Below are positions 1-64,000 of a stretch of 64,000 bases of DNA, piece after piece. This DNA comes from an uncultured Sediminibacterium sp. (lineage in GTDB: Bacteria; Bacteroidota; Bacteroidia; Chitinophagales; Chitinophagaceae), in contig CALDSE010000012.1 of assembly GCA_937911175.1 (NCBI GenBank), forward strand, positions 1 to 64,000. Direction: 5' to 3'. The position numbers and the translations under genes are program-made. How positions within the stretch are numbered: position 1 is the first letter of the stretch; the number at the start of each line of letters is the position of its first letter. The notes below the pieces were generated by a model. The model saw nothing but the letters and a program-made list of their open reading frames with translations. It did not search any database and was not told the DNA's origin.

Positions 1-2
1 TG

Positions 3-215
3 AATACCGATTATGCAATTTCGGTGAGTGGAATCATGGGGCCAAGTGGCCAAACTACCGAAAAGCCTTTAGGAATGGTTTGGGTGGGTGTGGCGAGTAG
101 AGAAAAAGTGGTTTCCAAGGTATTTTATCTAAGATTTGACAGGTTAAGGAATATAGAAGTAACAGCTAATCAGGCTATAAATTTACTTAGGTTATTAATA
201 ATCAATAAGATTTAG
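3..215 (+). CDS. cinA: CinA-family protein (nicotinamide-nucleotide amidase domain), C-terminal fragment; 5' end outside window
   Basis: The frame is open from base 3 and reads [35 protein letters not shown], typical of the CinA C-terminal domain (..GIAGPxGGTxEKPVGxVWxxVA). Truncated by the window edge. Confidence 0.8.
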
Positions 216-241
216 TCTTATTTTTGCTAAAATTAACTCAT

Positions 242-1714
242 ATGCCAATTGTGGATCTAGTTTTACCTAAGTTGGGTGAAAGTATCATGGAGGCGACCAT
301 TCTAAAATGGCATAAGAAAGTGGGTGATACTATTCAACTGGATGAAACACTTTTGGATATTGCTACCGATAAGGTAGATAGCGAAATTCCTTCCACTACA
401 GAGGGTACTATTACAGAAATTTTATTTGAAGTAAATAGCGTCGTTCCTATTGGAACTGTTATAGCAAGAATTAGCACTACAGCAAATGCCGCTGCTCCTA
501 CTACAGCTGCTCCCATTGCAGAAAAGAAACTAGCACCCGTTATTGAAAATATAGTAAAAAGCGAACCTGCTCCTATTGAAGAAGTACCTTATATACCGCA
601 AGCAAGTATTCAAAAAGAAATTATAATAAATCCAGCGGTTAAAGCTGGTTCAACTGTAGAGGCTAAATTTTATTCTCCCTTGGTTTTAAATATTGCACAA
701 AACGAAGGCGTGGGCATGAATGAACTACAGCATATTAATGGAACAGGAACCAATGGTAGAATTACCAAAAAAGATATTTTAGATTTTATTGCGCGCAAAA
801 AAATGGGTATTCACTTACCAAGCCCTAACCTAAAGGAACAAACTACGCAAACTATACAGCAGCCAATTATAAATGAACAAGCCACAAGACCCCTACTCAA
901 TAAGCCTTTAGATGTATATGAAAATACGACTTCTAATTTCTCAGCATCAAAATCCACTAAGTTGGCGAATCCTAATGAAGTAATTGTTTCAGGCGCTACC
1001 GAAATAATGGAGATGGATCGTATGCGTAAGTTAATTGCGAAGCATATGGTGGATAGTGTACAAACAAGCCCGCATGTAACATCATTTGTGGAAGTAGATG
1101 TAACCAATATGGTTGTATGGAGAGATAAAGTAAAAGAATTATTTGAAAGAAGAGAAGGCACTAAGATTACTTATACCCCTATGTTCTTAGAATCTATTGC
1201 TACGGTGCTTGAGCAATTCCCTATGATTAATTGCAGCTTAGAAGGCGATAAAATTATTCTTAAAAAAGATATTAATATTGGAATGGCTACTGCCCTACCT
1301 TCCGGCAATTTAATTGTACCGGTTATTAAAGGTGCGAATCAATTAAGTATTGTAGGTATAACAAAGGCTGTCAATAATTTAGCACAAGCTGCAAGAAATG
1401 GTCAATTAAAACCAACAGATACCCAAGGCGGTACCTTCACTGTTACCAATGTGGGTTCTTTTGGAAGTATTATGGGTACACCTATTATTAATCAACCGCA
1501 AGTAGCTATTCTAGCATTAGGCGCTATTAAAAAAAGAGCCGTGGTAGTAGAAACACCTTCTGGCGATGCAATACTAGTTCGTCATATGATGTTTATTAGC
1601 ATGAGCTATGACCACCGTATTGTAGATGGAGCCATGGGTTCCAAATTCTTATCTGCTGTAGGTAAAGAAATTGAAAATTGGGATTCCAATAGACAGTGGT
1701 TTCAATATGTATAA
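242..1714 (+). CDS. 2-oxo acid dehydrogenase E2 component (dihydrolipoamide acyltransferase)
   Basis: N-terminal lipoyl domain (..DETLLDIATDKVDSEIPS..), peripheral-subunit-binding domain (FYSPLVLNIAQNEGVGMNELQHINGTGTNGRITKKDIL) and catalytic SYDHRIVDGAMG. ATG at 242 preferred over TTG at 224. Confidence 0.92.
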   Translation: MPIVDLVLPKLGESIMEATILKWHKKVGDTIQLDETLLDIATDKVDSEIPSTTEGTITEILFEVNSVVPIGTVIARISTTANAAAPTTAAPIAEKKLAPVIENIVKSEPAPIEEVPYIPQASIQKEIIINPAVKAGSTVEAKFYSPLVLNIAQNEGVGMNELQHINGTGTNGRITKKDILDFIARKKMGIHLPSPNLKEQTTQTIQQPIINEQATRPLLNKPLDVYENTTSNFSASKSTKLANPNEVIVSGATEIMEMDRMRKLIAKHMVDSVQTSPHVTSFVEVDVTNMVVWRDKVKELFERREGTKITYTPMFLESIATVLEQFPMINCSLEGDKIILKKDINIGMATALPSGNLIVPVIKGANQLSIVGITKAVNNLAQAARNGQLKPTDTQGGTFTVTNVGSFGSIMGTPIINQPQVAILALGAIKKRAVVVETPSGDAILVRHMMFISMSYDHRIVDGAMGSKFLSAVGKEIENWDSNRQWFQYV

Positions 1715-1755
1715 ATAAATACTCTATTCAAATTTTTGCTTCATTAAACTTTTAT

Positions 1756-4206
1756 ATGAAAGGTATTTTTCTAACCTCATGCCTCCTTATCTCTGCCACA
1801 CTGCTCTTTGGTCAAAACAAGGGTAATTTATCGGGCTGGGTGCTTGATAAAAATACCCAGTTCCCTATTGCAGGAGTATCTGTAAAGGTCTTAAATACAC
1901 CCTATTCAACAGTAACAGATAGTAATGGTAAATATGTTATAAAATCTATCCCTACCGGACAATACCAAATAAAATTTATTTCAATTGGTTCATATCCTCT
2001 TACCTTGTTTAATGTAATTGTGAGTTCTGGAAATGAAGTAAGTAATACTATAGAACTAATTCCCGAGTCTTTTCAATTAGCAGAAGTAAGAGTAGGCGGT
2101 AATAGAAAAACGGTAAGAGCTGCTACTTTAGAAACCCCTTTAAGTGTTCAAAGATTAACCTCAGAAGAGATAAAATCTAGCCCAGGAAGTAATTTTGATA
2201 TTTCTAAAGTGGTACAGTCATTACCAGGAGTTACCGGTTCTGCTTCCACAGGAGCTGGTTTTAGAAATGATATTATAGTAAGAGGTGGCGCCCCTAATGA
2301 AAACGTGTTTTATTTAGATGGTATAGAAATACCCGTCATTAACCACTTTAGTACCCAAGGCAGTGCGGGTGGGCCTCAAGGTATATTGAATGTATCTTTT
2401 ATTGATGAGGTAAAATTATCTTCTTCTGCATTTGATGCCAAATTTGACAATGCCCTTTCTTCCGTGTTTGAGTTTAAACAAAAAAGAGGCAATACAGACA
2501 AAGTACAAGGAAATGTAAGAATGGGTGCCACTGAATTTGCAAGTACTTTTGAAGGCCCTTTATCAAAAAATGGGAAAACTACTTTTTTAGTTTCTGCAAG
2601 ACGTAGTTATTTACAATACTTATTTTATGTATTAGACTTGCCTATTCGACCTAATTTCTGGGACTATCAGTTTAAAGTAACCCATACTATCGACCCTAAA
2701 ACAACTTTAACCTTTATAGGCGTGGGCGCTATTGACGAATTTAAATTTGCAGCTCCTAGAAATTCAACTCCTCAAAAAATTTATTCTTTAAACGCTAGCC
2801 CTTCTATTAATCAATGGAGTTATACCGTGGGTGTTACTTTAAAAAGATTAATTAAAAAAGGATATTGGAATTTAGCAATAAGTAAGAGTAATTTATATAA
2901 TGTAAATGAAAAATTTGAGGATAATTTAAATCCTGATAAAGGAGAAAAAACCTTTGATTATAACTCTAATGATATTGTCAATAATTTAAGATGGGATATT
3001 TCTAAAAGCTTATTGGGCATTAAATTCACTACAGGATTTAATATTGCAGACATTAACTATGACAATAGCACTTATCAAGTCCTGAAATACAATAATCTAT
3101 TTCCTAATAATGCCACACCTTCTTTGGGGGAGAAAAATATTATTAATTATAGTTCAAGTTTTAATTATAAAAAGTATGGTGCTTTTTTCCAGATGGGTAA
3201 AAGAGCCTTTAATAATAGATTAGGGATTAGTGCAGGCATTAGAAAAGATGGCAATACTTTTACCAATACAGGCAATCAAATTATGCGTCAAATTTCTCCT
3301 AGAGTTGGCCTTAGCTTGGTTCTAAGCGATCAGCTTACTTGGAATGCCTCTGTAGGTAAGTACTTTAAATTAGCACCGAATACGGCTTTAGGTTTTAAAG
3401 ACCGCTCAGGAAATTATTTAAATAGAGATGCCAATTATATAGGAAGCTTCCACTATGTAACAGGTTTTGAATATCTGCAATCAGAGTCTACTCGATTTAC
3501 TGCAGAAGTTTTTTATAAAAGATATACTGGCGTACCCATTAGTAATGAAAAAGGAATTAGTTTATCTAATTTAGGAGCTGACTTCAATATTTTAGGCAAT
3601 GAAGATATTTCCACCATTGGTTTAGGTAGAAGCTATGGATATGAGTTATTTGCGCAACAAAAACTAACGAAGCGTTTTTTTGGTGTAGCTAGTTATAGTT
3701 TTTTCAGATCTGCCTATACCGATATTCAAGGAAAATATAGTCCTAGCTCATGGGAAAATATTCACTTATTAAGTTTAACGGGAGGTTATAAGTTTAATAG
3801 AAACTGGGAATTAGGTATTAAATTCAGATATCAAGGCGGTGCACCCTATACCCCTTATGATATGAATTTAAGTAAATTAAACTTTGCCACTTTAGGTACA
3901 GGCTTATTTGACTACTCTAAAATAAATATATTACGCAATAGAGCCTTTCATTCAAGCGATTTTAGATTAGATAAAAAATATAACTACAAAAAAACGACTT
4001 TTGATTTTTATATTGATATTACAAATTGGTATGGTGCTAAAACGGTATCTCCGCCTTTTTATATTTTCGCTTATGAGGCAAATGGTAGCTTTAAAACAAC
4101 TGATGGATTAGCTCTTAAAAAAGATGGATCTAATGGGGAACCTTCTTTATATGAAAATAATACCATCTTTATAACACCTACAGTGGGCTTTATCTTAGAG
4201 TTCTAG
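1756..4206 (+). CDS. TonB-dependent receptor with N-terminal carboxypeptidase-regulatory-like domain
   Basis: Signal peptide, CarboxypepD_reg-like segment (GWVLDKNTQFPIAGVSVKVLNT...), plug-like region (SLPGVTGSASTGAGFRNDIIVRGGAPNENVFYLDGIEIP), terminal aromatic residue (..VGFILEF). ATG at 1756 gives the signal peptide. Confidence 0.88.
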   Translation: MKGIFLTSCLLISATLLFGQNKGNLSGWVLDKNTQFPIAGVSVKVLNTPYSTVTDSNGKYVIKSIPTGQYQIKFISIGSYPLTLFNVIVSSGNEVSNTIELIPESFQLAEVRVGGNRKTVRAATLETPLSVQRLTSEEIKSSPGSNFDISKVVQSLPGVTGSASTGAGFRNDIIVRGGAPNENVFYLDGIEIPVINHFSTQGSAGGPQGILNVSFIDEVKLSSSAFDAKFDNALSSVFEFKQKRGNTDKVQGNVRMGATEFASTFEGPLSKNGKTTFLVSARRSYLQYLFYVLDLPIRPNFWDYQFKVTHTIDPKTTLTFIGVGAIDEFKFAAPRNSTPQKIYSLNASPSINQWSYTVGVTLKRLIKKGYWNLAISKSNLYNVNEKFEDNLNPDKGEKTFDYNSNDIVNNLRWDISKSLLGIKFTTGFNIADINYDNSTYQVLKYNNLFPNNATPSLGEKNIINYSSSFNYKKYGAFFQMGKRAFNNRLGISAGIRKDGNTFTNTGNQIMRQISPRVGLSLVLSDQLTWNASVGKYFKLAPNTALGFKDRSGNYLNRDANYIGSFHYVTGFEYLQSESTRFTAEVFYKRYTGVPISNEKGISLSNLGADFNILGNEDISTIGLGRSYGYELFAQQKLTKRFFGVASYSFFRSAYTDIQGKYSPSSWENIHLLSLTGGYKFNRNWELGIKFRYQGGAPYTPYDMNLSKLNFATLGTGLFDYSKINILRNRAFHSSDFRLDKKYNYKKTTFDFYIDITNWYGAKTVSPPFYIFAYEANGSFKTTDGLALKKDGSNGEPSLYENNTIFITPTVGFILEF

Positions 4207-5108
4207 TTCATTTTTATCTGCTGCATACGGTGCTGCTTCACTACCCTTCTCATTTGAATGAGTACAGAAATGATAATGAATAAAATGCCTGCATAAAAAC
4301 TAAGCCCTAATTGTTTTTGTTCTTTAAAAAGGATAAAGGCTAAAATTATTCCATAGACAGGCTCTAAATTCAATGTTACATTTAATGTAAAAGCGCTAAT
4401 ATGTTTTAAGGAAGATAGCATAAGATGTGTTGACCATACCGTACAGGCTATAGCTAATATAGATAACCAAAACCAATCCATTGAAGTGGGTACTAGACCT
4501 ATAGGACTAAAGCCTGTATTGAATCCTACTAGTAAAACAAAAGGGAATAAAAATAATAAGCCCCCAGTCATTTCATAGGATTGAATGGTTTGCACATCGA
4601 TATGATTAGTAAATTGCTTATTAATAATAGAAAAGATAGCCGCAAATAAGGCTGAAAATAAACCTACTATAATACCCATTCTAAATTGAGTATCAAAATG
4701 GAAAATGAGTAGTATGCCTAATAAACTTAATGCACCAATAAATATTTCGCTCCATTGAATTTTAGCATGTTTCCACATTGGCTCTATTAATGAACTAAAC
4801 AAACTAGTACTAGAAAAGCAAACCAAGGCAATAGATACATTGGCTAGTTTAATACTTTGGTAAAAACAAACCCAGTGCAGTGCAATGATTGCACCTGTTC
4901 CAAGTAAAGAAAGCTTTATTTTAAGATTGTAGGAATGAATGTTTTTTCTAAATAAAGCTAATACCCACAATACAATAACAGTAATAAGTATTCGATAGAA
5001 TACCAAGACTAAGCCATTGAGCTTAATTAAAAAGCCTAAAGATCCTGTAAGTCCTGCTAAGAAAACAAAAACATGTAGTTGAACTAAGGCCTTCTTAAAA
5101 GTTGACAC
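4203..5108 (-). CDS. EamA/DMT-superfamily transporter
   Basis: About 10 hydrophobic segments with EamA-like composition (e.g. NVTLNLEPVYGIILAFILFKEQ). Confidence 0.85.
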   Translation of the reverse strand: MSTFKKALVQLHVFVFLAGLTGSLGFLIKLNGLVLVFYRILITVIVLWVLALFRKNIHSYNLKIKLSLLGTGAIIALHWVCFYQSIKLANVSIALVCFSSTSLFSSLIEPMWKHAKIQWSEIFIGALSLLGILLIFHFDTQFRMGIIVGLFSALFAAIFSIINKQFTNHIDVQTIQSYEMTGGLLFLFPFVLLVGFNTGFSPIGLVPTSMDWFWLSILAIACTVWSTHLMLSSLKHISAFTLNVTLNLEPVYGIILAFILFKEQKQLGLSFYAGILFIIISVLIQMRRVVKQHRMQQIKMN

Positions 5109-5850
5109 GAATACGTTTTATCATTTTAACAAAGTTTCCAGTAGCTGACTGCCATTGCATATTTAATACGCCTAACATGGCTTCTTTAATAATACCCTTG
5201 GACATTTTACTCACTCCAATTTTTCTATCAACAAATGTAATAGGCACTTCCTTTATTTTATAGCCTAATTTCCAAGACGCAAATTTCATTTCAATTTGGA
5301 AAGCATATCCAATAAATTGTATGGAGTCTAAATTAATATCGGCTAGTACTTTATTTTTATAACAAATAAAACCCGCTGTAGGATCCTTAATAGGCATTCC
5401 TGTGATTAACCTAGTATAAGCGGAACCACCTAGTGAATAAATTTTTCTATCTATGGGCCAGTTTTCTGTTTCACCTCCTCTCACATATCTACTGCCAATA
5501 GAAACATCTGCTCCATTTTCTTCACAAGCATTCAATAATCGGTCTAAATCATTGGGGTTATGAGAAAAATCGGCGTCCATCTCAAATATATATTCGTAAT
5601 TTTTATCTAATGCCCATTTAAAACCTTGAATATAGGCAGTACCTAATCCTTGTTTGCCTGGTCGCTTTAAAATAAATAATCGGTCTATGAATTTCCCCAT
5701 TAAAGAATCTACTATTGCAGCAGTGCCATCGGGTGAATTGTCATCTATGATTAAAACATGATAATCCGAAGAGAGACCCAGCACTGCATGTAAAATGGCA
5801 GAGACATTCTCTTTTTCATTGTAGGTTGGTATTAAAACAATTTTTTTCAC
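5095..5850 (-). CDS. Polyprenol monophosphomannose synthase-like GT2 glycosyltransferase
   Basis: IPTYNEKENV...IIDDNSPDGTA...EMDADFSHNP...GSRYVRGG; DPM1-like architecture. Confidence 0.88.
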   Translation of the reverse strand: MKKIVLIPTYNEKENVSAILHAVLGLSSDYHVLIIDDNSPDGTAAIVDSLMGKFIDRLFILKRPGKQGLGTAYIQGFKWALDKNYEYIFEMDADFSHNPNDLDRLLNACEENGADVSIGSRYVRGGETENWPIDRKIYSLGGSAYTRLITGMPIKDPTAGFICYKNKVLADINLDSIQFIGYAFQIEMKFASWKLGYKIKEVPITFVDRKIGVSKMSKGIIKEAMLGVLNMQWQSATGNFVKMIKRIRVNF

Positions 5851-5904
5851 TATAACTGGGGGCTATTCGTATAAAATTACGAAAAAAAGGCAAAATGGGA
5901 TAGC

Positions 5905-6672
5905 CTACTTATGCAGAATAGATTTATTCATGATTTCTGTCAATTTTTGCTTGGTATGAAGGGCAAAATCGCCTTTCATCATCCAATCATAGTATTGCGG
6001 CTCCTCCTTAAGTACCTGAGTTACAGGCTTCCCTTTGTGTTTACCGAAATTAAATACTTCCACCCCATTTTCAAAGACAAAACGGCGTGCAAAATCAATA
6101 ATTTCATCTTCACCCGTAAATTTCACAATGGATTCTACAGAATTACCAATTTGAGGGTATTTCTCTAACTGAGCTTCTAGAATTTCCCAGGTGGCAGTAG
6201 CATCCACTTCAGCACTATGGGCATCTTCTAAATTCTTATTACAATAAAATTTATAGGCAGCTGTAAGTGTTCTTTGCTCCATCATATGAAACACTTTCTG
6301 TACATCTAATAATTTTCTGGTTTCAATATCGGCATTAATACCTGCTCTTAAAAATTCTTCATTTAACATGGGAATATCAAATCTATTGCTATTATAACCT
6401 GCTAAATCTGAAGCTTCAATAAATTGTTTTACTTCGTTGGCTATTTGTTTGAAAGTGGGTGCGTCTTTCAACATTTCGTCAGAAATACCATGCACATCAG
6501 ATGCAGCCTTTGGAATAGGCATTTCCGGATTCACCAATTTCCTTTTTACTTGTTTAGTCCCATCGGGCATAATTTTTACAATAGCAATTTCTACAATTCT
6601 ATCGGTACTTACATTAATGCCTGTGGTTTCTAAATCAATAAAACAAATAGCTCTGTTAAGTTGTAAACGCAT
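5905..6672 (-). CDS. DnaQ-like 3'-5' exonuclease
   Basis: CFIDLETTGINVSTDRIVEIAIVKI, VHGISDEML, AHSAEVDATAT exonuclease motifs. Confidence 0.88.
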   Translation of the reverse strand: MRLQLNRAICFIDLETTGINVSTDRIVEIAIVKIMPDGTKQVKRKLVNPEMPIPKAASDVHGISDEMLKDAPTFKQIANEVKQFIEASDLAGYNSNRFDIPMLNEEFLRAGINADIETRKLLDVQKVFHMMEQRTLTAAYKFYCNKNLEDAHSAEVDATATWEILEAQLEKYPQIGNSVESIVKFTGEDEIIDFARRFVFENGVEVFNFGKHKGKPVTQVLKEEPQYYDWMMKGDFALHTKQKLTEIMNKSILHK

Positions 6673-6754
6673 ATAATTTATTATAAGTGTAAAGTTAGTT
6701 AATCTTACTAACTAAAATCATGATTAGATATTTATTTAGTTCCAATTTAATGCT

Positions 6755-6762
6755 TAAATTTG
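6755..6762 (+). promoter_or_regulatory. Putative Bacteroidetes -7 element (TAAATTTG) for the ytxJ-like gene
   Basis: Matches TAnnTTTG; ends 18 nt before the ATG at 6781. Confidence 0.5.
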
Positions 6763-6780
6763 CGACCAAACTTAGACCTT

Positions 6781-7116
6781 ATGCAATGGAATCCTATTAT
6801 AGATAGCAAGCAAATCGAAGCCATAAAAGCAGCTTCTTTTACTAAACCTCAATTGATTTTAAAACATAGTACCACTTGTAGTATTAGTAAAATGGCATTG
6901 GCTAGATTAGAAAGAGCAGATACACCCAATAATATAGATTTTCACTATTTAGACTTATTGAACTATAGATATATTTCAAAAGAAATTGCCGAAGGCTTCG
7001 ATGTATCACATGAATCACCTCAGGTCTTGTTAATTAAAAATGGCAATTGTGTTTACGACGAAAGTCATGGCGGCATTCAAATGGAAGAAATAGAAGAACA
7101 GGCAGTTCAAGCTTAA
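6781..7116 (+). CDS. ytxJ: YtxJ-like (bacillithiol-system thioredoxin-fold) protein
   Basis: KPQLILKHSTTCSISKMALARLER..DFHYLDLLNYRYISKEIAEGFDVSHESPQVLLIKNG; family recognised by eye. ATG at 6781. Confidence 0.8.
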   Translation: MQWNPIIDSKQIEAIKAASFTKPQLILKHSTTCSISKMALARLERADTPNNIDFHYLDLLNYRYISKEIAEGFDVSHESPQVLLIKNGNCVYDESHGGIQMEEIEEQAVQA

Positions 7117-7122
7117 TAAATA

Positions 7123-8304
7123 TTATACAAGCTCAATTACCATCGCAGAGGCACCTCCTCCTCCATTACAAATAGCTGCTGCTCCATATTTAGCTTTATG
7201 CTTAGAAAGTATATGTATTAAGCTTACAATAATTCTGGCGCCACTACAACCTAGTGGATGTCCTAATGCCACAGCACCTCCATGCACGTTTACTTTACTA
7301 GCATCTATTTTTAAAATTTCTGTATTCACAATTCCCACCACAGAGAAGGCTTCGTTGAATTCAAAAAAATGAATATCGTTTATAGTTAAATTCGCTTTTT
7401 GTAAAGCTTTAGGCAAGGCTAATGAAGGTGAAGTGGTGAACCATTTTGGATCTTGTTCTGCATCGGCAAAACTTTTTATAATGGCAATGGGTTTAATACC
7501 TAATTCTTTTGCTTTTGCTGCACTCATTAAAACTACTGCAGCTGCTCCATCATTCATGGTACTTGCATTCGCTGCAGTAACCGTTCCTTCCTTACTAAAG
7601 GCTGGATTTAATTGTGGTAATTTATCAAAATTTACTTTCGAAGGTTCTTCATCTTTATCTACAATAATGGCTGCTCCTTTTTTCTGCGGAATTTCAACAG
7701 GCACAATTTCATCTTTAAACCATCCATTTTCAGTAGCAGCTTGTGCTTTTTTATAGCTATTCACCGCAAAAGCGTCTTGTGCTTCTCTACTTACATTATA
7801 TTTTGTGGCACAAGTATCTGCAAAATTACCCATGGCTACTTTATCATATACATCCACTAAACCATCTTTTGCTAAACCATCTTGCATTACGGTATCCCCG
7901 TATTTATTACCCCATCTTTGAGCCGTATTATAAAAAGGAACATTAGTCATACTTTCCATTCCACCTGCAATAATAATATCGGCGTCGCCTAACATAATAT
8001 TTTGAGCAGCAATGGCAATTGATTTCATACCACTAGCACATACTTTATTAATAGTAGTGCAAATAACTTTATCGGGAAGCCCCGCTGCTTTAGCCGCCTG
8101 TCTTGCCGGAGCTTGACCTAGTCCTGCTTGAATAACAGAACCCATAATTACCTCATCTACTAAATCCTTGGATAGACCTGCCTTCTCTAATGCTCCTTTA
8201 ATGGCAATACCCCCTAGGGCTGTAGCGGATAATGAACTTAAGGTTCCTCCAAATGAACCAATAGGAGTTCTTACTGCGGCAACGATATAGACTTCCTTAT
8301 TCAT
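7123..8304 (-). CDS. Acetyl-CoA C-acyltransferase (thiolase)
   Basis: EVYIVAAVRTPIGSFGG, NKVCASGMKSIAIAAQ, NVHGGAVALGHPLGCSGARI, CNGGGGASAM. ATG at 8304 preferred. Confidence 0.93.
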   Translation of the reverse strand: MNKEVYIVAAVRTPIGSFGGTLSSLSATALGGIAIKGALEKAGLSKDLVDEVIMGSVIQAGLGQAPARQAAKAAGLPDKVICTTINKVCASGMKSIAIAAQNIMLGDADIIIAGGMESMTNVPFYNTAQRWGNKYGDTVMQDGLAKDGLVDVYDKVAMGNFADTCATKYNVSREAQDAFAVNSYKKAQAATENGWFKDEIVPVEIPQKKGAAIIVDKDEEPSKVNFDKLPQLNPAFSKEGTVTAANASTMNDGAAAVVLMSAAKAKELGIKPIAIIKSFADAEQDPKWFTTSPSLALPKALQKANLTINDIHFFEFNEAFSVVGIVNTEILKIDASKVNVHGGAVALGHPLGCSGARIIVSLIHILSKHKAKYGAAAICNGGGGASAMVIELV

Positions 8305-8378
8305 ACTTAAAAGTTTAATTCTATTATATAATGTATCCAAACTAATACATTCTTACTAATTCTTTCTTATCAATTCAT

Positions 8379-9260
8379 TTATTCTGTAGGGACTTCTTCC
8401 ACTGGTATATCTGCTTTAGTTTCAGGCATTAAATGAATGCCATCCTCTTCAATGCTTATTAATTTTAATTTATAGAGCATACCTACATTCATCTTGAAAG
8501 CTTTTTTACTCATACCAAAAAATGCATAAATATCATCCGGGGCCGATTTATCGTGATAAGGTAAAAAACCTTTATGCGATTTTAGCAAACTCATAATTTT
8601 TTGATTGTCATCTGCTAATTTTTCACCTCCTTGTTTACCCAATCCAATATCTAATTTATTATCCTCTCTAATTTTCTTTACAAAGGCTTCGTCAATAAAT
8701 TGACCAATATGTAAATGTGTGAATACTTCGTTTTTATAGACTAATCCTTGATGCACTTGGTTCACAATCACTACATAACCAATTTCCGATTCTCTATACA
8801 CTTGTATCTTAACTTTTTCACCCTCTTTAACCGTTAAAATATCGTTACTAATTTGTTTGTCAATTTTTTCTGTAGCAGCTACTCTTCCAGTTTGTGCGTC
8901 AATATATAATTTCACTAAATACTTTCCGCCCAAGCGCATGGTTGATAATTGTTGTGAAACAGGCACAAACACATCTTTCATTAAGCCCCAATCTAAGAAG
9001 GCACCTTGAGAAGTAACTTCTACTACTTTTAAAGCAGCAATGTCCCCCACCACTGCGAAGGGTTCTTGGGTAGTGGCAATTAATCGGTTATCAGAATCGT
9101 GGTAAACAAATACACTAATCGTATCGTCAATTTGTAAACCTGAAGGCACAAACCTTTTTGGAAGTAAAATACCTTCCCCACCATCATCCATATAAAAACC
9201 AAAATCAACTTTTCGGTCTACACGCATCAAATTAAACTGACCTACATTTATGGTTGACAT
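8379..9260 (-). CDS. S1-like RNA-binding protein, CvfB family
   Basis: Repeated S1-like domains (LKVVEVTSQGAFLDWGLMKDVFVPVSQQ) and C-terminal winged-helix-like segment. Confidence 0.8.
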   Translation of the reverse strand: MSTINVGQFNLMRVDRKVDFGFYMDDGGEGILLPKRFVPSGLQIDDTISVFVYHDSDNRLIATTQEPFAVVGDIAALKVVEVTSQGAFLDWGLMKDVFVPVSQQLSTMRLGGKYLVKLYIDAQTGRVAATEKIDKQISNDILTVKEGEKVKIQVYRESEIGYVVIVNQVHQGLVYKNEVFTHLHIGQFIDEAFVKKIREDNKLDIGLGKQGGEKLADDNQKIMSLLKSHKGFLPYHDKSAPDDIYAFFGMSKKAFKMNVGMLYKLKLISIEEDGIHLMPETKADIPVEEVPTE

Positions 9261-9275
9261 GATTTCTATTTTAAA

Positions 9276-11798
9276 TTAAAACAATTCAGGTTGTGTATCG
9301 TTAGGATCCTTTATGACTACTTTATTCTCCCAAGCCATTTCTACGGTTTTAGAGAAGTCGACTAATTTAGTACCAATGGCTTTCCAACCCATCAGATCCA
9401 CTATCTTACTCACTTTAAACTTCGTCTTTCTTACCTGTGCGCCTCTACCAGTACTAACGGCTAGTATAGGTTCTGCGAAAGTAGAAACAGCCTCCACATA
9501 GTTACCAGCACCTTCTTTAATAAAAGTAAAAGGTGTTTTTAAAGTAGTGGTTTCAATAAGAAAGCGTTTGATGTTAAACTGCAACTTTTCTTTATCTAAA
9601 TAAACAGCAGTTACAATTTTTTCAGGATTAAACTTCTCTATAAAAATTACTTTCTCTGGATCAAATCTTTGACTTTGTTCTGTATCGGTTACTTCATAAT
9701 TACCATCCTTGGTAATGACTAATAACTTCTCATCTTCAAAGGTACCCAAATAAATGCCTTTCTCCTCTGTATTTAAACGACCAAACTTATCGTCAAACCA
9801 TAATTTACGACCCGTTAGGGTACTTTTACCGGCTTCTTTTAGCTTTATGGCTTTTACAGGATACTTAGTAACCTGATTACCCACGCTACTTCTTCCCTTT
9901 ACTTCTAAGGTATCAAAGAAAAAGTCAAACTCTTTTATACGTGCCGAACAATTAGGGCTTAATATGACTTTCACCGATTCTGCCTCCCCATTCATATTCA
10001 CCGACATATAATGCACTTTCGACTTCTCTGTACTCTTGGCTAAAAAATATTCTTTATCACGGGTTACACCGGTAACATTAAAACGTTTTGAATAAGTAAT
10101 ACCTGAAGCGCCGTCGGAATACACCATATTATAGGTGGTGCGTTCGTCATTTTTCTGAAAGACAGCTGCATGTATGATATCTTTTCCAATAAATACTTTA
10201 TCTGAAACCTTGACCACTTTCATCACCCCCGATTTAGCGAAGGCTATGATATCATCATAGTCGGTACAATCACATAAAAATTCATCTTTCTTTAAGCTGG
10301 TACCCACAAAACCTTCTGCTCTATTAATGTATAATTTAGTATTGGCAATAGCCACCTGCTTCACTTGAATGGTATCGAATTCTTTAATTTCTGTTTTACG
10401 CTCCTTACCCTTACCATATTTCTTAGCTAGATTTTCGTAATAAGCCACACAATAATCCACTAAATTGGCTAAATGATTTTTAACTTCTCTAATTTCTTCT
10501 TCAATAGTTTTTATTTGCGCATTTAACTCGTCAATATCTAGTTTGTAAATTCTTCTAACGGGCTTATCAGTCAATTTTAAAATATCGGCACGCTCAATGG
10601 TTTTTTTAAATTTCTTTTTGAAAGGTTGAAAAGCATCGTTAATAGCATCTATAACTTTATCCCAGCTCGCATGTTTCTTTTCTAGTTCCTTATATATTTT
10701 TTCTTCAAAGAATATTTTTTCTAAACTAGTGAAATGCCATTTGTCTTCTAATTCTCTTAATTGAATTTTTAATTCTAATTCTAATAAGCCCTTGGTATGA
10801 TCTACAGAATGACGCAGTAAATCGGAAGCGCCTAGAAACTGAGGTCTTTGGTTAACAATTACACAGGCATTAGGCGAGATACTTATTTCACAATCGGTAA
10901 AGGCATATAGTGCATCAATGGTAATATCCGGAGAAATGCCTGTGGCTAAATCAATTTGTATTTCTACTTCAGCAGCCGTTACATCGGTCACTTTTTTAAT
11001 TTTAATTTTACCTTGGTCATTGGCCTTGGTAATACTTTCCATGAGTTGAGTGGTGGTCACACCATAAGGAACGTCTTTGATAACTAAAGTTTTCTTATCA
11101 AACTCTTCAATATGTGCTCTTACTCTTACTTTGCTTCCTCTTCTTCCATCATTATAATTACTGGCATCAATCATACCCCCTGTTTGAAAATCGGGCAATA
11201 ATTGAAACTTCTTTCCTCTTAAATGTTTTATTGCAGCATCGGTAAGTTCTATAAAATTATGTGGTAAAATTTTAGTGGATAAACCCACTGCTATACCATC
11301 GGCTCCTTGTGCTAATAATAAAGGAAATTTCATTGGAAGTGTTACGGGCTCTTGCTTACGACCATCATAACTTAAAGCCCAATCGGTGGTTTTACCATTA
11401 AAGGCTACCTCTAAAGCAAACTTGCTTAAACGCGCTTCAATATATCTAGCTGCCGCTGCATCATCTCCTGTTCTCACATCTCCCCAGTTACCTTGGGTTT
11501 CAACTAGCATATCTTTCTGACCAATATTCACCAAAGCATCTCCAATACTTGCATCTCCATGCGGATGATATTGCATACTTTGTCCAATAATATTAGCCAC
11601 TTTATTAAACCTGCCATCATCCATTTCCTTCATGGCATGTAAAATTCTGCGTTGTACTGGTTTTAATCCATCTTCAATAGCAGGCACAGCACGCTCTAAT
11701 ATTACATAAGAAGCATATTCTAAGAACCAATTTTTATATTGGCCTTGTACACCTGACTCATTTTCTGTAACCCTACTTAAATTTTTCTCTTTTGCCAT
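9276..11798 (-). CDS. parC: DNA topoisomerase IV subunit A (GyrA/ParC family)
   Basis: YASYVILERAVPAIEDGLKPVQRRILHAM, QYHPHGDASIGDALVNIGQ, DVRTGDDAAAARYIEARLS. Confidence 0.9.
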   Translation of the reverse strand: MAKEKNLSRVTENESGVQGQYKNWFLEYASYVILERAVPAIEDGLKPVQRRILHAMKEMDDGRFNKVANIIGQSMQYHPHGDASIGDALVNIGQKDMLVETQGNWGDVRTGDDAAAARYIEARLSKFALEVAFNGKTTDWALSYDGRKQEPVTLPMKFPLLLAQGADGIAVGLSTKILPHNFIELTDAAIKHLRGKKFQLLPDFQTGGMIDASNYNDGRRGSKVRVRAHIEEFDKKTLVIKDVPYGVTTTQLMESITKANDQGKIKIKKVTDVTAAEVEIQIDLATGISPDITIDALYAFTDCEISISPNACVIVNQRPQFLGASDLLRHSVDHTKGLLELELKIQLRELEDKWHFTSLEKIFFEEKIYKELEKKHASWDKVIDAINDAFQPFKKKFKKTIERADILKLTDKPVRRIYKLDIDELNAQIKTIEEEIREVKNHLANLVDYCVAYYENLAKKYGKGKERKTEIKEFDTIQVKQVAIANTKLYINRAEGFVGTSLKKDEFLCDCTDYDDIIAFAKSGVMKVVKVSDKVFIGKDIIHAAVFQKNDERTTYNMVYSDGASGITYSKRFNVTGVTRDKEYFLAKSTEKSKVHYMSVNMNGEAESVKVILSPNCSARIKEFDFFFDTLEVKGRSSVGNQVTKYPVKAIKLKEAGKSTLTGRKLWFDDKFGRLNTEEKGIYLGTFEDEKLLVITKDGNYEVTDTEQSQRFDPEKVIFIEKFNPEKIVTAVYLDKEKLQFNIKRFLIETTTLKTPFTFIKEGAGNYVEAVSTFAEPILAVSTGRGAQVRKTKFKVSKIVDLMGWKAIGTKLVDFSKTVEMAWENKVVIKDPNDTQPELF

Positions 11799-11810
11799 AT
11801 TTTATCTTCA

Positions 11811-12179
11811 TTAGAGACGGTAAGTATCTTCACTACCTTCTACTAAACTATTTAATTCTATAAAAATAATATCTGTTAGCGCCTTTACTTCATGCCAAAC
11901 ATTGGCTTTAATAATCACTCTTGAAGGCGCTTCAATAGTGATGGTACCTTGTTCTTCTGTGCCTAAGTTTTTCCAGTTCATAGTAATTGACCCCTGCACC
12001 AGTAACATTTCTTCAGGGTTCTTGCCTGGCGACTTCCCTTTGTGATAATGCTGCCCACTAATAGTTCCAGCCTTTCTATATACTAGTAAAAACTCTCCCG
12101 TTCTATTGGTGCTAAAATAATGCAGGGCGCCCCGCTCATCTATTGCCTTCACATCTATTATAGAAACTGATACACTCAT
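11811..12179 (-). CDS. Cupin-fold (WxcM/FdtA-like) protein
   Basis: GQHYHKGKSPGKNPEEMLLVQGSITMNWKN...EAPSRVIIKANVWHEVKAL; cupin-like His/Glu pattern. Confidence 0.65.
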   Translation of the reverse strand: MSVSVSIIDVKAIDERGALHYFSTNRTGEFLLVYRKAGTISGQHYHKGKSPGKNPEEMLLVQGSITMNWKNLGTEEQGTITIEAPSRVIIKANVWHEVKALTDIIFIELNSLVEGSEDTYRL

Positions 12180-12227
12180 TTTATTATTTTAAAGAACTAT
12201 TTATTCTTGTTCTACTAATTTATATTT

Positions 12228-13058
12228 TTAATCTTCTACCACCACCGAAGAGCCACCTGGCATTTGCACCACGATATCTTTCCAACCTTTCTGCCAATTA
12301 CCTGCTAGTACTACCTTGCCTATTTCTTGCATGGCTTTTAATCTTGATACAATAAAAGCATCTCCTGTTTTAATTTTCATTTTACTTATTATATGCGCCA
12401 AAGCACTAGGAAGTTTTTGTGCATTTTTAGTAAGTAATGAAAAAATATCTTTATCATAAAACGAAGCAGACATACTTACTAATTTCTTACCACCTTCTAA
12501 AAAGCGAACACCTTCATTTTCTTGACATAATTTTTTCCACTCATCCGGATCAATTTCAAATTCACTTAAAGTAATTGGTCGCGCTAATTTTTTAGCTTTC
12601 AAAAATTCTTTAGGTTGTATTTCATTTAAATAGGTAGGATAAAATAATTGACCTTTATCATTTAAAAAAGGAAGATTATTTAAATATAAAACCTGCAAAC
12701 GACCTTGATAAGGTTTCAACTGACTCATTAACCAATAATATCCGCAAACATCATGTGCATTTTGTCCCATCCAAAACCAAACTTCTTCTTCCAGGTTTTC
12801 TTCTAAACTTTGAATAAGTTCATGCACGGTTAATTTATCATCCACTATAGCTAGCTGTTCTTCATAGGGAGAATGCTCCAATATATTTTTCCACCAATCG
12901 CGTCTAGCCTGATAACCTTCTGTTTCATAGATATCTAATAGAGGGCCCACGGCATAATCGTCCTTTATTTCAATGACCTTACCTGCTAGTGTCTCATCTA
13001 ATGCTATGGCGGCTTCAATAGAAGCCATATCTGCTGTATTAAATACTAAGTGTATCAT
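12228..13058 (-). CDS. DUF1835-like domain-containing protein
   Basis: [17 protein letters not shown]...[15 protein letters not shown]...[26 protein letters not shown]1835/DUF3658 style. Start overlaps the 3' end of parE. Confidence 0.75.
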
Positions 13059-14934
13059 GCGCTTTATCCAATTCTACTTTTAAATTATTGATAATAAAAT
13101 CCTGTCTCTCTTGGGTGTTTTTACCCATATAATATTCTAATAAATGCTGAATATGATCTCCTTGTTCTAAAATAACCGGATCTAATTTTATATCTGCATT
13201 AATAAACTTGCCAAATTCTTCTGGACTAATCTCTCCTAGTCCTTTAAACCTTGTAATCTCTGGCTTAGTACCTAATTCTTTGATAGCAGCTTGTTTCTCA
13301 GCTTCATCATAACAATAAATAGTCTTTTGTTTATTACGCACTCTAAATAATGGCGTCTCTAAAACAAATACATGGCCTTTCTTAACTAAGTCTGGGAAAA
13401 ATTGCAAGAAGAAGGTGAGAATTAATAATCGAATATGCATACCATCCACATCGGCATCGGTAGCAATCACAATTTGATTATAACGCAAGCCATCTAATCC
13501 TTCTTCGATATTTAAAGCGTGTTGCAATAAATTAAATTCTTCATTTTCGTAAACCACTTTTTTCGTTAAGCCAAAAGCATTTAAAGGTTTACCTCTTAAA
13601 CTAAATACAGCTTGTGTGTCTACATTTCTAGACTTCGTTATACTTCCACTTGCAGAATCTCCCTCAGTAATAAATAAAGTACTTCCTTGTTGTGAGGAAA
13701 TAAACATTTCTTTATTCTTAGTAGGTAAATCGTCATTCAAATGCACACGACAATCTCTTAATTTTTTATTATGCAAATTGGCTTTCTTAGCCCTTTCATT
13801 GGCTAATTTTTTAATACCGGCTAATTCTTTTCTTTCGTGTTCGTTTTGTTCAATTCTTTTTTTAAGCGCTTCGGCGGTGGCTGTATTTCTATGTAAAAAA
13901 TTATCTAATTCTTTGGCTAAAAATTCAGTAATAAAATTTTTCATACTTGGCCCGCCATCGGCTACATTCTGCGAACCTAATTTTGTTTTGGTCTGACTTT
14001 CAAATACAGGCTCTTGCACTCTCACCGAAATAGCAGCTACAATACTGGTTCTAATATCAGAAGCGTCGTAATCTTTTTTATAGAAATCGCGAATTACTTT
14101 TATATAGGCTTCTCTAAAGGCTTGTTGATGTGTTCCTCCTTGTGTAGTATACTGTCCATTCACAAAAGAAAAAATATCTTCTCCATAATCGTTGTTATGA
14201 GACATAGCCACTTCAATATCTTCTCCTTTTAAATGTATAATAGGATATCTAAGTTCGTCTGGATTGGTTTTTCTTTCAAGTAAGTCCAATAAGCCATTTT
14301 TACTGACATACTTTTTATCATTAAATAAAATACTTAAACCCGCGTTTAAATAACAGTAGTTCCATAATTGTCCATCAATATATTCATGTATATAATGGAA
14401 ATTTTTAAACATAGAAGTGTCGGGTGTAAACACCACCAAGGTACCATTGGCTTCCGTCGTTTTTATTTCTTTTGTCTCTTGAACGAGTACTCCTTTTTTA
14501 AAAGTGGCTGTTCTTTGTTTACCTTCTCTAAATGCAGTTACTAAAAAGTCTTCACTTAAAGCGTTCACTGCTTTTGTACCCACTCCATTTAAGCCCACCG
14601 ATTTTTGGAAGGCCTTACTATCGTATTTAGCACCTGTATTTATTTTACTTACTACATCTACTATTTTTCCAAGTGGAATGCCACGACCATAATCGCGTAT
14701 AGTTACTTCTTTACCTACTATACCTATTTCAATTTGTTTACCATAACCCATGGTGTGTTCATCGATACAGTTATCAATGACTTCTTTCATCAGTACATAA
14801 ATACCATCATCAGGAGCTGAACCATCTCCTAATTTACCAATATACATACCTGGTCTTAATCGTATATGCTCCTTCCAATCTAAAGACCGAATCGAATCTT
14901 CGTTATACTCTGATGGAATCTTAGTTTCTGCCAT
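13039..14934 (-). CDS. parE: DNA topoisomerase IV subunit B (GyrB/ParE family)
   Basis: [93 protein letters not shown] at 14934 preferred over TTG at 15024. Confidence 0.93.
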
Positions 14935-15070
14935 AATTATCAATGCTTTAGGGGCATAAAAAGGCCCTTGTCTGACTGCAAATCTAATGAGCGTGGTGGT
15001 TACCCCAATTTTACTTTTCACCAAATGCCCTAATTATGTGGATAAACGATTATTCTCTTATCTTTAAAGC

Positions 15071-15598
15071 ATCAAAATAGACCCAAAATACCCTATTACC
15101 GACCTTTCTTATATCAAACAGAAGGCAGGCGAATTAAGCGCAGAAAACGATCAATTCCAGGCATTTCTGACTGAAATAGATAGTGAAGCCCTTGACGAGG
15201 AAGCTTTTTCGTTGTCGGAACAAATTACTCCTCAAATTGATTGCACATGCTGTGGAAATTGTTGTAAAAGCTTAATGGTAAACATTGACGAAGCCGAAGC
15301 ATCTAATTTGGCGAATCATTTAGGTAAAACCAGGGAGGCATTTGATGAAGCCTATATTTCAAAAGGGGAATCGGGAAGAATGGTTATTAATGCTATACCC
15401 TGTCATTTTTTAGTGGGAAATAGTTGTTCAGTGTATGAACACCGTTTTGCAGGGTGCAAAGAATTTCCTGCCTTTCACATTCCTCAATTAAAAAAAAGAA
15501 TGTTTACGACTTATATGCATTACGACCGTTGCCCTATTATATTTAATGTGGTAGAAAATTTGAAGTTAAATTTACATTTTAAGAAACCAGAAGAATAA
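15071..15598 (+). CDS. YkgJ-family cysteine-cluster protein; start codon uncertain (non-ATG)
   Basis: DCTCCGNCCKSLM...CHFLVGNSCSVYEHRFAGCKEFPAFH...CPI. The ORF track starts at TTG 15212, but the frame is open from 15068 and codes a plausible N-terminus (IKIDPKYPITDLSYIKQKAGELSAENDQFQAFL) with no ATG/GTG/TTG. Confidence 0.75.
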   Translation: MKIDPKYPITDLSYIKQKAGELSAENDQFQAFLTEIDSEALDEEAFSLSEQITPQIDCTCCGNCCKSLMVNIDEAEASNLANHLGKTREAFDEAYISKGESGRMVINAIPCHFLVGNSCSVYEHRFAGCKEFPAFHIPQLKKRMFTTYMHYDRCPIIFNVVENLKLNLHFKKPEE

Positions 15599-15600
15599 TA

Positions 15601-16770
15601 ATGAGCATTCAATTTGGCATAGATAATTTACTTGCACTTGATCCAAAATGGAAAACAAAAAAGATTGCTTTTTTGACCAACGATGCTGCCACCACTTCTA
15701 AAGGAATTGCAAGTAGAAAGGCTTTAATAGACGCTGGATTTAATATCATTCAATTATTTTCACCAGAACATGGCATAAGCACAAAGGGAGCAGATGGACA
15801 TAAAATTAAAGACCAAGTAGACCCAATTACTAAATTAGCTATCATTAGTTTATATAATGAAAAATTAGCCCCCACTAAAGAAGATTTAAAAGGTATTGAT
15901 GTATTAATATTTGATATACCAGATGCAGGCACTAGATTCTATACCTATTTATGGACAATGAGTTATTTTATTGAAGCGGCTGCAAAATTTAATTTACCCA
16001 TATACATATTAGACAGACCAAACCCATTAGGAGGCATGTTTAATTTGGTAGAAGGCCCCATGCTCGATAGTTCGCTGAGTAGTTTCATAGGAAGGTTCTC
16101 TATCCCTATAAAACATCAATCTAGTTTTGGCGAATTGGCTAAGTATTTTAATGAAAGTCAAAACTGGAATGCCGATTTAAAAGTAATTCCTTGTAAAAAT
16201 TTAAAAAGAGAAGATTTGTTTTTTGATTGGAATTATAAATGGGTAAACCCCTCGCCTGCACTTCAAAATTTTGAAGCTTGTTTATTGTATCCTGGTTTAT
16301 GTTTATTTGAAGCCACCAATGTTTCTGTGGGCAGAGGCAGTGATTATAGTTTTGAATGGATAGGCGCTTCTTGGTTTAATATGCCCGCCATTGTAATGGT
16401 TTGGCAAAATATTTTAAAAGACGATATCAAAATTGAAACCCTACGATTAACCATGTTAGTTGATAATGAAATTGAAGATATCAAAGGCATACGGATTAAA
16501 GTCATTGCACCGAATGCATTTAATCCGGTGTTGACAGGGTTGATATTCTTAAAGCTAATTAAGGACATTCACCCACAAGATTTTAAATGGCAACCTTACC
16601 CAACGAATGTAAACCCTACTGGCGCGAATCATTTATCTTTACTATTAGGCATACCCGATGCTGAAAAACTTTTCGACCTGCCATTAAAAGACTGGTTAAA
16701 CAAAGTGGTATCGGCTTTAAAGGTGACACAATGGGAAAAAACAATGCAACCTTACTTGCTTTATGATTAA
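15601..16770 (+). CDS. DUF1343 / NamZ-family (exo-beta-N-acetylmuramidase-like) protein
   Basis: FGIDNLLALDPKWKTKKIAFLTNDAATTSKG..LFSPEHGI..DVLIFDIPDAGTRFYTYLWTMSYFIEAA..ILDRPNPLGG. Confidence 0.85.
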   Translation: MSIQFGIDNLLALDPKWKTKKIAFLTNDAATTSKGIASRKALIDAGFNIIQLFSPEHGISTKGADGHKIKDQVDPITKLAIISLYNEKLAPTKEDLKGIDVLIFDIPDAGTRFYTYLWTMSYFIEAAAKFNLPIYILDRPNPLGGMFNLVEGPMLDSSLSSFIGRFSIPIKHQSSFGELAKYFNESQNWNADLKVIPCKNLKREDLFFDWNYKWVNPSPALQNFEACLLYPGLCLFEATNVSVGRGSDYSFEWIGASWFNMPAIVMVWQNILKDDIKIETLRLTMLVDNEIEDIKGIRIKVIAPNAFNPVLTGLIFLKLIKDIHPQDFKWQPYPTNVNPTGANHLSLLLGIPDAEKLFDLPLKDWLNKVVSALKVTQWEKTMQPYLLYD

Positions 16771-16780
16771 TGAATCAAAT

Positions 16781-18796
16781 ATGAGAAAAACATTTTTACC
16801 AAAAACAATTAGATGGACATTATTATTAGGAATGAGTTTCTTGATCATAATGAGCTTATTAAGATTCACTTTTGTAAAAAGCTTCTCAGCACCTGTAAGT
16901 TCAGACAACAATTTAACTGCTTCCTATATTTTAGGCTTTAGATACGATCTTAGGTATGTCACCATTGTAATGATGATCACTTTATTATTCTCCTATATAA
17001 AACCATTCAACCCCTTTGATAATAAATGGGGGGGAAAAATTGCCATTACAATTTGGATGCTTTTTGTAAGTCTTTTACTCTTTTTTTATACCGCCGATTT
17101 TATCCATTATGCTTATGTACACCAAAGATTAAATGCAAGTATTTTAAGCTATATCGATAACCCACTTATTTCTATGCAAATGATGTGGCAGTCCTATCCC
17201 ATCATTAGCATTATTATTACTTTTGCAGTGGTTGAATGGGTATTGTATAAATTCATTACTTATACTTTGGTTTTAAGTAATAAATATGAAACAGCAGGTT
17301 CAAAAGTTAAAATAGCTATTACCCAAATTGCATTTTTTATAATTCTACTATACAGTGCCATAGGTAATATTATATATGAAGGTGGCCAATATCCATTAAG
17401 ATGGAGTGACGCCTATAGTTTAGGCAGTGATTATAAAGCCAATCTAGCATTGAACCCAATGCAATCATTTTTTAGTACGCTTAATTTTAGGTCTTCCAAA
17501 ATAGATACTGATTTAATTAAAAATAATTACAGTGTGATGGCGGAATACTTGAACATACCCACTCATGAACAAGATGCTCAAAACCTTAAATTTTCTAGAG
17601 CCAATACTGTAGTAGAAAATGATACAGTAGCGCCTAAGATAAAAAATGTAGTACTAGTTATATGTGAATCGTTTTCAGCCTACAAAAGCTCTATGATGGG
17701 TAACCCCTTAAATACGACACCTTATTTCAATAACATGAAAAAGCAGGGCGTGTATTTTAACAGGGCCTTTTCTCCTGCTTATGGCACTGCTAGAGGAGTG
17801 TGGGCAGTTTTAACAGGCACACCCGATATATTAGAAGGCAAGACCTCTAGTAGAAATCCATTAGCAGTAGACCAACATACTATTATGTCTGAATTTAAGA
17901 ATTTTGAAAAGTATTATTTTTTAGGAGGTAGCACAAGATGGGCAAATATAAAAGGAGTATTAAACAATAATATTACAGATTTAAAAATATACGAACAAGG
18001 TAGCTATCAGTCTAGTGAAATTGATGTTTGGGGAATTAGCGATAAGAATTTATTCTTAGAGGCAAATAAAACACTAAGCAAAAATACAAAGCCATTCTTT
18101 GCCATTATTCAAACTGCCGACAACCACCGCCCTTATACTATTCCTGCTGAAGATGTAAAAGTATTCGTTAAAAAAACAGTACCCAAGGATTCTTTATTGA
18201 AGTACGGATTTGAAAACAATGACGAGTACAATGCTTTCCGGTATACCGACTTCTGCATTGAACAATTTATAGAAGCCGCAAAGAAAGAAAAATATTTCAA
18301 TGAAACTTTGTTTGTATTTATTGGCGATCATGGCATTAAAGGAGATGCAGGAACAATGTTACCTACCTCTTTTACAGAACAAGGTTTAACCAATATGCAT
18401 GTTCCCTTATTATTTTATGCGCCTTCCATTTTGCAGCCTAAAGAATATGCAATGCCAGTGTCTCAGGTAGATGTTATGCCAAGTATTGCTTCTTTATGCA
18501 ATATTCCATACACCAATACTACCATGGGTAAAAATGTATTTACTACAGTACAACAAAACAAGAACACGATATTCTTATACGACGATTTTAATCAACAAAT
18601 TGGAGTATTGAATAATGAATATTATTATGGGTATCAATTAAAAAATCCTAATAAGCCCATATTTGAAAGTGTTGTAAATAATAAAGTCGTTAAAAACGAT
18701 ACTGCACAAAAACAAATGGATATACTAACAAAGGCCATGTATGAAACATCTAAATACATGTTAATACATAATCAAAAACTATCTATTAAAAAGTAG
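16781..18796 (+). CDS. LTA-synthase/sulfatase-family membrane phosphotransferase
   Basis: Five N-terminal TM segments, then a sulfatase-like domain (NVVLVICESFSAYKSSMMG, TARGVWAVLTGTP, FVFIGDHGIKG). Confidence 0.87.
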   Translation: MRKTFLPKTIRWTLLLGMSFLIIMSLLRFTFVKSFSAPVSSDNNLTASYILGFRYDLRYVTIVMMITLLFSYIKPFNPFDNKWGGKIAITIWMLFVSLLLFFYTADFIHYAYVHQRLNASILSYIDNPLISMQMMWQSYPIISIIITFAVVEWVLYKFITYTLVLSNKYETAGSKVKIAITQIAFFIILLYSAIGNIIYEGGQYPLRWSDAYSLGSDYKANLALNPMQSFFSTLNFRSSKIDTDLIKNNYSVMAEYLNIPTHEQDAQNLKFSRANTVVENDTVAPKIKNVVLVICESFSAYKSSMMGNPLNTTPYFNNMKKQGVYFNRAFSPAYGTARGVWAVLTGTPDILEGKTSSRNPLAVDQHTIMSEFKNFEKYYFLGGSTRWANIKGVLNNNITDLKIYEQGSYQSSEIDVWGISDKNLFLEANKTLSKNTKPFFAIIQTADNHRPYTIPAEDVKVFVKKTVPKDSLLKYGFENNDEYNAFRYTDFCIEQFIEAAKKEKYFNETLFVFIGDHGIKGDAGTMLPTSFTEQGLTNMHVPLLFYAPSILQPKEYAMPVSQVDVMPSIASLCNIPYTNTTMGKNVFTTVQQNKNTIFLYDDFNQQIGVLNNEYYYGYQLKNPNKPIFESVVNNKVVKNDTAQKQMDILTKAMYETSKYMLIHNQKLSIKK

Positions 18797-18846
18797 TTTT
18801 TATCTATAGTAGGAAATAAGGAATCTAATTTATAGCACTAAATTTA

Positions 18847-20040
18847 TTATACGCTTTCTGGTACTTCCTTTTTATCCACTCTTTTAGTACCTGCATATAA
18901 TTCATATTCTAGTAATCTGCAATCAATGGTGGCATTGTAAAATTCTATTCTTCTACTTGGTTTTAATCTTACCTTTTTAGCGAGTTCTAAATTGCCTGTA
19001 AATATATAACCGGTATATCCTTTGCAATTATTTTTCAGAAAATCGCCCATTCTTGCATAAGTGGCTTCTAATTCTAACTCCTCTCCTAAACGCTCTCCAT
19101 ATTCTGGATTAAACATAACTACAGCGCCTTGCGCATTGGAAGGAACATTAGTTTGTTCAAAATCACAGTCTTGAAAATAAATTAAGTGGTCTACACCCGC
19201 CATAGTAGCATTGGTTTTGGCAGTTTCAGTAGCGCGCTTACTTATATCGGAGGCAATAATTTTAAGCCCTGGTATTTTAATAATTTGTTCTTTCAATTTT
19301 ACATTTTCTAGCTCGTACATTTCTTTTTGATAACCTAGAATATGCATAAAGGCATACTGTGTTCTCAATAAACCTGGAACTCTATTAGTGGCAATAAGGG
19401 CAGCTTCAATAGCCAAGGTACCAGAACCACACATTGGATTGACAAAGGCGCCTTTTCTATCCCATTTAGTAGAAAGTATGGTAGCTGCTGCCAATGCTTC
19501 TAACATGGGAGCAGTGCCTGGTAATTTTCGATAACCATGTTTGGCTAATGTTTCTCCAGAGGTATCTAAAAACACTTCTGCTTCATCATTTTTCCAAAAT
19601 AAATAAACTACAGCCCCCGCTAAATCAGAACCAGTGGATGGTCTTTGTTGAGTAACTTCACGCATTCTATCTACAATGGCATCTTTTACTCTTAAATTCG
19701 CAAACAAATTCGTAGAAATAGTGGGATGAAACACATTACTAGTAACAGAAAAATAACCTTTTGGGTCAATTACCTTTTCCCAAGCAATGTTTACTAAATT
19801 ATTATAAAGCTCGTTGGGGTCATTACAAATAAATGACTTTAAAGAATACATGACCTGACTAGCACATCTTAGATTTAAATTCAACTTAATACAATCTTGA
19901 ACGGTACCCGTTAATTCAACCCCTGTTTGAAAAACTCTGTCCGGTGTAAAACCTAAAGCAAGCACTTCTTTACTCAAAGCGGGTGCTAACCATTTATGAC
20001 AGGTGATGATAATTTTATTGGGAGTAGTGAAAACTTGCAT
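18847..20040 (-). CDS. THUMP-domain class I SAM-dependent RNA methyltransferase (RlmL N-terminal/YpsC-like)
   Basis: FVNPMCGSGTLAIEAALIATN, IASDISKRATETAKTNA, VVMFNPEYGERLG. Confidence 0.88.
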   Translation of the reverse strand: MQVFTTPNKIIITCHKWLAPALSKEVLALGFTPDRVFQTGVELTGTVQDCIKLNLNLRCASQVMYSLKSFICNDPNELYNNLVNIAWEKVIDPKGYFSVTSNVFHPTISTNLFANLRVKDAIVDRMREVTQQRPSTGSDLAGAVVYLFWKNDEAEVFLDTSGETLAKHGYRKLPGTAPMLEALAAATILSTKWDRKGAFVNPMCGSGTLAIEAALIATNRVPGLLRTQYAFMHILGYQKEMYELENVKLKEQIIKIPGLKIIASDISKRATETAKTNATMAGVDHLIYFQDCDFEQTNVPSNAQGAVVMFNPEYGERLGEELELEATYARMGDFLKNNCKGYTGYIFTGNLELAKKVRLKPSRRIEFYNATIDCRLLEYELYAGTKRVDKKEVPESV

Positions 20041-20054
20041 GCAGTGAAGGTAAT

Positions 20055-20096
20055 TTAAAAAAAAAGCAAAAGGGCTTCAATTGCTTGAAACCCTTT
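20055..20096 (-). terminator. Intrinsic terminator downstream of tRNA-Val
   Basis: Inverted repeat AAAGGGcTTCAA-ttgc-TTGAAaCCCTTT followed on the minus strand by a T-run (reverse complement of the A-run at 20057-20065). Confidence 0.75.
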
Positions 20097-20107
20097 GTCT
20101 TATTCTG

Positions 20108-20182
20108 TGGGGGCACACGGGTTCGAACCGCGGACCCTCTGCTTGTAAGGCAGATGCTCTAAACCAACTGAGCTATGCCCCC
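20108..20182 (-). tRNA. tRNA-Val (anticodon TAC)
   Basis: Reverse complement GGGGGCATAGCTCAGTTGGTTTAGAGCATCTGCCTTACAAGCAGAGGGTCCGCGGTTCGAACCCGTGTGCCCCCA folds as a cloverleaf; anticodon loop CTTACAA. Confidence 0.95.
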
Positions 20183-20237
20183 TTTTGAGGACTGCAAAAA
20201 TAAGGTTCAGGAGGGAAATACCCAAAAAAAAGGTGAT

Positions 20238-20528
20238 TTAATTTAATTGTACGGCAGGAAGCCTAGTAGATTGACTATCATATACAAAAAGCTCTACTAT
20301 TTCGTAGTTCCAGTACTTACTTAAAGGCGATTTATCTAAGTAATCTTTGACTTCTTTTTTAGTATTGGCATTAATGGTAATCCATGAATTTTGTACTTCC
20401 ATACTTACCGCATAGCTATCAATGATACCCTTATTCAATAAATAATTTATATAAGTACGATGCGGTGGCACTAAAGACATAAAGTCCTCATCCATTTCAA
20501 AAGATATAATAGCTTGGAATTTTTTCAT
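20238..20528 (-). CDS. Small hypothetical protein, possibly YCII/muconolactone-isomerase-like ferredoxin fold
   Basis: 96 aa beginning MKKFQAIISFEMDEDFMSLVPPHRTYINYLLNKGIIDSYAVS. Fold guess by pattern only. Confidence 0.55.
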   Translation of the reverse strand: MKKFQAIISFEMDEDFMSLVPPHRTYINYLLNKGIIDSYAVSMEVQNSWITINANTKKEVKDYLDKSPLSKYWNYEIVELFVYDSQSTRLPAVQLN

Positions 20529-20581
20529 GGTTTATACACTTACATGAAGGTACACTAAGTATTGAAAAATAAAAATGATTT

Positions 20582-21646
20582 TTAGGGGATACGATAATAA
20601 CCAATTCTTCCACCCCCTCCTGCTAAAAATACAGCCTTTGTATTAGGTTGTTTACGAACAACATGGAAGCTTTCAGTTGATATTAAATCCCAATTTTTGC
20701 CTTTGTTTTTTGAAATATCTACTCCAGAAGTTCCACAACTAATTAGTATAGTATTGGAGACATATTCAACACCTGATCTATATCCATTAGGAAAACCAAC
20801 AAACTCATCTATTTTCCAATAAGGTATTTTTTCAGACTGCCATTTTTTATTTGAATTTGGCTTTATAAATAATTTTAATCCCACAGCATTTTGTTTACGA
20901 CTGGTATCTTTCATAAAATCGCCTCCTACTATCATTATATTATTTCCATTGGGAGATATGGCCATACTATTGGCGCCCGTCGATGTTCCGCCTTGCAGGA
21001 TAGGAATTTCCATGGCTGCTCCATTTATCCATAATCTTGATCTGACTCCTCCTGAAACTAAAAAATCGTCTTTACTAAGTTGTGCAATATTAGAACCACT
21101 TGATGCAAAAAAAGCTTCGCCTTTTTCTAAAGGTGTTTTAAAATAACTAGAAGGAACTTCATTCCAATTTTCTCCTTTATCTACTGTGCTTAATAAAAAT
21201 ATATGATTACTAATTGGATCTCCTACTACTAACCCATTAGCTGCATCTTTAAAATGAATGGCATCTAAAAACATTAGCGTATCTGTATTCTCATAAACTT
21301 TATACCAAGAAGTTCCACCATCTTTTGTTTTTAATATGATAGCAGGTGCTGCAATAGCCACTATGATTACCTCTTTATCATCCCAGGCATGAATAGATCT
21401 AAAATCTCTGGACTCATAGCCTTTTACTTGCATCCATTCAAAATCGGCTCCACCATTTACCGATTTAGCAATACTTCCTTTAGATCCACTAGCCCAAATG
21501 GTATTTTGATTGGGCACAGCTAAACCTCTAATACTTACTCCTTTTTTCTGGCTAAGTATTTTTATGGAATTATTACCCGAATTTTGCGCAATGCTATTTT
21601 GACAAGAAATCAAAATTGCAAATAAAGCAATACAAGCTTTTTTCAT
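20582..21646 (-). CDS. Secreted YCF48/BNR-like beta-propeller protein
   Basis: Signal peptide; repeats such as GVSIRGLAVPNQNTIWASGSKGSIAKSVNGGADFEW and IILKTKDGGTSWYKVY. Confidence 0.75.
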   Translation of the reverse strand: MKKACIALFAILISCQNSIAQNSGNNSIKILSQKKGVSIRGLAVPNQNTIWASGSKGSIAKSVNGGADFEWMQVKGYESRDFRSIHAWDDKEVIIVAIAAPAIILKTKDGGTSWYKVYENTDTLMFLDAIHFKDAANGLVVGDPISNHIFLLSTVDKGENWNEVPSSYFKTPLEKGEAFFASSGSNIAQLSKDDFLVSGGVRSRLWINGAAMEIPILQGGTSTGANSMAISPNGNNIMIVGGDFMKDTSRKQNAVGLKLFIKPNSNKKWQSEKIPYWKIDEFVGFPNGYRSGVEYVSNTILISCGTSGVDISKNKGKNWDLISTESFHVVRKQPNTKAVFLAGGGGRIGYYRIP

Positions 21647-21678
21647 TGGAATGTAATTTAATGACTTAAAGATACGAT

Positions 21679-22404
21679 ATGATACCTTATTGGATGAGTA
21701 GAACTCAATTAATGTTAGGAGACGAAAAGCTGGAAAAATTAATGAGCAAAAATGTATTGGTTATAGGACTTGGTGGCGTGGGAGGTATTTGTGCAGAAAT
21801 GATTGTGAGAGCCGGCATTGGAAAAATGACCATTGTAGATAATGACACAATTGATGCGAGCAATATTAATAGACAAATTCCAGCGCTTCATTCCACGATC
21901 AAAAAATCAAAAGCGCAAGTTTTGGCTGCTAGATTATTAGACATTAACCCCTTACTTGATTTAACGGTCTTGGAAGAATTTATGGAAACGGATAAAACCA
22001 TTGAATTAATTGAAAAAGAGCCCTGGGATTATGTGGTAGATTGTATTGATACTTTATCTGCTAAAGTAGATTTAATAAAAGGGTGTATAGATAGAAAATT
22101 AAATATTGTAAGTTCAATGGGTGCAGGTGGAAAGCAAGATCCTTCACAAATTAGAGTCACCGACTTATCTAAAACCTATGAATGTAATTTAGCTCGATAT
22201 GTAAGAAAGAGATTACAAGCACTAGGTATTAAAAAGGGCTTGAAAGTGGTGTTTAGTTCAGAAAAGCCAGACCAATCTCGTATTATTGAAACAGAGAATG
22301 CATATCCTAAGAAGTCCATTATTGGAACTTTGAGCTATATGCCTGCTATTTTTGGCTGTACGGTAGCCTCAGTTGTTATTAGAGATTTAATGGCAATAGA
22401 TTGA
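21679..22404 (+). CDS. tcdA: ThiF/E1-like tRNA threonylcarbamoyladenosine dehydratase
   Basis: VLVIGLGGVGGICAEMIVRAGIGKMTIVDNDTIDASNINRQIPALHSTIKKSKAQVLAARLLDINP. Confidence 0.87.
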   Translation: MIPYWMSRTQLMLGDEKLEKLMSKNVLVIGLGGVGGICAEMIVRAGIGKMTIVDNDTIDASNINRQIPALHSTIKKSKAQVLAARLLDINPLLDLTVLEEFMETDKTIELIEKEPWDYVVDCIDTLSAKVDLIKGCIDRKLNIVSSMGAGGKQDPSQIRVTDLSKTYECNLARYVRKRLQALGIKKGLKVVFSSEKPDQSRIIETENAYPKKSIIGTLSYMPAIFGCTVASVVIRDLMAID

Positions 22405-22445
22405 TTTATAGGCCCATTTTCTTTGAAATCAGGCTTATTTTTCAT

Positions 22446-22453
22446 TAAATTTG
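22446..22453 (+). promoter_or_regulatory. Putative -7 element (TAAATTTG) for tRNA-Arg
   Basis: TAnnTTTG match ending 18 nt upstream of the mature tRNA 5' end. Confidence 0.55.
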
Positions 22454-22471
22454 CAACCTAAGAAAACAAGC

Positions 22472-22548
22472 GGTTCGGTAGCTCAGCTGGATAGAGCGTC
22501 ATCCTTCTAAGATGAGGGCCATTGGTTCGAATCCAATCCGAATCACCA
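22472..22548 (+). tRNA. tRNA-Arg (anticodon TCT), CCA encoded
   Basis: GGTTCGGTAGCTCAGCTGGATAGAGCGTCATCCTTCTAAGATGAGGGCCATTGGTTCGAATCCAATCCGAATCACCA; anticodon stem TCATC/GATGA, loop CTTCTAA. Confidence 0.95.
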
Positions 22549-22554
22549 TAATTT

Positions 22555-22590
22555 AATAACTCATTGTAATTCAGTGAGTTATTTTTTTTA
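22555..22590 (+). terminator. Intrinsic terminator downstream of tRNA-Arg
   Basis: AATAACTCA...TGAGTTATT stem followed by a T-run. Confidence 0.8.
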
Positions 22591-22666
22591 TAAACACTCT
22601 TTAGAAACAGAAGATAGTATTGACTTATCTATGTCCTATTTAATTTAATTTTAGAAAAAATATCAA

Positions 22667-23419
22667 ATGAGAATAGGAATTTTATATTTATGCTTATTAT
22701 TAGTATGTGTAAATACAAAGGCACAAATTGGATCAGGTAGCAGCTCAAACCCAGAGATATCGGTGTTTATGTCTATCGACATGCCTATTACAATGGATAG
22801 GAATAATGTGATAGACAAATTTGGTAATAGAAGCCCTTACAATAACAATATTAAAGGAAGTCCTTTTTTAAATGACGAATGGCTAAATGGTACCATTTAT
22901 GGATTAGACCTCAAAAAAATGGCGCAGGTAAAAATTAGGTTAAATACGAATGGCAACGAAGTTCATTTTTTAGATATGAAAAATGTTGAATTGGTTGTAG
23001 ATAAGTCCAAGATTAAAAAAGTAGCTATGTTTGATGCGTTAAGTTCTGACTCCATTTATTTTGAAAATGGATTTACAGATACCAAAGCGGAACTCTCTAA
23101 CTCCACTTTAGTGCAAGTGTTAAATAAGGGGGAAGTGTTATTATTAAAAAAACATACGAATAATGTTGTAAAAAAAGATTCCTTATTTGGCGCTATCAAT
23201 GTATATTATTTTGCGCCTACGTTTGATTATTTTTTAAAAAATGAAAAGAACATTATTCAAAAACTAAAAAAATTTGATATAAATACATTGTCTGCTATAC
23301 TTCCCAATAAGGAAATAATTACTAATTACCTGACGCAGAAAAACAAAATAAAAACAGAAAAAGAAATTATTGAATTCTTGAACTTTTACAATTTAAATAA
23401 CAAAAAAATAAATAACTAA
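22667..23419 (+). CDS. Secreted hypothetical protein
   Basis: Signal peptide (MRIGILYLCLLLVCVNTKAQ); 250 aa; no family recognised. Confidence 0.7.
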   Translation: MRIGILYLCLLLVCVNTKAQIGSGSSSNPEISVFMSIDMPITMDRNNVIDKFGNRSPYNNNIKGSPFLNDEWLNGTIYGLDLKKMAQVKIRLNTNGNEVHFLDMKNVELVVDKSKIKKVAMFDALSSDSIYFENGFTDTKAELSNSTLVQVLNKGEVLLLKKHTNNVVKKDSLFGAINVYYFAPTFDYFLKNEKNIIQKLKKFDINTLSAILPNKEIITNYLTQKNKIKTEKEIIEFLNFYNLNNKKINN

Positions 23420-23434
23420 ACTAAAAAAATAAGC

Positions 23435-23866
23435 ATGAAAAAAATTATATTCTTATTCATATTGACTATTGTAGGAGCATCTTCTATTAAATTAAATGCG
23501 CAAACCAACGAAGTTAAACATAAAGTGGTTATTCAATTAAATACAGCCGATACGACTGCCTGGTCTTCTACCATTGGTAATATTAAAAATTTACAAAAGT
23601 TATGGCCAGGTAATCTGGTAGTAGAAGTAGTAATACATGGAAAAGCATTAGGTTTATTAGTAGCTGCTAAAACACATTTAGCCAATGAAGTCATTGAGTT
23701 ATCTAAAACCAATGTGCAGTTTTTAGCCTGCGAGAATTCAATGCGTAAGTATCATATAGATAAAAGTGAATTACTTACTATAGCAAATACTATTCCTTCA
23801 GGCGTTGCAGAAGTCATATTAAAACAAGAAGCAGGCTGGTCTTATTTAAAAGCGGGTGTCAATTAA
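23435..23866 (+). CDS. Secreted DsrE-like protein
   Basis: Signal peptide; HKVVIQLNTADTTAWSSTIGNIKNLQKLWPGNLVVEVVIHGKALGLL..VQFLACENSMRKYHI; DsrE/DsrF-like fold pattern. Confidence 0.8.
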   Translation: MKKIIFLFILTIVGASSIKLNAQTNEVKHKVVIQLNTADTTAWSSTIGNIKNLQKLWPGNLVVEVVIHGKALGLLVAAKTHLANEVIELSKTNVQFLACENSMRKYHIDKSELLTIANTIPSGVAEVILKQEAGWSYLKAGVN

Positions 23867-23887
23867 TATTGCTTTTAAAAATTTAGT

Positions 23888-24868
23888 ATGCTTCGACGTA
23901 TTTTTTATAGTTTATTCATTATAGGTTTATTGGTTTCTACCTATTATAGCTTCCGTAGAAATGCTACAGAACAAGAAACGACTATGCTATCTAGAATAGA
24001 AGGCATGGATACCTCTGCATGGGTAGGTTCCTCCCTTTATCAAATTCCTGTGGAAACCGAAAGTGGAAATCTAATTCGTTACGGTTATGAATTAATTGCA
24101 CATACTTCCAAATATTTAGGGCCAAAAGGAACGGTGCAACAAACCACCAATGGAATGAATTGCCAGAACTGTCATTTAGAAGCTGGTACTAAGCCCTGGG
24201 GATTAAATTATGGCTCGGTATATTCTACTTATCCAAAGTTTAGAGAAAGATCGGGTGGTTTAGAAACTATTTACAAAAGAGTGAATGATTGCATGGAGCG
24301 AAGTTTAAATGGAAAAGCATTAGATACCAACTCCAAAGAAATGAAAGCCATATTCGCTTATATCAAATGGTTGGGTAATGATGTAGCTAAAGGGAAAAAA
24401 GTCAGAGGATCGGGTATTGAAATATTACCCTATTTAAAAACTGCAGCAAGTATTACCGAAGGAAAAATTTCCTATGTACAAAATTGTCAAAGCTGTCATG
24501 GATCCAATGGTGAAGGTGTAATGGATAGTACCGGTAATATGTATTTATACCCTCCTGTATGGGGCAAGCATAGTTATAACGATGCTGCAGGTTTATTTCA
24601 ATTATCTAAACTCGCAGGCTTTATTAAAAATAATATGCCCAATGGAATTAATTATCATGCTCCTAGTTTAAGTAATCAAGATGCTTGGAATATAGCTGCT
24701 TATATTAATGCGCAACCAAGACCTTCCAAAGATAAATCCAAAGACTGGCCAATACTTGCCACAAAACCAGTCGACTATCCTTTTGGCCCTTATGCAGATA
24801 GCTTTTCAGAAAAGCAACATAAGTTTGGCCCCTTTGAACCCATTGCGTTGGCTAAGAAAAATAAATAG
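23888..24868 (+). CDS. Dihaem c-type cytochrome, TsdA-like (thiosulfate dehydrogenase family)
   Basis: Two CxxCH motifs (GMNCQNCHLEAGT; VQNCQSCHGSNGEG), CLEAGT-like context and signal/anchor; TsdA-like arrangement. Confidence 0.85.
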   Translation: MLRRIFYSLFIIGLLVSTYYSFRRNATEQETTMLSRIEGMDTSAWVGSSLYQIPVETESGNLIRYGYELIAHTSKYLGPKGTVQQTTNGMNCQNCHLEAGTKPWGLNYGSVYSTYPKFRERSGGLETIYKRVNDCMERSLNGKALDTNSKEMKAIFAYIKWLGNDVAKGKKVRGSGIEILPYLKTAASITEGKISYVQNCQSCHGSNGEGVMDSTGNMYLYPPVWGKHSYNDAAGLFQLSKLAGFIKNNMPNGINYHAPSLSNQDAWNIAAYINAQPRPSKDKSKDWPILATKPVDYPFGPYADSFSEKQHKFGPFEPIALAKKNK

Positions 24869-24920
24869 CCTACTTAATTTCTGCTGCCTTTATAAATAAT
24901 TTATTATAATTTTAATAAAT

Positions 24921-25907
24921 ATGTACTTATACAGTTTTATCAAATCTATTGGAAGGTTAACGCTTAAAACCTTTTCAGGTTTAAAGCAGTCCGAAAAATG
25001 GGCTAGGGCTTATTTACATACAGTAGAAGTAAAATTTGATGGAAAATTTGATCAAAAAACCATAGAGAAAACTGTAAAAAGATATAGCATTCAACAACAT
25101 TTTATCAACGATAGTTTTAGCAGTTTATATGGTCGTAATAATAATATAAATGAAAAGGAAAGAAATTTACTTTATTTTATAATGGCTTCAGTTTATGACG
25201 ATTTTTTTGACGATAAAACTTTAACCCTTGAACAGATAGACGCTATATTTTATCATCCAGAAGAATATAATGCAAAAACATTTTTTGAAAAAGTATTTAT
25301 TTATACGCATACTCGTTTATTAAACGATGTTGCAGATAGAACTCAATACTATAAAGACTTTGAAGAACTTCATATTGCCCAAAAAGATTCCTTAGAACAA
25401 TTCAATCCAAATGTGAGTGACGAGACTCTTTTATCTATTACTACTAGAAAAGGCGGCTACTCTTTACTTATGTGCAGACATTATTTAGATACCCCCTATC
25501 TTCCAGAAGCAGATGCTTGTTGGTATGCCTTAGGAGGTGTTATTCAACTCACCAACGATTTATATGATATATATAAAGACATGCAAGAAGGTATCATTAC
25601 ACTTGCTATAAGAGCTAAGCAGCATGAAACTATTTATGCACTATTCCATAAGCATGCACAGGCCTTAAATGAAAGTATAAGAAAACTTCCTGTAACGAGT
25701 ACCCGTAAAAGCGATATATCTATTATATTAAATGTAATTGCTGCTTTTGGTTATGTAGCTTTAGATAACCTTGCACGCTTACAAGGGAATAAGGCTTCTT
25801 TACCTGCATTTGAAACCTTGCCCAGAAAAGAATTGATCATTGATATGGAAAAAAATGCAAACCGATTCAAATTATTAAAGTTCACTTACCAAAATGCGGG
25901 CTTATAA
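24921..25907 (+). CDS. Class I isoprenoid-synthase-fold-like protein (squalene/phytoene-synthase-like motifs)
   Basis: All-helical composition; first Asp-rich motif VYDDFFDDK; second motif ALGGVIQLTNDLYDIYKDMQEGI, resembling squalene/phytoene synthase QLTNxxRDxxED. Confidence 0.65.
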   Translation: MYLYSFIKSIGRLTLKTFSGLKQSEKWARAYLHTVEVKFDGKFDQKTIEKTVKRYSIQQHFINDSFSSLYGRNNNINEKERNLLYFIMASVYDDFFDDKTLTLEQIDAIFYHPEEYNAKTFFEKVFIYTHTRLLNDVADRTQYYKDFEELHIAQKDSLEQFNPNVSDETLLSITTRKGGYSLLMCRHYLDTPYLPEADACWYALGGVIQLTNDLYDIYKDMQEGIITLAIRAKQHETIYALFHKHAQALNESIRKLPVTSTRKSDISIILNVIAAFGYVALDNLARLQGNKASLPAFETLPRKELIIDMEKNANRFKLLKFTYQNAGL

Positions 25908-25976
25908 AAGCAATAATGGTGGTTTGTTATACATCATTTATCTTTATTTAGATTGAACTACAATTATTGATACTCT

Positions 25977-26648
25977 ATGGAAATTAAAATGGAAACAAGT
26001 TGGAAAAATGCTTTGTCGGATTTATTCGATAAGCCCTATTTTAGCCAAATTGCCGACCATTTAAAAGCCGAAAAAGCATTAAAAACAACAATCTACCCTA
26101 GTGGTGGTCTTATTTTCAATGCATTTAGCTTAACCCCCTATGATAAAGTAAAAGTAATTATTTTAGGACAAGACCCCTATCATAATGCAAACCAAGCAAT
26201 GGGTTTAAGTTTTTCTGTGCCCGATGGAATTAAGCCACCCCCTTCTTTAGTGAATATATTTAAAGAACTACATAAAGATATTGGTATGCCTATTCCAATT
26301 ACAGGTAATTTAACTACTTGGGCTAAACAAGGGGTTCTATTATTAAATGCAGTACTAACGGTGAGGGCTAATGAACCTGCAAGCCATGCTAAAATTGGAT
26401 GGACTAAGTTTACGGACGATGTAATTCTATCACTTTCATCCCAAAAAACGGGCTTGGTTTTTATTTTATGGGGTAATTTCGCACAAGAAAAAATTAAACT
26501 CATAGACAGTTCCAAACATAAAATTTTAAAAGCAGCACACCCTTCCCCCTTTAGTGCTTATAATGGTTTTTTTGGTTGCAAGCATTTTAGTGCTGCCAAT
26601 GAGTACTTAGTAAAAAATAATATAGATCCCATTGACTGGGCCATTTAA
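25977..26648 (+). CDS. ung: Uracil-DNA glycosylase, family 1
   Basis: VIILGQDPYHNANQAMGLSFSVPDG; LKAAHPSPFSAYNGFFGCKHFSAAN. Confidence 0.95.
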   Translation: MEIKMETSWKNALSDLFDKPYFSQIADHLKAEKALKTTIYPSGGLIFNAFSLTPYDKVKVIILGQDPYHNANQAMGLSFSVPDGIKPPPSLVNIFKELHKDIGMPIPITGNLTTWAKQGVLLLNAVLTVRANEPASHAKIGWTKFTDDVILSLSSQKTGLVFILWGNFAQEKIKLIDSSKHKILKAAHPSPFSAYNGFFGCKHFSAANEYLVKNNIDPIDWAI

Positions 26649-26656
26649 ATAACGAT

Positions 26657-27400
26657 ATGAAATTGGTAAAGAATATTATTGCAAGAACATTAGCCATTTG
26701 GGCACTACTCGTATTTGCCTCTACTATGTTTATATTCTTATGGTTTTACTTACTGTGTTTTATATTTTCAGACCCCTTTAAAACAAGATACCATAGAAGA
26801 GTATCACAAATGTGGATGGGTTTGTTTTTATTTTTATCTGGTTGTTCTTTTAGGGTAAAAGGAAAAGAAGTTTTTAAAGGAATGCCCAATGCCGTTGTAG
26901 TATGTAATCATAATAGTTTAATTGATATACCCATAAGCACCCCTTTTTTACCAAGAGCCAATAAAACCATTGCTAAAAAAAGTTTTGTATATGTTCCTTT
27001 ATTTGGATGGATTTACCGATTTGCCACAGTGATTGTAGATAGAAAAGACCACAATAGTCGTAAAGAAAGTTTTGATAATATGGTGAAGGTGCTAAATAAT
27101 GGACTTGATATGTTAATATATCCAGAAGGTACTAGAAATAAAACCACGGAACCTTTAAAATCTTTTTACGATGGGGCTTTTAAATTATCGATTGAAACGC
27201 AAAAACCAATCATCCCCGTTGTTTTATTGAACACTAAAAAAATTCTTCCTGCAAGGCCTATCTTATACTTTACCCCTGGTAAAATAGATATGCATATACT
27301 TCCTGCTATTTTCCCACAAGGACATACTAAGGATAGCTTGAAGCAAGCCGTTTATGATGTAATGGCTAAATACTATTTAGAAAATAATGATAAAAACTAG
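26657..27400 (+). CDS. 1-acyl-sn-glycerol-3-phosphate acyltransferase (PlsC family)
   Basis: VVCNHNSLIDIPI (NHxxxxD), MLIYPEGTRNKT. Confidence 0.92.
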   Translation: MKLVKNIIARTLAIWALLVFASTMFIFLWFYLLCFIFSDPFKTRYHRRVSQMWMGLFLFLSGCSFRVKGKEVFKGMPNAVVVCNHNSLIDIPISTPFLPRANKTIAKKSFVYVPLFGWIYRFATVIVDRKDHNSRKESFDNMVKVLNNGLDMLIYPEGTRNKTTEPLKSFYDGAFKLSIETQKPIIPVVLLNTKKILPARPILYFTPGKIDMHILPAIFPQGHTKDSLKQAVYDVMAKYYLENNDKN

Positions 27401-30057
27401 AAAGTAGATGAAGAGAAGGTTCTGCTTCTATTGATTTTTAAGTCTCTTAAAATACCCGATTTAGGATTCACTGTAATACTGAAAGAACGATACATACCAA
27501 TAGGTGTTACATTAATAGATAATTGCCAGCAGTGCATCTCACGCGTAATAAACATACTTAGTTGTTGAATACTGGCCTTGGCCACATCTACATAGCCCGT
27601 TCCTCCCAATTTCCACTTGGGCGTTAAACTAAAGTCACCATTAAAATTTAAACTAGAATAGGTTTGTAATTTAAATCCTGAATAATCGGGTTTGATTATT
27701 CTAGAAAACTGGAAAGAATAAGATACGGTTAAACTCCAAGGAATATCAAAATCGGTAAACTCTGCAGGATTGGCTTTTACATATTGTAATTGCCTTTGTT
27801 GTTCATCGGGAGTCATGAAGGGATCTAAAGGAATTTCTTTTTTCTTAGCATCTGCATCGTCCTTGGATTTACTTTTAAAAGAAGTAGCAATGGAGACGCC
27901 TCCATTGGTAATACTTCCGAATTTAAATTTAGTAGGGTCAATATCTAATTTATTCACCCTGAACCCTTGCGCATCAGTGGCGTAAGGATCTAAGCTGAAA
28001 GAAGAGGATATATTGAACTTATCAAATAAAATAGTACGCGCATAAAAATTAAAATTACCTAACTGAAAACTATCGGCTAGAAAATTATAATTAGAATTAA
28101 AACCAAAGCCTTCAATTAATTTTATTTTTTTAAAGCTTTCGGCACTCGTATCTTTTTTATCTTTTACTTTCATTTCTAGTAAATTATCCAAACCAAAACT
28201 TAAGCCTCCAAAAGTACCTTCTGAATAGGCACCCCCTAAAGCGCCACCATCATATTTTGAAAAGCGGTAAGTTCTTCCAGTGGAATCAATTTGAGTTGAA
28301 TAATGATAAGATTTAGCTAAATCGGGTGAATAGTTAAAAGAGATACTAGGCCTTAATTCATGACGAATGGCTTCTACATAATCACTTTTAAATTTATAGG
28401 TACCAAAAATTCTACTTGCTGTTCCTACACCAAAACTTACATGGGGTGCTCTGTAAAATCCTTTTTCATAACTAGTATCCACCTTGTTTAATTTGCTGTT
28501 CCAGGACTTTGTATTTTGTTGGCCAAACCATTTTTCATCAAAACCAATAGAGGGTGTAATGGTAATAGGCCCAAGTGATGGAAGAGAAACACTAATAGGA
28601 ATATTATGTGTAGCGCCCCATTGCATGGTATCTAATAATCTATTGATATTAAACGCAGAATCATAAAATGCCGTTTGATTCTGGAAAGATCCATTATACC
28701 CTATCCCTAATTTCTCATACCATTTTCCACTACCCACCTGATCCTTGGACTGAAAAGGATATAAGGTCAATGCATTAAAATTAATATTGGGCAAACTTAA
28801 ATTCACCAAACCTAAATTATTGTTCTGGCTATGATTCAAGTTTACCGATAAATTATATTTATTATCCCAAGACTTATTGTAGCTAATGGATGAGCTAATT
28901 TGGTTTTGGAAATTCTGATAAGGGTTATTGAGTAAATAACTATTATACTTAGTGCTTCCAAAATTGACATTGGCAGAAAAATTAGTACCCGGTAAGGCCC
29001 TTGCATCCATGGAGTGAGACCAGTTAATCATAAATGTTTTACCACCCGTGAATTCACTCGGTATACTCACATTCCTATTAAGAATTCTAGAATTTTGTAA
29101 ACTAAGATTAAAGTTGCCAATATATTTATAGCGTAAAATATATTTACTATTTAAATTGGCACTCCATCCTCCATAAGAATAAATATTACTTCTTATAGTG
29201 GCATCGAAATTATCACTCAGTACTTTATAATAGCCTAATCCTTCAAAGCCTAAACCAAAATCTTCACTCGTAGAAAAAGCGGGTGCCATCATACCAGAAT
29301 GCTTCCCTCTTGATAAAGGGAAAATGCCGAATGGAATACCAATAGGAAAAGGCACTCCCTCAAATTCTGGAAAGGCCGGGCCTGAGACGCCAATTTTATC
29401 TGTGATTATTTTTAATCTATTGGTTCTAAAAGCAAAATGGGGGTCATCTAAATTACAGGTAGTAAATCTTGCCTTCCATGCATAAGCTTGGTCTTGCGTA
29501 ACCTTTTTCATGGTGGTGGCATTGATAAAAATTTCACCTTGTTGAAAATTGGTATTTTTTGTAAGTCCCTTCCCCGACTTCATATTAAAATAAATAGAGT
29601 CATTCACCGAAGTCATTGTTCCTTCTTTGAATTTTGGATTACTTAATGGGTTACCAGTAGTATCCTTTGCACCATAGGCTCTAATATTCTGACTTTGCTG
29701 GTCATAAACTATGGTAGCGGCCTCTAATTCTGAAGTTTTATAAACGGTCTTAGCCTTGCCGTACAAAAAGAATTCTTTGGTAGACATTACCATCACGCCT
29801 GAATCTTCTGCATTATAATTAACGGGGGTATCAATACTATCCTTGGATATTCTAAGTGACTTAATATAAGTACTATCATTTTTCTTAGAAAGGGTATCTG
29901 TTTTAACAGAAATACTGTCTTTTGCACCTGCCTGTATTTTGGCCTGAGCAAAAACACCCATTATGGGCATTAAAACTATTGTTAATGTTAGTAAAATGCT
30001 ACCATTTACAATAGAACGCCTGTATTTTACGTTATTTTTGTATCCTGCTATTATCAC
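27397..30057 (-). CDS. Putative LPS-assembly protein LptD-like (OstA/Imp) outer-membrane beta-barrel
   Basis: About 886 aa; N-terminal OstA-like domain (KTSELEAATIVYDQQSQNIRAYG), long beta-barrel C-terminus, PFPIGIPFGIFPLSRGKHSGMMAP. Confidence 0.82.
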   Translation of the reverse strand: MIIAGYKNNVKYRRSIVNGSILLTLTIVLMPIMGVFAQAKIQAGAKDSISVKTDTLSKKNDSTYIKSLRISKDSIDTPVNYNAEDSGVMVMSTKEFFLYGKAKTVYKTSELEAATIVYDQQSQNIRAYGAKDTTGNPLSNPKFKEGTMTSVNDSIYFNMKSGKGLTKNTNFQQGEIFINATTMKKVTQDQAYAWKARFTTCNLDDPHFAFRTNRLKIITDKIGVSGPAFPEFEGVPFPIGIPFGIFPLSRGKHSGMMAPAFSTSEDFGLGFEGLGYYKVLSDNFDATIRSNIYSYGGWSANLNSKYILRYKYIGNFNLSLQNSRILNRNVSIPSEFTGGKTFMINWSHSMDARALPGTNFSANVNFGSTKYNSYLLNNPYQNFQNQISSSISYNKSWDNKYNLSVNLNHSQNNNLGLVNLSLPNINFNALTLYPFQSKDQVGSGKWYEKLGIGYNGSFQNQTAFYDSAFNINRLLDTMQWGATHNIPISVSLPSLGPITITPSIGFDEKWFGQQNTKSWNSKLNKVDTSYEKGFYRAPHVSFGVGTASRIFGTYKFKSDYVEAIRHELRPSISFNYSPDLAKSYHYSTQIDSTGRTYRFSKYDGGALGGAYSEGTFGGLSFGLDNLLEMKVKDKKDTSAESFKKIKLIEGFGFNSNYNFLADSFQLGNFNFYARTILFDKFNISSSFSLDPYATDAQGFRVNKLDIDPTKFKFGSITNGGVSIATSFKSKSKDDADAKKKEIPLDPFMTPDEQQRQLQYVKANPAEFTDFDIPWSLTVSYSFQFSRIIKPDYSGFKLQTYSSLNFNGDFSLTPKWKLGGTGYVDVAKASIQQLSMFITREMHCWQLSINVTPIGMYRSFSITVNPKSGILRDLKINRSRTFSSSTF

Positions 30058-30097
30058 AGCAGCAAAAATAAACTAAAACAGCATTAAGGCACTGATT

Positions 30098-31033
30098 ATG
30101 AAGCAAAATAGACTGATTTTAGCATTTACTTATAGCCTAGTAGCCCTTTTTACCCTTATTAGCTTAAGTACAGAAGCCCAAAACTCATCCAAAACCATCA
30201 AACGTATCATTATTGACCCAGGTCATGGTGGCACGGATCCAGGTTCAAATGGCAAATATTCCACTGAAGCTGAAGTGTCTCTAGCTATTTCTTTAAAATT
30301 GGAGGAATATATCAATCAATCTGTCCCTGATGTTGAAGTAGTGCTGACCCGTAGAACTGATATCTATAATTCCGTAGTAGAAAAGGCCAATATTGCCAAT
30401 GCAGCCAAAGGTGATTTATTTATTTGTATCCATACTAATTCAGCCAATCCTAGTAGAAGCAGAGAAATAATTGGGTATACCAATAAAACTTATACCGTAA
30501 AGAAAAAAGGGGTTAAAAGAAAAGTGACAAGAAGAGTGCCTTTATATAAAACCACCTACACGCCAAGTACAGCAAGGGGTACAGAAACTTTTATTTATAA
30601 TGTAGGGAAATCAGACCAAAAGAAAGATATGGCGAATGAGGCAGTGGATGATGTAGTGGAAAAATTAGATTCTGTTTCTATTAAACAAATTAAAGAAATT
30701 GAAGAGGCCGACCCTACCCGATCTATGATGGTAAGTTTATTAACGCAGCAATTTTTTCAAAGAGCAGCTAGTTTAGCTTTAACCATTGAGGAAGAATTTA
30801 AGGCCGCTGGTCGTATTAGTAGAGAAGCCAAACAAAGACAGAAAGGAATTTGGGTACTAGCTGCCGTGCAAATGCCTGCGGTACTAGTTGAAACTGGCTT
30901 CATTTCGAACCCAGAAGACGAGGATTATCTCAATAGCGATGAAGGGCAAAATCAAATTTGCGAGGTAATCACCAAGTCAATCATAAGGTATAAAAATTCA
31001 CTGGAAAACCAGAAAAAGACAAATACCAATTAG
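30098..31033 (+). CDS. N-acetylmuramoyl-L-alanine amidase (Amidase_3)
   Basis: KRIIIDPGHGGTDPGSNGKYSTEAEVSL, FICIHTNSAN, PAVLVETGFISNPEDEDYL. Confidence 0.93.
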   Translation: MKQNRLILAFTYSLVALFTLISLSTEAQNSSKTIKRIIIDPGHGGTDPGSNGKYSTEAEVSLAISLKLEEYINQSVPDVEVVLTRRTDIYNSVVEKANIANAAKGDLFICIHTNSANPSRSREIIGYTNKTYTVKKKGVKRKVTRRVPLYKTTYTPSTARGTETFIYNVGKSDQKKDMANEAVDDVVEKLDSVSIKQIKEIEEADPTRSMMVSLLTQQFFQRAASLALTIEEEFKAAGRISREAKQRQKGIWVLAAVQMPAVLVETGFISNPEDEDYLNSDEGQNQICEVITKSIIRYKNSLENQKKTNTN

Positions 31034-31082
31034 CTCCCCTTTTTTAGCTAATTTTACTTAAAGATTATTTAATTCATTCAAG

Positions 31083-32087
31083 ATGAAAGTATCAAACGAA
31101 ACCAAGGTGGGCGCGCTTACCGTAATTGCCATTACCTTAATGATTATAGGATTTAATTTTCTAAAGGGAAAAACCATATTTCAACCAGGTAACTATATTT
31201 ATGCAAAATATGCCGATACCAAAGGACTTATTGTTTCTAATCCTGTATTTGTAAATGGCTACCAAGTGGGAACGGTTTTTGAAATTGAAAACCAAAAAGA
31301 CAATCTAGCTTCCATTATTGTTTCTGTAAAATTGAATGAAGCTTATAAAATTCCCAATAACTCAGTAGCTAGTATTCAAGATAATCCTTTAGGCATTAGT
31401 AGTATTAGTATTGTACTAGGTAATGCCACTGCTTATATTAAATCGGGAGACACCATTCAAACAGCACCTGCTAATAGTTTATTAGGCGATTTTGTAAATA
31501 CCCTTTCTCCTTTAGGTGAGAAAACAAATAGTGCCATTATTTCTTTGGATAAAGTGTTGAATAATATTAATCATGTATTAGATGATAGAAACAGACAAAA
31601 CCTAGCCGTTGTATTAGAAAATTTAGCTATCACTACAAAGAGTTTAAATAGTTCTATGGCTAATATTGAAACTATGTTGCAAAAACAAAACGGATCGGTA
31701 AGCCAATCATTTGATAATATAAATGCGTTTACAAAGAACTTGAATAATAACAATGAGAAGTTAAATAATATAATTACCAATTTAGACAGCGTTTCTAAAT
31801 CGGTGAAAGATGCCGACTTGACAAAGACCATCAAAACTATTCAATTAGCAGTTGCTTCTTTAAATACAAGTTTACAAAAGATAAATTCAGGGAATGGTAC
31901 CGCTTCTAAATTAATGAATGACTCCACTTTTTATAATGAATTACAAGGCACCCTTAAAAGTATCAATACCCTTGTCGACGATATTAAAGTGCACCCTAAA
32001 AGATATATCAATGTATCTGTGTTTGGCAAAAAAGATAAATCGACTCCATTAGATAAGCCTTTAGCTGATTCTGTGAATCATGAATAA
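31083..32087 (+). CDS. MlaD/MCE-family protein
   Basis: ETKVGALTVIAITLMIIGFNFLKGKTIFQPGNYIYAKYADTKGLIVSNPVFVNGYQVGTV. Confidence 0.9.
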   Translation: MKVSNETKVGALTVIAITLMIIGFNFLKGKTIFQPGNYIYAKYADTKGLIVSNPVFVNGYQVGTVFEIENQKDNLASIIVSVKLNEAYKIPNNSVASIQDNPLGISSISIVLGNATAYIKSGDTIQTAPANSLLGDFVNTLSPLGEKTNSAIISLDKVLNNINHVLDDRNRQNLAVVLENLAITTKSLNSSMANIETMLQKQNGSVSQSFDNINAFTKNLNNNNEKLNNIITNLDSVSKSVKDADLTKTIKTIQLAVASLNTSLQKINSGNGTASKLMNDSTFYNELQGTLKSINTLVDDIKVHPKRYINVSVFGKKDKSTPLDKPLADSVNHE

Positions 32088-33720
32088 ATGGGGCCTCATC
32101 ATATTATTTTCTGGTCTTAGCTTTTCTTTCGTAAAAGGACAAACCCCTATCACCCAAAATACCAAGGACAGCCTTACAGCCCAAACTCCTCCAGTAGCGA
32201 GTGGAAATAAACTCATTGAATTTCTTTCTGCCGAAGTATACAATGTCAAAAAAATGGATAGTATGGACTACTTGATATTAGTAGGCCATGTTAAAATTCG
32301 TCAAGGGAAAACTTTATTATACGGAGATAGTATTATTTTAAATACTACTTTAAATACTTTAGAAGGTTTTGGCAATGTACATATCAATGATGCCGACAGC
32401 GTGCATACTTATTCCTCTTATTTAAAATATTTAGGCGCTACCAAAAAAGCATTTTTACGTAAAAAAGTAAAACTCACGGATGGCAAAGGCGTATTAACCA
32501 CCGACTCTTTAGATTATGATGTGAATGCTAAGTTAGGTAGCTTTAAAAATGGCGGTAAGCTAGTAAGAAATAAAACAGTCTTAACAAGTACAGAAGGTTT
32601 GTACTATGGAGAAACAAGAGATGTGATATTTAGAAAAAAAGTGGAGTTAATAGACCCTGAAAATAATATTATTACCGATACCTTAGAGTACAATACCTAT
32701 TCACAACTCACTAACTTTTTAAGCCCCTCTAAAATTATAACAGGTAGCAGGGTTATTAGCACTAGTAATGGTAATTACAATACAGGTACGAGAAAGGGTT
32801 ACATGTATGATAGGTCAAATATTGACGACAGTACTTATCATTTTATAGCCGATGAAATGGCGATAGACGATTCTTTAGAAATGGGTGAATTTAAAGGCAA
32901 TGCTATTTATACTTCCAAGGACACCCTAGGTTTTGATTTAACGGCTAATAATATAAAGGCCAATAAACAAAAAAGTACTTTCTTGGCAACAGAAAACCCT
33001 CTTCTATTAATAAAACAAAAAAAAGACACTTTATACATAGCAGCAGATACTTTGTATGCGGGTAAAATTTCTGATTTAAAAAGAAAAATACCCAATGCAA
33101 GAGATTCAGTGGGTATTATTACCGATACCACATTAGATAAATATTTTGAAGCCTATCACCATGTGAAAATATATTCCGATTCACTTCAAGGCAAGGCCGA
33201 TAGCTTATTTTATTCTTTAAGCGATTCCACTATAAGACTTATCTCCGACCCTATTATATGGGCCAACGACAATCAAATTACAGGCGATACACTTTACTTA
33301 TTTGTAAAGAATAAAAAACCAGAACAGTTATATGTATTTGAAAACGCTTTTGCTATTAATAAAATTGATACTACTAGTTATTATAACCAACTAAAAGGTA
33401 ATAAGCTGAATGTATTTTTTGAAGAGGGCGAGATTCACAAAATGAGCGCCAAAGGCAATGCAGAGAATGTATATTTCCCTTTAGACAATGATAAATACTT
33501 TATAGGGGTAAACCATTCCAATGCGCAAATTATTGAAGTGTATTTTGAAAATACAGAACCTGCTAAAGTAGTTTTCAAAAACCAACTCATAGGTAAAATG
33601 ACACCGCTTAATAAAACGCCTAAAGAAGAATTAATTATTAAAGGATTTAAATGGCAAGAAAGCTTAAGACCTAAGAGTAAGTATGAACTTATGAAGCTTC
33701 CATCATTAAATAGGCCTTAA
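32080..33720 (+). CDS. OstA-like (LptA-domain) protein
   Basis: Repeated OstA-like strands: MDYLILVGHVKIRQGKTLLYGDSIILNTTLNTLEGFGNVHIND, KAFLRKKVKLTDGKGVLTTDSLDY. Confidence 0.85.
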   Translation: MNKWGLIILFSGLSFSFVKGQTPITQNTKDSLTAQTPPVASGNKLIEFLSAEVYNVKKMDSMDYLILVGHVKIRQGKTLLYGDSIILNTTLNTLEGFGNVHINDADSVHTYSSYLKYLGATKKAFLRKKVKLTDGKGVLTTDSLDYDVNAKLGSFKNGGKLVRNKTVLTSTEGLYYGETRDVIFRKKVELIDPENNIITDTLEYNTYSQLTNFLSPSKIITGSRVISTSNGNYNTGTRKGYMYDRSNIDDSTYHFIADEMAIDDSLEMGEFKGNAIYTSKDTLGFDLTANNIKANKQKSTFLATENPLLLIKQKKDTLYIAADTLYAGKISDLKRKIPNARDSVGIITDTTLDKYFEAYHHVKIYSDSLQGKADSLFYSLSDSTIRLISDPIIWANDNQITGDTLYLFVKNKKPEQLYVFENAFAINKIDTTSYYNQLKGNKLNVFFEEGEIHKMSAKGNAENVYFPLDNDKYFIGVNHSNAQIIEVYFENTEPAKVVFKNQLIGKMTPLNKTPKEELIIKGFKWQESLRPKSKYELMKLPSLNRP

Positions 33721-34769
33721 TAAAGCCATCAATTTCTCCGTCCATGACGGGGCCTATATTTCCTACTTCAAAATCGGTGCGGTGATCCTTGATCATTTTA
33801 TAAGGATGAAAAACATAAGAACGTATTTGACTACCCCACTCTATTTTTTTCTTATTCGCATTGGAAGCATTTAAAGCTTCTTGTTTTTTTCGCATTTCTT
33901 CTTCATACAATCTGCTTTTCAACATCTTCATGGCTATCTCTCTATTCTCACCCTGCGTTCTTGATTGTTGACATTCTACAATAATACCTGAAGCATGTCT
34001 TAATCTTACAGCGGTTTCTACTTTATTGACGTTCTGTCCTCCTTTACCACCACTTCTATAAAATTCCCATTCAATATCAGCTGGGTTTACTACAATTTCA
34101 ATAGTATCATCAATTAAAGGATATACATATACCGATGCAAAAGAAGTATGTCTTCTTGCATTGCTATCGAATGGTGAAATTCTCACTAAACGGTGCACAC
34201 CCGATTCTGCTTTTAAAAATCCATAAGCAAAGGGGCCATCGAATTGTAAGGTAGCCGATTTTATACCTGCGCCATCTCCTTCTTGATAATCAATGGAGCT
34301 TACAGTCCAACCTTGTTTTTCGCCATACATGGTATACATACGAAGTAACATTTCAGCCCAGTCCTGGCTTTCAGTTCCACCGGCTCCTGGATTAATTTGT
34401 AAAATGGCGGGGAGTTCGTCCTCTGGTTTATTTAAAGTACTTTTAAATTCTGCCTCTTCAATAAAAAGAGTTGCTTTCTGAAAAGCTTCCTGCGTTTCCA
34501 GTTCAGTGGCATCACCTGCTTTCCAAAATTCAAATAGTACTACAAAATCTTCTAAATGGGATGCTACATTTTGATACATATGTATCCAATACTCATTCAC
34601 CTTAATTTCCTTCATGGTACTTGTAGCACGCGTGTTGTCATCCCAAAAACCTGGTGACAAGGACAATTGTTTGTCAGTAGCTACTTTGTATAATCTGTTA
34701 TCGACGTCAAAGAAACCTCCTTAGGACACTTACTTGGTCCTTCATACGCTTTATTTGTTCTATAGTCAT
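33689..34769 (-). CDS. prfB: Peptide chain release factor 2, with programmed +1 frameshift (34769..34710 in frame 1, TGA at 34709..34707, then +1 frame to 33689)
   Basis: GGQNVNKVETAVRLRH release-factor motif. The upstream frame MTIEQIKRMKDQVSVLRRFL ends in CTT TGA C, preceded by AGGAGG; the +1 frame continues DVDNRLYKVATDKQLSLSPGFWDD. Confidence 0.93.
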
Positions 34770-34826
34770 GTATGATCAAGTTTACAATCTTAGCATTTAC
34801 ATACTAAGATCAAATTTTAAAAAATA

Positions 34827-35167
34827 CTACAAGCCTCATAAGCCGGATTCTGTTTCTAAACTATCATTTATCTAGCCCCAACATTGCTGTTGGAGTCTTG
34901 CTGCCTACCCTGGAACTTGAACGAGTCGTTCTTAAGCGCTCCTTTACGTGGCATTACAGCACCCAAGGTTTACCCTATAAAACAATTACTTGTCTTACCC
35001 GTGCGCTTTTACCGCACGTTTTCACCTTTTCCTCTTGCGAGGTAGTTATTTTCTGTGGCACTTTCTCTGTCCCAATAAATTGGAACGCCGGCTATTCACC
35101 GGTGGGTTACCCTATGCTGTCCGGACTTTCCTTGGTAATTGCTTACCACGATAGCTCGGGTTTGTAG
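34827..35167 (-). ncRNA. rnpB: RNase P RNA (bacterial)
   Basis: Reverse complement contains GGAAAGTCCGGAC near the 5' end and CAGAATCCGGCTTATGAGGC near the 3' end; the termini CTACAAACC/GGCTTGTAG can form P1. Confidence 0.93.
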
Positions 35168-35172
35168 TAAGG

Positions 35173-35180
35173 CAAAGGTA
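35173..35180 (-). promoter_or_regulatory. Putative -7 element (TACCTTTG) for rnpB
   Basis: TAnnTTTG match immediately upstream of the predicted rnpB 5' end. Confidence 0.55.
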
Positions 35181-35283
35181 AGTAATTAAAATTTGACAGG
35201 AATAGCTAAGCTTAATGGGCGCTGATTCACTGATATTCAATAATATAAGATTGTAAACTTGAAATTAAACAGACGATAAATAA

Positions 35284-36312
35284 TTATTCAAAAAACACTT
35301 CAGTAGCGCCATAGCCGTAAAAATCGGAGTATTGGTTGATAAAATTCTTCACTCCTTTTTTAACCTTTAATAAGTCATGAATTTCGCCCTTCAATTTACC
35401 TGTACCCACACCATGAATAATGGTAAATGCTGGTAAATGATTTAACCTAGCAAGATCAAACCATTTTTCAAACTCAGCTAGTTGAATAGTTAATATTTCA
35501 AAATTAGAAAGGTGGTCATGCCTATCTATTAACTTCTCAATATGTAAATCAATGACTGTTCTAGCGGAAGGTAAATTTTGTTTGATTTTTGTAGCGTCAT
35601 AGACTTTAAAACCTGCCGATCTTAAGATATCCATTTGAATATGATTATCCTCTGCTTTATCGGGATAGGTTTCAAATAACAAATAGGTAATAGCTGCTTG
35701 GTTATTTTCTTTTAAAGTTTCAATTTTTTGAAATAACTGTTTGGGCTTAATTTTTAAATTTGTTTCAAAATGATCGGCCTTCTTTTTATGCGGCTCCACC
35801 AAAGAAAAATCGACAGCAAAACCAGGAGAATCATTTACAGCTGCAAATTGAATATCATGTATATAAAAATCGGTAAAGGGATGAATGGTAGACTCAAGTG
35901 CAAAACCAACTTCCCCTAAAAATAATTGCTCATATACAAATTGATAACCCACCCTTGTATGATTAGATAAATATATTTTTAAGCTTTCAACTACTTCGTC
36001 ATTAAAGTCATCTAAACTAAATTTGGGAACAATATGAATCCAAACCCCGTCTTCAATTTTAGTTTCAGATACTTTTATTTTTTCTTTTGGAATTTGGTCA
36101 ACATAAATTTTCTGTGGCGCCGCTTTTTCAGGAAATAATTTCTTTTGGGTGAATCTCTTAAAATAAGGGAAATCTATTTGATCCATATAGGCAGGGAATT
36201 TCACACCTCTTACTTCAATCATGACCATCTCCTCATTCATGATTTCAATGATATGCCCTTCTTCATTACTATGTAATACTAAAATTTCATCGCCTACCTG
36301 ATACTTCATCAA
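35284..36312 (-). CDS. DUF2027-like protein with C-terminal Smr domain
   Basis: C-terminus VIDLHIEKLIDRHDHLSNFEIL...FTIIHGVGTGKLKGEIHDLLK matches the Smr pattern. Confidence 0.85.
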   Translation of the reverse strand: MMKYQVGDEILVLHSNEEGHIIEIMNEEMVMIEVRGVKFPAYMDQIDFPYFKRFTQKKLFPEKAAPQKIYVDQIPKEKIKVSETKIEDGVWIHIVPKFSLDDFNDEVVESLKIYLSNHTRVGYQFVYEQLFLGEVGFALESTIHPFTDFYIHDIQFAAVNDSPGFAVDFSLVEPHKKKADHFETNLKIKPKQLFQKIETLKENNQAAITYLLFETYPDKAEDNHIQMDILRSAGFKVYDATKIKQNLPSARTVIDLHIEKLIDRHDHLSNFEILTIQLAEFEKWFDLARLNHLPAFTIIHGVGTGKLKGEIHDLLKVKKGVKNFINQYSDFYGYGATEVFFE

Positions 36313-38013
36313 TTAATTTTTTGCTAAAAGACTATGCTTTTTAGAATATAAATTATAGATCACCAAGCCAATGGTCATCCAAATAAAGAACCACATCCAA
36401 CTTACAGGAGGAATCTCTATCATTAAATACAAGCAACACATGGCGCCTATAATTGGGATAATGGAGTATTTTTTAAGAAAACTTAAAATAGCCACCACTA
36501 TAAATATAAGTGTAAAAACTAAAAATAAAATTTCCTGATACCCTTCGTTACCAACTTCCTTAAACGCATTTAAAATTCTATGTTGTGCAAAATATAAAAA
36601 GATCATTGCCAATGCAGGAATAATATACTGACCATTTATGTAGGGCAATCTAAATGCTTGTCCTTTAATGGAAGGAGATAATCTAGGCAATACCAATACT
36701 CCAAAACAAACTAGTACAAATGCAAACAAGGTGCCAATACTGGTTAAGTCTGTCATTCTCGAAATAGACATAAACATGGAGGGCACACCTACAAAAATTC
36801 CTGTGATGATGGTTGCAAAACCTGGCGTACCGTATTTAGGATGTACTGCTGAAAATTTCTTAGGAAGTAAACCATCTCTACTCATACTCATCCAAATTCT
36901 AGGCTGGCCTAATTGAAATACTAAGAGCACACTTGTGGTAGCTACCACTGCACTAATTGAAATAATATATCCAATTTTATGTAAGCCAATTCTTTCAAAC
37001 ACAAAAGCCAAAGGATCATCTACTTTTAATTCTGTGTAACTCACCATCCCAGTTAAAACCAAGGCGATAAGAATATACAATACGGTACAGATTAATAAAG
37101 AATAGATCATGCCCCTAGGCAAATCTCTTTGCGGATTTTTACATTCTTCAGCCGTTGTAGAAATGGCATCAAATCCAATATAGGCATAAAATACAGCCGA
37201 CACACCCGCTAAAACACCTTTAAATCCATTGGGCATAAAGGGTGCCCAATTGGCTGTATCCACATAAAAGAAGCCAAGTATAATTACCATGAGAATGATC
37301 GCAATTTTAAAGATTACCATGAGATTTGTACTCTTTTTACTTTCTTTAATACCTCTGTACACCAAGAGCGTAATTAAAACCACGATCACAAATGCGGGAA
37401 TATTTAAAATGATTCTTGTTTGACCTATCATAGGTGCATTGGTGATTGCATCATATCCAATTCTTGCGAGTTTCGAAAATGTAGCAGGCGTTCCACCAGC
37501 GGCTAAATGTTTTACCGCTTCCTCATAACCTTGTTGTGCAGTCTCATAATTGGTAGATAACCAACCTGGAAGATGAATATGGAAACCTTCTAATAAATTA
37601 ATAAAATAGCCACTCCAACTAATTGCTACTACCATATTTCCAATGGCATATTCTAAAATCAATGCCCAACCAATTATCCAGGCTATTAATTCTCCAAAAG
37701 TAACATAGGCATAAGTATAGGCACTTCCTGCAATAGGCACCCTACTTGCAAATTCAGCATAACAAAGTGCACTAAAGCCACAAGTTACAGCTGTGATCAA
37801 AAATAAGACAGAGATGCCAGGGCCACCGTGAAAAGCTGCAGTACCAATGGTAGAAAAAATACCTGCACCCACTACCGCAGCAATACCCATTAAAGTAAGG
37901 TCACGAACCCCTAAAACCCTTTTTAATCCGCTGCCGGTATGACCATCACTTAATCCCGCCTCTGCATCCTTCACAATTTTTTCAATCGATTTCTTCCTAA
38001 ATAAATTCATCAT
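36313..38013 (-). CDS. APC-family amino acid permease
   Basis: LTLMGIAAVVGAGIFSTIGTAA, 12+ TM segments, VFYAYIGFDAISTTAEECKNPQRDLPRGM. Confidence 0.92.
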   Translation of the reverse strand: MMNLFRKKSIEKIVKDAEAGLSDGHTGSGLKRVLGVRDLTLMGIAAVVGAGIFSTIGTAAFHGGPGISVLFLITAVTCGFSALCYAEFASRVPIAGSAYTYAYVTFGELIAWIIGWALILEYAIGNMVVAISWSGYFINLLEGFHIHLPGWLSTNYETAQQGYEEAVKHLAAGGTPATFSKLARIGYDAITNAPMIGQTRIILNIPAFVIVVLITLLVYRGIKESKKSTNLMVIFKIAIILMVIILGFFYVDTANWAPFMPNGFKGVLAGVSAVFYAYIGFDAISTTAEECKNPQRDLPRGMIYSLLICTVLYILIALVLTGMVSYTELKVDDPLAFVFERIGLHKIGYIISISAVVATTSVLLVFQLGQPRIWMSMSRDGLLPKKFSAVHPKYGTPGFATIITGIFVGVPSMFMSISRMTDLTSIGTLFAFVLVCFGVLVLPRLSPSIKGQAFRLPYINGQYIIPALAMIFLYFAQHRILNAFKEVGNEGYQEILFLVFTLIFIVVAILSFLKKYSIIPIIGAMCCLYLMIEIPPVSWMWFFIWMTIGLVIYNLYSKKHSLLAKN

Positions 38014-38022
38014 TGCAAAGGG

Positions 38023-38988
38023 TTATTGATTTCTATTCATTAAATAATTCGCCAATTCAATTAAAGGCTTTTTGCGATCAGATACCACTGCAATAGATTC
38101 TAAATGCGCAAAGGCTTCTTGCATATATTTTGCTTTAGAGGCTTCTGCCCAGGCGTCCACTCCACAAGATTTAAAAATGGCTAAAACTTTTTCTACTTTA
38201 TCGGGCGGATTGGAATTTAATAATTCATTTAATTCTTTTTTCTGAGCAACATTCGCTACTTCCAATGCATGTATTAATAAAAATGTTTTTTTATTTTGTT
38301 TGATATCGCCTCCTGGCTCCTTGCCAAAAATGGCGGCGTCTCCAAAAGCATCTAAATAATCGTCCTGCACTTGAAAGGCAATACCTATTTTTTTTCCAAA
38401 CTCATATAAGTGTTGGCAATTATTCACGCTGGCTCCTCCTAAGATGGCACCCATTTCTAAACTCGCTGCTAATAGTACAGAAGTTTTTAAGGTAATCATA
38501 TGTATATACTCATCCATACTTACCTTTTCCAATTTTGAAAAGTCCATGTCTAATTGCTGGCCTTCACAAACTTCTTTAGCAGTCTTATTAAATAGTTGTA
38601 AAATCTTAGGTAAATATTGAGCCTGTATGGTTTGAATATACTCATAAGCGCGAATAACCATTACATCGCCTACTAATAAGGCAGTGCTATTGTCATATTT
38701 AACATGCACGGTGGTTTTGCCTCTTCTTAAGGAAGCCTCGTCCATCATATCGTCATGCACTAAAGTGAAATTATGAAATAACTCCACTGCATTGGCTAGC
38801 TGGTAAGCATCGGAATGAATATCAGAGAATAGTTCATTACCCAATAAACACATCACAGGTCTAATTCTTTTACCACCAATACTTAAAAAGTAATTGCCTG
38901 GTTCATATAAGCTGGCAGGCGATTTTGGGAAGTGTTCGGCCTCGAATCCCTTATTAAATTTTTCTGATAATTCTTTAAAACTATGCAT
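38023..38988 (-). CDS. Polyprenyl (trans-isoprenyl) diphosphate synthase
   Basis: GGKRIRPVMCLLG, LVHDDMMDEASLRRGKTTVH (DDxxD), FQVQDDYLDAFGD. Confidence 0.93.
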   Translation of the reverse strand: MHSFKELSEKFNKGFEAEHFPKSPASLYEPGNYFLSIGGKRIRPVMCLLGNELFSDIHSDAYQLANAVELFHNFTLVHDDMMDEASLRRGKTTVHVKYDNSTALLVGDVMVIRAYEYIQTIQAQYLPKILQLFNKTAKEVCEGQQLDMDFSKLEKVSMDEYIHMITLKTSVLLAASLEMGAILGGASVNNCQHLYEFGKKIGIAFQVQDDYLDAFGDAAIFGKEPGGDIKQNKKTFLLIHALEVANVAQKKELNELLNSNPPDKVEKVLAIFKSCGVDAWAEASKAKYMQEAFAHLESIAVVSDRKKPLIELANYLMNRNQ

Positions 38989-39090
38989 ACTACAAACCTA
39001 AACATAATTCACAAGAATCCCTAGCCCTTATTGGGCTTGTTTATAGAAAAATTAGCATTTATTAAACAGTTTATTTTTAGAATTTCCCCT

Positions 39091-39098
39091 TAAATTTG
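39091..39098 (+). promoter_or_regulatory. Putative -7 element (TAAATTTG) for the hypothetical gene at 39119
   Basis: TAnnTTTG ending 20 nt before the start codon. Confidence 0.5.
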
Positions 39099-39118
39099 CG
39101 TACCCCCAAATCTACAAT

Positions 39119-39640
39119 ATGACAAAAAAGCATTTAGTATTTACCTTCTTTAGTTTATTTGTTTACCAATTCATTTTTGCTCAGCGTATTACTCTAGATA
39201 CCAATGTCAATAGAAGTATTCATTTATATGAAGATGGTTATACGAAGTCTTTTGGTGTTAAAATGTACCCAGGTGCGCTAACCTATAAAACTTTTTATAC
39301 CCCCAATAAAGCCATTGAATACTCCGGTTACATTACACTAGATGGATTTTGGATTTCTGCGATCAATGAAATACATACTCCAATCAAAGATGACAATCAA
39401 TTGTCTTGGTATATTGGTTATGGTGGTCATTTAGGAATTTGGAGCGAAGAATGGGTAAAGAAAAACGCTACCACTGACAAATCCAATATTTCAGTTGGAT
39501 TTGATGGAATCATTGGGCTTGATTATAAAGTGAAAAATTCCCCTTTAAATATAAGTATTGATTGGCAACCTTCTTTTAGCATCATACAAGCCTATTTTAA
39601 AAATCAAGGGGGTATTGGAATTCGATACGTACTCAAGTAG
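39119..39640 (+). CDS. Secreted hypothetical protein, possibly a small outer-membrane beta-barrel
   Basis: Signal peptide MTKKHLVFTFFSLFVYQFIFAQ; alternating-strand C-terminus (GGIGIRYVLK). Confidence 0.7.
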   Translation: MTKKHLVFTFFSLFVYQFIFAQRITLDTNVNRSIHLYEDGYTKSFGVKMYPGALTYKTFYTPNKAIEYSGYITLDGFWISAINEIHTPIKDDNQLSWYIGYGGHLGIWSEEWVKKNATTDKSNISVGFDGIIGLDYKVKNSPLNISIDWQPSFSIIQAYFKNQGGIGIRYVLK

Positions 39641-39666
39641 TACTTTAGTAATAGCTTAGCTATTCA

Positions 39667-40617
39667 TTACTTAAATAAAGAATCTACAAATTCATCTTTA
39701 TCAAATAAAAGCAAGTCTTTAATTTGTTCTCCAACTCCAATATACTTAACAGGTATTTTGCATTGATGTGCTATAGATAAAACCACACCTCCTTTGGCTG
39801 TACCATCTAATTTTGTAATGGCTAATGCATTCACATTCGTTACCGCCATAAATTGCTTGGCTTGCTCTAAGGCATTTTGTCCAGTAGAACCATCCAATAC
39901 CAATAACACTTCATGCGGTGCACCTGGTAATTGTTTTTCAATAACGCGTTTAATTTTATTTAACTCGTCCATTAAATGTAGTTTATTATGCAAACGACCT
40001 GCGGTATCTATTAATACGACATCGGCGTTTTTTGCCATAGCCGATTGAATAGTATCAAAGGCCACCGCACTAGGGTCGGCGCCATGATTTTGCTTTACAA
40101 TGGCTACACCCACTCTTTCGCTCCAAATAGTGAGTTGATCGGCAGCAGCAGCTCTAAAAGTGTCTGCAGCGCCCATTACCACAGTATTTCCAGCTTCCTT
40201 ATAATGATGTGCTAATTTACCAATGGTAGTTGTCTTACCCACTCCATTCACACCTACTACTAAAATTACATAGGGCTTTTTATCAGAAGGAGGAATAAAA
40301 CCTAGTTGATTGGAGGGGGCATCTACTAATAAAGAAACTATTTCTTCGTGCAATAAACCATTCAATTCTGAAGTAGATAAATATTTTTCTTTTTTAACGC
40401 GCTCTTGTAATTTTTCAATTAAGGCTAAAGTAGTATCCACTCCCACATCCGCACCAATTAGCTCTTCTTCTAATTGATCTAGCACTTCATCGTCCACTGA
40501 AGTTTTTCCAATAATGGCTTTAGAAATTCGCTCTAAAAAACCTTTCTTGGTTTTCTCTAAACCTTGGTCTAGGGTTTCCTTTTCTTTTATGCCAAATAAT
40601 TTACCTAAAAAACTCAT
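39667..40617 (-). CDS. ftsY: Signal recognition particle receptor FtsY
   Basis: VVGVNGVGKTTTIGKLAHHYK, AADTFRAAAADQL, DTAGRLHNK, ITKLDGTAKGGV. Confidence 0.95.
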   Translation of the reverse strand: MSFLGKLFGIKEKETLDQGLEKTKKGFLERISKAIIGKTSVDDEVLDQLEEELIGADVGVDTTLALIEKLQERVKKEKYLSTSELNGLLHEEIVSLLVDAPSNQLGFIPPSDKKPYVILVVGVNGVGKTTTIGKLAHHYKEAGNTVVMGAADTFRAAAADQLTIWSERVGVAIVKQNHGADPSAVAFDTIQSAMAKNADVVLIDTAGRLHNKLHLMDELNKIKRVIEKQLPGAPHEVLLVLDGSTGQNALEQAKQFMAVTNVNALAITKLDGTAKGGVVLSIAHQCKIPVKYIGVGEQIKDLLLFDKDEFVDSLFK

Positions 40618-40672
40618 ACTGTAAATTTAATCAATAAAAATTAAGATGCTTTAGCTTAGAATTAATTAAAAT

Positions 40673-40703
40673 AAAAAAAGTCCAGACTAGGTCTGAACTT
40701 TAA
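40673..40703 (-). terminator. Intrinsic terminator after rpmB-rpmG-DUF4295
   Basis: On the minus strand AAAGTTCAGAC-CTA-GTCTGGACTTTTTTT. Confidence 0.75.
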
Positions 40704-40761
40704 ATGATTTTGTGCGTAGTAAAATTGCTAGCGATTAATAGATACAGACTAAAAAGTCTTA

Positions 40762-40932
40762 CTATTTAGCTAAGAATTCCTTAACAAGATCCTTGTGAAC
40801 GATATTCTCTTTAAAAGTGTACGCGCCTGTTTTAGGGCTACGGATAGCTTTAATTACTTTAGTCCAGTTCTTTGCTTCAGCTGAAGCCTTAAGATCTTTT
40901 ACTTTCGCGTTTTTAGATGCTGATTTTGCCAT
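40762..40932 (-). CDS. DUF4295-like small basic protein (56 aa)
   Basis: Missed by the 60-aa ORF cut-off. Translation MAKSASKNAKVKDLKASAEAKNWTKVIKAIRSPKTGAYTFKENIVHKDLVKEFLAK; position directly after rpmG is typical of Bacteroidetes. Confidence 0.88.
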   Translation of the reverse strand: MAKSASKNAKVKDLKASAEAKNWTKVIKAIRSPKTGAYTFKENIVHKDLVKEFLAK

Positions 40933-40934
40933 GA

Positions 40935-41117
40935 CTATTTAATTTCTTTATGTAACGTTACTTTTTTCAAAATTGAATTATACTTTTTGAACTCCAAACG
41001 ATCTGGAGTATTCTTCTTGTTCTTCGTAGTAATATAACGACTAGTACCTGGTAAACCAGTAGTCTTGTGCTCTGTGCACTCTAATATTACTTGAACTCTA
41101 TTTCCTTTCCTTGCCAT
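40935..41117 (-). CDS. rpmG: 50S ribosomal protein L33
   Basis: [52 protein letters not shown]. Confidence 0.96.
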
Positions 41118-41152
41118 GATGGTATATTATAAGTTATACTTAATTGGGTTAA

Positions 41153-41389
41153 TTAAATCTTTTCGCCTTGTGCTCTAAGATCTTTAACAACAGAAGCTAA
41201 ACCATTCTTATTAATGGTTCTGATAGCATCAGTTGATACTTTGATGGTAATCCAGCGATCTTCTTCTATGAAGTAGAAACGCTTCTTTTGCAAATTTGGA
41301 AGGAAACGACGCTTTGTCTTGATGTTGGAGTGTGAAACACTATTTCCAGACATCGGCTTCTTTCCAGTTAATTGACATACTCTAGCCAT
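41153..41389 (-). CDS. rpmB: 50S ribosomal protein L28
   Basis: [39 protein letters not shown]. Confidence 0.96.
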
Positions 41390-41412
41390 GAGAAATTATT
41401 TTTTACGGACGG

Positions 41413-41420
41413 CAAAGGTA
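41413..41420 (-). promoter_or_regulatory. Putative -7 element (TACCTTTG) for rpmB
   Basis: TAnnTTTG match upstream of rpmB, in a context nearly identical to the rnpB promoter. Confidence 0.55.
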
Positions 41421-41537
41421 AGTAAATAACCTTTACAGTCCCATTTATTTTAGTGTTTTTTTGAAGATTTACCCTAATAATGTCCAAAAAAGGATAAAAT
41501 GTTGGTTTTCATTAAGGTATAAGGTATTTAGCAGGGC

Positions 41538-43193
<1,656 letters not shown>

Positions 43194-43205
43194 ATCCTTT
43201 TTAAT

Positions 43206-44228
43206 TTACCAATTCGATCTTGCAGAGGCGGTAACGGCTAAACTTTCAAAAGCCCCCTCCAAATACTTATAATGGGCAGCCATGGCAATCATAGCGGCAT
43301 TATCGGTACAGTATTCAAAGGCAGGTAAAAATACCGTGGACTTTGTTTTTTGAGCAAGTTCTGCCACCCCATGTCGAAGGCCTGAATTGGCACTCACACC
43401 CCCTGCTATACAAAACTCCTGAATGCCTGTTTCTTGAATGGCCTTTTTAAGTTGTTTTAGTAAAATCTCCACAATGGTAGACTGCACAGAGGCGCATAAA
43501 TCATTTAAGTTTTCTTGTATAAACGCTGGCGATTGTTTTTGTAAAAAATAGAGCACGCTGGTTTTTAAGCCACTGAAAGAATAATCTAAATTAGGTACTT
43601 GAGGTTTAGCAAAAACAAAGGCTTTTGGATTTCCCTTCTGTGCTAATTTATCTAAAAGCGGGCCACCTGGATAAGGCAGTCCTAATAATTTTGAAATTTT
43701 ATCAAAGGCTTCTCCTGCAGCATCATCAATGGTTTCGCCGAGTATAATCATTTCAGCCGCGCTATTACATCTTACAATTTGTGTATGACCACCGCTCACT
43801 GTTAAACATAAAAAAGGAAAGCTGGGTTTAGGATCGTCTATTAAATTAGCGAGTACATGCGCTTGCATATGATGAACTGCAATTAAAGGTTTATCTAATG
43901 AAAGTGCAAGGGACTTTGCAAATTGCGCACCCACTAATAAACTACCAATTAAACCTGGCGCCTGTGTAAAAGCAATGGCATCTAATTTTGCTAAACTATC
44001 TGTAGGGGTATTTTCAGGAAAGGCTTTTTTTAAAGCAGCATCTACCACCGGCACAATATTTTCCATATGTGCTCTACTAGCAAGTTCTGGTACCACGCCG
44101 CCAAATTTTTCATGCACTGTTTGATTCGCAATAAAATTGGAAAGGATTTTTCCATTCACAATAATAGAGGCCGCGGTTTCATCGCAGGAAGACTCTATCG
44201 CTAATATTGTAATTGGTTTTGTATACAC
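43206..44228 (-). CDS. tsaD: tRNA N6-threonylcarbamoyladenosine synthase subunit TsaD
   Basis: ILAIESSCDETAASI, VHHMQAHVLANL, LTVSGGHTQIV, CIAGGVSANSGLR. Confidence 0.95.
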   Translation of the reverse strand: MYTKPITILAIESSCDETAASIIVNGKILSNFIANQTVHEKFGGVVPELASRAHMENIVPVVDAALKKAFPENTPTDSLAKLDAIAFTQAPGLIGSLLVGAQFAKSLALSLDKPLIAVHHMQAHVLANLIDDPKPSFPFLCLTVSGGHTQIVRCNSAAEMIILGETIDDAAGEAFDKISKLLGLPYPGGPLLDKLAQKGNPKAFVFAKPQVPNLDYSFSGLKTSVLYFLQKQSPAFIQENLNDLCASVQSTIVEILLKQLKKAIQETGIQEFCIAGGVSANSGLRHGVAELAQKTKSTVFLPAFEYCTDNAAMIAMAAHYKYLEGAFESLAVTASARSNW

Positions 44229-44285
44229 AGCACGAAGTTAATTAAAACGCTGAGTTTATATTAAGTCTTGCGAAAATTCAGGTAA

Positions 44286-45533
44286 TTACTTTGTTCTAAT
44301 AGCTTCTACTGGGTTCATTTTGGCAGCAATGGAAGCAGGAATAATTCCTGAAACCACTCCTAAAATAATACAGATACTGAAGGCCAGAAAAATAATACTT
44401 GGGGCAATGGTAATTGCAAAAGGAAGAAAGGAACTTAATGCCAGCGTGAGTAACCAAACGAGTAATAATCCTACCAAGCCTCCAATAATACATAAAAAAG
44501 CACTCTCTAATAAAAACTCATATAAAATAGAAGAACTCTTGGCGCCTATTGCTTTTTTTAATCCAATCTGACTAGTTCTTTCTCTTACTGTTACAAACAT
44601 AATATTGGCTACACCAAAGGCGCCCACTATTAAAGAAAGTCCTGCAATGGCCCATCCTCCTTTATTCACAGCCCCAAATACACTTTCTACTTGGTCTTTA
44701 AATTGAGCTACATCATTACAAGTAAAATTATCTTCCTGAGTGGGGCTTAGTTTTCTAATTTGACGCATAATACCCGTTAACTCTTCTTGCAAAGCCTTAG
44801 AAGTAATGCCTGCTTTAGGTTGTACCATAATAACAGGGCCTAAATTATCGGGATTATACACTGAAGCCATATAGTTATGTGTAACAATAGTACTCTTATC
44901 ATAGTCATAGCCATTAATAATGGCAGAACCTTGTTTTTCAATAACGCCAATTACTAAAAGTTTACGGCCATTATAGGTAATAGTTTTACCCACGCCTTTA
45001 TCTGCCTTACCATATAATTCCTCTGCTACTTTATATCCTATAACTACATAAGGTACGCCTCGCGTAAAATCCGACTCACTTAAAAACCTACCATAGCCAA
45101 TATCAAAAGATTGTATTTTTTTATACTCTGGAGTAATACCGTACATATTGACCCCCTTTAAAACATTATCCTCATAAGAAAAAGACTCTTGGGTTTGCAT
45201 CACAAAAGCCATATTGGAAGCCAGCGTACTCTTCTTTTTAACGAAGTCCATTTCCTCTATTTTCATACTTGGACGCTTAACGAATTTCCACCATGGGTAT
45301 TCTGGGCCTCCAGAATAATCCCATTTATCGATATACACCGAATTGTTTCCAAAGCTTGATAAATCGCTTTTGATTTTTGATTGTAAACTGTCAATGGTGG
45401 CCAAAACACCTATAATACAAAAGATACCAATGGTGATGCCAAATAAGGAAAGAAAGGTTCTTAGTTTATTCGCTTTTAGCTCTCCGATGGCCATTTTGAA
45501 GCTATTCCAAAGTATAGTAAGCACTTTTATCAT
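44286..45533 (-). CDS. MacB/FtsX-family ABC transporter permease
   Basis: LRTFLSLFGITIGIFCIIGVLATID, VRERTSQIGLKKAIGAKSSSILYEFLLES, IPASIAAKMNPVEAIR. Confidence 0.9.
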   Translation of the reverse strand: MIKVLTILWNSFKMAIGELKANKLRTFLSLFGITIGIFCIIGVLATIDSLQSKIKSDLSSFGNNSVYIDKWDYSGGPEYPWWKFVKRPSMKIEEMDFVKKKSTLASNMAFVMQTQESFSYEDNVLKGVNMYGITPEYKKIQSFDIGYGRFLSESDFTRGVPYVVIGYKVAEELYGKADKGVGKTITYNGRKLLVIGVIEKQGSAIINGYDYDKSTIVTHNYMASVYNPDNLGPVIMVQPKAGITSKALQEELTGIMRQIRKLSPTQEDNFTCNDVAQFKDQVESVFGAVNKGGWAIAGLSLIVGAFGVANIMFVTVRERTSQIGLKKAIGAKSSSILYEFLLESAFLCIIGGLVGLLLVWLLTLALSSFLPFAITIAPSIIFLAFSICIILGVVSGIIPASIAAKMNPVEAIRTK

Positions 45534-45687
45534 GGTATAAAATTAAGTCAATATATGATTCCAGCTTGAATTTTATACAAGTGGTGAAAAAATCATCTAA
45601 AGGGGGCTTTTTGAAGGACTTGTTTACTTATTGATAAATTGTCAGAAAAATCATGCAACGATTTATTCTAAGCTCGCAATTCGTTCT

Positions 45688-45695
45688 TACTTTTG
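45688..45695 (+). promoter_or_regulatory. Putative -7 element (TACTTTTG) for sdhCAB
   Basis: TAnnTTTG ending 24 nt upstream of the sdhC ATG at 45720. Confidence 0.55.
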
Positions 45696-45719
45696 CAGCG
45701 ATTTAAAATACATCTTATT

Positions 45720-46403
45720 ATGACCTTTAAGCAAATGTTTACGTCCTCCGTGGGGAAAAAATTAGTAATGGCTTTCACGGGTATTTTCTTAGTCTTATTC
45801 TTAGTCGTACATGCAGGATTAAATGCTTGTATTTGGGCAATGGACGGTGGCGTCACCTTCAATAAAGCAGCTCATTTTATGGGAAGTTTTATAGTACCAA
45901 GAATTTTAGAAATAGGATTATTCTTAGGCATTTTTCTACATATCATCCAAGGCTATATGCTAACCTTAGAAAATAGAAGCAAAAGAAAAATTGGCTATGA
46001 AGTAAATTATTCAAAAGGTAGTAAATGGTATAGCAGAAGTATGGCTATTTTAGGAACTATACTTCTTATGTTTTTTGTAATACATTGGAAACATTTTTGG
46101 GTTCCTTCTCGTATCACTGGAGTGGAAGAAATGGATTTAGGCAATGGCTTTATAGTACATAATTTATATGCAGTCATGCAGGATACTTTTGAAAATGTTT
46201 GGGTGGTTTTATTTTATGTGATTGCTTGTATTTCCTTGGGCTACCACTTAGCACATGGTTTTCAAAGTGCCTTCAAAACAATTGGAGTACATAATAAAAG
46301 ATACCATGCAATGATTAACACTATTGGTTTTGGCTTTGCCATTATTATTCCATTAGCATTTGCTTTAATGCCTATTAGTTTTTATTTACACTGGGTAAAT
46401 TAA
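45720..46403 (+). CDS. sdhC: Succinate dehydrogenase cytochrome b subunit
   Basis: Five TM helices with conserved His; first gene of an sdhCAB block. ATG at 45720. Confidence 0.92.
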   Translation: MTFKQMFTSSVGKKLVMAFTGIFLVLFLVVHAGLNACIWAMDGGVTFNKAAHFMGSFIVPRILEIGLFLGIFLHIIQGYMLTLENRSKRKIGYEVNYSKGSKWYSRSMAILGTILLMFFVIHWKHFWVPSRITGVEEMDLGNGFIVHNLYAVMQDTFENVWVVLFYVIACISLGYHLAHGFQSAFKTIGVHNKRYHAMINTIGFGFAIIIPLAFALMPISFYLHWVN

Positions 46404-46448
46404 AAATTCAAAATAAATATATTCTAAACGATAGATAAAAGATTAAAT

Positions 46449-48422
46449 ATGTTAGACGCTAAAATACCTTCCGGAAATCTAGATGACAAATGGGTCGATT
46501 ACAAAGGACATTGTAAACTAGTGAACCCTGCCAATAAAAGAAAAATGGAAGTCATTATTGTGGGCACTGGACTTGCAGGCGCATCGGCTGCAGCCTCTAT
46601 GGCTGAGTTGGGTTATAAAGTAAAAGCATTTTGTTTTCAGGATTCTCCACGCCGAGCACATAGTATTGCTGCACAAGGTGGAATTAATGCAGCTAAGAAT
46701 TATCAGAACGATGGAGATAGTATATTCAGATTATTTTATGATACGATTAAAGGCGGTGACTACCGCTCTCGCGAAGCCAATGTGCACCGTTTAGCAGAAG
46801 TGAGTACGAATATCATTGACCAATGTGTGGCACAAGGTGTTCCTTTTGCACGTGAATATGGTGGCTTATTAAGTAATAGAAGTTTTGGTGGAACACAAGT
46901 ACAAAGAACTTTTTATGCTGCAGGTCAAACAGGTCAGCAGTTATTAATAGGTGCTTATCAAGCCTTAGAGCGTCAAGTAGCATTAGGCAATGTAACGATG
47001 CATACAAGACATGAGATGTTAGACATTGTAAAAATTGATGGAAAAGCAAAAGGTATTATTGCCCGTAATTTAATTACAGGTGAATTAGAAAAACATTTTG
47101 GACATGCGGTATTAATATGTTCTGGTGGTTATGGTAATGTGTATTATTTATCAACCAATGCCATGGGATCAAATGTAACTGCTGCATGGAAAGCGCATAA
47201 GCAAGGTGCTTATTTTGCAAATCCTTGCTTTACGCAAATTCACCCTACTTGTATTCCAGTGAGTGGTGATCATCAATCCAAACTAACCCTCATGTCTGAG
47301 TCATTAAGAAATGATGGAAGAATTTGGGTACCTAAAAATGTAGGAGAAACTAGAAAAGCAAACGACATACCTGAAGCAGAAAGAGATTATTTCTTAGAAC
47401 GTCGCTACCCTGCTTTTGGAAACTTAGTACCTCGTGATGTGGCTTCTCGTGCTGCCAAAGAAAGATGTGATGCTGGTTTTGGAGTAGGTACTTCCAAGCA
47501 AGCCGTCTATTTAGATTATGCAGCCGCTATTGAAAGATATGGTAAGATTGAAGTAAGTAAGCAAGGACTTTCTAATGTATCTAGTGAGCAAATTATTGCC
47601 ATGGGTAAAGAAGTGGTGAAAGAAAAATATGGCAACTTATTTAATATGTATTCAAAAATCACTGGAGAAAATCCTTACGAAGTGCCAATGCGTATTTACC
47701 CAGCCGTGCATTATACCATGGGTGGCTTATGGGTGGATTATGAATTACAAACTACCGTGCCAGGTTTATATGCCTTAGGTGAAGCTAACTTTAGCGACCA
47801 TGGTGCCAACCGTTTAGGTGCTAGTGCCTTAATGCAAGGTTTAGCAGATGGTTATTTTGTGGCGCCTTATACAGTAGGAAATAATTTAGCAGATGAAATT
47901 TACAATGCTGCCATTCCAACTTCACATCCGGCCTTTGAAGAGGCTGCTAAAAAAGTAGCAGAGCGTATTGCTTCATTAAAAAATATTAATGGTAAACAAT
48001 CGGCAGAAAGTTTCCACAAGCGTTTAGGTAAAATTATCTGGAATGAGTGTGGTATGTCAAGAAATGAAGCAGGTTTAAAACAAGCCATTGCAGATCTGCA
48101 AGCTTTGAAAAAAGAATTCTGGTCTGATCTAAGAATTCCTGGAGAAATAAATGAATACAATCCTGAATTAGATAAAGCCAACCGTGTGGCCGACTTTATT
48201 GAACTAGGAGAATTAATGTGTGTAGATGCACTAGCTAGAGAAGAAAGCTGTGGTGGTCACTTTAGAGAAGAATACCAAACACCAGAAGGAGAAGCCTTAA
48301 GAGACGATGAAAAATTTATGTATGTTGCTGCTTGGGAAAACAAAGGAGCGCATGAATGGCAATTGCATAAAGAAGCGTTGAAATATGATGTTATTAAACC
48401 AAGTCAACGTAATTATAAATAA
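46449..48422 (+). CDS. sdhA: Succinate dehydrogenase flavoprotein subunit
   Basis: [51 protein letters not shown]-like end ([19 protein letters not shown]). Confidence 0.96.
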
Positions 48423-48485
48423 GCATATAACTATAAATAAGCTTTCAACACAAACACAAAATATTTACAGAATAATTTTTTAGCT

Positions 48486-49247
48486 ATGTCTCAAAATACA
48501 ATGAATTTAAAAGTTAAAGTTTGGCGTCAAAAAAATGCCAACGCACAAGGTGCCTTTGTTACTTATGATGTTGCGGGTATTTCTGATGAAATGTCTTTTT
48601 TAGAAATGATGGATATTTTAAATGAAAGATTAATTACTGAAGGTGGAGATCCAGTAGCCTTTGATCATGATTGTCGTGAAGGTATTTGTGGTATGTGTTC
48701 TATGTATATTAATGGAAAGCCGCATGGTCCTTGGCAGGCAAATACTACTTGTCAATTGCACATGCGTGCCTTTAAAGATGGTGAAACCATTGTGATTGAA
48801 CCATGGAGAGCCAACTCCTTCCCTATTGTAAAAGATTTAACCGTTGACCGTTCTGCTTTTGATAGAATTATTCAAGCAGGTGGTTATATTAGTGTGAATA
48901 CGGGTAATGCAGTAGATGGCAATAGCCTTCCTATAGAAAAACAAAATGCAGACGACGCTTTTGCAGCAGCTATGTGTATTGGTTGTGGTGCTTGTGTGGC
49001 TGCTTGTAAGAATAGTTCAGCGATGTTATTCTTAAGTGCGAAAGTATCTCACTTAGCCTTACTTCCTCAGGGTGCTCCAGAAAGAAAGTCAAGAGTACTC
49101 AATATGGTGGCGCAAATGGATAAGGAAGGATTTGGTTCTTGCACTAATACAGGTGCTTGTGAAGCTACTTGTCCTAAAGAAATTTCTATTGCGAACATTG
49201 CGAGATTAAATAAAGAATATTTAGGAGCTAGTTTAAGTGCAGAATAG
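48486..49247 (+). CDS. sdhB: Succinate dehydrogenase iron-sulfur subunit
   Basis: [51 protein letters not shown]. Confidence 0.95.
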
Positions 49248-49999
49248 TGGCTAACCCCTATTTTCAGTGTAAACAATTTATCGTGCATCAGCAGCATACT
49301 TCAATGAAAGTATGTACTGATGCATGTTTGTTTGGGGCCTGGGTAAGCCAAAAGACCTTGGTACAAAATTCAAATAGTATAGTAGACATTGGCACAGGTA
49401 CCGGCTTATTAAGTTTAATGCTAGCCCAAGTGACCGAAAGCTCCAAGGCAAGTATTACTGCCATTGAAATTGAATCACAAGCAGCTGCAGAAGCTAGTTC
49501 AAATTTTAATATAAGTAAATGGAGCGACCGCTTAAAGCTGGTCAATGATTCAATACAAAACTTTACAGCTAATTCAAAGGGTCATTTATTTGATATCGTT
49601 ATTTCCAACCCCCCTTTTTACGAGGGCGATTTAAAGTCTCCAGACGCCAATAAAAATAAAGCGGCCCATAGCACTGAACTGCCTTGGACTAGTTTGGTAG
49701 AAAATGTTTCAAGCTTATTAACTGATGCCGGTTCCTTTTTTGTTTTAGTACCTACCCTTCGCGCGTATACCATGCAAAAATTAGCTGAAGCACAACAACT
49801 ACAATTAGTGGAAGAAGTATTAGTGTATAACGATGCCAAGCATTTACCTTTTAGATCCTTCTTGCATTTAAGAAAAGCAAAATCGCCAATTGACAAAGAT
49901 ATTTCAGTGCTAAGAAATAAAATAGTGATTAAAAATACAGATAATACTTATTCAACTGCATTTACCGAACTACTAAAGGACTATTATTTGTATTTGTAA
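49247..49999 (+). CDS. tRNA1(Val) A37 N6-methyltransferase TrmN6-like
   Basis: SIVDIGTGTGLLSLMLAQ, DIVISNPPFYEGDLKSPD (NPPF/Y). Start shares bases with the sdhB stop. Confidence 0.85.
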   Translation: MANPYFQCKQFIVHQQHTSMKVCTDACLFGAWVSQKTLVQNSNSIVDIGTGTGLLSLMLAQVTESSKASITAIEIESQAAAEASSNFNISKWSDRLKLVNDSIQNFTANSKGHLFDIVISNPPFYEGDLKSPDANKNKAAHSTELPWTSLVENVSSLLTDAGSFFVLVPTLRAYTMQKLAEAQQLQLVEEVLVYNDAKHLPFRSFLHLRKAKSPIDKDISVLRNKIVIKNTDNTYSTAFTELLKDYYLYL

Positions 50000-50065
50000 G
50001 AGTTAGTCATTGCAAAATAATTTATTTAGTTCTTACTGTACATTCTTTAAAATAAGACTTTTAAA

Positions 50066-51265
50066 TTAATGTTTTGAATAATTTGCTAAGTAAGAAAAGT
50101 TTTGGGTCAGCTTCCCCTTATCAAGCATAGTGGCTCCTTCAATAATTTTATTACCTCCTTTAATTAAATCGGGAATAACGTATTTAATAAGTTGTTCTCC
50201 AAAGTATCTACTAGCATCTCTGGGTAATTCATTAGGCAAATTGCCTACTGCCATTATATCTATACCATTGGGCATATAAGGGGCTGTCTTTTCACAAGAA
50301 CTTATATTCACTCCATACACAGGGTCATCGGAACTAGAATCGCCTAAATTACAAGGGACGCTGCCATGGGCATCATCGGTGATATCGGCAATGGTGGTTA
50401 AAGCAAAGTCGTCATCTTTTAAATCATCCATGGTAAATAAAGGTGCAATACTTGGCTCCCAATAAATACCATTCATAAGTATATGTGTATGCTTCAAATA
50501 ATTATTAAACAAACAATTATAATTTTCTGGATGCGCATGAAAATCGTTTCTGTCGTAAGTATTATTTGTTTTGTGTCTGTATAAATCGCCTCCTTTTAAA
50601 TGCACATATACAGGATAAGCGTAGTCTCTAGTAGTATATTCATCAGGTTCTACTTCTTGCACATCCATTAAATTCATAATTTCTAAAATGCCATGGGCTA
50701 CTCTACCAGAACCAGTAATGGCAATTTTTATTTTGGGTAGTTTTAAACCAAAATAAGTATGAACAAGCTCCATATAATCTTTCACTTCCTTCACCCTGCT
50801 TAAAGTAAATTCCTTGGTTCTATTACCATAAGCCATAATTCCATTATGTGCCCCTACTATACCTGCAAAAAATCCAAAGCCAATTAATCTTTGTCCGTCC
50901 TCGTGTTCTAAACACTCATAATCAATGAGCGTTATATTTTTATCCATCATTGCCTGAAACAATGTTTGATTATAAGTTTGCGCTTTTTTGGTATGAGAAA
51001 AGAATAAATATTTTTTATGAGGAATCAATTGAGAAATAGGTACTTCTTTAATACCCAATAAAATGTCTGCTGCACTAATATCCTCCACAACCTTAATACC
51101 TTCCTTCTGGTATTCTTTATCCTTAAAACATCTATTGGGGGAAGACTCTACTATAATATCCCAACTAGGGAATTGATCTAACAAATACCTACACTGCTTG
51201 GGGCTAAGGGCTACCCGATTGTCGCAAGGAACTTTTCCTTCTTTAATAAGGCCAATAACCGGCAT
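50066..51265 (-). CDS. Alanine dehydrogenase/PNT- or saccharopine-dehydrogenase-like NAD(P)-dependent oxidoreductase
   Basis: IGLIKEGKVPCDNRVALSPKQCRYLL..., DYECLEHEDGQRLIGFGFFAGIVGAHNG, AITGSGRVAHGILEIM. Confidence 0.8.
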   Translation of the reverse strand: MPVIGLIKEGKVPCDNRVALSPKQCRYLLDQFPSWDIIVESSPNRCFKDKEYQKEGIKVVEDISAADILLGIKEVPISQLIPHKKYLFFSHTKKAQTYNQTLFQAMMDKNITLIDYECLEHEDGQRLIGFGFFAGIVGAHNGIMAYGNRTKEFTLSRVKEVKDYMELVHTYFGLKLPKIKIAITGSGRVAHGILEIMNLMDVQEVEPDEYTTRDYAYPVYVHLKGGDLYRHKTNNTYDRNDFHAHPENYNCLFNNYLKHTHILMNGIYWEPSIAPLFTMDDLKDDDFALTTIADITDDAHGSVPCNLGDSSSDDPVYGVNISSCEKTAPYMPNGIDIMAVGNLPNELPRDASRYFGEQLIKYVIPDLIKGGNKIIEGATMLDKGKLTQNFSYLANYSKH

Positions 51266-51299
51266 TTTGGTAATTTTACACAATATACAAAATATTAAA

Positions 51300-51800
51300 A
51301 TGAACTATTTCGAATTGTTCGGTTTGCCTATTGGTTTTCAAGTAGATACAAAGCAACTCCGTGCTGCTTTTATGGATATTCAGCGTGCCTCGCATCCGGA
51401 TAAGTTCACACAGGCCAATGAATTTGAACAAGAGGAAGCCTTAGAAAAATCGGCTATTGCCAATAAAGCATTTACTTTACTACAGAGCCCTGCAGCTATA
51501 CTACCCTATGTGTTAGAAATAAAAGGCTTTTTAGAAGCAGAAGAGAAATATGCATTAAGTCCTGATTTTTTAATGGAAATGATGGAATTAAACGAGGCTT
51601 GGATGGACGCCGATGACGACCATGCAAAACAAGATGTACTTACTAAAGTTAAAAATATAGAAAATGAAATTTTCAGCCCTATTAAAACGTATTTGGAAAC
51701 TAGTTCGGTCGATACTATTTCCCAAGAAGGAATGCTGCAAATAAAGGAGTATTACTACAAGAAAAAATACCTAGATCGTATTTTGGAAGATTTTCGTTAA
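51300..51800 (+). CDS. hscB: Fe-S cluster assembly co-chaperone HscB-like J-protein
   Basis: NYFELFGLPIGFQVDTKQLRAAFMDIQRASHPDKFTQANEFEQEEALEKSAIANKAFTLLQSPAAILPYVLE. ATG at 51300. Confidence 0.88.
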   Translation: MNYFELFGLPIGFQVDTKQLRAAFMDIQRASHPDKFTQANEFEQEEALEKSAIANKAFTLLQSPAAILPYVLEIKGFLEAEEKYALSPDFLMEMMELNEAWMDADDDHAKQDVLTKVKNIENEIFSPIKTYLETSSVDTISQEGMLQIKEYYYKKKYLDRILEDFR

Positions 51801-51820
51801 TAGCGTAATATTGCAACCCT

Positions 51821-51904
51821 GCCCAGATGGCGGAATTGGTAGACGCACTAGACTCAAAATCTAGCGTTCGCAAGGATGTGCAGGTTCGATTCCTGTTCTG
51901 GGCA
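51821..51904 (+). tRNA. tRNA-Leu (anticodon CAA)
   Basis: gcccagatggcggaattggtagacgcactagactcaaaatctagcgttcgcaaggatgtgcaggttcgattcctgttctgggca: long variable arm, anticodon stem CTAGA/TCTAG with loop CTCAAAA. Confidence 0.95.
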
Positions 51905-51905
51905 C

Positions 51906-51940
51906 AAACCCTGTCACGATTTTCGGGACAGGGTTTTTTG
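51906..51940 (+). terminator. Intrinsic terminator downstream of tRNA-Leu
   Basis: AAACCCTGTC...GACAGGGTTTTTT hairpin plus T-run. Confidence 0.85.
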
Positions 51941-52096
51941 TTTCGAAGCTGTGTCAAAAGCTTGCTTTTGTAAACAGATGAGAAGCAAAAAACCCAACGA
52001 TATCGCATAGCGATATTGTTGAAAGGGTTTGGGTAAGACCGCCATTCAAGGAACACCGAGTCCGAAGGACGAAGGTAGTCCTGAAAGGATTAAAAT

Positions 52097-53659
52097 TTAT
52101 TTCACACCTTGTAATTTCCTAGGAACCTTCTCCGTTGCCATTGCAGCATGATAAATATAAGAAGCCATAATTGTTGCATTCTTCATTAAGTCTTCTGGTT
52201 GAATACCTTCAAGATAATCTAGATTGGTATGTCCTGCAGTACCGGGTGTTCTATCTTGTAAATATTGAAAACCTGGAAGGCCCACTTCATCAAATGAAAC
52301 ATGGTCGGTACTTCCTAGGCTTTGATTTGATACCATATTCATACCTAAGTCACGAAAAGGTTCCATCCATGCAGTAAGCATGGTGCGTGCTGCTTCATTA
52401 CCTTGTAAATATATGCCTCGGTATTGTCCTGCACCATAGTCTTGATTAAAATAAGCAGATAACATTTCATATTCTGGCTTGATGCCAATAGCTGCATTAC
52501 GCGGGTCACCAAAATGTTTTTGTACATAAGCGCGAGAGCCATATAAACCTTGCTCTTCTCCCGACCATAAAGCAATGCGAATAGTACGCATAGGTTTTAC
52601 CCCTAAAGTTTTAAGTATGCGCATGGCTTCCAATGCGACTGCTGTGCCAGATGAGTTATCACTTGCATTAGAACTACCATGCCAAGTATCAAAATGTGCA
52701 CCCACCATTACTATTCCTTCTTTAGGATTTGTTCCAGGGATTTCACCTACTAAATTCATTGCTTGTTCTACCTTATCTCCTATTTTATTTTTTATCTCTA
52801 GTTCAATTTTTACTGCTATACCTCTTTTTAATACACGGTACATTCTATTATAATGTTCTGGTGTGACTGCTAAAATGGGTGATGCATTTTTCATGCCTGC
52901 TGCAGACCATCCATCTTCTCTTACACCCGGACGTGAATAAGCAGGAACTATACCTAATCTATTGCCATCGGTTTGTAAAACCACTGCTACATTTTCTGAT
53001 TTAAAAAATGCCAAGCGCTCTACTGCATTAATAATTGCTGGGTTTTTAATAACCCTAGCTGCATTTGCTTTTATAGGCGTAATAGTGGCTTGCTCAAGTG
53101 CAATAAGCTCTTCGTTATTATAACGGTGTACCCCATTTATAAGTGTTAGTAAATCAATTACAGCAGGGCTTGAAATAAGTACTGCCTTGCCTTTTAATTT
53201 ACCTCTATATAATTCAATGTCTTCTTTGGTTTGAATATCCACCACCATTGCCTCTGCATTTATTTTTCCTACTGTACCAGCAGTATAAGCAACTGGATAA
53301 GCGTTGAGTGGCATGTAATCGGGTTCAATCATATGTGCCGATACATATTCATTATCCCAGGTAACACCATAGTCCATATAGGCTTCGCTATTCACATTCG
53401 TTAAGCCCATCTTTTTCATTTCATCTAAAGCCCAAACTTGAGCTCTTTGCATGTCTCTAGACAAAGTAAGTCTTGCGCCTAATACATCTACGATATAAGA
53501 CTCATACTCCATTACTTTAGAACGCTGTAAGCCTTCTTCGCGTATACGCGCTACCATGGCCCAGTCTACTAAACCAGGAAAGGTAAACGCAAAGGAAGAG
53601 GTAAGCACAAGTACAAAGGAAATTACTCGAACAAGTTTGATTTTGAAAAATGTCTTCAT
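52097..53659 (-). CDS. Secreted M28-family metallopeptidase (PA-domain containing)
   Basis: Signal peptide; VMVGAHFDTWHGSSNASDNSSGTAVALEAMRIL, IALWSGEEQGLYGS, SLGSTDHVSFDEVGLPGFQYLQD. Confidence 0.92.
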   Translation of the reverse strand: MKTFFKIKLVRVISFVLVLTSSFAFTFPGLVDWAMVARIREEGLQRSKVMEYESYIVDVLGARLTLSRDMQRAQVWALDEMKKMGLTNVNSEAYMDYGVTWDNEYVSAHMIEPDYMPLNAYPVAYTAGTVGKINAEAMVVDIQTKEDIELYRGKLKGKAVLISSPAVIDLLTLINGVHRYNNEELIALEQATITPIKANAARVIKNPAIINAVERLAFFKSENVAVVLQTDGNRLGIVPAYSRPGVREDGWSAAGMKNASPILAVTPEHYNRMYRVLKRGIAVKIELEIKNKIGDKVEQAMNLVGEIPGTNPKEGIVMVGAHFDTWHGSSNASDNSSGTAVALEAMRILKTLGVKPMRTIRIALWSGEEQGLYGSRAYVQKHFGDPRNAAIGIKPEYEMLSAYFNQDYGAGQYRGIYLQGNEAARTMLTAWMEPFRDLGMNMVSNQSLGSTDHVSFDEVGLPGFQYLQDRTPGTAGHTNLDYLEGIQPEDLMKNATIMASYIYHAAMATEKVPRKLQGVK

Positions 53660-53728
53660 GAGAACTTAAATTTAGGGATAGGAATGTATTTTTTCTACAT
53701 TCAATATACTAAAATATTCTCAGAACTA

Positions 53729-55264
53729 TTATTTCTCCATGGTCATTATAGCAGAGAAAACCTGAATACCCTCAAAAAAGTTTTTCAGTTTAATATTCTC
53801 ATTCTCGGCATGCTGGTTATTATCGTGATTGGCAATAGGCACCGTCACTGGAGAAGTTTTCAATACTTTTTCAAATACAAATAAAGGAAGGCTTCCTCCA
53901 AGTGTTGGAAGTAATAGTGGCTGCTCATTATCTACTAGTGAAATGGCTTTTGAAATTCTTCTTACATACAGATTGTCTAAAGAAGTTTTTTGAGCATTAT
54001 AACTTTTTTTATCCTGCACGACCATACAAATTTTAGCATTCAATTTTCTTTCTTCATCGGTAGGTTCTTTATCTGTTACAAAAAAGCCTTGCGCCTTAAT
54101 ATGGTCAATTACTTTTTGTTGTTGTCTTTGCCAATCATTACCAACTACCAATCTCATATCAACAGAAGCGATAGCCTTCGTAGGTATTACATTGGCAGAA
54201 TACTTACCTACCCCTGCGCTTTGTATACCATTGATATTTAAAGAAGGTAATTGTAAGGCGTCGTTTAAGGCGCCTGTTCTTTCTGTGGCATTAATACCTA
54301 ATTCTTTTTTAAGTTGGTCTTCCACACTGGGAATATTTGCAAGGGCTTGCTTTTCGGCAGTAGATAAAGCTATTACATCGTCGTAAAAACCTTTAATAGT
54401 TACTTCCCCCTTTTCATTTTTCATACTGGCAAGTAGTCTTACAAGTTCCATCGCCGGGTTTAATACCCAATTACCATAATGTCCAGAGTGCAGTGGACGC
54501 TTTGGCCCAAATACAGTTAATTCTAAATGGGTGTCTCCTCTCACCCCCATTACCAATTGTTTTTTACCGGACTGATGCACGGGACCATCACATATCACCC
54601 ATATATTCGACGCTAATTTATTTTTATACAATTCTAAAAAAGCTTCTAAATTAGGCGAACCCGCTTCTTCTTCTCCTTCGAAGAAAAATTTAATATTTAC
54701 AGTAGGTTTTATATTTAAAGCTTTTAATTGCGCATAGGCATTTATAATAGCCATTACCCCTGCTTTATCATCGGAAGCGCCTCTTGCATAAATTCTTGCG
54801 TTTACATCATAATTATTTCCAGCACTTAACCATGGTAAGACAGTGGCTCCATTTTCATAGCTACCACTGTATAGTGCAGGCTTAAAAGGATGTAAACCTG
54901 GGAACCATTTACTAGAATCAACAGGTTGGCCATCATAGTGCGCATAAAAAATAACGGTTTCAGTTGCTCCTGGCACTTTTACTTCTCCATATACCACAGG
55001 AGGCATTGAACTATTAGGAAGTGTAAGCAAACTTACTTCTTCAATACCTTTTGATTGCATATAATTTTTTATCCAATTAGCATTGTCCTGTAAACCTTTC
55101 GGGTTGACTGCAACATTGGGAATAGATAAAAACGTTCTAAACTCTTCTACTAAATTAGACTGCTGCTCATTGATTGATTTTTTAATAAGCGCCTGCCCGT
55201 TCTGTGCAAATACAGTTCCCGTAAAAAATAAACTAATTACTAAAATTTTGATATTGTTTTTCAT
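53729..55264 (-). CDS. Secreted M20-family dipeptidase
   Basis: Signal peptide; VIFYAHYDGQPVDSSKW, ARGASDDKAGVMAIINA, FFFEGEEEAGSPNLEAFLE. Confidence 0.92.
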   Translation of the reverse strand: MKNNIKILVISLFFTGTVFAQNGQALIKKSINEQQSNLVEEFRTFLSIPNVAVNPKGLQDNANWIKNYMQSKGIEEVSLLTLPNSSMPPVVYGEVKVPGATETVIFYAHYDGQPVDSSKWFPGLHPFKPALYSGSYENGATVLPWLSAGNNYDVNARIYARGASDDKAGVMAIINAYAQLKALNIKPTVNIKFFFEGEEEAGSPNLEAFLELYKNKLASNIWVICDGPVHQSGKKQLVMGVRGDTHLELTVFGPKRPLHSGHYGNWVLNPAMELVRLLASMKNEKGEVTIKGFYDDVIALSTAEKQALANIPSVEDQLKKELGINATERTGALNDALQLPSLNINGIQSAGVGKYSANVIPTKAIASVDMRLVVGNDWQRQQQKVIDHIKAQGFFVTDKEPTDEERKLNAKICMVVQDKKSYNAQKTSLDNLYVRRISKAISLVDNEQPLLLPTLGGSLPLFVFEKVLKTSPVTVPIANHDNNQHAENENIKLKNFFEGIQVFSAIMTMEK

Positions 55265-55279
55265 GTTCTTATTTTATTT

Positions 55280-55310
55280 AAAAAGCCTCCCTATAAAGGA
55301 AGGCTTTTTA
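55280..55310 (-). terminator. Intrinsic terminator downstream of katG (possibly bidirectional)
   Basis: AAAAAGCCTcCCT-ATAA-AGGaAGGCTTTTT. Confidence 0.75.
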
Positions 55311-55327
55311 TTTGTATTGTAAAAATA

Positions 55328-57571
<2,244 letters not shown>

Positions 57572-57645
57572 TTACTACAAATACTCATTTATTAGTATCA
57601 AAAAACGGAAAAAATTACCCTATTTGTTTAGTTAATTATACACAA

Positions 57646-58098
57646 TTACTCATTTCCTCCCACAATCTTGCTGGTACTTCTGTATAAGTAATTTTCGTAG
57701 ATATGTCGTCTTGCAAAACGATCAGGGGTATCGGCATTCACCAACTTTACATAAATGGCTTTTGGAACGCCATAGTATTCATATTCATTGCCATCGGAAA
57801 ATACCACTCTTAGTATTTCAGATTTAAATTCAAAGTCGTCAATACTGGCATCTGTTGTAGTAGCTATATAGGCGTCCTTAGTGGCTTCATGTGTTTCAAT
57901 ATGCACACTCACTAAAAAATGATAAGACGCAATTAATTTTGCCGATTTTTCTTCCGCCATTTTTTTAGCCTCATCACTATCCTGAAATTTATCTGGATGC
58001 CATTCCATCATAATCTTACGATACACTTTTTTTAAGTCGCTTAAAGTAGCTTTTTCGTCTACGCCAAGTATGGCTCTATGTCTTTCAATTCTCTTCAT
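57646..58098 (-). CDS. J-domain protein with C-terminal KTSC-like domain
   Basis: J-domain with HPD (EWHPDKFQDSDE) and C-terminal ILRVVFSDGNEYEYYGVPKAIYVKLVNADTPDRFARRHIYENYLYRS (KTSC-like). Confidence 0.78.
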   Translation of the reverse strand: MKRIERHRAILGVDEKATLSDLKKVYRKIMMEWHPDKFQDSDEAKKMAEEKSAKLIASYHFLVSVHIETHEATKDAYIATTTDASIDDFEFKSEILRVVFSDGNEYEYYGVPKAIYVKLVNADTPDRFARRHIYENYLYRSTSKIVGGNE

Positions 58099-58145
58099 AT
58101 ATAATTTATGCTGCGCGAAGGTACATTAAACTTATTTAAATAAAG

Positions 58146-58175
58146 AAGCCCTCTCAGTAGATACTGAAAGGGCTT
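58146..58175 (-). terminator. Intrinsic terminator downstream of dnaK
   Basis: AAGCCCTcTCAGTA-GA-TACTGAaAGGGCTT stem. Confidence 0.7.
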
Positions 58176-58218
58176 AACATTATGATAATACTTCGTATGC
58201 CTATAAAGGCAAGTCGGT

Positions 58219-60132
58219 TTATTTTACTTCTTCAAACTGAGCGTCTTCAACAGTATCGTTGTTGGCTCCACCATTTGCTTGTCCGCCTGCTTGCTCTGCA
58301 CCCGCTTGTTCAGGGCCAGCTGCACCAGCTGCTTGTGCTTTGTAAATTTCTTCACTTGCAGCAGTCCATGCAGTATTCATTGCTTCTAAAGCGGTGTCTA
58401 CTTTAGCAGTATCTTGAGAAGCATGTGCTTCTTTCAAATTCGCTAAAGCTGTTTCAATAGGTGCTTTTTTATCAGCAGGAATTTTATCACCAAATTCTTT
58501 CAATTGCTTTTCTGTTTGGAAAATCAAACTGTCGGCTTGGTTTAATTTTTCTACTCTATCTTTTTCTATTTTATCACCTGCTTCGTTGGCTTTGGCTTCA
58601 GCTTTCATTTTTTCAATTTCTTCCTTCGTCAAACCACTTCCAGCTTCAATTCTAATTTTTTGTTCTTTACCAGTGCCTTTATCTTTTGCACTTACATTCA
58701 AGATACCATTCGCATCAATATCAAAAGTAACTTCAATTTGAGGAACACCTCTTGGTGCTGGTGGAATACCATCCAAGTTAAACATACCTAAACTTTTATT
58801 TTGAGGTGCCATTGGACGCTCTCCTTGTAATACATGAATTTGAACACCTGGTTGATTATCGCTAGCGGTAGAATACACTTCTGTTTTCTTAGTAGGAATA
58901 GTTGTGTTAGAAGAAATCATAGTAGTCATTACACCACCCATTGTTTCAATACCTAAGTTTAAAGGTGTAACGTCTAATAACAATACATCTTTCACATCTC
59001 CAGTTAATACCGCCCCTTGGATACCTGCACCTATTGCTACCACTTCATCAGGGTTAACAGAACGGTTTGGTTTTTTACCAAAGAACTTTTCTACTATTTC
59101 TTGTATTTTAGGAATTCTTGAAGAACCTCCTACTAAAATAACTTCATCAATTTGTGATACAGAATATCCTGCATCTTTCAATGCAATTTCACAAGGCTTT
59201 AAACAACGTGCAAATAAATTATCTGCCAATGATTCAAATTTTGCTCTTGTTAATTTTAATACTAAGTGCTTAGGAACGCCATCTACTGCAGTAATATAAG
59301 GCAAATTAATTTCTGTTTCAGAAGAAGAACTTAATTCTACTTTCGCTTTCTCAGCCGCTTCTTTTAAACGTTGTAAAGCCATTGGATCTTTTCTTAAGTC
59401 AATTGCTTCTTGTTTTTTAAATTCATCTGCTAAGAAGTCCATGATTACTTTATCAAAATCATCGCCACCTAAATGTGTATCTCCATTAGTAGATTTTACT
59501 TCAAATACACCATCTCCTAAATCCAAGACAGAAATATCAAAAGTTCCACCCCCTAAATCGAATACAGCAATTTTTTGCTCAATGTTCTTCTTATCTAAAC
59601 CATAAGCTAAGGCTGCTGCAGTTGGTTCGTTTACAATTCTACGCACATTCAATCCTGCAATCTCACCTGCTTCTTTAGTAGCTTGTCTTTGTGCATCATT
59701 AAAATAAGCAGGTACAGTAATAACTGCATCTGTTACTTCAGTGCCTAAATAATCTTCAGCAGTTTTTTTCATCTTCTGTAAAACCATTGCAGAAATTTCT
59801 TGTGGAGTATACATACGACCGTCGATATCAACACGCACTGTGTCGTTCTCGCCTTGTACAATTTTATAACTCCAATGAGACTTCTCTTCAGCTATCTCAT
59901 TAAAACGACGACCCATAAAACGCTTTACACTTGATATTGTGTTTTCAGGGTTCGTGATCGCTTGACGCTTAGCAGGATCTCCCACTTTACGCTCGCCATT
60001 TTTTAAGAAGGCTACTACTGAAGGGGTAGTTCTACGTCCTTCATCATTGGCGATCACTACTGGTTCGCCACCTTCCATAACTGATACGCAACTATTTGTC
60101 GTACCTAGGTCAATTCCTATTATTTTTGCCAT
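58219..60132 (-). CDS. dnaK: Molecular chaperone DnaK (Hsp70)
   Basis: [67 protein letters not shown]. Confidence 0.98.
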
Positions 60133-60297
60133 AATGCTTGATTTTCAATGATTAATTACTCTACTATAGTCAATCTTTATGCCATAATAGGTATGCCCAT
60201 ATAGGGGTGCAAATTTGTCATATATGGCAGTTATTAAGGCTATTTAAAGGCCATAATTGACATATAAAATTAAAAAAGGGGTAGAAAAGTCAGAGAA

Positions 60298-60801
60298 TTA
60301 TAGGTTATCTGAACCCTTAAAAGTGAAGTTTTTTTGACTGGTATAGCTAAAGATAACCACAAAGAAGGTCGTGGCTATTTTAGCCATGGTAGGAAACCAG
60401 CCGAAATAATCTACAAATAGCTTTAAAAAACCATAATTAAGTAGCACACAGCCCAGCACCACTACAAAATACTTCATGAGTTGTTTACGCTTAGTTACAG
60501 TAGTCTCCTGAAAGACCACATACCTACTTAAATAAAAGCCTATGGGAAAGGTGATACAGAAAGAAATGATAAAAGAAGCAATATGGGGACTAATACTAAT
60601 GAAGCCTAAATCAATTATTTGCCTATCTAAAATATAATTGTAGGCCAGAAAAAACAAGCTAATATCCAATACCGTATTGGCACCACCACAGGCAGCGTAC
60701 CTAAAAGTTTTTAAGGGCATCATTTTCTTGAAAATAGGATAAAACCAATCTATGATTTCAAGAATAACTTTGCTAATAAAGTCGTGTAGTTTCAACATCA
60801 A
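60298..60801 (-). CDS. GtrA-family membrane protein
   Basis: Four TM segments; FRYAACGGANTVLDISLFFLAYNYIL, YVVFQE. Confidence 0.82.
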   Translation of the reverse strand: MMLKLHDFISKVILEIIDWFYPIFKKMMPLKTFRYAACGGANTVLDISLFFLAYNYILDRQIIDLGFISISPHIASFIISFCITFPIGFYLSRYVVFQETTVTKRKQLMKYFVVVLGCVLLNYGFLKLFVDYFGWFPTMAKIATTFFVVIFSYTSQKNFTFKGSDNL

Positions 60802-60825
60802 TGCGCTAAGATAATCTTAATTAAT

Positions 60826-60833
60826 TACTTTTG
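60826..60833 (+). promoter_or_regulatory. Putative -7 element (TACTTTTG) for argS
   Basis: TAnnTTTG ending 19 nt before the argS ATG. Confidence 0.5.
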
Positions 60834-60852
60834 CCAAAGGCAAGCCCAATTT

Positions 60853-62622
60853 ATGAATTTAATAACTCTTTTAAAACAGACCACGTCAACTAGCTTAGAT
60901 AGCTTATACCAGGTTAAAATACAACCTGATCAAGTATTAGTGAATGCCACTAAGCCTGAATTTGAAGGAGACTATACCATTGTACTTTTTGCCTTCGTAA
61001 AACAATTAGGCAAGAACCCTGAACAAGTGGGCAACGATTTAGGCAATGCTATGCAAAAGGCGCTACCTAGTATAATTACTAAGTTCAATATTGTAAAAGG
61101 GTTTTTAAATTTTACGATTAGCAACGACTATTGGTTAGAGTTTATAAAAAACCTTTCACCTAATGAGTTAATGCCTGCTATTAAGCATAAAAGAAAAATT
61201 ATGGTGGAGTACTCCTCCCCTAATACCAATAAGCCTTTACACTTAGGGCATTTAAGAAATAATTTTTTAGGATGGAGTATTGCTGAAATTTTAAAACTGC
61301 AAGGAAATGAAGTGGTGAAAACTTGTATAGTAAATGACAGAGGTATACATATTTGCAAGAGCATGATTGCTTGGCATTTATTTGCAAGTGGCGCAACACC
61401 TGAATCAAGCCATAAAAAAGGCGACCACTTCGTGGGAGACTATTATGTAAAATACAACGATGCTTATAAAGCCCAAGTAGCTGAATTAGTGGCTGGTGGT
61501 ATGATGCAAGAGACTGCAGAAAAAGAAGCCCCTATTTTAAAAGGTGCTCAGGAAATGTTATTGAAATGGGAACAAGGAGATGCTGCCACTTTGGATTTAT
61601 GGAAGAAAATGAATGCTTGGGTATACGAAGGCTTTGAAGTCACTTATAAAAAAATTGGTTCGGACTTTTTCAAAACCTATTATGAAAGCAATACTTATTT
61701 ATTAGGCAAGGAATTAGTAGAAGAAGGACTTACTAAAAAAGTATTTTATCAAAAAGAAGATAGTTCTGTTTGGATTGACTTAACACCCGATGGCTTAGAT
61801 GAAAAAATTGTGCGTCGCAAGGACGGTACTTCAGTGTATATGACCCAGGATATTGGACTAGCTCAATTAAAACAAAAAGAGTTTAATACCGATGCCAGTA
61901 TTTATGTGGTCGGTGATGAACAAAATTATCATTTCAAAGTTTTAAAATTAATTTGCCAAAAATTAAAACAACCTGCTGCAGATGGTATTTACCATTTAAG
62001 TTATGGCATGGTGGAACTACCTACTGGTAAAATGAAAAGCCGTGAAGGAACTGTAGTGGACGCCGATGATTTAGTAGACGAGATGATTAATATCTCAAAA
62101 GAAAAAACAGAAGCCTTGGGTAAGGTTTCCGATTTTACCAAGGAACAACTTACTGAACTATATAATACCATTGGACTAGGTGCCCTTAAATTTTTCTTAT
62201 TAAGAGTAGACCCTAAAAAGAAAATGATATTCAACCCAGAAGAAAGTATCGACTTTCATGGCTTTACCGGGCCTTTTATTCAATATACACATGCGCGTAT
62301 TAAAAGTATATTAAGAAAAACAGGTACAGCGGTAAGCATTACCCCTAATGAACTACTTCCTTTAGAAAAACAATTGGCTATTGAGCTTTCCACCTTCCCA
62401 GAAGTGGTGAATGAAGCGGCTGACAATTTAGACCCGTCTAAACTAGCCATCTATACTTTTAACCTAGCTAAATTATTCAATACCTTTTACGCCGAGCATT
62501 CTATTTCAAATGCAGAATCGGAAGTAAAAAAACAATTGAGAATTCAATTGGGTATTTTAACAGCGGCTACTTTACAAAAAGCCATGAGCGCTTTAGGTAT
62601 TGCTGTGCCAGAACAGATGTAA
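60853..62622 (+). CDS. argS: Arginyl-tRNA synthetase
   Basis: VEYSSPNTNKPLHLGHLRNNFLG (HIGH-like HLGH), KMKSREGTVVDADDLVDEM, C-terminal DALR-like domain. Confidence 0.96.
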   Translation: MNLITLLKQTTSTSLDSLYQVKIQPDQVLVNATKPEFEGDYTIVLFAFVKQLGKNPEQVGNDLGNAMQKALPSIITKFNIVKGFLNFTISNDYWLEFIKNLSPNELMPAIKHKRKIMVEYSSPNTNKPLHLGHLRNNFLGWSIAEILKLQGNEVVKTCIVNDRGIHICKSMIAWHLFASGATPESSHKKGDHFVGDYYVKYNDAYKAQVAELVAGGMMQETAEKEAPILKGAQEMLLKWEQGDAATLDLWKKMNAWVYEGFEVTYKKIGSDFFKTYYESNTYLLGKELVEEGLTKKVFYQKEDSSVWIDLTPDGLDEKIVRRKDGTSVYMTQDIGLAQLKQKEFNTDASIYVVGDEQNYHFKVLKLICQKLKQPAADGIYHLSYGMVELPTGKMKSREGTVVDADDLVDEMINISKEKTEALGKVSDFTKEQLTELYNTIGLGALKFFLLRVDPKKKMIFNPEESIDFHGFTGPFIQYTHARIKSILRKTGTAVSITPNELLPLEKQLAIELSTFPEVVNEAADNLDPSKLAIYTFNLAKLFNTFYAEHSISNAESEVKKQLRIQLGILTAATLQKAMSALGIAVPEQM

Positions 62623-62650
62623 ACTTAATATTACGCTAGTTTTAATTTAC

Positions 62651-63277
62651 TTAAGACCTTTTTAACTTGGAATTATTATACACTTCTGGTGTATCCTCTT
62701 CAAACCCCCACTGCGTTAATAAAGTTTCCATTTGTGCTTGCGGCAAAGAAGCTTTTTCATAATGGCCCGCATTCATTTTCTGACGCATGGCTTCATAAAT
62801 ACTCACTGCACAAGCCACCGATATATTTAAGCTTTGGATAATACCCATTTGTGGTATAATAAAATTACCATCGGCTAAATTTCTAAATTCTTCTGTCACT
62901 CCCGCATGTTCATTGCCAAAAACTAAGGCCACCGATTCTGTAAAATTAATATCATGCAGGCTTACTGCATCACTGGACAAATGCGTGGTTAAAATTTTAC
63001 TGAATTTTTTTCTAAGTTCCTTCACGCAGTCTTCCAAGGTTTCGAACTCATGAATGGTTAACCATTTTAAGGCGCTACTACTACTTCTATAGCCCCATTT
63101 TTTATGCCTCGGTATTTTAGTGGTAAGTACATATACTTCTTGTATACCCACCGCATCACAGGTGCGCATTACGGCAGAAACATTATGCGGATCTTGCACA
63201 TTCTCAAGTACAACTGTCAAGTTAGCTTGTCGCTTACTTAATACTTTTAATAATTTTTCACTACGTTCTGGTGTCAT
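62651..63277 (-). CDS. SpoU/TrmH-family RNA 2'-O-methyltransferase
   Basis: VVLENVQDPHNVSAVMRTCDAVGIQEVYVL, ALVFGNEHAGVTEE, IIPQMGIIQSLNISVACAVSIYEAM. Confidence 0.92.
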   Translation of the reverse strand: MTPERSEKLLKVLSKRQANLTVVLENVQDPHNVSAVMRTCDAVGIQEVYVLTTKIPRHKKWGYRSSSSALKWLTIHEFETLEDCVKELRKKFSKILTTHLSSDAVSLHDINFTESVALVFGNEHAGVTEEFRNLADGNFIIPQMGIIQSLNISVACAVSIYEAMRQKMNAGHYEKASLPQAQMETLLTQWGFEEDTPEVYNNSKLKRS

Positions 63278-63325
63278 ACAATTTATTTCAAATTAAAATA
63301 AAGATAATTTATTTTAAAAAATTAA

Positions 63326-64000
63326 TTATCTTTTAAAAGGCATCGCATATTGCACACCTAAGCCTGGTTTTGGCAATGGCATTATTTTGCCCTTATTATT
63401 TTCCATATTATAATCAAGCCCATGTCCATTTAATTCTGTCATAAGTAATGGGCCATCCATATCTACATAATCAAGTTGTGGCAAGAACTGCGCAATAGCA
63501 GCAGAACCTATCACCGACTCATTCATGCTACCCATCATTACTTTCATGCCTAAAGTCTTTGCCTCCTTTATCATTCTAAGTGCTGGCGTAAGCCCACTAC
63601 ATTTAGTTAATTTAATATTAATACCATGAAAATAATGCGCACAAGCAGCTACGTCTTTTTCAAATACACAGGACTCATCTGCAAATAAAGGCAGCACTGA
63701 AGTCGCTTTTAATTGCGCCATCCCTTCCCAATTATCTTTAGCCAAAGGTTGTTCCACTAATTCTACACCTAATTTTGCAAGCGCTGGAATTTTTTGTAAG
63801 GCTTCTTCGGTGGTCCATCCTGCATTGGCATCCACACGAAGTGGCGCAGTTGTATGTGCACGAATTGCTGTAATCATTTCAATATCGTAATCGGTGCCTA
63901 CTTTAATTTTATAAATTGGCCAAGGATGGGCCTTCATTTTCTCTACCATTTTATCTATAGAATCAATTCCTAAGGTATAATCACAAATAGGTGTGGGGGT
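63326..64000 (-). CDS. Enolase-superfamily dipeptide epimerase (mandelate racemase-like); 5' end outside window
   Basis: YKIKVGTD...LRVDANAGWTTEEALQKIPALAKLGVELVEQPL, LFADESC, INIKLTKCSGLTPALRMI, MMGSMNESVIGSAA. The frame stays open to base 64000 (TPTPICDYTLGIDSIDK). Confidence 0.9.
   Translation of the reverse strand, partial: TPTPICDYTLGIDSIDKMVEKMKAHPWPIYKIKVGTDYDIEMITAIRAHTTAPLRVDANAGWTTEEALQKIPALAKLGVELVEQPLAKDNWEGMAQLKATSVLPLFADESCVFEKDVAACAHYFHGINIKLTKCSGLTPALRMIKEAKTLGMKVMMGSMNESVIGSAAIAQFLPQLDYVDMDGPLLMTELNGHGLDYNMENNKGKIMPLPKPGLGVQYAMPFKR

Follow-up and report, generated by a model that had tools for sequence, protein, structure and literature searches.

The gene at positions 24921 to 25907 (plus strand) of the window, the 64,000-nucleotide stretch of DNA analysed here, raises the question of what kind of enzyme its product, P0001, is. 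An earlier note had described a 328-aa open reading frame with two acidic motifs at this site, and this was confirmed. The reading frame starts with ATG, and stops occur throughout the opposite strand. The first motif, VYDDFFDDK, covers aa 91–99 and the second, ALGGVIQLTNDLYDIYKDMQEGI, covers aa 203–225, ~115 residues further on.

Against six close orthologues (80–88% identity), dN/dS was 0.10–0.24, meaning purifying selection. The gene for P0001 is therefore functioning and kept under such selection. A chance origin of the motifs was ruled out by these values and by the conservation of the motifs in homologues.

P0001 is quite probably a stand-alone, single-domain, non-canonical class I terpene synthase. 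The fold behind this reading is a prediction, and we infer the chemistry.

Predicted fold and putative active site

The AlphaFold2 model of P0001, based on a 72-sequence alignment, was all-helical (pLDDT 95.1, pTM 0.92). In a Foldseek search against the PDB, every one of the best 50 matches listed was a class I isoprenoid synthase, at a probability of about 1.00. The lowest E-value belonged to the dehydrosqualene synthase CrtM (3.8e-4). The order differed for the target-normalised TM-score: it was highest for Sat1646 (0.62), a reference class I terpene synthase, followed by the ent-kaurene synthase BjKS (0.58–0.59) and CrtM (0.51–0.55). As the Foldseek TM-scores were moderate overall (0.4–0.6), they indicate fold membership, not close kinship. 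The predicted structure thus had the alpha-helical class I fold of canonical terpene synthases. The earlier note had staked its reading on a class I isoprenoid-synthase fold and on the conservation of both acidic motifs in homologues; model and Foldseek search agreed with the former, and the 72-sequence alignment agreed with the latter. The fold match implies that D93/D97 and N212/D216/D220 would face one cavity.

The 72 homologues in the alignment were 19–88% identical, and residues were counted over up to 75 aligned sequences. Eight positions were invariant in the 72-sequence alignment (E78, D93, Q160, K177, Q209, D213, D220 and D308), and D97, N212, D216 and R302 were each conserved in at least 90%.

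In this homologue alignment, the putative first metal-binding motif is D93-D94-F-F-D97 (positions 25197–25211, plus strand), a DDxxD motif as in canonical terpene synthases (DDxxD/E). D93 was found in all 74 sequences covering the position and D97 in 73 of 74 (one Glu). Position 94 was less strict, with D in 57 and N in 12 sequences.

The putative second metal-binding motif, placed by the alignment and by hhalign, is N212-D213-L-Y-D216-I-Y-K219-D220 (25554–25580, plus strand). N212 was present in 71 of 75 sequences (Asp in the other four), D213 and D220 in 75 of 75, D216 in 74 and K219 in 68. Judged by its letters, NDLYDIYKD reads as an NSE-triad variant of NDxxSxxKE, with Asp for Ser and Asp for Glu.

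Upstream of this motif, K177 (25449–25451, plus strand; Lys in 75 of 75 sequences) is a candidate diphosphate sensor. It stood opposite the Lys of 'EGKSG' in an alignment with octaprenyl diphosphate synthase. The diphosphate sensor is Arg in canonical terpene synthases and Lys in trans-prenyl synthases. Near the C-terminus, R302-K303-x-x-x-x-D308 (25824–25844, plus strand) is, by its position, a candidate equivalent of the RY pair: R302 follows N212 by 90 residues, and in the canonical set the RY pair follows the NSE Asn by 89 (R312 and N223). R302 was found in 71, K303 in 63 and D308 in 74 of 75 sequences.

Family membership and rival readings

A Pfam and NCBIfam search with P0001 itself gave no match at E ≤10, and membership of a canonical family by HMM was ruled out on this basis. 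The 72 individual members reached, at best, 6.7e-5 for PF00348, 0.0037 for PF03936, 0.015 for PF19086 and 0.026 for PF00494. All four weakly matched families are class I isoprenoid-synthase families. We then compared the P0001 profile by hhalign with alignments of trans-prenyl synthases, squalene/phytoene synthases (SQS/PSY) and canonical terpene synthases, all taken from relatives of the window's genome. The E-values were 0.00035 for canonical Chitinophagaceae terpene synthases, 0.04 for trans-prenyl synthases and 0.055 for SQS/PSY. This ranking is evidence, not proof, as these are single-comparison E-values and the probability for the best family was 37%. In the pairing with canonical terpene synthases, DD lay over LDD and NDLYDIYKD over NDLFSLxKE.

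The consensus of the NSE/DTE triad is [N/D]Dxx[S/T]xx[K/R]E (PMC7839719). NDLYDIYKD sits at the same position in the hhalign comparison and departs from this consensus. The Arg sensor and the RY pair were also missing, with K177 invariant and R302 followed by Lys. All of these departures were family-wide: Asp replaces both Ser/Thr and the final Glu, and Lys stands in for the Arg sensor (Lys177) and follows R302. P0001 stayed below the Pfam cut-offs of PF03936 and PF19086, as did the best members. By strict consensus, P0001 is not a canonical terpene synthase, yet its residues suggest that it most likely works like one. Since its profile is nearest to canonical terpene synthases, we assign it to a non-canonical class I terpene-synthase family and not to SQS/PSY or the chain-elongating prenyl transferases. 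Of the two proposals in the earlier note, a cryptic terpene cyclase fits best, and the head-to-head prenyl synthase is not favoured because of the nearer terpene-synthase profile and a second motif without the Arg-Asp of SQS/PSY.

Further points counted in favour of a terpene synthase were that the genome has two prenyl diphosphate synthases but no canonical terpene synthase, that the family changes rapidly although its neighbours are conserved, and that the operon-like linkage to a gene for a DxDD terpene-cyclase-like protein recurs in four or more parts of the synthase tree. The points counted against it were the missing Pfam and NCBIfam matches, the imperfect NSE triad, the Lys sensor, the RK in place of RY, the moderate TM-scores, the low hhalign probability (37% for the best family) and the fact that some members matched PF00348 best.

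This last point belongs to a rival reading, in which P0001 is a trans-IPPS-type prenyltransferase (chain elongation or prenyl transfer to another acceptor) and QLTNDLYD is a second DDxxD motif. The PDB profile search found an octaprenyl diphosphate synthase (E 0.012), in whose alignment K177 paired with its Lys and QLTNDLFD with QMFDDIMD; nine members matched PF00348, and UbiA prenyltransferase genes adjoined the synthase in three loci. P0001 shares the fold, the upstream Lys and DDxxD with trans-IPPS (PF00348). What it lacks are the IPP-binding residues: K40 and R43 of GKRxR and R88-R89-G90 (RRG) were invariant in the local trans-IPPS family, but P0001 has no GKRxR and no RRG past the first motif, where D97 is followed by D-K-T-L-T-L-E-Q. 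Moreover, the second motif began with Asn in 71 of 75 sequences, like NSE triads, and the hhalign match was weaker than that of the terpene synthases. We therefore regard this reading as improbable. Less probable still is a squalene/phytoene-synthase-like head-to-head enzyme. It would account for the best Foldseek E-values, which belonged to CrtM, and P0001 shares with SQS/PSY (PF00494) the fold, the QLTN string and a similar DxxxD spacing. The profile similarity was, however, the weakest of the three families, and CrtM fell behind the terpene synthases in target-normalised TM-score (0.51–0.55 compared with 0.58–0.62). The Arg-Asp of QxxNxxRDxxxD, invariant as R174-D175 in the SQS_PSY family of the window's genome, was replaced by Y/F-D216 in the P0001 family. 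Both identities were thus set aside, as their profiles matched less well and the residues that define them are missing.

An inactive or repurposed class I fold would fit a family that departs from every motif consensus, evolves fast and is present in only about one-third of genomes. Against this, the metal ligands and K177 were almost never substituted across sequences only 19–40% identical, and dN/dS was 0.10–0.24. We give this reading as little credence as the head-to-head enzyme.

With a non-canonical class I terpene synthase as the preferred reading, catalysis would proceed as follows. D93 and D97 on one helix and N212, D216 and D220 on another would bind three Mg2+. These ions would hold the substrate, an allylic prenyl diphosphate (FPP or GGPP most likely), by its diphosphate. 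K177 and R302 would contact the diphosphate. Ionisation would then release PPi, and the carbocation would be cyclised or quenched inside the helical barrel.

Canonical bacterial class I terpene synthases (PF19086/PF03936; Sat1646, BjKS and the Chitinophagaceae diterpene synthases of PMC12723471) share with P0001 the predicted alpha fold and DDxxD. They also share a second motif at the NSE position, in which N, D and K are kept, and an Arg ~90 residues on. They differ in having NDxxSxxKE, an Arg sensor and RY, where P0001 has NDxxDxxKD, Lys and RK and remains below all Pfam cut-offs. The non-canonical classes IB–IF (BalTS, AsR6 and PeuTPS) were found by structure-based mining and escape sequence models (Abe et al. 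2024, PMC11234867). P0001 resembles them in having a class I-like fold where sequence models fail, and the genes of IB–IF are often outside terpene clusters (PMC11234867). The motif comparison covered IB and ID; IE (SalTPS) and IF (NpsTPS) lay outside it. The class IB motifs DYLDNLxD and DY(F,L,W)IDxxED (PMC11234867) were not found in P0001. Class ID (PeuTPS) was suggested by D(N/D) and ND, which P0001 has as D93-D/N94 and N212-D213, but PeuTPS carries a separate RxxKD ~48 residues past ND. No RxxKD was found after these motifs in P0001, and class ID was ruled out.

A DxDD protein encoded next to the synthase in relatives

In 18 of the 72 synthase loci, an adjacent gene encoded a protein of ~390 aa. 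It was downstream on the same strand in 16 of the 18 cases, with gaps of 3–78 bp or an overlap, and convergent in the other two. Examples are L072:6641-7801 (minus strand) and L214:4853-6013 (plus strand), besides 17 other adjacent copies. D-x-D-D, the class II acid motif, was invariant in all 18 adjacent copies. It was also present in 13 of 13 further homologues, mostly at unlinked sites and mostly as PDDxDDT, compared with 5 of 89 ORFs of comparable length taken as background. Second, unlinked DxDD copies were seen in many Chitinophagaceae.

None of the five members tested had a Pfam match. A profile search against the PDB gave no match either, i.e. sequence homology to known class II cyclases was not detected. 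The AlphaFold2 model of the partner (pLDDT 85.8) matched the drimenol synthase AsDMS (2.7e-9) and squalene-hopene cyclase (4.4e-4) in Foldseek, with unrelated alpha-barrels at 3.9e-3 or worse. The predicted structure had the class II beta-domain fold. In AsDMS, the beta domain protonates FPP via DxDTT, a DxDD variant (PMC9128629). It is the partner, and not P0001, that is like AsDMS (PMC9128629) and squalene-hopene cyclase in predicted fold and DxDD(T). Unlike AsDMS, the partner has no HAD domain; it has an apparent signal peptide and no Pfam match.

The adjacency of synthase and partner was spread over four or more separate parts of the synthase tree, with four to five label changes, at least three of them forced by the starred branches. 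Adjacency occurred once in the window's own genus (L214, with a 21-bp gap). Across the family, a DxDD gene was present anywhere in 41 of 69 genomes with the synthase and in 8 of 131 others (Fisher p 2e-16, a statistic that ignores shared ancestry). Among the 61 genomes of the window's genus, both genes were found in one, the synthase only in 18 and the DxDD gene only in 28. This near mutual exclusion, in contrast to the co-occurrence across the family, may reflect lineage-specific loss or different partners. Two loci (L079:7849-9906 and L090:6919-9006) had tandem synthase copies followed by a DxDD gene, and the two copies came from different branches of the tree.

The statement in the earlier note that the gene lies outside any known terpene cluster holds for the window. 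In the wider family, however, the synthase is often paired with the class II cyclase-like DxDD gene. The adjacent protein would, in many relatives, probably share either the product or the substrate of the synthase. No DxDD partner was found in the window's genome, so P0001 probably acts alone on FPP or GGPP.

A strongly hydrophobic N-terminus was found in 16 of 18 DxDD proteins, many with A-Q just after it, and P0001 has no such N-terminal signal. In Bacteroidetes, Sec signal peptides follow a Q-rule (PMC5837995). The N-termini of the DxDD proteins fit Sec signal peptides under this rule, and the proteins are apparently exported, as far as can be read from their sequences. Since cytosolic diphosphates would not be readily available to an exported cyclase, an order with class I first and class II then acting on a neutral product is likelier. 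The Bacillus YtpB-SqhC system is a precedent for this order (PMC7839719). It is conceivable, if rather doubtful, that a terpene pathway is divided between the two sides of the inner membrane. A cytosolic class I synthase would make a neutral terpene, which the periplasmic DxDD beta-domain cyclase would protonate and cyclise. Such a pathway would share its order with YtpB-SqhC, but its second enzyme would be extracytosolic and from an undescribed cyclase family.

Neighbourhood, distribution and meaning

In the window, the synthase lies between a cytochrome c gene upstream and ung-plsC downstream. These were judged to be ordinary neighbours, and no terpene cluster was found. The earlier note was also right that no other terpenoid gene is nearby: there is none within the surrounding 10 kb. 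The junction between the synthase gene and ung (uracil-DNA glycosylase; 25977–26648, plus strand) is conserved in the genus, but we regard ung as a neighbour and not as a proposed functional partner. Of 12 further loci examined in the genus, 7 had the order synthase-ung-plsC-lptD. In six of these (L218, L219, L220, L221, L222 and L224), the stop codon of the synthase gene overlapped the beginning of ung by 1–10 nt. This overlap suggests that a terpene enzyme and a DNA-repair gene are translationally coupled at this conserved site. Several genes that often adjoin the synthase in relatives (pruA, glmU-like, tpiA and prfB) were judged to be plain synteny. UbiA-type prenyltransferase genes were located directly upstream of the synthase in L050, L056 and L061, with two of them in L061. 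In four of four genomes found in another family of the phylum (L113–L116), lepA adjoins the synthase homologue.

The polyprenyl synthase named in the earlier note at 38023–38988 is real and lies on the minus strand. It is a trans-prenyl diphosphate synthase (PF00348 match 7.9e-79) and one of two PF00348 prenyl synthases in the window's genome, which also has one SQS_PSY gene. Neither a PF19086 canonical terpene synthase nor a PF13243 (SQHop_cyclase_C) class II cyclase was found in this genome. It is possible that the synthase at 38023–38988 supplies the allylic diphosphate substrate to P0001.

In a whole-genome search of 200 sampled Chitinophagaceae genomes, 69 (~35%) had a homologue, with identities down to ~24%. 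Within the window's own genus, 19 of 61 genomes had the synthase, compared with only 11 of 396 genomes from across the phylum. Plasmid-borne relatives were not found in this material. The more distant same-site synthases in the genus were 38–47% identical to P0001, and the neighbouring genes about 68–78%. As the synthases diverge more than the genes around them, the synthase is fast-evolving in a fixed place. Rapid change between conserved neighbours is what product-diversifying enzymes would be expected to show.

No description of a Bacteroidota family with such features, or of its DxDD partner, was found in the open-access literature, which is not proof of absence. What is new is that a DxDD class II cyclase-like gene adjoins the synthase in relatives. 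This linkage makes the function testable by co-expression. Export of the DxDD protein, if true, would raise the question whether terpenes are cyclised outside the cytosol, and if the pathway is split, the window's genus would hold species that keep only one half of it. As with classes IB–IF, terpene genome mining by sequence models misses the P0001 family. Present in about one-third of sampled Chitinophagaceae, including a 2-Mb freshwater genome, the family would be an enzyme lineage not yet explored and a probable source of new terpenes.
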